Below are positions 1-64,000 of a stretch of DNA of 64,000 bases, piece by piece. The DNA comes from Cenococcum geophilum 1.58 (lineage: Eukaryota > Ascomycota > Dothideomycetes > Gloniales > Gloniaceae): the NCBI GenBank assembly GCA_001692895.1, contig KV748224.1:992001-1056000 (forward strand). The letters are read 5' to 3'. The translations under genes and the position numbers were made by a program. Positions within the stretch are counted from its first letter, which is position 1. Every line of letters begins with the position of its first letter. The notes beneath the pieces were generated by a model. That model did not search any database, was not told the origin of the DNA, and worked only from the letters and a program-made list of their open reading frames with translations.

Positions 1-3000
1 AAATATACAATTAGAATATTATAGGCGCATTAGCTAGCCCAAAAGGCATCACTAGATACTTAAAGTGGCCGTATTAGGTCTTAAAAGCGGTCTTCCACTT
101 ATCCCCTTCTTTAATACAGAGCCTATAGTAGGCGTCTTATAAATCCAGCTTTATAAAGATCTTCGCCCTAGATAGTTAATCTAGCATTTTACTAACTAGT
201 AATAGTAGGTAATGGTTCTTAATTATAATCTTATTAAGACTGTAATAGTCTACGTATAGCCTTATAGTTCTATCTAGTTTTAAAATAAAGAGAATTAGTA
301 CACCTAATAGCGACTTATTAGGCCGGATCCACCCCTTTTCTAGTAACCCATTAAGGTACTCCCGTAGGATCTTAAGCTCTTTATACAAGAGGTTATAAAT
401 AAGAAGATTTAGTAGTTATTTACCTCCTTCTAAATTAATTGTATAATCGTACTCCGAGTTCTATAATAGGACTTTAGCTCTCCTACCCAAAAATACCCTT
501 AATAGGTCCCTTAGGCCTACTGGAATATTTAATAAATTAGGGTCGCGTTTATCCTCTATATTATTATTAAATAGGTTCTAAAGCTCCCTTAGAATACTTA
601 TAGGCAGCGTTATACGCTATAGTGGTTATTTATATATAGTTACCACCGTATATTATACCGTTTTATACGGTAGCTAGTAAAGGGTAGGGAAATCCTTAAC
701 GCAGCGCTTAAGATGCCGTAGTATACTCTCCGCATATTGCTTAAGCTATAGTAACCCGTAACAGTTAAAGTATCTTATAAGATCCTTAAGATCGCCGCCT
801 CCCTATAATATCTCTGTGACCTATCTAGCAGTTCCCTATAGGGTCTCCGTTATAGAGGGGTTATTACCTATACTAGGCTTTATACCCATTTTGCTATTAA
901 ATAGGGGTTAGATCTGATACTCCTTTAGGTATAAAGCGTATACTATTTCGCCTAGGGCTATATTCTCTAGGATGTCCTTTAAACTTATTAGTAATATACG
1001 CCCTTCTAAATCTTTATTATTCCACTATTTAAAGGCTCTAGTCTTAAAGCGTATCTTAAGATCTACTTCCGCAAGCTAAGGGTATCTAAGGATAAAGTTA
1101 TAACCTACAAAGTTAGCCGCCTAGAAGGGTTGCGGGCTAACTACCTTAGTGCGGTTATATATATCGGCCACTAATACTATAAGCTTATAGGCACTATATA
1201 GCTTAATCCAATACTTATCTAAAAAGCCTATAATAGGTTTCCGCCACCTTTGCGATAGGATGAGTTTATACTCCTTTACTAAATTATATCGTATAAGATT
1301 AATTTCGGCGCCGCTATTATATAATACTTAGAACTGTTATACCTTACCTATAGGGAGTATTATTTCTAGCTTAATAGCAATATAGAGAGTTTCTTCTTTT
1401 ATATCTTACCCTAGTTATAGCTAGGAAAGGTCCGCGACTAGGGCTTTTTTTTTAGATTGTTAGTGCGGTTATTACCCTACTTATTTTTCTAATAGGATCT
1501 ACCTCCGGAGTTTTCTCTTAACTTCTTAGAGTGTTTCCGTAAAGGTGCCAGACGGGTATTAGGTTAACCCTAGGAGTCTTTCCCGTTATTTAAGGTTTCT
1601 AACTTTAACCCTTTTAAAGTTCTCTTTAAGAATAGCTTCTTTAAAGGTTGGGTCTGCCCTATATTACTACTAGAGTGCCTACGCTTCTAGTAACCCCCTA
1701 GCTTCCTACTAGAAGAGGTCTAGTTCCTTATTATATCTTTGGCGTTTAGAACTACTTATTTAAAATCCGCATATATAATAATCCGCGATAGGGCTTCTAC
1801 GTGCTTTATTTCGTTACGAATTGCTAGCTTAATTCTAGCCCAGATAAACCCAATCTTCTCCTTCTTATGGATGCTACCGTCTTTATTTTTAAAGGGTTCT
1901 AGATCTATCTACTAAGTGTAAGTTTTTACAAAGTTTATAAACTGGCGGAAGTTATAGCGGTCCAGCTGTATCCTATTCTAGAATAGCTCTATATTATTGT
2001 ATTATACAATATACGGATCTTAAATCTATTTCTTTAGGAAGGTTTACAGCTATAGCTATATAGTAATTTGCTCTTTATTAAGCTAATTAAGTGCAATTTA
2101 GTTTAGTAATCGGTCTTTAATCTTACTAATAATCCAGCGTATACGCTCTTTAGTATTATCTCGTATTATTAGTATTTTAAAAAAGTTATCTACCTTATAA
2201 ACCCAATCGTCCAACTGCTAGGCATTAGGTCTATAGCGGAGTTTTAAACTACTAGAGGCCTTAGCCAGTTGGTCTATATCCTTTTTCTATTTATAGTGTA
2301 GATAACTCTCTAAGTCTTCCACACCTCTTTAAATAGGTACTAGGTAGCTCCTAGAAAGCCCTTAGCCTTAACTAAGTTATAAAAGAATTTACCTAGCTTA
2401 GATTAGACCCTACTAGATCTAGATTTACCCTTAAAGGTTCTAATATATTTATTAGTAGCTTTCTCCTATATAGCTTCTAAGAGCCTTACAACAGCTTCCT
2501 AATATCTATCTTAAAGGAGATTAGTATAGGGCTCTTAACCTTCCGAACTCGGGCCTAAGGAGGTTCCTGCTATAGAGGTAGTATTAATACTAGTAGCTAG
2601 TATAGGCTTCCCAACGGGGCTTGGGTCTTAAGTTAGTAATTAGCTTAAATTACCTAAAGGGGTAGGCCCGCTTAGCTCGTAAGCAGTCTATATACTACTA
2701 CTATACTAATTATAGGCCGGTAGTCTTCTAGGAGGGTTCTAGTTAGTTCCCTAGTTAGACGCGTTAGTATATTTCTCTAGCATTTCTAACTTAGGGGAAG
2801 ATCTTAGAGTTTCCTTTAGCGCTTAATCTTCTAATTGGCTTAAGTAGGGCTAAAGGGGTTCCGGTTGCTTTCTGGTAGCGTTATAACTATTATAAAGGGT
2901 GTCTGCGTTTTCCTTAGTAGTAACTATAGGTGTGCGAGAGTCTTTAAGCTCCTAGAGTATCTGGGTATTAAGGTTTATTCGGCCGTCTTACCTAGAGGGT

Positions 3001-3413
3001 TATATTATCGTAATCTCTTACTATTAGAGGGACCTTCCTACCTTTACGCGACGGCTTTCTATAAGGTATCCGTGGAGTTTCCATTTAGGTTATCGCGAGA
3101 TTTTAAGGGAGGATAGTAGTTATAAATAAAAAGATATAAACAAATAATCTGGTCCTTAAAGCCGACTACCCTTCTAAAAAGAGTAGAAAGGATTTAAATA
3201 TAAGGGGATCTTGTAGACAGGGGGCTATAAGGACACGATTGGAATAGAATAGATTAGTAAAAGAGACAAATCCTTAAGGAGGTAAGGCCTCTAGGATTTT
3301 AAAGACTATATACTACGGGTACGTGCCTCTGGTACGTAACCGGCGACTATTTAAGGGGCGTCTGGGGGTTATCCTAAGGGCAACCCAAGGTGTCCGCAAT
3401 AATATCCCTTATA
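1..3413 (-). mobile_element. B2: RIP-degraded Ty3/Gypsy element, cut by the left window edge
   Basis: This is the 5' half of a Ty3/Gypsy element read on the minus strand. An open stretch at 176-388 (minus) reads as Gypsy reverse transcriptase, with the YVDY block and the following LNKI segment, and the MPFG region of the same enzyme lies at 1-80. Protease would fall near 1000-1400 and gag near 1900-2800. The 5' LTR ends at 3413, where family A sequence resumes. The copy is very AT-rich, broken by a large number of changes, and old. It matches 24410-25276 plus 33164-33497 (B1), which shows that both belong to one family. The rest of the element lies left of the window. Confidence 0.8.
3116..3413 (-). 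repeat. 5' LTR of B2 (about 300 bp)
   Basis: This segment is shared with 33190-33497 (B1). Its right end corresponds to the sequence ending CCCTTACA in B1, so on the minus strand the LTR begins TGTAAGGG. The left boundary is approximate because the second LTR of neither copy is in the window. Confidence 0.6.
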
Positions 3414-5395
3414 ATAGTATAGCGTAGAGCTAATAAATATAAGTAGTATTAAAGAATATAAAAATAGACGACTATGGAAACCTAGAGGATAAGGATTAAA
3501 AAATTAAAGGTCTAAAAAGTAGAGGCTAAACTAGGGATCTTAGTAGTAGAAGATATTTAAATAAACTCTATAGCAAGAAAAGTGGTATAAAGAGGGAGCT
3601 TATATAAACTGTAGAAAATAGGGTTATTTCACTAGAGACTATAGAGGTAGTTAGTATAACTATACGGTAAAGAGAATAAGACTAGTAAATAATATATACG
3701 TATAAAAGGGCAATAACGTGCTATAAGGAATAAAGGAGTATTTAATTAAAAGTTTTACGTTTTGTTATAATAACGTATACTAGGTTTATAAGGACGCTAA
3801 GTATAGCGTAAGCTATTAGCTATAAGAGCCTAAGTTAAGAGGACCTTAGGGTATAAGAGAATTAGATAAAGAACTAGATTAACTCTATAAACTAAATTAA
3901 AACTAAAACGGCATAGCTAGCCAGTAATTAACGAAGAAGTTTCTTATATACTAGTTCTACTAAGTTATAAAATCTAAAAATTAAAATAATTAGACTATAA
4001 GTAGTAATGATAAAGTAATAAAGGTAGCTTATTAGGAGTATATAAACCTTAAGGATATAATAATAGATGTAGAGGTTAAATCTATTATAGAAAAAGGATT
4101 GGTAATAGGGATTAAGACTTTATTAGATATAATATCTATTACTTTATAAGATATAAGAGAAGTAAAATAGTAAGCTACTTTAGCACTTAATAAAGGCAAA
4201 AGGCTATAGGCTTAAGGTTCTTAAGAAGAGATAAAAACCGCTTAAGATTTCTAAAATAGGATAAAATAAGCTTAAGGACCTATAATAGATAAGGATTAAT
4301 AAAATAAAGTATAGGCTTAGTTTAAAAATAATTAAATAAGTATAGGATAAAGATTCCTAGGGCATTAAGGTTTTTAAGACAAGATAAGGGCACTATAGAC
4401 GCCTAAATAGACTAGGGTAAGAGCGTAGCTTAAAAAGGAAGCAAGTTTAAAGTTAATAGCACCTATATTAGGTAAATAAGATATTTAGCCTTAGAGTTAA
4501 ATAAGTAATACTAAAATTATAAGACTTAAAGATTTAGAGGATTTAATAGCTAGACGTAAACTAGGAGAAGACTAAAAAGGATTTAAGAATAGAATTAAAG
4601 CGTAGTAAGAATACTACGGACTAAAGATGCTAGGTAAGCTAAAAATTATTTAAAAAAGGTTACTAATAGGCCTAAGATAGGTACGCTAAGAGTAAAGTAA
4701 CTTAAAGAACTGGAATAAAAGGAGAACCTAGAAGTTCTAACTAAATTTAAAGAATAGTATATAAAGGGCTGTTATAAAGCAGTAAAAATAAGATATTTTC
4801 TTATAGATATATTATATACGCTTATAAAGCTATATTAAAAGTAGTATAGGTAGTAATATAATAATAGTTAGGAAGATTTTTACCTATAACTAAATTAAAG
4901 AGTTATCTAAGATTAAGCAATTATAGAAAGACGCATAAGTTATATTAAAGGAGCATTAATTATAACGTTTAAAAATCTAGAAAAAGGATTAGAGGACTAG
5001 AGATAAGAAAAATAATTTTTAGTACCTATAAATAAGAAACTAATGTTTAGATTAGCTAAATAGAGGTTTAAACTTAAGAGTAAAGATAAGTTAAGAGTTA
5101 ACCTAAAGCATCTAGCGTATTATATATTAATATATATAGATTATATATATAGATAATATATATAGATAATATATATATAATATATATAAAACCCTAAAAA
5201 AAAGAATTAGAAATACCCTATTAGGATATATTAGGCGCTAAATAAGCGGTAATATTAAAAATATTAAGTATATATATAGCTAGTATCTAGTAAAAGTTTA
5301 AAAGTTAAATAACTTAATACTTTAACTAAAAAATTTTTACGGAAAAATGCTTAGATAGATAATAGTAGTAGAAATGCCTAGAAAATATATATCTA
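3414..5395 (+). mobile_element. A1, segment 1: interior of a family A Ty3/Gypsy element (end of gag onward)
   Basis: Sequence from 3414 onward matches the A2 interior from about 26555: the end of gag, the zinc-knuckle region and the long spacer before protease. The A1 5' LTR and the start of gag lie left of B2 and outside the window. The segment stops at the target duplication ATCTA (5391-5395) of the Copia element C. It is heavily RIP-mutated and broken many times. A1 continues at 11545 and 23034. Confidence 0.8.
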
Positions 5396-5638
5396 TATAT
5401 AATTACAGCACCTATTATACTAACCGCGTGCTTACGCGTTCGGTACGCCGAGTACGCGTTTACGCGTTTAGTGCACTTCTAAAGCACTAACTAATTAGGG
5501 GGGAGGCGTATCAGTATATAGACTACGTAGTCTGCTTTATATAATCGATAGTCACTACTATCCCAAAAAGTATATAATACTATACGTATTTTGTGCCCCG
5601 GGATACGACTTACTCGTGCTATTAAATTAGTACAAATA
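5396..5638 (+). repeat. 5' LTR of C (243 bp)
   Basis: It matches 11274-11544 apart from a 28 bp segment present only in the 3' copy. It contains repeated TTACGCG-type motifs and a conserved block around TGCCCCGGGATACGACT. The first bases read TATATAATTAC, where the original TG appears lost to RIP. Confidence 0.85.
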
Positions 5639-8600
5639 CTAATTAGTAAGCGCGCACAGATTAGCAATTACTTAATACCTCCCCCCGAGCGATTATAACA
5701 GCGACCACCCGTTTAGACTCCTAGTACGACCTGCTAGAAGGTCGGAAGTTGGGGATTATAGACTTATCACTAACTCCGTATACTTATTTAAGTCTTAATA
5801 CGGTTTACTAGAAGTATAATAAACGCAAATATAGACCTATACGGAACCCTTTACCCTTCTACGAACCGTTACGGACTTGTTAATCACCTTTACGGACCGT
5901 TACGGAGACCTCCTACCCCTCTACGAACTACTACGGACCTCTTAAGACCCCTTACGGATACCTTTACCCTTCTACGAACCGCTACGGACCCGTTAACCAA
6001 TTTTACGGACCACTATAAGACCTCTTCTATTTACTACATACTATACTATATATATAGTATAGCAAACATTAGTAAGCAAGTTAATAAAGGTTAAGAAAAG
6101 TGGAGGCAGGGAGTTAACCTCACGTCTATAACCGATGTTAATAACTATATTAAATTTAAAGTTCTTAAATACAAATATTTTAAGCTTATAAATGACGACC
6201 TATAGGAGCAATATTAGAAAGACTTTATGGACTTTACGGAAGCCATTTTTAAGGCCTGTAACCTTACTACTATCCGCAACCTATAAACCCTTTTATGTTA
6301 CTAGGGTGTATAGGTTAAAAGGGATAAATAAGTTACTATTATATAGTCTTTATATAATATAATATATAAGAAGGACTAAATAAAATAGACTAAAGAGGAA
6401 ATCCTAGACCAGGTCAAAGCCACTAAAGAACTCTTTACTTTTTCTAAACTTAATAGGATCGCTAGCCTTATACCTAACCTATTTAACTAAATCTATCCTA
6501 TAAACCTAAGCAGTTTTAGAATTAATCTTACGGGCTAAAGTATACCTAGTACTTAAGTTACGGACCGCAATACCCCCGCAACCTAAATTACGGACTATAA
6601 TACCCCCGTAAACCAAAATATAGACTAAAATACTTCCGCTACTTAAGTTATAAATCCGTAAACTACCTAAGTAAAGACCTATAGCAAGGAGCTAGCTAAC
6701 CTAGCTAAGCTCTATACCAACGAATCTAAGTATAGTAGTAAAAACAATAACTTTAACTTTAAACTAACCATCTTTACGGACCTTTGTTAGAAGGCCGATA
6801 TTTCTAAATAGAAGTTTAGCTAAGTCTACTCTACCATTCTGCGCGGCCTAGTACTTAACTACTACTACACTAACCTTAAGAGTAACCCCCTTGGTGTTCC
6901 CTTTAATAAACTATACAAAGCTATATATAACTACTTTAAAGGACCGGAATATAAGCGTAATATCCTTACCTAATAGAATGCGACTAAGTTACGGACCGTA
7001 ATAGATAAGAACACTAAAAAATTAACCATAGAGTGCCTATAAATCCTTATTAAAGACCTCCGCCACCTATAGTATGGTCTTAATATTAAGCTTTAAACGG
7101 ATGACTTTCTGTATAATAAACTTATTACGGCTTGCTAGGAAATAGAACCCTATAAATACGCCTATTACAAGCCTATAGATACTATAGCTGGCCTTATTAA
7201 TAATTTACGGGCCTCTATTATAATGTATGAAGCCTTAAACCCGCTAGGCAGCACTTAAGCCTTTATTACGGATATTTAATATCCGTAAATAGACTTAGAT
7301 GTCTACTTTACGGACCACCGCTACCGCTAGCAGTACCTGTACTGACCAAGTCCTACCTATAACCCCTATAGCAACCCCCATATAAAAGCATACCCCTATA
7401 GATAAACTAGCCAAAAGTGCTTTATATACGGTAAGGAAGGATATTAGTCTATAAGGTATATCTAGGAAGAACGTAATAAGTCTAAGAAGAGATTTAACAA
7501 TTAGATTAACTAGTTTATCTTAGACTATAAAGGAGAGGAAGTAAAGGAGTCTCTTAATAAGTTAATAGAAGCCTTTATAATTAACTTTAACTTAGATATT
7601 TAGGAATAGGAGACCTTAGAGATATTTCTAACTACTTTTAAACCTTTTACGGACGGCTAAGCCTTTAATATTACGACCATATTAGCCAACCACTCCTTTA
7701 TATACTTGATTATACCCAAAAACCAGCCTATAAGTATACCTATTAGACCTATTATAGATATTATAGACCGCGAACAGGACCTATTTGCATATATTACCAC
7801 TAAACGCTATACCCCTAAAGAATTCTATAGCGTTATAATTAATATAGGTGCCTCTAAGAAGTCTACTATAGGTTATAGACAATACCTTATATATAAGACC
7901 ACCACAAATAATAATACGGATATTGATACTATGTAAACTGGGGCCGTAAACGTCTAATTTGGCATTAGCTTAACCGCATTAATTAAATTAGTTAAAGTTA
8001 AGACTCTAATTAGCCCAGTTAACTTCCATATAGTAAAAGCGGACACCCCTTTCCTACTTTGCCTTGCGGACATAGATAGATTATAGGTTTACTACAATAA
8101 TGTTACGGATACCCTAATTAGCCCCGCAACTGCCCTAAGAAGTAAGAATATTACCCTACTAATTATACGACGATTTAGACACCCGTTCCTTATATAGGGA
8201 GAGACTTTACAGACCTATATTTAGGAATCTTTCGACTATAACCCGTGCTACCTCACCAGTACGGAAATCCACCGCCTATACCGCCGTTTCGGCCACCTAT
8301 TAGCCGAAAAGCTGCATAGAGTCCTTAAACGTTCTAGACATAACGACGTTAATAGGAAGGCAATTAACCACCTAACTAAATACTACTCCTTCTGCTAGAA
8401 ATACGGACGTTCCCTAGGCTGATTTAAGTTTACTCTTTATAAAGACCTTAATTTTAACTACTTAGTGTACGTAGATATTATATATATTAACGGCAGCCTA
8501 GTATTATATATAATTAACGAGGCAACCCGCTATTAAGCTGCCCGTTAATTGCAAAATATATCTATAAAATACACTTAGGAAATTTTATAGACCTACTAGA

Positions 8601-11273
8601 TTAACACATATATTAGACCCCCTAAGTATATTACCCACAACGCTAATAGGAACTTTATTAGTAAGGAATTCTAATAATACGCTACGGCCATAGCTATTTT
8701 AACAAAAGCCGTTCTAGTTAAGGCGCACTAGTCTATTAGGCTTATTAAGCGAGCTTACCTAGCTCTATAGAGAGCTTACTAGATTATTACGGACGAGTGT
8801 AAGGATATTTAAAAGGAACTGGCTTTATAGATGGCCGTAAAAGCCGTTAACAACACCGCTAGCCCTAATAGGCTAGTACCTACCCTCTTAGTTTACGGAG
8901 CTTACCTAAAGATAAGCAACCTAGGCCCTCCTACCCCGTCTATTACGGAACGAGCAGCTATAATATAGAAGGTAATAGCCAAAATAGTTAAATTACGGGC
9001 TAAACAAACTATTAATAACGCTTTGCATTATTACAACGGACCTAATACAACCTTAGTATATAACCTCTCGCTTAATTCTAAAGTCCTTATATAGCGTAAA
9101 AGCGGTAATTAGACTAGACCTTACCGTCTACTAGCCGTAAAAGACGAGACCTACTATATATAGCTCCCTAGCGGACTAATAAGCTTTAGAAGCACGTCCG
9201 TAAAACCCTATTTTTGGTCCAAAAACACCTATAACGTTAAGCCAGATAAACTAAAAGCACCTACTGAATTAGGTAAACCAGAAATACCTACCGAATTAAA
9301 TAAACTAGAAGCACCCTTACCTACCCTAGAGGTCCCCTAGAAACCTACTAAACCTACTAAACCTACCGTAAAGCGTGGCCGAGAATGCCCCTATAAGAAC
9401 CCCGTAATAGAGAATTACCTAACCTCCGTAGGTATATCCGTAAGGTAATCTCCGCCTATAGATATATTAGTTCTAATACAGGAAACCCCTTTTACGGACT
9501 TATAACGCAAAGAGATTAACGGACTACTTAAAAAGGGCGTCTTTGCGGTTATAATAGAGAAAGACATTCCGCAAGGCGTCCGTATATTTAACTTACGCTT
9601 TATTAACGAAATTAAACACCCTAGTATTAACAAAGCCTTTAAGAAATTAAGGCTTATTGTATAAGCTTACAACAACTAGGAAAAGGGTTTAGTCCTTATA
9701 CAGTCGCCTATAATTTAACGAGTTAGTTAACGGATTATACTTATACTTACGCCTAAATTACAGCAAATTAAACCCGTAGCCCTTTACTTACGGGACATCT
9801 TATAAGCCTATGTGTAGTCCAACACCTACCTAAGTAGGGACATCTTTATATGACTACCCTGCGAGCTTAACCTATAACTAGGAACAATTTTATAGGTTAT
9901 AAAACCTCTTTACGGAGTACCAGAAGCCAGAAACCATTAGTTTAAGATATACCACTAGCATTACATTAGTAAACTTAAAATAGAATAGTTAACCTATAAC
10001 CCCTACCTCTTATACACCCTATTAAATAGCCTCGGTATTATTAGACTCTAAACTAATAATACCCTCTTCCTAGTAGACCAAACCTTTACGGACGCTAAAG
10101 AAACTAAACTATAAAAGGTAAAGTTCTTGGTAAAGCTATAAGAACAGTTAACTAAATAGACTCTAATTAAGTTTAATAAAGGCTTAATTACATAAAAGGG
10201 CAACCTAATTAAGCTAACTTAGGAACGCCAAGCTTAAAACCTAAAGCCTATTATAGTAAAACCTATAAACCTTACTAGTTCCCGCAGAGGGACTTATAAG
10301 ACCATAAATATAAAGGACTAATACGCTGCACAGCGTATAAGAGGCGCCTATATTGCTATAGTCTGTTAACCTAAATCTACCTACGATCTATCCTTTACGG
10401 CCCAGGCAGTAGACCTATAAGAAGAAAATATTAAGCAGCTTAATAAGCGCATCCAGTGGCAAATTAATAATGCAGCAAGGGGACTTATTTTTATACCACT
10501 AGATCTAAATTCCCTTAGCCTACTAGTATTTACGGACGCATCTTTTGCTAATAATAAAGACCTATTACTACAAATCGGCTTTATAATTGTACTTATAGAC
10601 CGTAATTAGGACGCAAATATACTATATTGGTCTTTAATTAAGTACAAACAAGTAACCTATAGTATACTAGCCTCTAAACTATATACACTAGCTTATAGAT
10701 TTAATATAGCAGCCGCAATTAAATTAACGGTCTAGAAGATTCTATAACTAGAGTAGTTACCCCTAGTTTTATGCACCAATTTAAAGTCCCTTTATAACTA
10801 CCTAGTTAAACTAGGTATAATATAAGAGAAGAGGCTTATAGTCAACCTAATATGCTTATATTAGGCTTATAAACAATATAAGATTACAGAGGTTAAATGG
10901 ATTAGTAGCGAAGATAACCTAGTAAACGCTATAACTAAGGCAAAGCCGTATTAAGCTCTTAAAACCCTAATTAATATAAATAAGCTTAACCTAAAGGTTA
11001 TAGAATAGGTAGAGCGAGACTAACGGAGCATTTATGGTTTAGTTACGGCCCGTCAGAAGGCCGTACGATGCATTTATGGCCTGTTAAAAGGCCGTATAAT
11101 TCATTTTACGGACCGTAAGCAGGACTTACGGCCAGCTTAGAGCACCATTTGGAAGGCAACCTAGAAGGCACCTTAGGAGGAATTTCCTATGTATTTTCTT
11201 ATGTGTTTTATAGTTCTATTAAGACAATTACGGAGGCTATATATAAGTGGTTTTATTTTCTAAGTACCGCCAG

Positions 11274-11544
11274 TATATAATTACAGCACCTGTCGTACTA
11301 ACCGCGTGCTTACGCGTTCGGTACGCCGAGTACGCGTTTACGCGTTTAGTGCACCAACCACCCGCTTACGTATTTAGTGCACTTCTAAAGCACTAACTAA
11401 TTAGGGGGGAGGCGTATCAGTATATAGACTACGTAGTCTGCTTTATATAATCGACAGTTACTACCATCCTAAAAAGCATACAATACTATACGTATTTCGT
11501 GCCCCGGGATACGACTCACTTATGCTATTAAATTAGTACGAACA
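11274..11544 (+). repeat. 3' LTR of C (271 bp)
   Basis: This is a direct copy of 5396-5638 with 28 extra bases near 11351-11378. They look like a local duplication of the neighbouring CTTACG...TTAGTGCA motif. It ends GAACA, directly before the ATCTA duplication. Confidence 0.85.
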
Positions 11545-14500
11545 ATCTATAATATATTAAAAATAAGAAACAAACTAGGTATTAACTAAAAAGTAAGCTA
11601 AGTATAGTAGGATTAAGCAGATAATAGTTAAGAAAAGTAGAGGCCTATAAAACTAAAGAGAGCTAGTAATAAAGCCTTAAACCCTTAAAGGAATTTAAGA
11701 ATAATACCTAAATTTACAAATTAATTGGTAAAATTAATAGTTTAAAGTATTAATAGATAGTAGAGTAATAAGGAACTATATTTTATTAATAATAGTAATA
11801 AAAAAAAGGCTACTATATAGGTAGAAAAAGTATCTTTACCTATTAGTTATGATTTTAGGAGATCTAATAGCCTAGAAAGGGGGTATTTTAAATCTTAATA
11901 TAGGACCTATTTAAATAACTATTAAAGGAAGATAAATTAAGATATCTTTTAATATCCTACTATTAGGATAGGATAAGGCAGTACTAGGGATACCTTAGTT
12001 ATAAAAATATAATTTAAAAATATAATTAGGTTATAGGTTAAGTTAATATTAGAGATACTTAATAATATAAGAGGTATATAGTAACTAAGTTAATATAGTA
12101 TTAAGTTAGAACAATATACAAGGAAACTAAAAAAGGGTTATTCTATATACTAAAAAGATATTATAAGTATAGTAAAAAGCTATAAAGCCTAGAAAATAAA
12201 AAGTTATTAGAGTATATAGTATAAAACTATAAGATAGAATTAGAACTAGAAATAAGTTAAAAGTTTTTTTAATCTATAAATAATTAAAGAAGAGTTAAGA
12301 GCACTTAAGGAGTTTATTTAGGGAAATCTATAAAAGGAATATATTAGACTATTATAGTTATTAGTAGAATATCCAGTACTATTTATACTAATGAAAAATA
12401 GAAAGCTTAGGCTATATATTAACTATAAATAGTTAAATAGCATTACTTGGAAGGATAGGTATCTTTTACCCTTAATTAGTAAAATCTAAGATAGGATAAG
12501 TAATATATAAATCTTTATAAAGATAGATTTAAAATAGGCGTACTATTAGATTAAGATTAAGGAGGGTAATAAACAAAAGGCAGCCTTTAGATTAAAGGAA
12601 GGACTATATAAACTATTAGTTATATAATTTGGACTTATAAATAAATTAATAATATATTAAGAGAATAAATGGATAAGTTTATTATAGTATACCTTAATAA
12701 CATTATTATCTACTTAATAACTAAGGAAGAGTGCGGAGAATATGTTAAATAGGTCTTAAAGAGACTATAAAAAGAATAAATACTAGTAGTAATTAAGAAA
12801 TATAAGTTCTTTATAAGAAAGATAGATTTTATTAAATTTATTATTAAACTAGGTTATATTAATATAGACCTAAAGAAAATTAAAGCTATAGTAAGTTAGT
12901 AAGAACTAAAGAATATAACGCAGTTAAGGTTATTTTTAGGGGTTTGTAACTACTATAGGAGGTTTATAATATAATAGTTAAAGAATATTAAACTATTTAT
13001 AAGGCTTATAAAGAAAGAGGAACTATAGGTATAGGGAAATAAGTAAAAGAAATTATTTATAAAACTTAAGAAGTTATTTACCTAGAAGCTAATCTTTAAA
13101 ATCTATTAATTAGAATTAGAAATAGTTATAGAAATAGACGTATTAGACTTTATACTAGGAGTATATTTATTATAGAAGTATAGGAATATATAGTATCTAG
13201 TAGCATATTATAGTTAAAAGATAACACTACTAGAGTTAAACTATAATATCTATAATAAGGAATTATTAGGCATAGTTATAGTACTTAAGAAATAAAAAGC
13301 ATTCTTATAAGGCATAGAAAAACTATTTATAGTTAAGATAGATTATATAAATCTAATAGGGTTTCTAATAATAAAAGAACTTAATTAGAGATAAGTTAGA
13401 TAGAGATGCTTATAGAATACCATTTTAAAATTTGGTATACTAAGGGTATAGAAAACGTAAGAGCTAATATATTAAGTAAAAAAAAGCTAAACTATAGAAT
13501 AACAAGAAACTATTAGGGGCAATATTATATAGAGACAAAGATAGATTAATTAGGTATAATTATTTAAAGATTGCTATAACCTAAGAATATAATTTACTAG
13601 AGAGTAATTAGGTAAAAAAGATCTAAAAAGTATAAAATAAGAATCTAAACTTAGAGTAGTATAAAAATAGAGAAGTAATATATATACTAAGGAGTATTAA
13701 AGAAGATTTTATTAAAGGTTTTTATTAGGAAATAATATAGGGATATAATAGAGCCTAAGGACTAGTATTAAGACTTTAAGAGAAATATATTATTTAAAGA
13801 ATTTAGGGCTTAGTAAAAAAGTTATAAAAGAATATTTAGATTACTAAAGAAATAAGCTAATAAGGTATAGACTATATAGGAAACTATAGCCTATTAAGAC
13901 ACTAGAAAGACTATAGGAGGTTATATTATAAGACTTTATTATAAAGGTGCTAAAGTTAAAAGATCCTATTACTAAATAGGAGTATAATATAATCCTTATA
14001 ATAGTGGATAAGTTAACTAAATAGGGCTACTTTATAGCATATATAGAAGAAATCTTAGCAAAAGATATTACTAGAATCTATATTAAAGAAGTATTTATAA
14101 AATATAGAGTATTAGTAAAACTTATATTAGATAAAGGTCTAAGATTTATAGAGTATTTTAAAAGGTATTCTTAGCGGAATAAGGAGTTAGAGTAGTAACT
14201 TCTACTATATATTACCCGTAGACAGTCGGTTAAATAGAAAAATTAAATTAGACGCTAGAATAGTATCTAAGGCATTATATTAATTACGTATAGAATAATT
14301 AGGTATTGTTATTACTAGTTATATAATTTATATATAACGTAACACTATAGGAAGGTATAGAGATATTACTATTTTAGGCAAATTATGGATATAAGCCTAG
14401 AATATCGTTATTACTATAATAAGCGAAGAAAATAAGTAGTATAGCTAAGTAAAGAATAGAGATACTAATAAATCTTTATATTAACCTTATAGAAATAGCT

Positions 14501-14705
14501 AAAAAAAGTACTATAACGTTAAAAGATCTAAGGGACTAAATCTAAAGGAGGGGGATAAAGTATAGCTACTATATAAAAATTTTAAGAGTTAATAACTAAG
14601 CAAGAAGTTAGACTACGTTAGACTAGGACTATTTGAAATTATAGCTAAGATTTTAGAAGTTATATATAGACTTAGCTTACTAGTAAAAATAAAGATTTAC
14701 TTTAT
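11545..14705 (+). mobile_element. A1, segment 2: protease to integrase region
   Basis: This is A1 sequence resuming after C. It aligns with A2 from about 28605 to 31795: protease near 11700-12000, reverse transcriptase near 12300-12900, RNase H near 13100-13500, integrase near 13750-14350, then the linker to the chromodomain. It is very AT-rich and broken many times. It stops at TTTAT, the left target copy of D1, which corresponds to CCTAT on the right side after RIP. Confidence 0.8.
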
Positions 14706-15074
14706 TATTACGGAGCGAGTATAAGCGGCGGTAATATATAGCAAGGTAGATATTATTAAGCTATATACATAAACTGTGTAAGAAGTCAAGACGTTACATA
14801 AGGAAAGAAGGTAGAAAAACGGGAAGAAAGGGTATATATTGTAGACTTAGTTACTTAGTCAATACGTATATAGAGTAGAATAGGATTTAGGTAGTAGTCC
14901 TGGCAGGACTTAGTAGGATTTAGTAGAACTTAGTGGAATATAGTAGAATGTGGTAAGTTACCATTAAATTGCCACAGATTTCTATTAAATTGCCGTCTTA
15001 TAGTTGGTCTTTAGTTGCTAAGTTAGTAGAAATAGGTAAACGTATATAAGGTGTCACAGGGGTATCCCATAATA
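14706..15074 (-). repeat. 3' LTR of D1 (369 bp)
   Basis: It is homologous to 22664-23033 and, in reverse complement, to the D2 LTRs. A polypurine-type tract, seen as a run of C on the plus strand at about 15077-15085, borders it on the internal side and fixes the orientation. Confidence 0.87.
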
Positions 15075-18000
15075 GTACCCCCCCTTTAAACTCGAGCTTC
15101 TGCGAGATAGGGCTATAGGAGTTCTAGGTGGAGTTTATAAAAGTCTTTTACGGCTTATATAAGTCCTATAGAGTTAACAGGTTCCTATAAGGGCTTAGTA
15201 TAGCCTCTCCACTTTATAAGATATATATATTAGCGTTTCCGTTTATTATATTTAATATTATTAATTCTTTTAATAAAGTACTTATCCTTACCGTCCACCT
15301 TAACTAGTGGGGGAGGGTCCTATATCTATCTAGGCAGGGCGTCTAATATGGGGGTAGTAGGGTAGAGGACTAACGTATAAAATACAGGGTAGATTTTAAC
15401 CGTATTAGGGAGCTTCAGTTAGTAAGTATAAGGAAAGATAACCTTTTTAACCTTATAAGGGCCAGCATTCTTCTAATTAAGTTTCTTAGTAGGTCATTTT
15501 ATATTTAGATTTCTTATATCTAGCCAGACAAAATTACCAATTTAGTAGACTGGTGCTAGGGTTTGTTTCTTATTTACTGCGGATTTATGGATAGATTAAG
15601 CCTATATTATCTTATTAGTAAGAAACTGTTATAGTTCCTCTATCTTTTTTACGAATTTATTTACTTTTATAACTTATAAGGCGTAATAAGCAGAGCAAGG
15701 AACATTATTAAAGGGTTTAAAACCCATTTATAGGTGCTAGCCGTAATTAGCTAGAAATGGGGAGACTTTCGTGGGTTTTAAGACGGAATTATTTATAGTA
15801 AACTTGGTAAATGCGAGCTAGTTAATATAGTTATCTTATAAATATAACGTATATATCCGAATATACTATTCTATTATAGTATTTATGCATTCCGTTTAAC
15901 TATCCATTTCTAGGTAATATATAGTAGATAATAGTGCTTTAATGCGGAGTTAAGTAGTTAGTTCTTTCTAAAATGCTAAGATAAACTAACTACCTTTATT
16001 AGCGATAATTGTTTTAGGGAGTCTATAGAGTTTTTATACATAATCTAGGAATAGTTAGGCGACGGCAGGCGTTAATATATCGGGATAGGCGATTAAGTAT
16101 CTTATCTTAGATAGTCGGTCTATAACTACTATAATATTTATATAGCCTCTACTTTTAGGGAGGTTAATAATAAAGTCAATTAAGATATCCTTCTATTATT
16201 AGTTTAGAATAGGTAGTAGCTTTAAAAGACCGTTATACGTCTTATATAAGGCTTTAGCTTATCAGCAGGTATAGCAGCTAGAGATATACCTTCGTGTTAT
16301 ATTATATATATTCGGCTAGTAATACTCCCGTTAGAGTAGTTCTAGGGTTTTTTTTAGCCTGGGTGGCTGGTGACAGGTAGATTATATATATATTTAAAGA
16401 GCTTAAGCTTAAGCTTATTATAATTAGGGATAACTAGATAGTTCCAGTAATATAAGAGGTTTCCGCGAGCTTTGTATTTACTTAAAGAAATCTTTTTAAA
16501 ACGTCTAACGCTATCTTAAATTAGCTTAAGCGTTTCTTAGATAAACTCGTTATTTAGGTATTTATTAACTATAATCTATTTAATTAGTTAATTAGTTATT
16601 TTAAGGACGTGTACTATAAGGCCTTTAGTAGGAGGGTTAAATAGTTTAGGGTAAAGCAGGGTCTGATTTTAGTAAGAGCGCGCTTCTTTTAGGGCTAGCG
16701 CGTCTTGCGAGCGTTAGGTTAGGGTATTAGGCTTCTAACCTTAGACGCCTAGGCGGTATATAATTAAGAATTAGAAGCGTAATAGATATTTTAACTAATG
16801 GGCCTAATAATAACTTAGCTGTTTTATGGTTGTAAAGTACTATAGGTTCTTATAGTCGCTAAGGACCTTAATTAGAAATCTGGCGCCTTTTAGTCTGGGT
16901 TACTATTGCTTAAAGCATCTAATAATAGCTAGTAATTCTTTATTATAGATCTTATAATTATATTTAGTAGGGCTTAGTTATTTTAAAAAGTATACTACCA
17001 GGTATAATACTTCTTCTTTATTATATTAAGATAGAATGCCTCTAGTAACATAATTAGATAAGTTAGCTTTTATAAAACTTATTCGTTCTAGGTTAAAGTA
17101 TTAGAGTATAGGTATAGTAGTAAATATAACCTTTAAATAAGTAAAGGCCTTTTTATATTCCTTGTTAAAAATAAAAGCTTTATCCTTTTGGGTTAGAGTA
17201 ATAAGGAGTAAAACTAGGGTAGAGAAGTTATTAATAAACCGTTAGTAGAAATTAGCAAATCCTATAAAGGCTCTTACATCCTTAACGTTCTCGGGTTCTT
17301 ACTAGTTTATAATTACTTTAACTTTCTTTAGGCCTATTTATATACTATTTATAAAAATAAGGAGTCTAAGATATAGGACTTCCGTTTTATAAATCTTGTA
17401 TTTATCTATATCTAGTTATAGACTAGCTCCGTATAGGGCTTATAGAATAAGATTAACATATTTCCAATATTTAGTTAGGTTATTACTATATATTAGAATG
17501 TCGTTAATATAAGTAGTATAAAAGATGTCTAGGTAGGGATGTAGGGTATTATTTACGTAATATTAAAACGAGCTTAGAGCATTTGTGAGGCCAAATGGCG
17601 TTACTCAGTATTTAAATAATCTATACTAAGTACGAAATGTAGTAAGCTATTTATCTCCTTTTGCTATATAGAGGCGGTTAAATATAGAGATAATATTAAG
17701 CTTCATATAGTAGCGAGCCTTACTTAGTTAGTTTAGTGTCTCCTATATTAATAGGATCGGATATTAGTTCTTAACGGTAACGGCGTTAAGAGCTTAGTAG
17801 TTTATATAGAAGCGCAGACCGCCGCCGGGTTTCTTAATAAAGATTATTAGTACGGCTATAGGTGACAAGCTTGCTCTAATAAATCCTTTACTTAGGTTCT
17901 TATCTAAATACTTTTAAAGCACTTAGAGTTTGTTTTAAGATATCTTATATAGGAGTTTAAATCCAGGCTACTTTTCTTCTTTAAGTATAATCTTATAGTC

Positions 18001-19129
18001 GTATAATTGGTATTCCGGTAGCTTATCGGCTTCCTTTTATAAAAATACTTCTAGGCGGTTATAGTACTCTACTAGTACCTTCGTAGCAGGGTTAGTATGC
18101 TTCTTTAGTGCTAAGGCCTTCTTAATATTAGCTATAGTAATAGCAAAGATTATATATTCAGGTTTCTTAGTAAGTTATACTAGCGGAATAGCTCTAATTA
18201 TACGGATATCTAGGGTGCTAAGCTCGCTTAGATTGTCCATAGTTTCTTATTTAGGTTTAGGTTCGGTATTAGGTATAGAGTTAGTATTAGATTTAGGCTT
18301 AGGTTCTTTAAGAATCCTTTTTATAGTAGAATACTAGTCCTTCTAGTATTTTTATATATTAAGCTTAAGCTTCTACTTGGCTTGGGGCGGTATAGTGCTT
18401 AGTAATAACTTATAGAATTTAGTAGAGTTTTCGGATCCTTAGTGGATGTCGGTAGAATTCTTATATTAGTGGAATTTGGTAGATTCCTTAGGTATAGGGT
18501 AGATAGTTATAGAAATTTTAGACTAGTAGATTTTAGTAGATTTTTTAGATATTAGTTTTAGGCCTAAGCAGCGGGTTATAATGCACTTCTGCTTATAACG
18601 GGAGGCGGTAAATAGAAGCTTAAGGTTGTTTTAATTAATAGTTACCTTATATAGTTTTATCTAGGGTTATTTAAGGATTACTAGGTAACCGAGGGTGGTA
18701 ATAAAAAGCTTAATTAGTTCTTTATAGTTTAGGTATTAGAGTTTTAGGGTTACTATATAGGTAATACGGCCTAAGATGGTGCGTTTACTATTAAATCCAA
18801 ATACGTTAATATGCCGGTTAAGGGGGGTTAGGGTAAAACTATTATCTTACGCAAAGATCTTATTAATAAATCCTATGCCGCTAGCTCCTGTGTTAATTAG
18901 GATTTAAGCATTAGCCTATTAATTATTCTGCTAAAGACGGCAGTTAATAGTTATACTATGGTCCCAAGAGTCGAAGTTCGTAACGTTAAATGCGTTTAAT
19001 GAGATCCTATACATCGGCAAAATATGGTACCCTTTCAATGGCCTCAATGGTTGGTGGTTGACGCAATTGGCGCGCAGTTGAGGTCATTTGGCAACTCGAC
19101 CGACTAGCCTATGTCGTGTTTTTTTGACA

Positions 19130-19190
19130 CGCAGCCTGCGCGCAGCCTGCGCGCAACCTGCGCGCAACCTGCCAGCAATCTGCGCATTTG
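19130..19190. repeat. Tandem array 1 in E: about 12-13 bp unit, GCGCGCARCCT type
   Basis: There are four to five copies of a GC-rich unit with consensus around CAGCCTGCGCG, decaying toward 19190. It lies just inside the left terminal repeat. Confidence 0.7.
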
Positions 19191-19330
19191 GCAACCATAA
19201 TTATATTTACCTCTTTTATACTAATAGCATATTTTAAATAAATAAAAGCTATTTTAAAGCTATTTATAAGGCTAGCAAAATAAATAATAATATTTTAGAT
19301 AATTTAATATAATATAGCGATGGTTCTCTT

Positions 19331-19705
19331 CTACCTATCTACCTATTAACTTACCTACCTGGCCTATCTACCTACTGCCTGCAATCGCCTACCTGTCTGC
19401 ATTGCCTACCTATCTGCATTTGCCTACCTGTCTGCATTTACCTACCTGTCTGCATTGCCTACCTGCCTGCATTGCCTACCTGTCTGCATTGCCTACCTAA
19501 TCTGCATCGCCTACCTATCTGCATCGCCTACCTGTTTGCATCTGCCTACCTGTCTATATCTGCCTACCCGTCAGCATCTGCCTACCTGTCTGCATCTGCT
19601 TGCCTGTCTGCATCTGCTTACCTGTCTGTATCTGCCTACCTGTCTGCAATCTGCCTACCCGTCAGCATCTCCCCTGTTTATACCTACCTGTCTGTGCTTA
19701 CCTTG
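19331..19705. repeat. Tandem array 2 in E: 17-19 bp unit, CTACCTGTCTGCAT type
   Basis: There are roughly 20 imperfect copies of a pyrimidine-rich unit reading CTACCTGTCTGCATTTGC with small length variants. Because unit length is near a multiple of three, long leucine- and cysteine-rich open frames run through it by chance. These are not genes. Confidence 0.85.
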
Positions 19706-19739
19706 ATTCGATCAATTAATCGAATCGTTTATAGTGTTC

Positions 19740-20215
19740 GCTGGCTAGTCGGTTTGTCGTCTGGTTCTGGCGACGGTCGTCTGGTTCTAGCGACGGTCGT
19801 CTAGTTCTACTGTAACGGTCGTCTGGCTCTGGTAACGGTCGTCGTCTGGCTCTGGTAACGGTCGTTCTGGTTCTGGCGACGGTCGTCTAGTTCTAGCGAC
19901 GGTCGTCTGGTTCTGGCGACGGGCTTCGTCCTTGGTCTCTGCGCGACGGTTCGTTCTGGCTCTGGGCGACGTCGTCTGGTTTTTGGCGACAGTCGTCTTG
20001 ACTCTGGAGACGGTCGTCTGGCTCTGGCGACGGTCGTCTGGTTCTGGTAAACGGTCGTCTGGCTTCTGGTTCTGGCGACGGTCGTCTGCGTTTCTAGCGA
20101 CAGTTGTCTGGCTCTGGCTCATAGTCGTCTGGCCTTACGACGATTGTCTGGTTCTGGCGACGGTCGGTCTGGTTTCTAAGCGATAGTCATCCTAGTTCTA
20201 GCAACGGGTTCCTCT
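19740..20215. repeat. Tandem array 3 in E: about 20 bp unit, GGTCGTCTGGTTCTGGCGAC
   Basis: There are roughly 20 copies with 18-26 bp spacing. On the minus strand the open frame encodes RRQNQTT-like repeats, the expected result of translating a repeat rather than evidence for a protein. Confidence 0.85.
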
Positions 20216-20344
20216 GCTGGCTGCCGTTCTAGTGGCCTCCCTAGGTAGGGAGGATGTAAGGAGGGAAGGAGCGGTAAAAATAAGGCGGCTAAACATAGGC
20301 AAGAGACACGTGTAGACGCTATCGGGAATATAGCGGGGACCCCC

Positions 20345-21110
20345 GATGCAGAAGCTCTCGTGTAGAGCCTCCGTACGCAGAGCCTAGCGCAGAGCCTTGT
20401 GCAGAGCCTCTGTACGTAGAGCTTCGTATAAGAGCTTCGTGTAGAGCTTCGTGTAGAGCCTCCGTATGCAGAGCTTCGCGCAGAGCCTCGTGCAGTAGCT
20501 TCGTGTAGAGGCCTCCGTACGGCAGGAGCTTCGCGCAGGCCTCGTGCAGAGCCTCGTGCAGAGCTTTCGTGCAGAGCACGCCGCTCGTACGCGCGGCTGC
20601 CGCGCAGAGCCTCATGCGAGCTCTACGTGCAGAGCTTCGTGGCAGGCGCTCTCGTAGAAGCACGCGAAGAGCTCTCGCACGCAGAGCCTGAGCTTCGTGC
20701 AGAGCTTCTCCGCTTACGTAGAGCTTCGTGCAGAGTCTTCGTGCAGAGCTTCGTACAGAGCTTCGTGCAGAGCTTCGTGCGGAGAGCTTCGTGCAGAGCT
20801 TCGTGCAGAGCCTCCGTACGCAGAGCCTCGCGCCAAGCCTCGTGCAGAGCCTCTACGTAGAGCTTCGTGCAGAGCCTCCGTAGAGCAGACGCTTCGCGCA
20901 GAGGCTGGTGCAGAGCCTCTGTACTGTAGAGCCTTCGTGTAGAGCTTCGTGTAGAGCTTCGTGTAGAGCTTCGTGTAGAGCTTCGTGTAGAGCTTCGTGT
21001 AGAGCCTTGTGCAGAGCCTCGTGTAGAGCTTCGTGTAGAGCTTCGTGTAGAGCTTCGTGTAGAGCTTCGGTGTAGAGCCTTGTGCAGAGCCTTGTGCAGA
21101 GCCTCTAAGT
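20345..21110. repeat. Tandem array 4 in E: 12 bp unit, AGAGCTTCGTGC
   Basis: There are about 60 copies of a 12 bp unit (AGAGCTTCGTGC or AGAGCTTCGTGT, with AGAGCCTC variants). The most uniform part is 20935-21065. A period of 12 keeps all frames open, which explains the Ala/Leu/His-rich reading frames on both strands. Confidence 0.88.
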
Positions 21111-21164
21111 AATAAGACTATGTAAGATTATATAAGATTGCGTAATTGGCATATAGCTTTACCT

Positions 21165-21415
21165 TAATTGCATATCAAGGAATATACAGTTAGCTTTTAA
21201 AGTTGTTAAATAGGTTAACTGCGTGTCAAGGAATATGCAGTTAGCTTTTAAAGTTGTCAAGTTAGTTAATTGCGTATTAAGTTAGTTAAATTGCATGTCA
21301 AGTTAGTCAATTGCGTATTAAGTTAGTTAAATTGCATATTAAGTTGGTCAATTGCGTGTCAAGTTGGTTAATTGCGTGTCAAGTTGGTTAAATTACATGT
21401 CAATTACGCGAAACG
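21165..21415. repeat. Tandem array 5 in E: about 20 bp unit, CAAGTTGGTTAATTGCGTGT
   Basis: There are about ten copies, starting with longer units that include CAGTTAGCTTTTAAAGTTG and settling into 20-21 bp units. The array ends about 50 bp before the right terminal repeat. Confidence 0.8.
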
Positions 21416-22663
21416 CGCCACACAAAGTCTACTTGAATCTCATCCTGCGAATATTTTCCCGATGTAGCAGAGCTGTCCTAGAGAGCGACTTAGCTCTAGG
21501 ACCTTCCTTTTAGAGGCAATTAGGGTAGGGTTCTTATAGGACGTCGGTTAGAGCTTCGTCCTTATAAATAGTGCTTACTAATTATTAAGCTAGAGCTAGA
21601 TAAAGATTAAGGATAGTAGCTAGAGGATTAGGGCGGTGGACTGCTAGTGTTAACTATTTATAGATCTTTTTAAAAAGGGGCAGAGCAGTAGTTAGAGAGG
21701 TAGGAGTTACTTCTATATTTAAAGCAGAGGCCTAGCTTAATACGTCGTTCTTGTTTAAAGGACCCTAGTAAGGCATATCCTAAGGTCCCAGTGTTAATAT
21801 CTATAGCGTTAGGGTGCTTAGGCTAAGATAATAACTTAGTAGACGTTTATAGGGTTGCTATATTATATTGGGGGGCGGGCTTTGGTATTGGGCGTAGTAT
21901 ATTATTATACTATTTATTAATGACGTTTACGCAGGCATTAAGGGCTCCTAGTAGGTCTACGCCTATTAGGGAGGTTTTTAGTTTAGGGCTTAAAGATTTA
22001 ATGAGGCTATTAATTAGTGCGGAGTTATTCTAGCCTATTTCCCTTACGTAACAGTTAAATTCGGAGAAGTATATTAGGAAACTTTTCGTTTCTTAAGCTA
22101 TATAGTTTATCTTTCTCTAAGCAGTAGCTTAGCGGTTTAGGTTACTGTATAAGACTTTAAGAAGTACAACTAGGCTTTATACTAAGGTTAGCTACTTTTC
22201 CTCCTAGTTAACTTAGGGCGTAACAGAGTTAATTAGCTTATTTTTAAGCTAGCTTAAAAATAATCGGAGTTTTTATTATTTATTAGTAAATACTAGGGGA
22301 TCTAGTAGTCGTTCGGATTGTTTTAGTATAGTAGTTAGTTTAAGGTAGATAGTTACTATAGGTTTAGGGCTTACGTTCCACGTATTTATCTCTAACGATA
22401 GTACTTGGTCTTAAGGCCCTAATATAGGCATCTTAAGTATGCGGATTTCTTCTTAGAGGTCCTTAATTAATCGCTAGTGTTATACTTCTTATTCGGCTTA
22501 TTATTAATTTAAAGTAGCTTAGTTTTATATAAGGGCGTCTATAAAAGACTTTTATATTTCTGCTAGTTATTCTTAAACTGCGAATATAATACTAGCGGCC
22601 ATTATAGGGGCTTTAGGGTCGTTTTATATTTTAGAGGTAGTATATAAAGTTAATATAACGTAG

Positions 22664-23033
22664 TGTTATAGAGCGAGTATAAGCGGCGGTAATATATAAC
22701 AAGGTAGATGTTATTAAGCTATATATATAAACTGTATAAAAAGTTAAGACGTTATATAAGGAAAGAAGGTAGGAAAACGGGAAGAAAGGGTATATATTGT
22801 AGACTTAGTTGCTTAGTTAATACGTATATGGAGCAGAATAGGATTTTAGGTAGTGGTCCTAGTAGAACTTAGTAGGATTTAGTAAAACTTAGTGGAATAT
22901 AGTAGAATATGGCAAGTTGCCGTCAGATTGCCGCAGATTGCTATTAGATTGCTATTTTATGGTCAATCTCTAGTTACTAAGTCAGTAGAAACAGGTGGAC
23001 GTGTATAAGGTGTTATGGGGGTGTCCTATAACA
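22664..23033 (-). repeat. 5' LTR of D1 (370 bp)
   Basis: This is a direct copy of 14706-15074. It is followed by CCTAT at 23034-23038, the duplicated target. Confidence 0.87.
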
Positions 23034-24409
23034 CCTATATAGTATATCGCAATACTAGAACTAGTATATAAAAATATTAAACTACTAGCTTATAAAGTAG
23101 ATATATATAGAGGATAAAAGGAAGGTAAATAGTAAGTTTTAAAGATTATTAGTTATAAGGATATTAATAATAAAATATAGTATAAAATAAAGTTAATAGG
23201 CTATAATAAGACTACCTAAAAACTACTATAGAATTTAAAGAACGCTATAGAAAAGGTATAGGAGTATTAAAAGAAAATAGGCTAGGCAGCATTAAGAAAA
23301 AGCTAAAGGTAATAGACGAGCCAGATTATTTAAGGGATCTACTACTAGTATATAAGTCGTTTCTGCCCCTTCTTAATTAGAATCCTTTTTAGCCTCTTTA
23401 GCCTTAAGTTTAGCTAGCTTTAACTCCTTTAAGCGTACCTTTTTACGCACCCTTTTAAGACGAGATAATTAAGTGTAGGCAGCTAGCCAAGCGTTAAGGA
23501 TTTAAGATTCTTTAGCTTAAAGACGCTAAAATTTAGCTAGGGCTTGCTCTTATTTACTACGTAAATAATCTAAGTTATTATAAGTGGCAAAGAGTTAGTC
23601 TTCTAACTTCTTAGCAGTAGATTAGATTTAAGACCCTATACTAAATTAAATAAAGTATAAGACGTATATACTTAGCGTTAGAGATAGATTAAATATTATA
23701 GGACAACCACATATTCGCTTGCATATACTTAGCGTAAAAAAAGGGTAGTAACTAGGTGGAGCCGTAATTATAATATATACTAACTTCTTTTCCGTATAAT
23801 AAGAATAAGACGGTATAACTTTATTAAGTAAAAGAATTATCGTTACTAGCTAGTTATAATCATTAGATATAAAGGATTTAACAAAAGGCATAAAAAATAA
23901 TAAAGGTCATTAAATTAAGAATAGGAATGCTATACCTTTAATAGATAACTTAAAAATGGGAGAAATCTTTAAGAATAAAGATAAAGTGGAGGGGGATAGT
24001 ATTACGGACCTTATATTAGTAGTAGTAGCACTATTAAAGAGAAATATAAATAGGTTAATTAAAATAGTATAGGAGGCGCTAAAACTAATTAAGCTATAGA
24101 ATAAGGGGTAGTTAAGTTATATAGCTAGTTACGTTATAAGTTTAGAATATAAAAATATAGGAATATAGGAGTATACGCAACGTACTAATATACTTAGTAC
24201 ATTTCTTAGGCGCAGTATTGTGTATTTAAAGGACCTTAGTCTTTACCTAAATAGTTCTCTTCTTTATAGTAAATCTTAGAATATAGTTAGAGTTAATCTA
24301 TTAGGTAACCTACTCTACTAGTTATATTTACTTTGTTAACTTAATCTATACTTATATACCTAGCCTATTAATAAGTCTACTGTAATATTTCCTATAAGGC
24401 TTTATTACA
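23034..24409 (+). mobile_element. A1, segment 3: chromodomain, 3' region and 3' LTR
   Basis: A1 resumes after D1 with the chromodomain region (to about 23290). Then comes a tract that reads better on the minus strand (about 23360-23990, see the antisense tract of A2), and then the LTR. The element ends at 24409, where family B sequence resumes. It is broken many times. Confidence 0.75.
24000..24409 (+). repeat. 3' LTR of A1 (410 bp), variant U3
   Basis: The first 10-12 bases and the right-hand half from about 24225 match other A LTRs. Positions about 24012-24220 do not, so this copy has a different U3 region. See findings. Confidence 0.65.
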
Positions 24410-25276
24410 TAATCTAGTTTAGTAATTAGTCTTTAAATTTACTAATAATCTAATATATACGTTCTTTAGTATTATCTTATATTATTAGCATCTTAAAGAA
24501 GTTATCTACCTTATAAACCTAATTGTCCAATTATTAGGCCCCAGGTTTATGGCGGAGTTCTAAACTACTAAAGGTCTTAGCTAGTTAGTCTATATTCTTT
24601 TTATATTTATCCCTTAACCCATTAAAATTCGTCTAACGGTTATCAGCCAATTAAAGTATCTGGATTAGCGAAAGACACCCAATGAAATCCAGTCGCGAAC
24701 TTAAGCGACCTTAGTGTAGGACTCTAACGGGTTAAGGAATAGCGTAAATATCTTTTAAAGTCCTCCATACCTTTTTAAATAGGTATTAAGTAGCCCTTAG
24801 AAAGCCCTTAGTCCAAGCTAGGTTATAAAAGAACTTATCTAGCCTAGATTAAGTCCTACTAGATTTAAATTTACCCCTAGAGGGTTCTAATATATTTATT
24901 AGTAGCTTCCTTCTATATAGCTTCTAAGAGCCTTATAATAGCTTCCTAATATCCATTTTAGAGGATATTAGTATAAGGCTCCTAACTTTCCAAACTTAGG
25001 CCTAGGGAAGCTCCGGCTATAAAGGTAGTATTAGTACTAGTAGCTAGTATAGGCTTCCTAATAAGGCTTAGGTTTTAAGTTAGTAATTAAATTATATTAC
25101 TTAAAAGAGTAGGCCTGCTTAGCTTATAAGCAGTCTATATACTACTACTATACTAATTATAGGCTTATTTAGCCGTCTTACTTAGAGGTTTATATTATTA
25201 TAATCTCTTGCTATTAAAGGGACCTTTCTACCTTAATATAATGGCTTTTTATAAGATATTTATAGAGTTTCTATTT
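24410..25276 (-). mobile_element. B1, segment: gag region of a family B Ty3/Gypsy element
   Basis: This aligns with 2093-3085 of B2 on the minus strand. It is interrupted by a short inverted-repeat element (24611-24738), and relative to B2 it lacks part of the stretch around 2720-2970. It ends at TATTT (25272-25276), the left target copy of A2. B1 continues at 33164. The left part of B1 lies outside the window beyond A1. It is heavily decayed. Confidence 0.75.
24611..24738. mobile_element. Short inverted-repeat element (MITE-like, about 128 bp) inside B1
   Basis: The ends CCTTAACCCATTA and TAACGGGTTAAGG are inverted copies with one mismatch over 13 bases. Similarity continues to about 18 bases (left AAAATTC, right GACTCTAA in reverse complement). 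The equivalent site in B2 near 2297 (CTATTTATAGTG) is uninterrupted, so this is an insertion, probably with a 2 bp TA-type duplication. The interior contains two hairpins (CTGGATT/AATCCAG, GTCGC/GCGAC). It shows no coding capacity and no RIP signature. Confidence 0.65.
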
Positions 25277-25700
25277 TGTTACGGACGCTTTAAGTATAAT
25301 GTTACGACTACTTAAAGAGGAGTTGGAAGAAGCTAGTTAGTTAATCCAGGCACAGTCTAGGATAGAGCCGATAGAACTATATAACGAGGAATAGTAACTA
25401 AGGTCATATAATGTGCTACGTATTAAACGGGAGGAACGAGAGGAACTTACGTACCTTATATATAAGACGTATATTATATATAAGAAGGGTTTTATAGGAG
25501 TACGGTTATATATTTAAGGACCCTTAGTCCCTACCTAGATAGTTTCTTTCTTATAGTAATTCTTAGAATATAATTAAAGTTAATCTATTAGGCAACCACT
25601 CCACTAGTTGTTATTACTTATTAACTTCTATATTTGCATTTCCTATACACCTAGCCCAATAACGAGCCTACCGTAGTTCCTGCTACAAGGTTCTATTATA
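25277..25700 (+). repeat. 5' LTR of A2 (424 bp)
   Basis: It begins TGTTACGGACGCTTTAAG and ends TCTATTATA, which corresponds to TCCGTTACA in the 3' copy. It is followed by the internal AATTACTACCTAGTTAC block that also follows the A3 5' LTR. Confidence 0.9.
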
Positions 25701-28700
25701 TAATTACTACCTAGTTACAGTATTAAATACAGAAAGTTAAACAACATGCCACCAAAAGCAGCCACTATAACGCTATTAACGGCGGCAACTACATTAAGGT
25801 TAGGTAACGACACCAGTATAGCAGACACTAACTTATAGCAACTTATAACGGTCGGACAGCTATAAGGAATAGTTGACTAACTAATAGAAAATAACGCGAC
25901 GTTAGAGAATAGGATTAATAGGATAGGCGTAGTAAAGGTTAAGTTACTATCAATCAAAAGGTTTTTAGGAGAAAGATTAAAGCTTAAAGGATTCCTTACG
26001 CAAATGCACTTTAAAGTAGCGCAGGAAGGAGCTAAGCTGGCAATACCTATAGATTAAATAGCGTATGCAGGATTATTCTTAACAGGAAGAGCACTTAAAT
26101 AGTTTAAGCCTTACCTTATAGAAATCTAGGTAAACGGAATAACGACTACGAACCAAGAGGTACGGTTTATATTCTTAAGCTAGAATAGATTCGTGGAACG
26201 ACTTACGCAAATATTTAAAAACCTAGAGGCAGCGACTATAGCGGAAAAAAGGCTCTAAGATATTATATAATAAACCTTAGCAATTAAATATATAACGCAA
26301 TTTCAGACGTTAGTAACGTAAGTAGAGTGGAATAATAGGGCGCTTATAGCACAGTATAAATAAGGACTTAAGGCTAAAGTCTAGGACGTAATTATCCTAA
26401 TAGAAGATATAGACACCCTAAGGGATTTAATAGATTAGGCGATTAAGATTAATAATTAGATCTACTAAAAGGAGTAGGCTAAGCGAGGCTAGGATAGAGT
26501 TCTATAGTTATATAAGGCGCAGAGTACGCAACGACCAAAGTTAAGTTAAAAACTATAGTATAGCGCAGAGCCAATGGACCTAAGTGATACTAAAGAAGTC
26601 TATAAGAGATAGAGTAAGAAACTATAAAAACCTAGAGGATAAGGATTAAGTGATTAAAGGTCTAAGGAGTAAAGGCCAAATTAGGGATCCTAGTAGTAGA
26701 AGACATTTAGGCGGACTCTATAGTAAGAAAAATAGTTTAAAGAGGGAGCTTATATAAATTACAGAAAATAAGGTTATTACGTTAGAGACTATAGAAGTGG
26801 TTAGAGTTACTATATAGTAAAAGGAACGAGACTAGCAGACAATATATATATATAGAGGGATAATAATATACTGTAAGGAACAAAAGAGTGTTTAATTAAA
26901 AGTTTTGCGTTTTGTTATAATAATATATACTAAATTTATAAGGACGCTAAGTACGGCGTAAGCTATTAGCTATAGGAGCTATATTTAGTAGAATATAAAG
27001 GAACTAATAAACCAGTTTATAGATCGGATATTAAGGATAATAAATTTAATAGAGGCGAAATATTTTATAATGATAAGGCGATAAAAGCGGCTTACTAGGA
27101 GCGCGTAGACCTTAGAGATATTATACCAAAGGTAGAGGATAATTCTACTATAGAATAGGGAACATTAGTAGGGATTAAGACCCCACTAGATACAATATCT
27201 ATCGCTTTATAAGACGTAAGAGAAGTAGGATAGCGAGCCACTTTGGTACTTAATAAAGGTAAAAGGCCAAAAGCTTAAGATTCTTAAGATAAGATGCGAG
27301 ATAACTAAGATTCTTAAGACGAGATAAGGCAAGCTTAAGGACCTACAATAGACGATAACCGATAGAGCAGAGCAGCGGCTTAGTTTAGTAATATATAAAT
27401 AAGCTTAGGACGAAGTTTCCTACAGGTATAAGACTCTTAAGATAAGATAAGTAAGATTTAAGACTCTTAAGACAAAATAAGAACACTAAGTAAGCCTAGT
27501 TAGACTAAGGCTAGAGCTAAGCTTAAGTTAGAAGCAAGCTTAGGATTAAAGAATCTAAGGGATTAAAAATTTAAAGTATAAATAAAGATACCTATAAGCA
27601 AAAGATAAGGGATTAGAGAATCTGTAATATAAACAGTAACTAGACTAGGAGATAGATATATAGACCTAGAAGATTTACTAGGGGAACGCAGTATTCGGCC
27701 TAAAAATTAAAAAGTTAATACCAAGATTAAGAAGTAAGAAGACTTTAAGGATCTATCTATAAGACGTAAACTAAAAAAAACTATAGAAGAATTTAGGTAA
27801 AGAATTATTGCATAATAAGAGCAGAAACTAAATAAGAGATCTAGCATATTAGGACGTATAAGGGACAGAGTACTAGTATAAAGAATTACTAATAGGCCTA
27901 GGGCAGGCATACTAAGAGCTAAGTAGCTTACTAAACTGGAAAATGAAGAGGATCTAGGGATCCCTATTAGGTTTAAAAAACGACATATAAAAGGCTATTA
28001 CGATGTAGTAATAAGAAGATACTTCCTTACGGACAAGCCGTATATACTCTAATAGCTATACTAAAAGTGGTATAGACAGCAACACAATAATAAGTGGGAA
28101 GATTTCTATATATAGTTAAATAAAAGAGTTATCTAGGACTACCTAATTATAGAGAAGGCTATAACTTATATTAAAGGAGCCTTAATTATAACGTTAAAGG
28201 ATTTAGAGAAATAATTAGAGGACTAGAGAAGTGAAAGACGTATTTTAATACCTGCAAATAAAGTCACAACGTTTAAATCAGCACGATAGAGGTTTAAACT
28301 TAAGGATAAGGATAAGCTAAGAGTTAACCTAAAGCACCTAGCATACTATACGCTATTATAGATTATATATATAGACGATATATACGAGATACACAGGAAT
28401 CTAAAAGAAAAGAATCGGAAATACCCTATAAGGATATATTAGATAATAGATAAGCAATAATATAGGAATGCTAAGTATATACACAGTTAGCATCTAGTAG
28501 AAGTTTAGGAGTTAGGCGACTTAATACTTTAACTAAAAAGATTCCTTATAAAAAAAATGCTTAGGTAAATAATAGTAGTGGGAATACCTAGAGAACACGT
28601 GCCTATAGTATATTAAAGATAAAAAGCAAACTAGGTATTAGCTAAAGAATAAGCTAAGTATATAAAAATTAAGCAGCTAATAGTTAGGAAAAGTAGAGGC

Positions 28701-31700
28701 CTATAAAACTAGAGGGAGCTAGTAGTAAAGCCTTAGACCCTTAAAGGAATTTAAGGACAACACCTAAATTTATAAGTAAAGTAATAAGATTAACAGTTTA
28801 AAGCGCTAATAGATAGTAGAGCAATATAAAACCATATCTTACTAGTAGTAGTTAAAAAAATGGGGTTACCTTATAGATAGAAGAAGCAACCTTACCTATT
28901 AGTTATAATTTTAGGAGATCCAATAACCTATAGAGGAGGGATTATTAATCTTAAAATAGGACCTATTTAAATAACCATTAAAGGGAGATAAATTAAGATA
29001 TCTTTTAATATCCTACTATTAGGACGGGATAAGGTAGTACTAGGGATGCCTTAGTTATAGGAATATAATCTAAGGATCAATTAGATTATAGGTTAAGTTA
29101 ATATTAGAGATACTTAACGCCGTAAGAGGTAATAGTAGGCTAAGTTAGTATAGTACTAAGTTAGAGCGATATATAAAGAGACTAAGTAAGGCTTAAGTTA
29201 TATACCAAAAAGATACTATAAGTATAGTAAGAAACTATAGTTACTGGAAAGTAAGAAGCTATTAAAGTATATAGTATAGGACTATAAGATAGAGTTAGAA
29301 CCGGGAATAAGTCTAAAGTTCTTTCCAATCTATAAGCTTACTAAAGAAGAAGGTAGAGCACTTAAAGAGTTTATTTAGAAAAACCTATAAAAGGAATATA
29401 TTAAACTATCGCAGTTATTAATAGGTTATCCAGTACTATTTGTACTAAAGAAGAATGGCAAACTAAGGCTATATATTAACTATAGACAGTTAAACAGTAT
29501 TACTAGAAAGGATAAGTATCTTTTACCCTTAATTAGCAAAATCTAAGACATGATAGGTAACGCGTAAATCTTTATAAAGATAGATCTAAGATAGGCGCAC
29601 CATTAGATTAAAATTAAGGAAGGCAATAAATGGAAGGCAGCCTTTAGATTAAAGGAAGAACTATATAAACTATTAGTTATACAATTTAGGCTTATAAACG
29701 CACTAGCAATGTTCTAAAAGCGTATTAACAATATATTAGGAGAGCACTTAGATGAATTTATTATAGTATACCTTAACAACATTATTATCTACTTAATAAC
29801 TAAGGAAGAGTATGGGGAACACGTTAAATAGGTCTTAAAGAGACTATAAAAAGAATAAATGCTAGTAGCAATTAAGAAATATAGGTTCTTTACTAGGAAG
29901 ACTAATTTCGTTAGATTTATTATTAAACTAGGCCAACTTAGTATAGATCTAAAGAAGATTGAGGCTATAGTAAATTAGTAAGAACTAAAGAACGTTATAT
30001 AGTTAAGATTATTCCTAGGGTTTTGCAATTACTATAGAAGGTTTATAGCGCAATAGTTAAAGGACATTAAACCATTTACGAGGTTAACAAAGAAAGAAGA
30101 ACTATTTAAGAAAGTTAAAGAGTTATTTACCCAGGAGCTAGTTCTTAAGATCTATTAATTAGGACTAGAGACGGTTATAGAAACAGATATATTAAACTAT
30201 GTATTAAGGGCATACTTTATACAGAAATACTAAGATAGATAGCACCCAGTGGTATACTATAGTCGAAAAATAACACTACTAGAGTTAAACTATAACATCT
30301 ACAATAAGGAGTTATTAGGTATAGTTATAGCATTAAAGGAATAGAAAGCATTCTTATAAGGTATAAAGAAACCATTTATAGTTAAGACGGACTATAAGAA
30401 CCTAATAGGATTCCTAATAATAAAGGAACTTAACTAAAGATAGGTTAGATAGGTAGAGATGCTTATGGAATACCATTTCAAGATTTAGTATACTAAGGGT
30501 ACAAATAATATATAAGCAGACGCTTTAAGTTAAAAGGCTAAACTATAAAGTAATAAAAAGCCATTAGGGGCTTTACTACAAAAAGATATAGACGGATTAA
30601 TTAGGTATAATTATCTAAAAATTACAGTAACTTAGAAAGGTAATAAACCAGAAAAAGTCTACAAGACACTAAAAAGCTTTTAGGCGTAAAGGATTCTAAA
30701 AGCATAGCTAGAAGATTTACAGACGGATATATATAAAAATTAAGAAGTAAAGTATATCCTAAAAAGCATAGCAGAGCAATTTGTGGAAGAATTCTATAAG
30801 GGATTAACTTAGGGACACAATAAAGCTATAGGCTTAGTGTTAAGACTTTAGGAAGAATATATTATTAATAAAATCTAGAATATTATAAGAAAAGTAATAA
30901 AGGAGTATCCAGATTACTAAAGGAATAAACTAATAAGGTATAGGCCATACGGAGGGTTATAACCTATTAAAATACTAGAAAAACCATAGGAGGTTATATT
31001 ATGGGACTTTATTATTAAGTTACTAAAGTTAAGAGATCCTATTACCAGATAAGATTATAACGCAATCTTAATAATAATAGACAAGCTTATAAAGTGGGGA
31101 TACTTTATAGCATATATAGAAGAAATATTAGTGGAAGATATCGCTAGAATCTATATTAAAGAAGTGTTTATAAGGTATAGAGTACTAAGCAAGATTATAT
31201 CGGACAGAGATCTAAGATTTATAGCAGCATTTTAAAAAGTATTCTTAGTAGAGTAAGGAATTAGAGCAGTAACTTTTACCGCATATTATCTCAGACAGAC
31301 GGTTAAATAGAAAGATTAAATTAGACGCTAGAGTAGTATCTAAGGCATTATATTAATTACGTATAGAACAATTAGGTATCGCTATTACTAGTTATATAGT
31401 TTGCATATAATATAACACCTTAAGAAGGAATAGGCATATTACCATTTAAAGCAAATTATGGATATAAGCCAAGAATATTATTATTACTACGGCAAGCGAA
31501 GAAAACAAGTAGTATAGCTAAAGAAAAAATAAAGATATTAATAAATCTTTATATAGACCTTATAGAATTAGTAAAGAAAATATAAAAAAGAATAAAAAAG
31601 TATTATAATGCTAAGAGATCTAAGGGACCAGATCTTAAGAAGGGAGATAAAGTGTAGCTACTATACAAAAATTTTAAGAGTGAATGACTAAGTAAGAAGT

Positions 31701-32099
31701 TGGATTACGTTAGACTAAGACCTTTTAAAATTATTTAGAGGATTTCACCGGTTACGTTTAAGTTAAACCTACCAGCTAAAATAAAGATCTACCCTATATA
31801 GTATATTATAATGCTAGAGCCAGTATATAGGAATATTAAGCTATTAGTTTATAAAGCAGACACGTATAAAGGACAGGAAGAAGATAAATAGTAAGTTTTA
31901 AGGATTATTAGTTATAAGGACATTAACAATAAAACGTGGTATAAGGTTAAGTGGATAGGCTATATTAAAACTACCTAGGAACTACTAGAGAATTTAAAGA
32001 ACGCTATAAGTAAGGTATAGGAGTATTAGAAGAGATTAGGTTAGGCAGTATTAATAAAAAAGGATTACTAAAGAATAAGTTACCTAAGGGGGACCTAAG

Positions 32100-32700
32100 A
32101 AGAGCAGTTGCTAAACTACTTAAATCTATTTCCTTCTCTATTAGAAGAGAATCCGTTCTTTTATTACCAAGTTTTTATAAACCTTATTTTATAAGTTTCT
32201 ACTCCTTAGAACGGACCTTCTTACGAACCTTCTTAAGATAAAGTAAATAAGTAGACGCCGCGATCCGAGCATCTAGGGCCTTCTGTTCCGCATTATAAGA
32301 ACATTCTAACTTAATAAGGGCTTAAAATAGTTTACCATCTAGCTGTGTAGCAGTAAATTGAATATAAGACCCTAAGATAAATCAATTAAGGAACTAGACG
32401 GCTATTAAGAGTAATAGGTCGCGTATATTTAGCATTAGAAGTAGAGCAAACGTTATAGGACGAACAAATATTTGCTTTAGTGCACTTTAAATAAGAGGAC
32501 GGTTATTATAAAAATAGGTTTGCCAACGCAATATAGACTAACCCCTCTTTTAAACAACAAGAATATAAAGACGGTATAATCTCACTAAGAGACAATATTG
32601 CAGCGATAGTGTAAGCACGACGTTAGGCGTGTAAAGAAGAAACCGCTTTAGGTATAATAAGTAATAATATTATACCTCTAATAAACGACTTAGAGATGTT
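32100..32700 (-). other. Antisense coding-like tract in the 3' region of A2
   Basis: Between the chromodomain and the 3' LTR, the strand opposite to gag-pol shows coding character. It has a short Cys-rich segment near its start (about 32500-32600 on the minus strand) and a Lys/Arg-rich, helix-prone end (about 32200). The same order of residues can be recognised in A1, A3 and A5, where third codon positions vary more than the others. Antisense frames with a Cys-rich start in this position are known from other fungal Gypsy elements. This copy is broken. Confidence 0.5.
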
Positions 32701-32739
32701 TTAAATCTTTAAGGACGAAGATAAAGAGGAGGGAGATAG

Positions 32740-33163
32740 TGTTACGGACGCTTTAAGTATAATGTTATAACTACTTAAAGAGGAGTTAGAAGAAGCTAGT
32801 TGGTTAATCTAAGTACGGTCTAGGATAGAGCCGATAAAACCATATAATGAGGAATAGTAATTAAGGTTATATAATATGCTACGTATTAAACGGAAGAAAT
32901 GAAAGGAACTTACGTACCTTATATATAAGACGTATATTATATATAAAAAGGATTTTATAGGAGTACGGTTGTGTATTTAAGGACCCTCAATCCCTACCTA
33001 GATAGTTCCTTCCTTATAGTAATTCTCAGAATATAATTAGAGTTAATCTGTTAGGCAACCACTCCACCAGTTATTATTACTTGTTAACTTCTATATTTGC
33101 ATTTCCTATACACCTAGCCCAATAACGAGCCCACCGTAGTTCCTGCTACAAGGTTCCGTTACA
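32740..33163 (+). repeat. 3' LTR of A2 (424 bp)
   Basis: It is the same length as the 5' LTR, begins TGTTACGGACGC and ends TTCCGTTACA. Differences from the 5' LTR are mostly transitions, as RIP would give. Confidence 0.9.
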
Positions 33164-33497
33164 TATTTAGGTTATCGCGAGTTTTTTCAGGGGAGACGGT
33201 AGATTATAAATAGAAGATATAAATAAATAGTCTAGTTTTTAAGCCAGCTGCCCTTCTAAATAGAGTAGGAAGGATTTAAATATAAGGGGACTTTATAGAT
33301 AGGGGGCTATAAGGACACAATTATAGAATAGGATAGATTGGTAAGAGAGATAAATCCTTAAGAAGGTAAGGCCTTTGGGATTGTAGAGACTATATAGTAC
33401 GGGTATATACCTCTGGTATATGACCAGCGACCATCCAAGGGCCGTCCGGGGGTTATCCTAAGGACAACCCGAGGTGGCTGCAATAATATCCCTTACA
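33164..33497 (-). mobile_element. B1, segment: 5' end and 5' LTR of the family B element
   Basis: This continues the B1 sequence after A2 (TATTTAGGTTATCGCGAG, as in B2 near 3080). The LTR occupies about 33190-33497 and ends CCCTTACA. It is the right edge of the left repeat block. The next five bases, CCTTT (33498-33502), should be the B1 target copy, but the other side lies outside the window. Confidence 0.78.
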
Positions 33498-33720
33498 CCT
33501 TTCTATATTAACCAGCTGCTAATTATATAGGAAAATCTTTAATTAGAGTCCTCCCCTAAACTGCCACCTATCCGCTTTATACGCGTTCTTAACATTAATA
33601 AGGATAAGCCGGTAAAGGACCAGCTTAAGGTTATAAGGGAGGACACACTATATACGTTAAATAAGGTATATTAAGTGCTACAAGTGGTTAAACGGTCTAA
33701 CCAGCGGTTATATAATATCC
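33498..33720 (+). other. Unrecognised, RIP-affected coding-like scrap
   Basis: The frame used by the open stretch starting at 33675 can be followed upstream to about 33500. It has a plausible mix of charged and hydrophobic residues (for example INKDKPVKDQ, then IREDTLYTLNK), interrupted by a few TAA/TAG codons of the kind that CAA/CAG would give after C-to-T change. I do not recognise a family. It may be the edge of a host gene reached by RIP spreading from B1, or a fragment of another transposon. From 33720 to 33875 no further similarity or structure is seen. Confidence 0.3.
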
Positions 33721-33875
33721 AAGCGTCAATGAGGCGCCAGCACCCTTGCTGCCGAGCAATCGCACTGACCAGAGGCTTAACACCAAGCTCTATACGGTAT
33801 AGAGCCTCTAGATTGGCTTATGAAGCGTGCATATACGAAAAGTCCTTGAAATGGTTGCCACACAAACGGATGAGT

Positions 33876-34000
33876 TATCCCATGCGCCGTTAAGGCGCTA
33901 CCACGATTTGTGGCCTGTGCGCGAACATCAAAACATCAAAAATCTAAACGATTTGGTTGGTTCGCTTACGATAGCGCCTATATCAACGGCGCATGGGATA
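33876..34000. mobile_element. Small inverted-repeat element (MITE-like, about 125 bp) at the island edge
   Basis: The ends TTATCCCATGCGCCGTT and AACGGCGCATGGGATAA are perfect inverted copies over 17 bases, followed by AGGCGCTA on the left and TAGCGCCT on the right. The middle (GTGGCC, GTGCGCG, AAAACATCAAAAA, GATTTGGTTGG) resembles the middle of 57328-57495, and the ends ATCCC(A/T)TGC match too. There is no open frame of note. The target duplication is unclear (TTA or AT-type). Confidence 0.65.
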
Positions 34001-34669
34001 ATAACTAACCCCTGATATAGCTTGTTTGTATTAGGCTAAGTGCGGCGCGGCGCTAAGCTTTACCGTCAAAAGCTTCCCTTAACACCTTACCTTTCTGTAA
34101 TTCCCCTTACACAAACTCAACATGACCTGACCTTATCAATCTATGGGGCTGAAGCAGTTCCAATTACGATGCCACGCGTACTCTTGGCACCTGATCCTTT
34201 GGCAAATCCTTCAATTTGGATCGTCCCGTTTCTCTTGGCGGACAAAACAAACCCTCCCGTCTTTCTCGCAGCTGAAAGACTTCAGCTTTAATTGTCTATC
34301 CTTTATCACAGACAGCATAAGCAACCTCAAATGTTAGCGATATGGCTTCTATTGCAACCCCGCGCTTGGAGAAAGCCGTGTCCCAATTTCCTGGGTTCTA
34401 TAAAATTTTATTTGTGTCAAGTTCCCGTGTGGAAATGGATGGCGCTTTGCCAAGCCGATATTTCCAAGGCTCTTTCCACTTACCCTCCTCGAGGCCTGGA
34501 GCCACTTCTACTCCTCTCCTGGGTTGAACACGAAGTACGAGACTCAGCCTTGTGAAGTGGCACCACTTTTGTCCAGGGAAAGCAATAAGAGCGTCCTGTG
34601 CTCTCTCCTCATTCTCACTTGCTGTCTCTCCAATCCGCGAGGCTAAACCTTTGATATCTATCCTTCATC
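34001..34669 (+). promoter_or_regulatory. Upstream region of the surface-protein gene, with a perfect dyad
   Basis: This is 670 bp of normal composition with several short overlapping open frames, none with recognisable features. A perfect dyad AAGTGGCACCACTT (34555-34568) lies about 100 bp before the start codon and could bind a dimeric factor. Pyrimidine-rich stretches (about 34594-34632, CTCTCTCC and TGTCTCTCCAATCC) follow, as is common in ascomycete core promoters. No clear TATA box is seen. Regulatory function is inferred. Confidence 0.3.
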
Positions 34670-35792
34670 ATGCTTCAATTGTTCATCTCTCTTCTTTTCA
34701 GCGTCTTCGTCGGAGCTACTGAGGTCAGTCCTGCAGAGGCTGTAATCACAGCTCGGGCGGTATTACCAAGAGCAGACCCTACCATTTATGGTTGGCGATC
34801 CGTTACTGTGAGCGATGGGACAACAATTTGTAAAGTTGATCTTGTCCCGCTTTCTGACTTTAACTCGAGCTTATTGTCCTTTCAATGATTTGTAGGGAAC
34901 GCAAATACTTGCGGTTATGGCGCTACCTTTTCATCTTCAGGAAGCTTGTGGGGTTGCTGTAGCACCGTAGGCCGCTGCAATCTTTACTATTCCTGCGACA
35001 CGAGTGGATATATGTATTGGGGAACAACATCGAGCTACTGGTAAGCTTCTTTCTACTTCCAATCCCTCTTACCTCTCTAACCTATTTCCAAAGCGGCATT
35101 GGCGGGCTATGGACCTGCACATACGACGTTCTCCTTCCCTCGGTAGGAGCTTCGAGTAGTAAAACAGCATACTGGTGTGGTGATGTTCCCACTACCGGCC
35201 ATACCGTATACGAGCGAACTCCAGGGCAGAGTAAGTCCCATCTTCTCCTCTCAACGCTTCCATTGTTCCTCACAGATCTTCAGCTCCTGGGACTACAGCA
35301 CCTTCTACCGCGGAACCCTCAAGTGCTGAACCGTCAAGCGCAGTGCCCACAGGCACAGGCCCCATCAATTCCCCCTCCTCCAGCGGCCCTCTCCCAACCG
35401 CCCAGCCCACCAACAATGACAACAAGAGTTCCAGTCCTCCGGTCGGCGCCATTGTCGGAGGAGCCGTAGGTGGTCTCGCAGTCATCGGCATCATAGTCGT
35501 CGCCGTACTCCTTCTCAGACGCGGAAAGAATCAGCCACAGCAACCGCAGCCCCAAGCACCCTCGATGCAATACCAATACATGCCCCCTCCCACTCCTATG
35601 GGCATGGCACCAGGGGCCGAGAAGAATGCTCAGCTCGCCGTGGGTGTGGCCCCGGCTGGTGTGCAGGGTACGCCGCATCAGTCTGCATATTATCCGTCTA
35701 GTGTACCAAGTCCCGTTGCTTCGCCACCACCGCCCGTTTATCCTGTGCCGCCGGCGCATCCTGGGTATAATGAGCTGCCGACCCAGCGCTGA
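34670..35792 (+). CDS. Cys-rich single-pass membrane (cell-surface) protein, four exons, 316 aa
   Basis: Exons are 34670-34829, 34896-35040, 35094-35230 and 35284-35792. The three introns (66, 53 and 53 bp) begin GTAAAG, GTAAGC and GTAAGT, and end TAG, AAG and CAG. CTGAC and CTAAC branch sites are visible in the first two. The joined frame is open for 316 residues: a signal peptide (MLQLFISLLFSVFVGA), an ectodomain with eight cysteines (59, 74, 75, 81, 87, 102, 110, 130), a Ser/Thr/Pro-rich stalk (about 148-200), one membrane helix (202-225, starting GAIVGGAVGG) and a Pro/Gln-rich cytoplasmic tail starting RRGKN. This is the layout of fungal Wsc/Mid2-type wall sensors and related surface proteins; the ligand is unknown. 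The start codon is the only one that gives a signal peptide. Codon use is normal and there is no RIP damage. Confidence 0.85.
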
Positions 35793-36918
35793 TAAACACG
35801 GAACGCTATACCTCGCTCACACATGGATTGGTTCCTCATTTAGGAATTGGACTTTGGCTACGATGAAGGGCTGGGAAGATGGCTGCTTTGGTAATTTCTG
35901 CTTTGTCTATACCCCTCCGGATGTAATCACATGGATTAGGCCTGTTGGTAAAATTGAAACATTGGTGCGGGTTGGAGGATTCAGTAATGCAGTTATTGAC
36001 TGTATGGGCGTTGTTCCTCGGAAATGCTTCCTGCTCATGATCATCCCCAGGTGCTTTCTTTACGAACACGTGATATTCCTAATTTTTGTGTGTGAAGATT
36101 GAAGGAATATCTGACATCAGCAGTGTGTAACTTCGTATGGATTGAAATATGGTAATATATGTCGTGTAACTTTCTTGCAGCTAATTCCTCTGCTTATGGG
36201 CGCTTAATCCAATTCTCACATGCGTTCTGCAGGGTTGGCTCGGCTACATAGGACCCAGAGTCTAGCCCCGCATTCTGCTAGAATCCTAGAAGAGGTGTTG
36301 GGGTATCTCGGACACGATTCTGAAGCTTGAAAGCTGAACTGCAACTCCACATGGTATTAATGCAGCAGATACAGAATATGGACCATGGCACCGATTCGAA
36401 AGGGGAATGCGTTGCGAATGGTCGATGATGCGGGGATACGGCCGTGGCCTGTTGCGATGTACGTGCTGGATTTCTCTTTTTTTGGCGAGTTGGAGAGGGG
36501 TTGAGATGATATGGGGACGGTGATGGGGCTTGCGCAGTTTACGGAATGGGAAATGCGTTGGATTGCTTTGGGAATGAAGACGTGGAGCTGGAGGCGAAGG
36601 GCGTGAGATGATATAAGGATGGTGGAATGGAATGACGGGATTTCTGCTGATGAGGTTTTATTACCTTATAATGACGTTGAGCGCCTGCATCGTCGTCTAT
36701 GGCGAGCAACAGATCAGTTCCTATGCCGCCGTAGAAGGAAACGAAAAACGCAAGAATTGCGAAACGAGAAGGAGCGGCTCTTCTCTTCACACTACTTGAT
36801 AGCTCTAACAACCATCAACCATCGACTCCCAAGCCCCACCCTCCACCTCAAATCCTACCCCAAATGCCCCAAATGCCCCAAGCCCACATTCTACTTCGGC
36901 TGCACCACCACCCCAAAA
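35793..36918. other. Intergenic region between the surface-protein gene and the decayed secreted-protein gene
   Basis: It should hold the 3' UTRs of the two converging genes. It is of normal composition and shows no repeats, RNA genes or recognisable reading frames. Short open frames at 35836-36102 and 36539-36811 lack codon bias, introns or domains. Two loosely similar segments containing GGGAATGCGTTG and GGGAAATGCGTTGG (36403 and 36547) may be a small duplication. Confidence 0.5.
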
Positions 36919-37586
36919 TTATCCATCCGCGCCACCAACACTCTCCTGCACCGGCAACTCCCCATCAAAAATAACCGCATACGCCTCCAAAAACCCAAAC
37001 AGCGACGTATTCACCCGCACCTTCACCATCTCCGCCGTCGACGCCAACAGCGGCGGCTCGTACCGGAACGTCTGACTCGGGACCGCCTGCCCTGGCATCC
37101 GTCCTATCGAATACCCCTAACCGTCTAACTGCACGCCAGCGGTACGGTGGTGAGAGCGTTCCGGGGCCCGGTTTCGCAGCCAAAGGAGAAGGAGGTGAGG
37201 GAGAGGGTGGAGAGGGGGAGTTGGGATAGGCGACGGTGAGGTTGCTGGAGATGTCTGGAAGGGAGCGTGCTACGAGGACGTTGGGCGCGGAGCTGGGTTT
37301 TAGGCCTGTGAGCCCGTTGTACGACGTTATGAACATGTTGAAGAAGATGCCTTGGGTTTCGCCGGCCGGGTGGAGCAGGAGCTGGCTTGTTGTGTTGCTG
37401 AAGGAGAGGTCGAGGGATTGGTCGTCGAACTGGGGGTAGTGGGTTGAGGGTAGGAAAGGGGGTGGGAAGAGGGGCTTACGGTGATGGTTTCATTGTATTG
37501 GTAGCTGGCTTGGGTGGATGTTGGAGGGGGATGGGCAAGGAGGATTAGGATGAGGGAGAAATTGGGGAGGAGATATAGCCTTGCAT
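36919..37586 (-). pseudogene. Decayed gene for a small secreted protein (about 200 aa family)
   Basis: On the minus strand an ATG at 37586 is followed by a signal-peptide-like stretch (FSLILILLA), a QYNETIT segment, a 50 bp intron (37479 down to 37430, GTAAGC...CCAG) and an exon starting FDDQSLDLSF. Later parts read LTSFSFGCETG, then QTFRYEPP and EMVKV, and end at a stop at 36919-36921. TITFDD near the start and a central FGC-type motif are typical of a widespread family of fungal secreted proteins of unknown function. The frame changes between the ATG and the signal peptide (about 37545-37575), at a CT-rich run (about 37212-37228) and near 37113-37120, and a TAG lies at 37127-37125. Most likely it is a dead gene. 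Sequencing error in the low-complexity runs or an unseen intron could explain part of this. Confidence 0.55.
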
Positions 37587-38288
37587 GGCTGGTGGTGTGG
37601 GTAATTGGTCGATAACTACAAGATGCAGCTGGGGTTCGCTGTCCTTTAATACCTATCCTGAGACATACTGCTTTCTTTGCATGTCAACATCTGTATTCCT
37701 CTCAGTCTCGATCTGGCTCTCGATCTCAAGATGGTGTACAGGAAGCGCCACACGGCATGCGAGGCTGAAAAGGCACCTGATAAGAACTTCTAGAAGAGTT
37801 TGAAGCCTTCGCCGATCAACGCCGTCCGAAGTTAAGTGACTGAACTAGCTTGTGACCTTCATTCCTAGCCATCGCAATTGGGGAAGGCCGAGGGCGGGAA
37901 AGGTGGCTTGAGGCATGGCGGGAGAGCTCCGATGTCGTTCGTGGAGTATGTGCATGTCCAATGTCGATTGACGTAGGTGGGGAGTTCTCGATGAATAAAA
38001 AGGCTACTGCGATGCCTAGTTTGACAAGATTTTTTGATGGTCTTCTTCAGCGAGGAAAGAGGGTGTATTGGGAAGATTCTACGTGACAGAAACGAGATAA
38101 GACCAACGAATGGCTGAGCAGATCCCGATCTGGTTCTAGTCTACGCGACACAAGAAGCGGCCGATAATCCCGGAGGGAGAAACTCTCAAGTTGAACGCCA
38201 TTGAATGACGTGGGCGAGTGTGAAAGTTCTGCACTGGATGGACGTGACGTTCGTAGAAGAGGCGACGATGGATTCGAGAGAAAATTAA
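37587..38288. other. Non-coding or unrecognised stretch upstream of the decayed gene
   Basis: Composition is normal, with no repeats. An open frame on the minus strand (38313-38047) crosses into the inverted-repeat element at 38289 and has no domain, signal peptide or plausible codon pattern. The sequence would include the promoter of the decayed minus-strand gene. Nothing else is seen. Confidence 0.45.
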
Positions 38289-38408
38289 GGCCGCTACTAA
38301 TTGCACGCCCCACCTAAACAGGCTTAGATTCTTCCTCTTCAGGTTAGAACATTGCGTGTGTTTGACTTGTTTACACCCAAATCGCGAAAATCAAAGTGTT
38401 AAAATATA

Positions 38409-38621
38409 CAGAGGTGCGTTGCAAAAGTCTTCGCCGCCCTTATTAGGCGGTCTTATGGGCGGTGGCTGCCTTAAGGTTGGTAAGGCAACGGGCTAGAAGC
38501 CGCCCAATGGCGCCTAAGGTCCCCTAAAACCGGCTTAAAATGCGCCCAATTTTCGGCTACATGCGGGCTCCTTTGGCTCAACCTAGGCAGGGCCGGCAAA
38601 GACTTCTGCAATGCACCTCCG
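38409..38621. mobile_element. TA-flanked MITE (213 bp) nested in the long-inverted-repeat element
   Basis: Terminal inverted repeats of about 28 bp (left start CAGAGGTGCGTTGCAAAAG; right end CTTCTGCAATGCACCTCCG) have about five mismatches. They are flanked by TA on both sides (38407-38408, 38622-38623). The interior is GC-rich and non-coding. The length, the TA target and a start of CAG-GG...GCAAAA resemble mimp elements, the non-autonomous relatives of impala (Tc1/mariner) in Fusarium, but the match is partial and may only reflect superfamily membership. Confidence 0.72.
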
Positions 38622-38831
38622 TAATATCTTTAAGATTGTCCTAAGTTAACTGGTAGGACTACGGGAGTGCTCTGCGAAGCACCGTAAGAACTAGATTGGG
38701 TGCTACTGTCTCTATTTAAACATCTGTAGATTGCCTCTATGGACACATCTGCGCCCGCGCCCGCGCCGCACCTGCGCCTGCACTTATGCCCACGTGCACC
38801 CACGGGTGGTGCAGCCAGTATTTCGCTCGAG

Positions 38832-38946
38832 TACTAAGAGCTCCCGCTGAGTAGAATTATTGATGCGATTTGTAGAGCCAGCAGTAGAGCCAGCCAGCCG
38901 CGCGACCGCGACCGCGACGACGCTCTACAATTGCAGGCTCTTAGTA
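38832..38946. repeat. Two-level hairpin inside the long-inverted-repeat element
   Basis: The outer arms TACTAAGAGC (38832-38841) and GCTCTTAGTA (38937-38946) are perfect inverted copies. The inner arms TTGTAGAGC (38870-38878) and GCTCTACAA (38922-38930) are also perfect. The loop is a GC-rich run of CGCGACC-type repeats. It could be a further tiny nested MITE or simply a cruciform-forming segment. Confidence 0.5.
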
Positions 38947-39106
38947 TGGGCGCGTAGTGTTGTTTTCGCGATTTAGGTGTAAACAAGTCAAACACACGTG
39001 ATATTCTAACTTGAAGTGGAAGGATCTAAGCCTGTTTCGGGGGGGTGCGAGCAGTAATTGGGGGGTGTGCGCGCAGTAATTAGGGGGTGTGCAATTAGTA
39101 GCGGCC

Positions 39107-39480
39107 AAATTAAATATGGGAAAGGTCCATACGAGCCTAGCTCCTCGGCCACCGCCGGCTGGCGACGGCAGCCTTAAAGTACACCCTGGGATTTTGGATT
39201 AACATATCGGGGGCGGGTTACGACCGGGGTTAATACGAGGTTAGGGCCACCCCCGGGGTCCTGCTGATAACGCGCCCGAACCCCGCACAAGGTTGCGCAG
39301 CGACCACCCCTAAGTATTTTCGCACGCGATTTTACATAATTTAAGTTAGATCGGTACTTCTGGACGGTCGCGTAATATTGCTCTAAATTTACAACACCTA
39401 AACAGGCTCTATTCCTACATTAAGGCGTTTTAGTTATTATAGTAAAATAGGTATTATCTACTACCTAAAAGGGAGCCTTT
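39107..39480. other. Single-copy-looking flank between the inverted-repeat element and A3
   Basis: This is normal to mildly AT-rich sequence, with a GC-rich part (about 39145-39300, including a hairpin GGCCACCGCCGGCTGGCGACGGC) and an AT-rich part nearer A3. A segment at 39399-39425 (CACCTAAACAGGCT...ATTCCTAC) echoes the left arm of the element at 38289. There is no gene. It ends with CCTTT (39476-39480), the left target copy of A3. Confidence 0.5.
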
Positions 39481-39902
39481 TGTTACGGACGCTTTAAGTA
39501 CAATGTTACGACTACTTGGAGAAGAGTTGGAAGAAGCTAGTTAGTTAATCTAGGCACGGTCCAGGATAGAGCCGATAGAGCTATATGACGAGGAATAGTA
39601 ACTAAGGTTATATAACGTGATCTATATAATCTATAGGATCTATATAATCCGTAATAGAGTAGATAGAGCACACGTATATTATATATAAGAAGGATTTTAT
39701 AGGAGTACGGTTGTGTATTTAAGGACCCTTAGTCCCTACCTAGATAGTTCCTCCTTATAGTAATTCTTAGAATATAATTAGAGTTAATCTATTAAGCAAC
39801 CACTCCACTAGTATTATTACGTTATTAACTTTAATTTATATTACCTATATACCTAGCCTATTAACAAGCCCACCGTAGTACTTACTATAAGGTTTTGTTA
39901 TA
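39481..39902 (+). repeat. 5' LTR of A3 (422 bp)
   Basis: It begins TGTTACGGACGCTTTAAG, matches the 3' copy at 47068-47489 along its length, and is followed by the AATTACTACCTAGTTAC block seen after the A2 5' LTR. A segment at about 39617-39660 differs from A2 and is shared with the A3 3' LTR, which confirms the pair. Confidence 0.88.
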
Positions 39903-42900
39903 CAATTACTACCTAGTTACGGTATTAAATACGGAAAGTTAAATAATATGCTACTAAAAGCAGCCACTACAACGCTATTGACGGCGGCAACTATGTTAAG
40001 GTTAGGAAACAATACTAGTATAGCAGATACTAACTTATAGCAACCTATAACGGTTAGACAGTTATAAGAAATAGTTAATTAGTTAATAGAAAATAATATA
40101 ACGTTAAAAAATAGGATTAACGGGATAGGAGCAGCAAAAATTAAATTACTATTAATTAAGAGATTCTTAGGAGAGAGGTTAAAGCTTAAGGGATTTCTTA
40201 TATAAATGCACTTTAAAGTTATATAAGAAGGGGTAAAGCTACTAACACCTATAGATTAAATAGTATATGCGGGACTATTCCTATTAGGAAGGGTACTTAA
40301 ATAGTTTAAATCTTACTTTATGGAAATATAGGCAAACGGAATAACGACCACTAATTAGGAGGTATAATTTATATTTTTAAGTTAGGAAGGGTTTATAGAG
40401 CGACTTATACAAATATTTAGAGACCTAAAGGTAGTAACTATAGCGGAAAGAAAACTCTAAGATATTACGCAATAGACCTTAGCAATTAAGTATATAATAT
40501 AGTTCTAGACGTTAGCTATATAAGTTAAGTAAAATAATAAGGCGCTTATAGTATAGTATAAATAAGGACTTAAGGCTAAAGTCTAGGATATAATTATTTT
40601 AATAAAAGATGCGGACACCCTACGGGAGTTAATAGATTAAGTAACTAAGATTAATAATTAGATCTACTAAAGGGAACAGGCTAAGAAGGGTTAAGATAGA
40701 GTTCTATAGTTATATAAGGCGCAGAGTACGTAATAACTAAAGCTAAATTAGAAACTATGGTATAGCGTAAAGCTAATAGACCTAAGCGGTACTAAAGAAG
40801 CCTATAAGAGATAGAGTAAAAAACTATAAAAACCTAGAGGTTAAGGATCTAGTAATTATAGGACTAAGGAGTAAAGGCTAAACTAGGGATCTTAGTAGTA
40901 GAAGATGTTTAGGCGGACTTTATAGTAAAGTTAGTGGTTTAAAAATAGAGCTTATATAAATTGCGGGAAATAAGGTTACTTTATAAGGGATTATAAAGAT
41001 AGTTAGAGTTACTATATAATAAAGGGAACTAGGCTAGTAGAAGACACATATATATAAAGGGATAATAGTATACTACGAGGAATAAAGGAATGTTTAATTA
41101 AAAGATTTACGTTTTGTTATAATAACGTATACTAAATTTATAAAAACGCTAAGTATAGCATAAGCTATTAGCTATAGGAGCCAAAATCTTTAAAATATAG
41201 GGGAATTAATAAACTAATATATAGATCGGATATTAAAGATAACAAGTTTAATATAGGTGAAATATTTATAGATAATAAGGCAATAAGAGCAGCTTACTAG
41301 AAGCGTATAAACCTTAAAAAAGTTATACTAAAAGTAGAAACTAAGACCGCTATAGAGTAAGGGTTAGTAACGGGAATTATAATACTGTTAGATATGGCAT
41401 CCGTCGCTTCGCAAGATAAAAGGAAGAGTATTTTATAGAGATTAAGTAAGCAGATAACTGCTAGTGCTAATTTATCGCTTAATAAAGGTAAAAGGCTAGA
41501 TAACTAAGATTTTTAAGATAAGATAAGGCATACCTAAGGACCTATAATAGATAAAAACCGATAAAGTAGGGCAATAGCTTAGTTTAAAGATATATAAATA
41601 AGCTTAGGATAGAGTTTCCCATAGGTATAAAACTCTTAAGACGATATAAGTAAGATTTAAGACTTTTAAGATAAGATAAGAATACCTAAGTCTAGTTAGA
41701 CTAAGGTAAGAGTAAAGCTTAAGACAGAAGTAAGCTTAGGATTAAGAATTCTATAGAACTAAGATTTTAAGATATAAATAAGGACTATTAATAAGATTAA
41801 GAAGTAAGAAGACTTTAAGGATCTACTTATAAGACGCGAAAAGAAAGAAACTATAAAGGAATTTAGAGCAAGAATTACCTTATAGTAAAATTAGAAACTA
41901 GATAAGAGGACTAGTATATTAGGTTATATAAGGAACAGAGCACCTATATAAAGAATTACTAATAGGCTAAGGACAGGCATACTAAGAGCTAAGTAGCTTA
42001 TTAAACTGGAATAGGAAGAGGATCTAGGGATCCTAATTAGGTTTAAGGAACAATATATAAAAGGCTATTATAATGCCGTAATAAGAAGATACTTCCTTAC
42101 GGACAAGCCGTATACACTTAAAGAGTTATACTAAAAGTGGTATAGACAACGATATAATAATAAGTGGGAAGATTTCTATATATAGTTAGATAAAAAAGTT
42201 ATCTAAGACCACCCGATTACGGAAAAGGCTATAAGTTATATTAAAGGAGCCTTAATTATAATATTAAAAGATCTAAAGGAGTAATTCGAGGACTAAAGAA
42301 GTAAGAGGTAAATCTCAGTACCTGCGAATAAAGTCGTAACGCTTAGATTAGTATAAAAAAGGTTTAAACTTAAGGATAAAAACGAGCTAAGAGTTAACCT
42401 AAGATACTAGGCATACTATATATTGGCATAAATTGTATATATAGATAATATATATAATATATATAGAACACCTAAGGATAAGAACAGAAAGTACCTAGTA
42501 AGAATATATTAGGTATTAGATAAGGTAAAGTATAAAAACGCTAAATATATATATAGTTGGCACCTAGTAGAAGTGTAAAGCTAAGGAGACTTAATATTTT
42601 AACTAGGAAGATTCCTTATAGAAGAATGCCTAGACAGACAACAGTAGTAAAAATACCCAGAAAATACGTGTCTATAGCATATTAAAGATAAAAAGCGAAC
42701 TAAGTATTAGCTAAAAATAGACTAAGTACAGACAGGATTAAGCAGCTAATAATTAGGAAAAGTAGAGGCCTACGGGACTAAAGGGAACTATTAGTAAAGC
42801 CTTAAACCCTTAAGGGAATTTAAGGACAACACCTAAACCTATAAGTTAAATGGTAAGATTAACAGTTTAAAGCATTAATAGATAGTAGAGTAATAAGGAA

Positions 42901-43251
42901 CCATATCTTACTAGCAATAGTTAAAAGGATGGGGTTACTATATAGGAAAAAGGAGCACCCTTATCTATTAGTAACAATTTTAGGAGATCTAATAGCCTAT
43001 AGAGGAGGTATTATTAATCTTAAAACAGGACCTATTTAGTTAACTATTAAAGGGAGATAAATTAAGATATCTTTTAATATATTACTATTAGGGAATAATA
43101 AGGCAGTATTAGGAATGCCTTAGTTATAGGAATATAATTTAAGGATTAATTAGATTATAGGTTAGGTTAATATTAGGAATACTTAACGGCGTAAGATGCA
43201 ATAATAAGCAAAGTTAGTATAGTACTAAGTAGAAGCGACCTATAAAGAAAC

Positions 43252-43437
43252 TGTCACAGTACGTGCGGACTGTCAAGGTACGATGTACGAGGTGACTGTA
43301 TATTATTGACAAACGATATCGTGTGAGGATCTATATATAGAGGTGAGGCGGTGTATATATATCGCTCAGGGGTCAGGTCCGTGCTCATGCATACGCGTAC
43401 ACGAGCCATAATTACGCGTTAGGTTAGTGCCGTGACA
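43252..43437. mobile_element. Solo LTR (186 bp), hardly RIP-mutated, inside A3
   Basis: The sequence runs TGTCACAG...CCGTGACA with perfect TGTCAC/GTGACA inverted ends and is flanked by GAAAC on both sides (43247-43251, 43438-43442). It keeps many CpA/TpG and CpG sites and has a TATA-like CTATATATAGAGG at about 43331-43343, where an LTR promoter would be. Apart from its ends it does not resemble the LTRs of families A-D. A solo LTR usually results from recombination between the two LTRs of a once complete element. Confidence 0.85.
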
Positions 43438-46400
43438 GAAACAGAAAAAGGGTTAAGTTACGTACTAAAGAAATACTATAAGTATAGTAAGAAACTATAG
43501 TTACTAGAGAGTAAGAAGCTATTAGAGTATATAGTATAGGACTATAAAATAGAATTAGAATTAGGAATAAGTCTAAGGTTTTTTCCAATCTATAAGCTTA
43601 CTAAGGAAAAAGGTAGAGTATTAAAAGAGTTTATTTAAGAAAACCTATAAAAAAGATATATTAGACTATTACAGTCCTTAGCAGGTTATCTAGTACTGTT
43701 TATACTAAAAAAAATAGTAAACTAAGGCTATGTATTAACTATAGATAGTTAAATAGCATTACTAGGAAGGATAGGTATCCTTTATCCTTAATTAGCGAAA
43801 TCTAAGATAGGATAGGTAATGTATAAATCTTTATAAAGATAGATCTAAGATAGGCGTACCATTAGATTAGGATTAAGGAAGGCAATAAATAGAAAGCAGC
43901 CTTTAAGTTAAAGGAAGGACTATATAAACTATTAGTTATATAATTCGGGCTTATAAACACACTAGTAATATTCTAAAAGCATATTAATAATATATTGGAA
44001 GAATACTTGGATAAATTTGTTATAGTATATCTTAACAACATTATTATTTATTTAATAACTAAGGAAGAGTATAGAGAACACGTTAAATAGGTTTTAAGGA
44101 GATTGTAAGAAAAATAGATACTAGTAGTAATTAAGAAATACGAGTTCTTTACTAGTAAAACTAATTTTATTAAATTTATTATTAAACTAGGCTAACTTAG
44201 TATAGATCTAAAAAAGATTAAGGCTATAGTAAATTAGTAAGAACTAGAGAACGTTATATAACTAAGATTATTTCTAGGGGTTTGCAATTACTGTAGAAGG
44301 TTTATAGCGCAATAGTTAAAAGATATTAAACTATTTACGCGACTAATAAAGAAAGAAGAACTATGGGTATAGGGAAAGGAATAGTAAAAATTATTTAAGA
44401 AAGTTAAAAAGTTATTTACCTAGGAGCTAGTTTTTAAAATCTATTAACTAGGACTAGAAACGGTTATAAAAATAAATATATTAGACTTTATACTAGGGGC
44501 GTACTTTATATAGAAATATTAAGATAGATAGCACTTAGTAGTATACTATAGTTAAAAGATAACACCTTTAGAGTTAAACTATAACATCTATAACAAGGAG
44601 TTATTAGGTATAATTACAGTATTAAAGAAATAGAGGGTATTTTTATAAGGTATAGAGAAACTATTTATAGTTAAAACGGATTATAAAAACCTAATAGGAT
44701 TTTTAATAATAAAGGAACTTAACTAAAGATAAGTTAGATAGGCAAAAATGCTTATAGAATACTATTTTAAGATTTAGTATACTAAAGGTACAGAAAATAT
44801 ATAAGCAGATACTCTAAGTTAAAAGGCTAAACTATAAAATAATAAAAAGCCATTAGGGGCTTTACTGCGAAAAGATATAAATAAACTAATTAGGTATAAT
44901 TATCTAAAAATTATAATAACTTAAAAGGAACTAGATAGAGTTTATAAGTTACTAAAAGCTTTTAGGTATAAAGGATCTTTAAAATACAGCTAGAAAAATA
45001 ATTAGAACATTTAAGAGAAGAAATATTATATAAGCATAGAGAAGTAAAGTATATCCTAAAAAGCATAGCGGAATACTTTATAGAAGATTTTTATAAGGGA
45101 TTAACTTAAGGACACAACGGAGCCATGGGTTTAGTATTAAGACTCTAAAAGGAGTATATTATTAATAGAATTTAGGGCTTAGCATAAAAGGTTACTAGGA
45201 AATATCTAGATTGCTAAAGAAATAAACTAATAAGATATAAGCCGTATAGAGGGCTATAGCCTATTAAAATACTAGAGAGACCATAGGAGGTTATATTATA
45301 GGATTTTAATATTAAATTATTAAGGTTAAGGGACCCTATTACCGGATAAGATTATAATATAATCTTAATAATAGTAGACAAGCTTACGAAGTAGGGATAC
45401 TTTATAGTATATATAGAAGAAATATTAGTAGAAGATGTCGCTAGAATTTATATTAAAGAAGTATTTATAAGATATAGGGCACTAAATAAGATTATATTGG
45501 ATAGAGATCTAAGATTTATAGTAGTATTTTAGAAGGTATTCTTAGCGAAGTAAGGAGTTAGAGTAGTAACTTCTACCGCATAATACTTATAGATAGACGG
45601 TTAAACGGAAAGACTAAATTAGATACTAGAACAGTATCTAAGACATTATATTAACTACGCGCAGAATAATTGGGTATTATTATTACCAGTTATATAATTT
45701 ATATATAATGCAACACTATAAAAAGGTATAGGCATATTACTATTTAAAGCGAATTATAGATATAAGCTAAGAATATTATTATTACTATAATAAGCGAGGA
45801 AAACAAGTAGTATAGCTAAAGAAAGAATAAAGACACTAATAAATCTTTATGTAGACCTTATAGAATTAGTAAAAAAAGTATAAGAAAGAATAAAAAAGTA
45901 CTATAATACTAAGATATTTAAGGGACTAGATTTTTAAGGAGGGAGATAAAGTATAGCTACTATATAAAAATTTTAAGAGTTAATAACTAAGTAAGAAGTT
46001 AGACCACATTAGACTAGGACCTTTTAAAATTAAGTAAAGGATTTTATTAGTTACGTTTAAGTTAAACCTACTAGCTGAAATAAAAATCTACCCTATATAG
46101 TATATTGCGATACTAGAGCCAGCATATAGGAATATTAAGCCACCGGTTTATAAAGCAGACACATATAGAGGGTAAGAAGAAGATAAATAGTAAGTTTTAA
46201 GAATTATTAGTTATAAGGATATTAACAACAAAATATAGTATAAGGTAAAGTGGATAGGCTATAATAAGACTACCTAGGAGCCACTAAAGAACCTAAAGAA
46301 CGCTATAGGTAAAGTATAGGAGTATTAAAAGAGATTAGGTTAGGTAGTATTAATAAAAAAAATTACTAAAAAATAAGTTACCTAAGGGGGACCTAAAAAG

Positions 46401-47067
46401 AGTAGTTGCTAAACTACTTAGACCTATTTCCTTTTTAGTTAAAAGGGAGTCCGTTTTTTTATTACTAAGTTCCTATAAACCCTATTTTATAAGCTTCTAC
46501 TACTTAGAATAAACTTTTTTATAAACCTTCTTAAGACGGATTAACTAAGTAAACGCTATAAGACGAGACTTAAGAGCCCGTTGTTAAGTATCGGCAGTCT
46601 TCTATTCTGCATTATAAGAATGGTATAACTCCGCCAGAGTGATAAACAGTTTATTATCTAGCTACGTAGCAGCAGATTAAACGCAAAACCCTAAAATAAA
46701 TTAATTAGGGAACTAGACGACTATTAAGGATAATAAGTTATATATATTTAGTATTAGAGATAGAGTAAACGTTATAGAACGAATAAATATTCGCTTTAGT
46801 GCACTCTAAATAAGAGGATAGTTGGCGTAAAGATAGGTTCGCTAACGTAATATAAACTAACCCCTCTTTTAAACAGCGAGAATATGGAGACGGTATAATC
46901 TTACTAAGAGATAATATCGTAACAATAGTGCGAACACGACGAGTAGTTAAAGAAGAAGAAATTGCTTTAGGTATAATAAGTAATAATATTAACTAAATTA
47001 ATTAGACAAATATTACACCTCTAGTAAACAACTTAGAGATATTAGGAATTTTTAAGGACGAAGATAG

Positions 47068-47489
47068 TGTTATAGACGCTTTAAGTATAATATTATAACT
47101 ACTTAGAGAAGAGTTAAAAGGAGCTAGTTAGTTAATCTAAGTATAGTTTAGAATAGAGCCGATAGAGCTATATAATAAGGAATAGTAACTAAGGTTATAT
47201 AACGTAATCTATATAATCTATAGGATCTGTATAATCCGTAATAGAGTAAATAGAGTATATATATATTACGTATAAGAAGGATTTTATAGAAGTACGGTTA
47301 TGTATTTAAGGACCCTTAGTCCCTACCTAGATAGTTCCTCCTTATAGTAATTTTTAGAATATAATTAGAGTTAATCTATTAGGCAACCACTCTACTAGTA
47401 TTATTACGTTATTAACTTTAATTTATATTACTTATACACCTAGCCTATTAATAAGCCTACTATAGTACTTGCTATAAGGTTCTGTTATA
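47068..47489 (+). repeat. 3' LTR of A3 (422 bp)
   Basis: This is a direct copy of 39481-39902. Like the 5' copy it carries the ATCTATAATCTATAGGATC-type segment absent from A2. It is followed directly by the CCTTT duplication. Confidence 0.88.
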
Positions 47490-47553
47490 CCTTTCTTACC
47501 CTAAATATTTATATAAAGCTAATTTAAAGAATACTAGCCTTATAGCTGCTTTA
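47490..47553. other. 64 bp spacer between A3 and A4
   Basis: This is AT-rich sequence that belongs to neither element. It begins with the right A3 target copy CCTTT and ends CTTTA, the presumed left target copy of A4. It is the only non-transposon DNA right of 39480. Confidence 0.6.
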
Positions 47554-47975
47554 TGTTACGGACAGCTTAAGTACAATGTTATAACTACTAGGAGAGGAGT
47601 TGGAAGTAGCTAATTAGTTAATTAAGGCACAGCCTAAAATGGAGCCGATAGAACTATATAATAAGGAATAGTAACTAAGGTTATATAACGTGCTACGTAT
47701 TAAATAAAAGGAATAAGAGGAACTTATATATCTTATATATAAGACGTACCTTACGTATAAGGAGGATTTCTTAGAAGTACGGTTATATATTTAAAGGACT
47801 ATAGTCCCTACCTAGATAGTTCTTCTCTCCTTATAGTAAATCTTAGAATATAATTAGAGTTAATTTATTAGGCAACTACTTCACTAGTTATTATTACGTT
47901 ATTAACTTCTTATTTACCTATATACCTAGCCTATTAATAAGCCTACTGTAGTTCCTACTATAAGGCTTTATTATA
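47554..47975 (+). repeat. 5' LTR of A4 (422 bp)
   Basis: It begins TGTTACGGACAGCTTAAG and ends GCTTTATTATA. It is homologous along its length to the A2 and A3 LTRs. The partner LTR is not in the window. Confidence 0.82.
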
Positions 47976-49452
47976 TATTTACTACTAAGGTTATAGTATT
48001 AATAAAGTTAAATAATATGCTACTAAAAGTAGCAGCTATAATAGCGTCTATAGTAGCAACTACCTTAGGATTAGATAATAACACTAGTATAGTAGATACT
48101 AACTTATAACTAGTTACTATTGGATAGCTATAGGAAATAGTTAATAAATTAATAAATAATAATAGGATACTTAAAAAAAGGATTAATAGGATTGGAGCAG
48201 CTAAGGTTAAGTTACCCTTAATTAAGCGATTCTTAAGGGAGAAGTTAAAACTTAAAGGATTTCTTATATAAATGCACTTTAAGGTTATATAGGAAGGAGT
48301 TAAACTAGGAATACCTATAGATTAAGTCACCTACGTAGGATTATTCTTAATAGGAAGGGCACTTAAGTAGTTTAAGCCTTACCTTATAGAGGTATAAGAA
48401 TATAGCATAATAACTACTAACTAGGAGGTATAATATATATTCTTAAGTTAGAGCGGGTTTACGGAACAATTAACGCAAATATTTAAAGACCTAGAAGTAA
48501 CTACTACGGTAGAAAAAAGCTTTAAAACCTAGTATAAAGGACTTTAGTAATTAAGTATACGACGTAGTTTTAAATATTAGCAATATAGGTTAAATAGAAC
48601 AATAAGACGCTTATAGTATAATATAAGTAAGGACTTAAGGTAAAAGTCTAAAACGTAATTATCCTAATAGAAGATACGGATACTCTTAGGGATTTAATTA
48701 ATTAAGCAATTAAGATTAATAATAGGATCTACTAAAGAGAGTAGACTAAAAAGGGTTAGAATAGAGTTTTATAGTTATATAAGGCGTAGGGCACGTAATA
48801 ATAAAGTTAAAGTTAGAAATTATAGTATAGCGCAGAGCTAATAGACCTAAGTAGTACTAAAGAATCTAAAAGATAAAATAAGAAATTATAGAAACCTAAG
48901 GGATAAAGATTAAGTAATTAAAGGTCTAAGGAGTAAAGGCTAAACTAGGGATTTTAGTAGTAGAAGACATTTAGGCGGACTCTATAGCAAAAAAAATAGT
49001 TTAAAGAAAGAGCTTATATAAATTATAGAAAATAGGGTTATTATATTAAAGACTGTAAAAGTGGTTAGAGTTACTATATAGTAAGAGGAATAAGACTAGT
49101 AGACAATATATATGTATAGAGGGATAATAATATGCTATAAGAATAAAAGAATATTTAATTAAAAGTTTCGCATTTTGTTATAATAACGCATACTAAATTT
49201 ATAAGGATGCTAAGTATAGCGTAAGCTATTAGCTATAGGAGCTAAAATTAATAGAGTTTAGAGGAACTAATAAACTAGTTTATAGATTAGATATTAAGGA
49301 TAATAAATTTAATATAGGTAAAACATTTAATAATGATAAGGTAATAAAAGCAGCTTACTAGGAGCGTATAGACCTTAAAGATATTATATAAGAGGTAGAG
49401 AATAATTCTACTATAAAATAGGGAATATTAGTAGGGATTAAGGCCCCATTAG

Positions 49453-49822
49453 TGTCACGGGACACCCCCGTGACACCTTACACACGTCTACCTATTTCCA
49501 CCGACTTAGCAATTAGAGACTAACCGCGAAATGGCAATTTAACGGCAATCTGATGGCAATCTAACGGCAATCTACGGCATTCTGCTATATTCTGCCAAGT
49601 TCCACCAAATTCTATTAAGTTCTGCTAGGACTATGACCTAAACCCTATTCTGCCTATATATGTGTTAACTAAGCAACCAAGTCAATAATATATACCCTTT
49701 CTTTCTATTTTCCTACCTTCTTTTCTTACACAACATCTTAACTTTATTACGCAGTTTATATATATAGCTTAATAATACCTACTTCGCTATATATTATTAC
49801 CGCTTATGCTTACTCTATAATA
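49453..49822 (+). repeat. 5' LTR of D2 (370 bp)
   Basis: It begins TGTCACGGGACACCCCCGTG and contains four short tandem copies of a GGCAATCTAAC unit (about 49538-49575). It differs from the 3' LTR mainly by C/T and G/A transitions. Confidence 0.9.
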
Positions 49823-49946
49823 CTACGTTACGTTAAAAACTTATACTACCCTCCAAAAATGCAGAATAACCCTAAAGCCCCCGCAACGGCCGACGCTATT
49901 ATAGCTATACTTTAAGAACAATTAGCAGGTATATAGAAGTCCTTTA

Positions 49947-50015
49947 NNGACNCCCTTNNATAGNANNAAGCCACTTTAACTNAATAGNAAGCNNAATAAG
50001 AAGCACNANAATAAN
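49947..50015. other. Cluster of ambiguous bases in D2 gag
   Basis: Fifteen isolated N characters fall within 69 bp, separated by resolved bases. This looks like conflicting calls from collapsed repeat copies and not like an assembly gap. Confidence 0.8.
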
Positions 50016-53000
50016 AATTAATTAAAGCACTTTAAGAAGAAGTCCGTATCCTTAAGATGCCTATATTAAGGCCCTAAAACCAAACGCCATCTCCGGAAAT
50101 AAATACGCGGAATATAAGCCCCAAATTAGTAGTAGTTACTTACCCTATAAAACCAACTACTACACCAAAATAATCTAAGAAACTACTAGACCCCCTAGTA
50201 TTCACTAGTAAACAATAAGAGCTTTAATTATTTTTAAGCTGGCTTAAGAATAAGCTAACCGGTAATACTAACCGCTACCTAACTAAAGCCAACCAACTCT
50301 ATTACGCCCTAAGTTAACTAGAAGAAAATATAGCTAACCTTATTAAACCTCTCCAACCAAACTTAGTATAAAGCCTAGTTACACTTCTTAAAGCTATATA
50401 TAGTGACCTAAACCGCCAAGCTACTGCTTAAAGAAAGATAAACTAAATAACTTAGGAAAAGAAAAGTTTCCTAGTATACTTTTCTAAATTTAACCACTAC
50501 GCAAAAAAAATAGGCTAGAATAACTCCGCACTAATTAACAGCCTTATTAAGTCCTTAAGCCCTAAACTAAAAACCTCCCTAATAGGCATAGACCTCCCGG
50601 AAACTCTTAACGCCTATATAAACGTTATTAACAAACAGTATAATAATATACTACGCCTTATACTAAAGCCCATTTATTAATATAATATAATAACCCCGTA
50701 AACGTTTATTAAGTTATTATCTTAACCTAAGCACCCCAACGCCATAGATATTAATACTAGGACCCTAGAATACGCCCTATTAGGGTCCTTTAAATAAGAA
50801 CAACGCATTAAGCTAGGCCTCTACTTTAAATATGGAAGTAGCTTCTACCTTTTAAACCACTACTCCGTCCCTATACCCCAAAACAATTTATAAACGGCCA
50901 ATACTAGCAGCCGTTCACCACATTAATCTTCCGGTTACCGTCCCCGATCTTTATTTGGTTCCACCCCTATATCTAGTAAGCACTATTCACGAGGATAAAG
51001 CTATAGCTAACGTCCCACAAGAACCCCACCCTAATTGCCTCTAAAAGGAAGGTCCTAAAGCTAAGTCGCTCTCTAGGACGGCTTTGCTATAGGATCTCAT
51101 TAAACACATTTAACGTCACAAACTCCAACTCTTAGGACTATAGCATAACTATTAACTGTTATCTTTAGCAAAATAGTTAATAGGCTAACACTTAAATCCT
51201 AATTAATATAGGAGCTAGCGGTATAGGATTTATTAATAAGATCTTTATATAAGATAATGGTTTTACCCTAACCCCCCTTAACCGGCATATTAACGTATTT
51301 GGATTTAATAGTAAACGCACCATCTTAGGCCGTATTACCTATGTAGTAACCCTAAGACTCTAATACCTAAACCATAAAGAACTAATTAAGCTTTTCGTTA
51401 CCACCCTAGGTCACTTAGTAATCCTTAGATAACCCTAGATAAAGCTATATAAGGTAACTATTAATTAAAACAACCTTAAGCTTCTATTTACCGCCTCCCG
51501 TTATAAGTAGAAGTGCTTTATAACTCGCTACTTAAACCCAAAACCAAAATTTAAAAATTCTACCAGATTCCACCAATATAAGATTTCTACTAAATTCCAC
51601 TAACATAAGAATTCCACCGACACCCACTAAGGATCTAAAAATTCCACTAAGCTCCATAAGTTATTACTAAGCACTACACCGCCCTAAACTAAATAGAAAC
51701 TTAAACTTAGCACACAAAACTACTAAAAGGACTAGTATCCTATAATAAAAAGAATACTTAAAGAACCTAAACCTAAATCTAATACTAACTCCGTACCTAA
51801 TACTAAACCTAAACTTAAACAAGAAACTACAGACAAGCCAAACGAGCTTAGTACCCTAGATATCTACATAATTAGAGCTACTCTGTTAGCGCAACTTGCT
51901 AAGAAACCTAAATATATAATCTTTGCTGTCACTATAGCTAATATTAAGAAGGCCTTAGCACTAAAGAAGTACACTAACCCTGCTATAAAGGTACCAGTAA
52001 AGTACCATAACCGCCTAGAGGTATTCTTACGGAAGGAAGCCGATAAGCTACTAGAACACCAATTGTACGACCATAAGATTATACTTAAAGAAGGAAAGCA
52101 GCCTAGATTTAGACCCTTATATAAAATATCCTAAAATAAACTCTAAGTACTATAAAAGTATTTAGATAAGAACCTAAGTAAAGGATTTATTAGAGCAAGC
52201 TTATCGCCTATAGCCGCACTAGTGATCTTCATTAAGAAACCCAGTAGCAGTCTGCGCTTCTATGTAGACTACTAAGCTCTTAACGCCGTTACTATTAAGA
52301 ATTAATATCCGATCCCATTAATATAGGAGACACTAAACTAACTAAGTAAGGCTTATTACTACACGAAGCTTAATATTATCTCTATATTTAACCGTCTCTA
52401 TATTATAAAAGGGGATAAATAGCTTATTATATTTTGTACCCGATATAGACTATTTAAGTACTTAGTAACACCCTTTAGCCTTATAAACGCCCTAAGCTTA
52501 TTTTAACATTATATAAACAATACCCTACGCCCCTACCTGGATATCTTCTATACTACTTATATTAATAACATCCTAATATATAGTAATAACCTAACCAAAT
52601 ATTGGAAATATGTTAACCTTATCCTATAAGCCCTGTACAGAGCTAGTTTATAATTAGATATAGATAAATGCGAGTTCTATAAAACGGAAGTTCTATACCT
52701 TAGACTCCTTATTTCTATAAACAGTATATAAATGGACCCAAAGAAAGTTGAAGTAATTGTAAACTAGTAAGAACCTAAGAACGTTAAGGACGTAAGAGCC
52801 TTTATAGGATTTACTAATTTCTACCAACGGTTTATTAATAACTTCTCTGCCCTAGTTTTACCCCTTATAGCTCTAACCTAAAAGAATAAAGTCTTTATCT
52901 TTAATAAGGAATATAAGAAGGCCTTTACCTATCTAAAGGTTATATTTACTACTACGCCTATACTCTAACACTTTAACCTAAACTAAATAAGTGTTATAGA

Positions 53001-55001
53001 AGCTAACTTATCTAACTACGTCACTAGAGGCATCCTATCTTAGTATAATAAGGATGGAGTATTACATCCTATAGTATACTTCTTAAAATAACTAAGTTTA
53101 GCTAAATATAACTATAAGATCTACAATAAGGAATTATTAGCTATTATTAGGTATTTTGAATAATAGCGACCCAAACTAAAAGGCGCTAGATTTCTAATTA
53201 AGGTCCTTAGCAACTATAAGAACCTATAATACTTTACAACCACGAAACAGCTAAGTCATTATTAGGCCTACTAGTTAGAATATCTATTTTATTTCCAATT
53301 CTTAATTATATACCGCCTAGGCGTCTAAGGTCAGAAGCCTAATGCCCTAACCCAATACTCGTAAGACGCGCCAGCCCTAAAAGAAGCGCGCTCTTACCAA
53401 AATCAGACCCTACTTCGCCCTAAACTATTTAACCCTCCTACTAAAGATCTTACGGTACACGTTCTTGAAATAACTAATCAATTAATTAAATAGATTATAG
53501 TTAATAAATACCTAAATAACGAGTTTATCTAAGAGACGCTTAAGCTAATATAAGATGGCATTAGATGCTCTAAAAAAAAAAAAATTTCTTTAAGTAAATA
53601 CGAAGCCTATAGAAATTGCTTATATTACTAAAACTATTTAGTTATCCCTAATTATAATAAGCTTAAGCTTAAACTCCTTAAATATGTATACAATCTACCT
53701 ATTACCGGCCACCTAGGCTAAGGAAAGACCCTAGAACTACTCTAACGGGAGTATTATTAGCCAAATATGCATAACACGACATAAAGGTACATCTTTAGCT
53801 ACTATACCTACCGACGAGCTAAAGCCTCGCATAAGACATATAACGGTCTTTTAAAGCCACTGCCTATTCCAAACCAAAGATAGAAAAATATCTTAATTAA
53901 CTTTATTATTAACCTTCCTAAGAGTAAAGGCTGCATAAACATTATAGTAGTTATAGACCGACTATCTAAAATAAGATACTTAATCGCCTGCCCTAATATA
54001 TTAACGCCTACTATCGCCTAACTATTCCTAGATTATATATGGAAACTCTATGGACTCCCTAAAACAATTATCTCTAATAAAGGCAGCTAGTTTGTCTTAG
54101 CATTCTAAAAGGAACTAACTACTTAACTCTACATTAAAGCACTATTATCTACTACGTATTACCTAGAAACGGATGGCTAAACAGAACGCATAAATGCTAT
54201 AATAGAACAGTATATTCGGATATACATATTATATTTATAGGATAACTGGATTAACTGGCTCGCATTCGCCAAGTTTACTATAAATAATTCCGTCTCAAAA
54301 ACCACGAAAGTCTCCCTGTTCCTAGCTAATTACGGCCAGCACCTATAAATAGGTTTTAAACCCTTTAGTAATATTCCTTACCCTACTTACCACGCCTTAC
54401 AAGTCGCAGAAGCAAATAAATTCATAGAGAAGATAGAGGAACTATAATAGTTCCTTACTAATGAGATAATATAGGCTTAATCTGTCTATAAAGCCGCAGT
54501 AAATAAGAAATAAACCCTAGCACCAGCCTACTAAATTAGCAATTTTATTTGGCTAGATATAAGAAATCTAAACACGAAATAACCTACTAAGAAACTTAAT
54601 TGGAAGAACGCTGGCCCTTATAAGGTTGAAAAGGTTATCTCTCCTTATGCCTACCGACTAAAGCTCCCTAATACGGTTAAAATCCACCCCATATTCCATA
54701 TGTTAGTCCTCTACCCTACTACCCCTATATTAGATGCCCTGCCTAGACAGATATAAGACCTTCCCCCACTAGTTAAAGTAGATGGTAAGAACGAGTACTT
54801 TATTAAAAGAATTAATAATATTAAGTATAACAAACGGAAACGCTAATATATATATCTTACGAAATAGAAAGGCTTTACTAAGTCCTTATAGGAACCCATT
54901 AACTCTATAAGACTTATATAAGCCGCAGAAGACTTTTACAAACTCTACCCAGAACTACCACAGCCCTATCTCGCAGAAGCTTAAGTTTAAAGGGGGGGTA
55001 C

Positions 55002-55371
55002 TATTACGGGACACCCCCGTAACACCTTGCACACATCCACCTATTTTTACTAACTTAGTAATTAGAGACTAACCGTAAAATAGCAATCTAATGGCAATCT
55101 AATGGCAATCTAACGGCAATCTACGGCATTCTGCCATATTCTGCCAAGTTCTACTAAATTTTGCTAAGTTCTGCCAGGACCACAACCTAAACCCTATTCT
55201 GCCCATATATGTGTTAACTAAGCAACCAAGTCAACAATATATGCCCTTTCTTCCCGTTTTCCTACCTTCTTTCCTTACGCAACGTCTTAACTTTATCACG
55301 CAGTTTATATACATAGCTTAATAATACCTACTTCGCTATATATTATCACCGCTTATGCTTACTCCGTGACA
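55002..55371 (+). repeat. 3' LTR of D2 (370 bp)
   Basis: It is the same length as the 5' LTR, ends ACTCCGTGACA and is followed by the ATTAG target copy. It carries the same GGCAATCTAA tandem units. Confidence 0.9.
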
Positions 55372-57327
55372 ATTAGATATAATATCTATCGCTTTATAAG
55401 ATATAAGAGAAGTAGAATAGCGAACTACTTTAGCACTTAATAAAGGCAAAAGGCTAAAGGCTTAAGATTTTTAAGATAAAATAAAAGATAACTAAGATTC
55501 TTAAGACAAGATAAGGTAAGCTTAAGGACTTATAACGGACGATAACTAATAAAGTAGAGCAATAGCTTAGTTTAGTAATATATAAATAAGCTTAGGATAA
55601 AGTTTCCTAAAGGTATAAAACTCTTAAGATAAAATAAGTGAGATTTAAGACTCTTAAGATAAGATAAGAATACTATAAAAGCCTAGTTAAACTAAGGCTA
55701 GAGCTAAGCTTAAGAAAAAAGTAAGCTTAGGATTAAAAATCCTATAGGACTAAGATTTTAGTAACAGAATAAGGACTATTAAAGAAATTGCAAGTAAGGC
55801 TTAGCAATAGGATTAAAATGTTAATACTAAGATTAAGAAGTAAGAAGACTTTAAGGATCTACTTATAAGATATAAACCAAAAGAAACTATAGAAGAATTT
55901 AGGTAAAGAATTATTATATAGCAAGAACAGAAACTAGATAAGAGATTTAGTATACTAGGTTATATAAGGGATAGAGCACCCGTATAAAGAATTACTAATA
56001 GGCCTAGGGCAGGCACACTAAGAGCTAAGTAGCTTACTTAATTAGAAAATAAAGAGGATTTAGGGATTCTTACTAGGTTTATAAAACAATATATAAAGGG
56101 CTGTTACAATATAATAATAAGAAGATACTTTTCTATAGATAAGCCGTATATACTCTAGTAGCTGTACTAAAAGTAGTATAGGCAACAACACAATAATAAG
56201 TAGGAAGATTTCTATATATAGTTAGATAAACGAGTTATTTAGGACCACCCGATTATAGAGAAGGCTATAACTTATATTAAAGGAGCCTTAATTATAATAT
56301 TAAAGGATTTAAAGAAATAATTAAAGGACTAGAGGGGTAAGAGACGTATTTTAGTACCTGCGAATAAAGTTGCAACGTTTAGATTAATACAGTAAAGGTT
56401 TAAACTTAAAGATAAGGATAAGTTAAGAGTTAACCTAAAGCACCTAGTATACTATATACTATTATAGATTGCATATATAGATAATATATGCGAAATATAT
56501 AAAAATCTAAAAAAAAAAAAGAATTGGAAGTACCCTATAAGGATATATTAGGCGCTAAATAAGTAATAATACTAAAATACTAAATATATACATGGATGGT
56601 ATTTAATAGAAGTATAAGAGTTAGGAGATTTAATACTTTAACTAGGAAGATTCCTTATGGAAGAATACTTAGACGGATAATAGTAGTAGGAATGCCTAAA
56701 GAATATATATTTATAGTATATAGAGGATAAAAAGCGAACTAGGTATTAGCTAAAGAGTAAGCTAAATATAACAGGATTAAGTAGCTAATAGTTAGGAAAA
56801 GTAGAGGCCTATAGAACTAAAGGAAGCTAGTAGTAGAGCTTTAGACCCTTAGAGGAATTTAAGGATAATACCTAAATTTATAAGTTAATTAGTAAGATTA
56901 GTAGTTTAAAGTATTAATAGATAGTAGAGTAATATAGAACTATATCTTATTAGCAGTAGTTAAAAGAATAGGATTACCTTATAGACAGAAATAGTAACTT
57001 TACCTATTAGTTATAATTTTAGAAGATCTAATAACCTATAGAGGAGGGATTATTAACCTTAAAACAGGACCTATTTAAATAACTATTAAAGGAAGATAAA
57101 TTAAGATACTTTTTAATATCCTATTATTAGGACGGGATAAGGTAGTATTAAAAATGCCTTAGTTACAGAAATATAATTTAAGGATTAATTAGATTATAGG
57201 TTAGGTTAATATTAGGGATATTTAATAATATAGGATATAATAATAAACTAAGTTAGTATAGTACTAAGTTGGAGTAATATATAAAGAGACTAAGCGAGGC
57301 TTAAGTTATATACTAAAAAGATACTAT

Positions 57328-57495
57328 CCCTTGCATGAATAGGGTGCTATATTCTGTGGCCCGTGCGTAAAACATTAAATTTTTTTAAGAGTTTTGGTTT
57401 GGTAATGCGGCAGAACGACTTACCGCCTATATATATACCTTATTGATTGGTGCGCACGGGCCACATTTTATAGGGCGTGTTTATCTATGCAAGGG
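57328..57495. mobile_element. MITE (168 bp) inside A4, related to 33876-34000
   Basis: The imperfect inverted ends (CCCTTGCAT...GTGGCCCGTGCG on the left, CGCACGGGCCAC...ATGCAAGGG on the right) extend about 45 bp. Comparison with the same site in A2 (29211) and A1 (12168), both reading TACTATAAGTATAG, shows an exact insertion with an AT duplication, or with none if the ends are TCCC/GGGA. It has no open frame and is less AT-rich than A4. The inner segment AAAACATTAAA...TTTTGGTTTGG matches the small element at 33876. Confidence 0.8.
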
Positions 57496-58209
57496 ATAAG
57501 TATAGTAAGAAACTATAGAGCCTAGAAAGTAAAAAGCTAGTAGATTATATAGTATAGGACTATAATATAGAGTTAGAACTAGGAATAAGTCTAAGATCCT
57601 TTCTAACCTATAAGCTTACTAAAGAAGAGTTAAGAGTACTTAAAGAGTTTATTTAAGAGAACTTACAAAAGGGATATATTAAACTGTTGTAGTTATTAGT
57701 AGGATATCTAGTACTATTTATACTAAAGAAGAATAGAAAACTTAGGTTATGTATTGACTATAGGTAATTAAATAGCATTACTTAGAAGGATAGGTATTCT
57801 TTACCCTTAATTAGCGAAATCTAGGATTAGATAGGCAATACGTATATCTTTATAAAGATAGATCTAAGATAGGCATACTATTAGATTAGAATTAAGGAAG
57901 GCAATAAATAAAAGGCAGCCTTTAGGTTAAGAGAAGGACTATATAAACTATTAGTTATATAATTTAGGTTAACAAATACACCTATAATATTTTAAAAGAG
58001 AATTAATAGTGTATTAGGAGAACACCCTAATGAGTTTATTATAGCATACCTTAACGATATTATTATCTACTTAATAACTAAGAAAGAATACAGGGAATAC
58101 GTTAAATAGGTTTTAAAGAGACTATAAGAAGAATAGATACTAGTAGCAATTAAGAAATATAAGTTCTTTATAAGGAAGACTAATTTTATTAGATTTATTA
58201 TTAAACTAG

Positions 58210-58634
58210 TGTAACGGAACCTTGTAGCAAGAACTACAATGGGCTCGTTATTGGGCTAGGTGTGTAGGAAATGCAAGTATAAAAGTTAAGAACGTAATAA
58301 CAACTGGTGGAGTGGTTGCCTAATAGATTAACTCTAATTGTATTCTAAGAATCACTATAAAGAAGAAACTATCTAGGTAGGGACTAAGGGTCCTTAAATA
58401 TATAACCATACTCCTATAAAATCCTTCTTATATATAATATACGTCTTATATATAAGGTACATAAGTTCCTCTTATTCCTCTTGTTTAATACGTAGTATAT
58501 TATATAACCTTAGTTACCATTCCTCGTTATATAGTTCTATCGGCTCTATCCTAAACCGTACCTAAATTAACCAACTAGCTTCTTCCGTCTCTTCTCCAAG
58601 TAGTTATAATATTGTACTTAAAGCGTCCGTAATA
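58210..58634 (-). repeat. 3' LTR of A5 (425 bp)
   Basis: On the plus strand it begins TGTAACGGAACCTTG and ends GCGTCCGTAATA, the reverse complement of the A2 LTR. The preceding bases ACTAG (58205-58209) should be one copy of its target duplication. Confidence 0.88.
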
Positions 58635-58659
58635 CTATCTCCCTCCTCTTTATCTTCGT

Positions 58660-59290
58660 CCTTAAAGATTTAAAATATCTCTAAGTTGTTTACTAAAGGT
58701 GTAATATCCATCTAATTAATTTAGTTAATATTATTGCTTATTATGCCTAAAGCAATTTCTTCTTTATACGCCCAACGTCGTGTCCGCACTATTGCTGTAA
58801 TATTATCTCTTAGTGAGATTATGCCGTCTCCGTGTTCTTATTGTTTAAAAAAGGGGTTAGTTTATATTGCGTTGGCGAACCTATCTTTATAATAACCGTC
58901 CTCTTACTTAGAGTGTACTAAAGTAAATATTTGTTTATCTTATAACGTTTACTCTACTTTTAATACTAAATATACGCGACCTATTACTCTTAATAGTTAT
59001 CTAGTTCCCTGATTAATTTATCTTAGGGTTTTATATTTAATCTGCTGCTACGCGGCTAGATAGTAAACTGTCGCAAGCCCTTGCTAAGTTAGAATATTCC
59101 TATAACGCGGAATAGAAGGCCCTAAATACTTGAATTATGGCGTCTGCTTATCTGCTTCGTCTTAAGAAGGTTTATAAGAAGGTTTATTTTAAGGAGTAGA
59201 AACTTATAGAATAAGGTCTATAGGAACTAGGTAATAAAAGAACGGATTCTCCTCTAATAGAGAAAGAAATAGATCTAAGTAGTTTAGTAA
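58660..59290 (+). other. Antisense coding-like tract in the 3' region of A5
   Basis: This is the best preserved copy of the tract described for A2. On the strand opposite to gag-pol, an ATG near 58746 starts a segment MPKAISSLYAQRRVR, soon followed by a CSYC motif and further Cys residues. The tract ends with a Lys/Arg-rich part near 59160-59200. It overlaps no known domain of the sense strand. The copy is a broken fossil. Confidence 0.5.
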
Positions 59291-60331
59291 CTGCTCTTCT
59301 TGGGTCCCCCTTAGGTAACTCGTTCTTTAGTAATTCTTCTTTATTAATGCTGCCTAACCTAATCTCTTCTAATACTCCTATACCTTTTCTATAGTGTTCT
59401 TTAAATTCTTTAGTAGCTTCTAGGTAGTCTTAGTGTAGCCTATCTACTTAACCTCGTACTATATTTTATTGTTGATGTCCTTATAATTAACAATCTTTAA
59501 AACTTGCTATTTATCTTCTTTTTGTCCTTTATATGTGTCTGCTTTATAGACTAGTGGCTTAATATTCCTATATACTAGCTCTAGCATTATAATGTGCTGT
59601 ATAAGGTAGATCTTTATTTTGGCTGGTAGGTTTAACTTAAATATAACTAGTGAAATCCTTTATATAATTTTAAAAGGTCCTAGTCTAATATGGTCCAATT
59701 TCTTACTTAGTTATTAATTCTTAAAATTTTTATATAGTAGCTATACTTTATCTCCCTCCTTAAGATCTAGTCCCTTAGATCTCTTAGTATTATAGTACCT
59801 TTTTATTCTCTACTGTACTACCTTAGCTGTCTCTATAAGGTCTATATAAAGATTTATTAAATTCTTTATTCTTTCTTTAGCTATACTACTTGTTTTCTTT
59901 ACTTACTATAGTAATAATAATGTTCTTGGCTTATATCCATAATTTGCCTTAAATGGTAATATGCCTATTTCTTTTTAAGGTGTTATATTATACGCAAACT
60001 ATATAACTAGTAATAGCGATACCTAATTGTTCTGTGTATAATTGATATAATACCTTAGATATTGTTCTAGTGTCTGGTTTAATCTTTCTATTTAACTGTC
60101 TATTTGTGGATAATATATGGTAGAAGTTGCTGCTTGAACTCCTTGCTCCGCTAAGAATACTTCCTAGAATACTACTACGAATCTTAGATCTCTATCTGAT
60201 ATAATCTTACTTAGTGCTCTATATTTTACGAACACTTCTTTAATATAGATTCTAGCGATATCTTCCGCTAAGATTTCTTCTATATATGCTATAAAGTATC
60301 CCCACTTTATAAGCTTATCTACTATTACTAA

Positions 60332-60365
60332 NATCNCGTTATAATCTTNTCCGGTAATANNNTNN
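60332..60365. other. Cluster of ambiguous bases in A5 integrase
   Basis: Eight N characters fall within 34 bp, again interleaved with called bases, in the integrase core region of A5. Confidence 0.8.
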
Positions 60366-63300
60366 TTTAATTTTGGCAACTTAATAATAAAGTCCTATAA
60401 TATAACCTCCTATAGTCTCTCTAGTATTTTGATAGGTTGTAGCCCTCTATATAGCTTATACCTCGTCAGTTTATTCCTTTAGTAATCTAAATATTCCTTT
60501 ATAACTTTTTTGGCTATTCTCTAAATTCTATTAATAATGTATTTCTCCTAGAGTCTTAATACTAAGCCTGTAGCCCTATTGTGTCCTTAAGTTAGTCCCT
60601 TATAGAAGTCTTCTATAAACTGCTCTGCTATGCTTCTTAGGATATACTTTACTTCTTAATTTTCGTATATATCCGTCTATGGATCTTCTAGCTATACTTC
60701 TAGAATTCTTTATGCCTAAAAGCTTTCTAGTGTCTTGTAGACTTTCTCTGGTTTATTATCTTCTCGAGTTACTATAATTTTGGATAATTATACCTAATTA
60801 ATCTATCTATATCTTTTTGCAATAAAGCCCCTAATAGCTTTTCCTCATTTTATAGTTTAGCTTTGCGGCTTAGAGTATCTGCCCGCGTATTGTCTATACC
60901 TTTAGTATGCTAAATCTTAAAATGGTATTCTGTAAGCATCTCTGCCTATCTAACCTGTCTTTAATTGAGTTCCTTCGTTGTTAGGAATTCTGTTAAGTTT
61001 TTATAATCCGTCTTAACTATAAATAGTTTCTCTATGCCTTATAAGAATGCCCTCTATTTCTTTAATACTGTAACTATACCTAATAACTCCTTATTGTAGA
61101 TATTATAGTTTAGCTCTAGTGGTATTATCTTCCAACTGTAGTATACTACTAGATGCTATCTATCTTAATGCCTTTATATAAAGCACGCCCCTAGTGTATA
61201 GTCTAATGCATTTGTCTTTATAACCGTCTCTAGTCCTAGTTAATAGATTTTAAGAACTGGCTCCTAGGTAAATAACTCTTTAACTTTCTTAAAGAGTTCT
61301 CTTTACTCCTCTCCCTATGCCTATAGTTCTTCTTTCTTTATTAACCGCGTAAATGGCTTAATGTCCTTTAACTACTACGCTATAAACCTTCTACAGTAAT
61401 TATAAAACCCTAGAAACGATCTTAATTATATAACGTTCTCTGGTTCCTGCCAATTTACTATAGCTTTAATTTTTTTTGGATCTATACTAAGTTAGCCTAG
61501 TTTAATAATAAATCTAATAAAATTGGTCTTCCTGGTAAAGAACTTGTATTTTTTAATTGCTACTAGCATCTGTTCTTCCTATAGTCTCTTTAAAACCTAT
61601 TTAACGTATTCCCTATATTCTTCCTTAGTTATTAAGTAGATAATAATATCGTTAAAATATACCATAATAAATTCATCTAAGTGTTCTCCTAATATATTGT
61701 TAATACGTTTCTAGAACGTTATTGGTGCGTTTATAAGCCCGAATTGCATAATTAATGGTTTATATAGTCCTTCCTTTAACCTAAAGGCTGCCTTCCATTT
61801 ATTGCCTTCCTTAATCCTGATCTAATAGTACGCCTATCTTAGATCTATCTTTATAAAGATTTGCGCATTACCTATCCTGTCTTAGATTTCGCTAATTAAG
61901 GGTAAAGGATACCTATCCTTCCTGGTAATGCTGTTTAACTATCTATAGTTAATACACAGCCTTAGTTTGCTATTTTTCTTTAGTACGAATAGTACTGGAT
62001 AACCTGCTAATGATTGCGATGGTCTAATATATCCCTTTTATAGATTTTCCTAGATAAACTCTTTTAGCGCTTTACCTTTTTTTTCGGTAAGCTTATAGAT
62101 TAGAAAGAACTTTGGACTTATCCCTAGTTCTAATTCTATCTTATAGTCCCATGCTGTATATTCTAATAGCTTTTTACTTTCCGGTAACCATAGTTTTTTG
62201 CCATACTTATAGTATCTCTTTGGTATATAACTTAGTCCTTTTTCTATTTCTTTATAGGTTGCTCCTACTTAGTACTATACCAACTTGGCTTATTATCGCA
62301 TCTTACGGTATTGAGTATCTCTAATATTAACCTAACCTGTAATCCAATTAATCCTTAGATTGTATTCCTATAACTAAGGCATACCTAATACTACCTTGTC
62401 CCGTCCTAATGGTAGGATATTAAAAGACATCTTAATTTGTCTTCCTTTGATAGTTATCTAAATAGGTCCTATTTTAAGATTAATAATTCCTCCTCCATAG
62501 GTTATTGGATCCCCTAAAATCATAACTAATAGGTAAAGTTGCTCCTTTTGTCTGTAAGGTAGTCCCATTCTCTTAACTACTGCTAGTAAGATATGGTTTT
62601 GCGTTACTCCACTATCTATTAGCGCTTTAAACTGCTAATCTTGCCAATTAATTCGTAAATTTAGGTATTGTCCTTAAATTCCTTTAAGGGTCTAAGGCTC
62701 TACTACTAGCTCCCTCTAGTCCTGTAGGCCTCTACTTTTCCTAACTATTAGCTGCTTAATCTTAGTGCACTTAGCTTGCTCTTTAGCTAATACCTAGTTC
62801 ACTTTTTATCTTTAATATACTATAGATACGTGTTTTCTAGGCATTCCTACTACTGTCGTCCGTCTAAGCATTCTTCCGTAAGGAATCTTCCTGGTTAAAG
62901 TACTATGCTTCCTTCCTCTTAGACCTCTACTGGATGCTATTTATATATATATTTAGCATTCCTGTACTATTGCTTGTCCGTTATCTAGTATATTCTTATA
63001 GGGTATTTCCAATTCTTTTCCTTTGGATTCTTATACATTTTGTATATATTGTCTACGCACGCAATCCATAATAACGTGTAGTGTGCTAGGTGCTTTAGGT
63101 TAACTCTTGGCTTGTCTTTATCCCTAAGTTTAAACCTTTATTATGCTAATCTAAACATTATAACTTTATTTACAGGTACTAAGATACGTCTCTCGCTTCT
63201 TTAGTCCTTTAAACGTTCCTTTAAATCCTTTAACATTATAATTAAGGCTCCTTTAATATGTGTTATAGCCTTTTCTATAATCGGGTGGTCCTGGATAACT

Positions 63301-64000
63301 TTTTCATCCAATTATATATAGAAATCTTCCTACTTATCATTATGCCTTTGCCTATACTACTTTTGGTATAGCTACTAGAGTATATATAGTCTGTCCGTAA
63401 GGAAGTATCTTCTTATTGCTGCATTATAATAGCCCTTTATATGTCGTTCTTCGAACCTAGTTAGAATTCCTAGATCCTCTTTACTTTCTAGTTTGATAAG
63501 CCACTTAGCTCTTAGTATGCCTACTCTCGGCCTATTGGTGATTCTTTGTACTGGTGCTCTGTCCTTTATACGTCCCAATATGCTAGATCTCTTATTTAGT
63601 TTCTATTCTTGCTATGCGATAATTCTTTGCCTAAACTCTTTTATAGTTTCTTTTAGTTTGCGCCTTACGCTCTAATCCTCGAAGTTATCTTGCTTCTTAA
63701 TCCTAGTATTAAACTTTTGATCTTTAGGCTAAACACTACGTTCCCCTAGTAAGTCTTCTGGGTCTATATGTCTGTCTCCTAGTTTAACTGCTATTTATAT
63801 TGCAGATTCTCTGATCTATAAAGAAGCTCCTTGCCTCTTGTCTATAGGTGCCCTTATTTATACTCCGAAATCTTAGTTCCTTGGATTCTTTAATCCTAAG
63901 CTTGCTTCTAACTTAAGCTTGGCTCCCGCCTTAGTCCAACTAGGCGTCCGTAGTGTTCTTATCTTGTCTTAAGAGTCTTATATCTATGGGAAACTTTATC

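Follow-up and report, generated by a model that had tools for sequence, protein, structure and literature searches.

The question raised by this locus is how an insertion without a gene of its own, filled with a chain of unlike tandem arrays, came to lie inside a retrotransposon, and by what means it moves. The window, meaning the whole stretch of 64,000 nucleotides of Cenococcum geophilum 1.58 analysed here (contig KV748224.1, positions 992,001 to 1,056,000), contains the LTR retrotransposon D1 (14713–23031, with LTR matches at 14713–15072 and 22671–23031), which hosts an insertion of 2453 bp at 19012–21464. The inverted ends and flanking TA that the original prediction had proposed were found in the sequence: a left terminal inverted repeat CATCGGCAAAATAT at 19012–19025 on the forward strand, a right one at 21451–21464 on the reverse strand, where the end reads as the reverse complement of CATCGGGAAAATAT, and a TA on either side (19010–19011 and 21465–21466). 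A second LTR retrotransposon, D2 (49453–55371, inverted relative to D1), is flanked by ATTAG on both sides; the LTR pairs are about 360 bp long, with identities of 87% in D1 and 90% in D2. When the flanks of the insertion are joined with a single TA, the resulting 105 bp align to D2 with 96 identities and 9 mismatches and without a gap over the junction, and therefore the empty site that D2 had been thought to show is real. It had also been stated that no transposase is visible within the insertion, and its longest stop-free frame is indeed only 177 codons (98 from the first Met). Coding in the arrays was likewise rejected, given the length of this frame and the variation of the arrays by insertions and deletions.

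The genome is large and rich in repeats, and holds several hundred copies of the insertion. The search for its ends that had been proposed returned 667 exact places in the 177-Mb genome, against 16 for the same pattern read backwards, and a mark spanning the junction between the third and fourth arrays (CGGGAATATAGCGGGGACCC, 20323–20342, forward strand), searched with at most one mismatch, returned 678 places against 4 in the control. Sixty loci were examined, of which five were dropped for want of two ends at one mismatch. Among the 55 copies that remained, 53 carry an exact 2-bp target duplication, where chance would give 0.084 per site, one has a 3-bp duplication only, and one has none. The duplicated sequence is TA in 27 of the 55, above the background of 0.159, and TT, AA, TG, CA, AT and others elsewhere. 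Thus the TA duplication described for the window copy is correct for that copy but not for the family, whose duplications are 2 bp long and vary in sequence: TA is favoured at insertion but not required.

Tandem Repeats Finder resolves the interior of the window copy, on the forward strand throughout, into an 11-bp unit repeated 5.1 times (array 1, 19130–19185), an 18-bp unit repeated 16.9 times (array 2, 19371–19668), a 20-bp unit repeated 19.5 times (array 3, 19756–20174), a 12-bp unit repeated 60.7 times (array 4, 20347–21102), and a compound array of 51-bp (2.3 copies) and 20-bp (6.7 copies) units (array 5, 21164–21391). Of the unit lengths first given (about 12, 18, 20, 12 and 20 bp), the last four agree with this result, while the first has to be corrected to 11 bp. 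In 52 of the 55 copies with both ends the five arrays keep one order, as they do in 17 of 20 in a sample chosen by the ends alone, which bears out the reading of a single mobile element with its arrays carried along. A 515-bp relative (L063) has the same ends and a 2-bp duplication without the inner arrays. Two loci with end pairs more than 3 kb apart (L051 and L054) contain long unmatched stretches and were considered as autonomous copies; however, the stretches resemble nested insertions within otherwise ordinary array elements, and none of four stop-free frames from them matched a Pfam family, so that this candidacy was dropped.

A source of transposase is instead suggested by the ends themselves, which are shared with an element of about 20 kb that encodes a Plavaka transposase. 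The common left end comprises bases 1–304 of the insertion (19012–19315, forward strand; 84% identity over 321 columns), and the copy of the large element read at its left end (L080, contig C4) is identical to the window copy at 158 of the first 161 bases. The common right end, about 314 bp, comprises bases 2140–2453 (21151–21464, forward strand; 76% over 345 columns), and another copy (L077, contig C3) is homologous to it down to an identical last base, with identity at 99 of the last 110 bases. L077 carries a PF18759 Plavaka domain and a 50-residue piece that is identical, at 29 of 46 aligned residues, to the end of a different Plavaka protein from the same genome; these are followed by an array of TATATAAGAT and then the right end. 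Matches to L077 that begin at its start were seen at 15 further loci. In 12 of them the match ends at query base 7462–7467, the terminus, and in the remaining three at 7406, 7486 and 6878, with a detached tail match up to 7467 in the case of 6878.

The 20-kb parent is thus pieced together from two different copies, linked by coordinates, L080 supplying the left end and L077 the transposase and the right end. For this linkage, 40 places with homology to the stretch immediately inside the left end of L080 were scored against 123 Plavaka matches. A Plavaka match on the same strand lies within 60 kb downstream of 38 of these, at a distance of 16.4–17.0 kb in 24, compared with 0 of 40 when the strand was flipped and 2 of 40 when the search ran upstream. 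Further, 18 of the 40 have a partner among 21 right-hand match ends, at a distance of 19.46–19.97 kb in 13 cases; one 20-kb copy, for example, spans C4:3823054–3843051. All listed Plavaka matches have stops in the matched stretch, some of which introns may explain. The 9.9 kb read around the best PF18759 match (L078) hold one end motif at two mismatches and none at fewer, and a search for the termini of L078 itself found none. Ten stop-free pieces of the parent were scanned for accessory genes, and yielded two sub-cut-off names (E values of 0.076 and 0.0036) that we take for chance.

The comparison with the parent also changes what counts as cargo. Array 1 occurs in the Plavaka left end (L080) and array 5 lies within the shared right end, so that both are repeats of the common ends, and a remnant of the TATATAAGAT array (21112–21140, forward strand) corresponds to an array that reaches 22 copies in L077. 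Therefore, although the five arrays stand in one chain as predicted, the cargo proper to the insertion is three arrays rather than five. The units of arrays 2 and 3 were not found in the Plavaka pieces read (L080 and L077), the unit of array 4 has one stray match there, and none of the inner units was found as an array in these pieces; the inner arrays could come from the roughly 7 kb of the parent that lie outside them. In a comparison of 21 chosen copies with copy L001, the order of units beat all 20 shuffles in 21 of 21 copies for array 2, 19 of 21 for array 3 and 21 of 21 for array 4. The three inner arrays are inherited as one block.

The shared ends contain a further feature, the subterminal motif TTGACACGCA, which is present in forward orientation at 19124–19133 (element base 113) and in reverse within array 5 at element bases 2209, 2281, 2342 and 2362, with at most one mismatch. 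At the same stringency, an inverted pair of the motif was found in 48 of the 54 copies longer than 1 kb and was missing in six, while an everted pair was found in none of the 54. TTGACACGCA is a candidate binding site for the transposase. In the right end of L077 the motif appears only at two mismatches (six reverse, no forward) and not at one, perhaps through RIP.

Taken together, the insertion is very probably a non-autonomous, Plavaka-class passenger that is moved in trans by the Plavaka transposase and whose arrays are copied as a block. The passenger would retain both ends of the parent (304 bp on the left and about 314 bp on the right, with TTGACACGCA inverted between them), while the approximately 19 kb between the parent ends, including the transposase, would be missing and replaced by three tandem arrays. 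The Plavaka transposase would then cut and paste the passenger, producing 2-bp duplications of varied sequence with TA favoured, and every move would copy the arrays as a block, with shifts in array length following later. The role of the transposase in trans is suggested by the shared ends, and we infer that the inner arrays are passive in this process.

The TA flanks of the window copy might point to a different class, a non-autonomous element of the Tc1/mariner or Fot1/pogo type. The excess of TA over background across the family fits such an origin, and transposases of this kind are abundant, PF03184 and PF13358 each giving 150 scored matches. Two of these have an end motif a few kilobases away (C2:575364 near C2:576665, and C106:22416 near C106:26221). 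However, two such neighbours, identified by eye among the matches listed, are about the chance level by a rough estimate, and these matches show no recurring spacing of the sort found for Plavaka. Moreover, the duplication of a Tc1/mariner element should be TA only, whereas in 26 of the 55 copies the exact 2-bp duplication is some other dinucleotide. A Tc1/mariner or Fot1 partner was dropped because the duplications are not TA-specific, and we regard this origin as the least credible of those considered. It is scarcely more credible that the arrays are independent satellites between end sequences placed there by chance, or an assembler join. In favour of a free-standing satellite, of the 31 clusters of the 12-bp array listed on contig C1, 19 lie more than 3 kb from any exact end or exact junction. 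On the other hand, one chain recurs between the same ends with exact duplications across the family, and the 12-bp pattern occurs 3413 times genome-wide, not above the 4595 predicted from the number of elements, a rough estimate based on well-preserved copies. Of the two roles suggested for the locus, that of a mobile minisatellite carrier is supported insofar as the arrays are carried by a mobile element, although the C1 clusters tell against a carrier that is the only setting of the arrays; a satellite seed would be a hypothetical role.

More room, though still little, is left for the possibility that the inner arrays serve to dock proteins of a transposon or the host, in the manner of subterminal-repeat binding in CACTA elements or of VANC anti-silencing on VANDAL tandem repeats, and are kept because copies that have them spread better. 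The constancy of the arrays and of their order would fit, and VANC proteins are described with tandem target repeats of a similar sort (PMC10398659). However, the arrays are more diverged than the left end (median identities of 0.77–0.88 with gaps counted, vs. 0.98 for the left 300 bp with substitutions only), the 515-bp relative has its 2-bp duplication and no inner arrays, and the inner units were not found as arrays in the parent pieces read. We therefore think it improbable that the inner arrays are platforms for Plavaka or host proteins that shield the element from silencing or RIP or aid its transposition; if they were, the fixed chain of unlike arrays would be an evolved non-coding device that accounts for the high copy number of the passenger. 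As for RIP, the proposed escape from most of it is half right, and the escape is partial. The substrate index of the window copy is 1.81 for its left end and 0.99 over the whole element vs. 0.37–0.39 in D1, but RIP-type changes make up 58% of the differences in the left end, 79% in the 18-bp array and 61% in the right end among 21 chosen copies compared with the window copy.

The Plavaka-class passenger offers a countable system for the spread of tandem arrays by one transposon class, with hundreds of copies, an empty site, an array-free relative and an identified parent. The breeding of satellite-like DNA by a transposon becomes testable through array lengths across copies and strains, and a Plavaka element of about 20 kb is described together with its gene-less partner.

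Among other array-bearing elements, Helentrons (HINE) are not known to have terminal inverted repeats with a 2-bp duplication of varied sequence, whereas the passenger has 14-bp inverted ends and 2-bp duplications. The Cg_HINE Helentrons of the Pacific oyster are similar in being non-autonomous and in dispersing satellite-like central arrays genome-wide, but they belong to another transposon class and are described with one, exceptionally two, repeat clusters, compared with three inner and two outer arrays here (PMC7492417). The BrickBuilt MITE of Porphyromonas gingivalis likewise holds a minisatellite (23 bp) within a gene-less inverted-repeat element, but has a single array, is reported from 19 places in one strain, and is bacterial (PMC4596501). 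In the VANDAL/VANC system of Arabidopsis, tandem arrays also occupy non-coding parts of a DNA transposon, and an array-binding protein is known there (PMC10398659), whereas such a protein is hypothetical here. The CACTA/EnSpm class, of which the 20.5-kb soybean Tgmt is an example, resembles the Plavaka parent in its size, transposase, subterminal motifs at both ends (here the inverted TTGACACGCA pair), CA...TG termini and known deletion derivatives, but has CACTA termini and a 3-bp duplication (PMC2613891). The EnSpm termini are given as CAC..GTG (PMC12730594), and those of our family begin with CATCGG; the PF02992 (EnSpm) profile had no match in the genome, although its control was equally silent. 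A close likeness is to the PlavakaB lineage, described with termini CATCA..TGATG and a duplication of 2 or 3 bp (PMC12730594). Our family shares the CATC...GATG termini and the short duplications, its partner has a PF18759 transposase, and its CATCG..CGATG ends agree with the printed CATCA at four of five bases, the fifth being G instead of A, which counts against the assignment. It differs from PlavakaB in comprising a gene-less passenger and a 20-kb parent in a RIP-marked genome, and the treatment of Plavaka termini in that paper (PMC12730594) describes no array-bearing non-autonomous elements. The kind of element is already known, while the chain of arrays and the clear partner are unusual.

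We found that the window element, a gene-less insertion of 2453 bp at 19012-21464, is indeed bounded by two 14-bp inverted ends with TA on either side, as the original prediction had it. Its host, the LTR retrotransposon D1 (14713-23031), has LTR matches at 14713-15072 and 22671-23031 that are 87% alike. The proposed empty site was recovered in D2, a second copy of that retrotransposon at 49453-55371, inverted relative to D1, with LTRs 90% alike and ATTAG flanks on both sides: joining the flanks of the insertion through one TA gives 105 bp, which align to D2 with 96 identities, nine mismatches and no gaps. The LTRs are about 360 bp long in both pairs; D2 starts with TGTCACGG and ends with CCGTGACA, and both of its LTRs contain an 11-bp array of the GGCAATCTAAC type. 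The chain of five tandem arrays is likewise present, with units of 11, 18, 20, 12 and 51/20 bp.

The element belongs to a large family. In the genome holding the window (177 Mb, 162 contigs), a DNA similarity search, in which 40 of 2581 candidates were scored, yielded 75 matching pieces. Exact end motifs number 323+344, compared with 7+9 for the pattern read backwards, and a marker placed at the junction between arrays 3 and 4 was matched, with at most one mismatch, 343+335 times, compared with 1+3 in the control. Since this marker was seen in only 36 of the 55 copies in hand, the total may be near 1000, a rough estimate resting on well-preserved copies. Those 55 were kept from 60 loci, namely the window, 39 found by similarity and 20 by facing end-motif pairs alone (0.5-7.1 kb apart); five were dropped because the two ends were not present at one mismatch. 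A hand count gave 25 facing pairs closer than 10 kb among 100 listed of the 667 end-motif places, two already in the sample and three, on contig C5, left out.

All five arrays are present in order in 52 of the 55 copies, and in 17 of the 20 picked by their ends alone, when up to 20% mismatch is allowed per unit; in shuffled sequence the same count gave 0.44 per element for the 11-bp unit and at most 0.1 for any of the remaining four. The exceptions are L064, with incomplete sequence, L065, which is interrupted, and L063, a second kind of short derivative: at 301-815 of that locus lies an element of 515 bp that shares the ends of the family, has a 2-bp TA duplication and contains none of the inner arrays. 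Another copy (L051) carries a nested insertion at element bases 279-5079, whose stop-free pieces resemble, by eye, an element with tyrosine recombinase and reverse transcriptase, and the pieces tried matched no Pfam family. Single N letters stand inside L016, L021, L029, L037, L057 and L060, where other copies mostly have C or T (by eye).

An exact 2-bp duplication flanks 53 of the 55 copies; one of the others has a 3-bp duplication only and one has none. The duplications are TA (27), TT (8), AA (5), TG (4), CA (3), AT (2), and CC, GA, AG and CT (1 each). Given a chance agreement of 0.084 per site and a TA share of 0.159 among window dinucleotides, the duplication is genuine, with a preference for TA. 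The predicted TA thus holds for the window copy and as a family preference, but not as a requirement, other dinucleotides being duplicated in 26 of the 55.

The order of units within the arrays is also inherited. Among 21 chosen copies of 54, alignment to copy L001 beat all 20 shuffles of unit order in 21/21 for array 2, 19/21 for array 3 and 21/21 for array 4. The chain was therefore present in an ancestor and is copied as a block, with lengths altered later. Median identity including gaps is 0.77-0.88 in the arrays and 0.98 in the left 300 bp; array identities of 0.945-0.954 omit gaps, which flatters arrays, and were given no weight. The alternative, that arrays also exist apart from the element, was weighed using the 12-bp pattern of array 4. 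Among 100 places listed on one contig, C1, it forms 31 clusters, of which 8 lie within 3 kb of an exact end, 7 of an exact junction (only exact junction places being scored), 12 of either and 19 of neither; the arrays in these last may be independent or may belong to decayed copies. Genome-wide, the pattern occurs 3413 times (76 in the control), fewer than the 4595 that the elements are predicted to supply; a further source need not be invoked, although there may be one. At C1 4671790-4672067 the layout differs from that of the element: here about 250 bp separate stretches of the 12-bp array that are on opposite strands.

The ends point to a Plavaka parent. The transposase domain PF18759 has 123 scored matches in the genome. 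In one parent piece, L077, the domain precedes, in turn, a stretch resembling the end of a second Plavaka protein, that of L078 (29 of 46 aligned residues identical), 22 copies of TATATAAGAT, and a right end 76% identical to element bases 2140-2453 over 345 columns, with the same last base position. Besides itself, L077 gave 15 matches from the query start (21 of 669 candidates scored), 12 of which terminate at query base 7462-7467, the terminus; of the other three, two end at 7406 and 7486, and the third ends at 6878 but has a detached tail piece running to 7467. Upstream, L079 is still within the repeat, as 30 other scored matches start at its base 1 or 6. The left end comes from another copy, L080 on contig C4, which agrees with the window element at 158 of its first 161 bases and matches it as far as element base 304. 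A query just inside this end found 40 scored places of 88 candidates. For 38 of them a Plavaka match lies downstream on the same strand at no more than 60 kb, in 24 cases at 16.4-17.0 kb, compared with 0/40 with the strand flipped and 2/40 looking upstream. Of the 40 places, 18 could be paired with a right-hand match end (21 such ends were available), and in 13 of these pairs the distance is 19.46-19.97 kb. As the query begins about 335 bases inside the element, this spacing makes the parent about 20 kb, a length pieced together from different copies. Two transposase matches of Tc1 type were seen a few kb from an end motif, about what we would expect by chance. PlavakaB is described with CATCA..TGATG ends and 2- or 3-bp duplications (PMC12730594).

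The left end of the parent includes array 1 and its right end includes array 5; what is left of the TATATAAGAT array in the window element is a remnant at 21112-21140. In the 13 kb of parent in hand (about 7 kb lying outside the comparison), the units of arrays 2 and 3 were not found and that of array 4 has one stray match. The L079 piece of the 20-kb Plavaka element carries at 561-780 an 18-bp array of the ATATAATAAGGCTTAATA type, unlike the 18-bp array of the window element. At L078 (7141-8013 and 9332-9475), a Plavaka gene that is better preserved and belongs to another family adjoins a 10-bp unit repeated about 92 times, with a 21-bp array near the gene; arrays beside Plavaka genes may recur in this genome.

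Escape from RIP was partly borne out. The substrate index of the window copy (0.99; left end 1.81) is above that of D1 (0.37-0.39), the simplest reading of these indices being that the element arrived after D1 had been RIP-mutated. RIP-type changes are seen in other copies, where they make up 58% of differences in the left end, 79% in array 2 and 61% in the right end, but 24% in array 3 and 20% in array 4.

In Arabidopsis, VANDAL elements have tandem repeats in their non-coding portions to which VANC proteins bind (PMC10398659), further tandem repeats born from transposons are catalogued in a review (PMC9659126), and none of the open-licence papers listed by the searches was on array-bearing Plavaka derivatives. 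In 48 of 54 copies longer than 1 kb, the motif TTGACACGCA, at no more than one mismatch, lies forward in the left end and reversed in the right end, and none of the 54 has it everted; in the L077 right end it occurs at two mismatches only. The two ends of the window element share 23 8-mers in inverted and 2 in direct orientation. CACTA elements have subterminal repeats similar to these (PMC2613891). By contrast with the five-array chain, the arrays in non-autonomous Helentrons of the oyster come from a single cluster or, exceptionally, from two (PMC7492417), and a bacterial MITE has a single minisatellite inside (PMC4596501).
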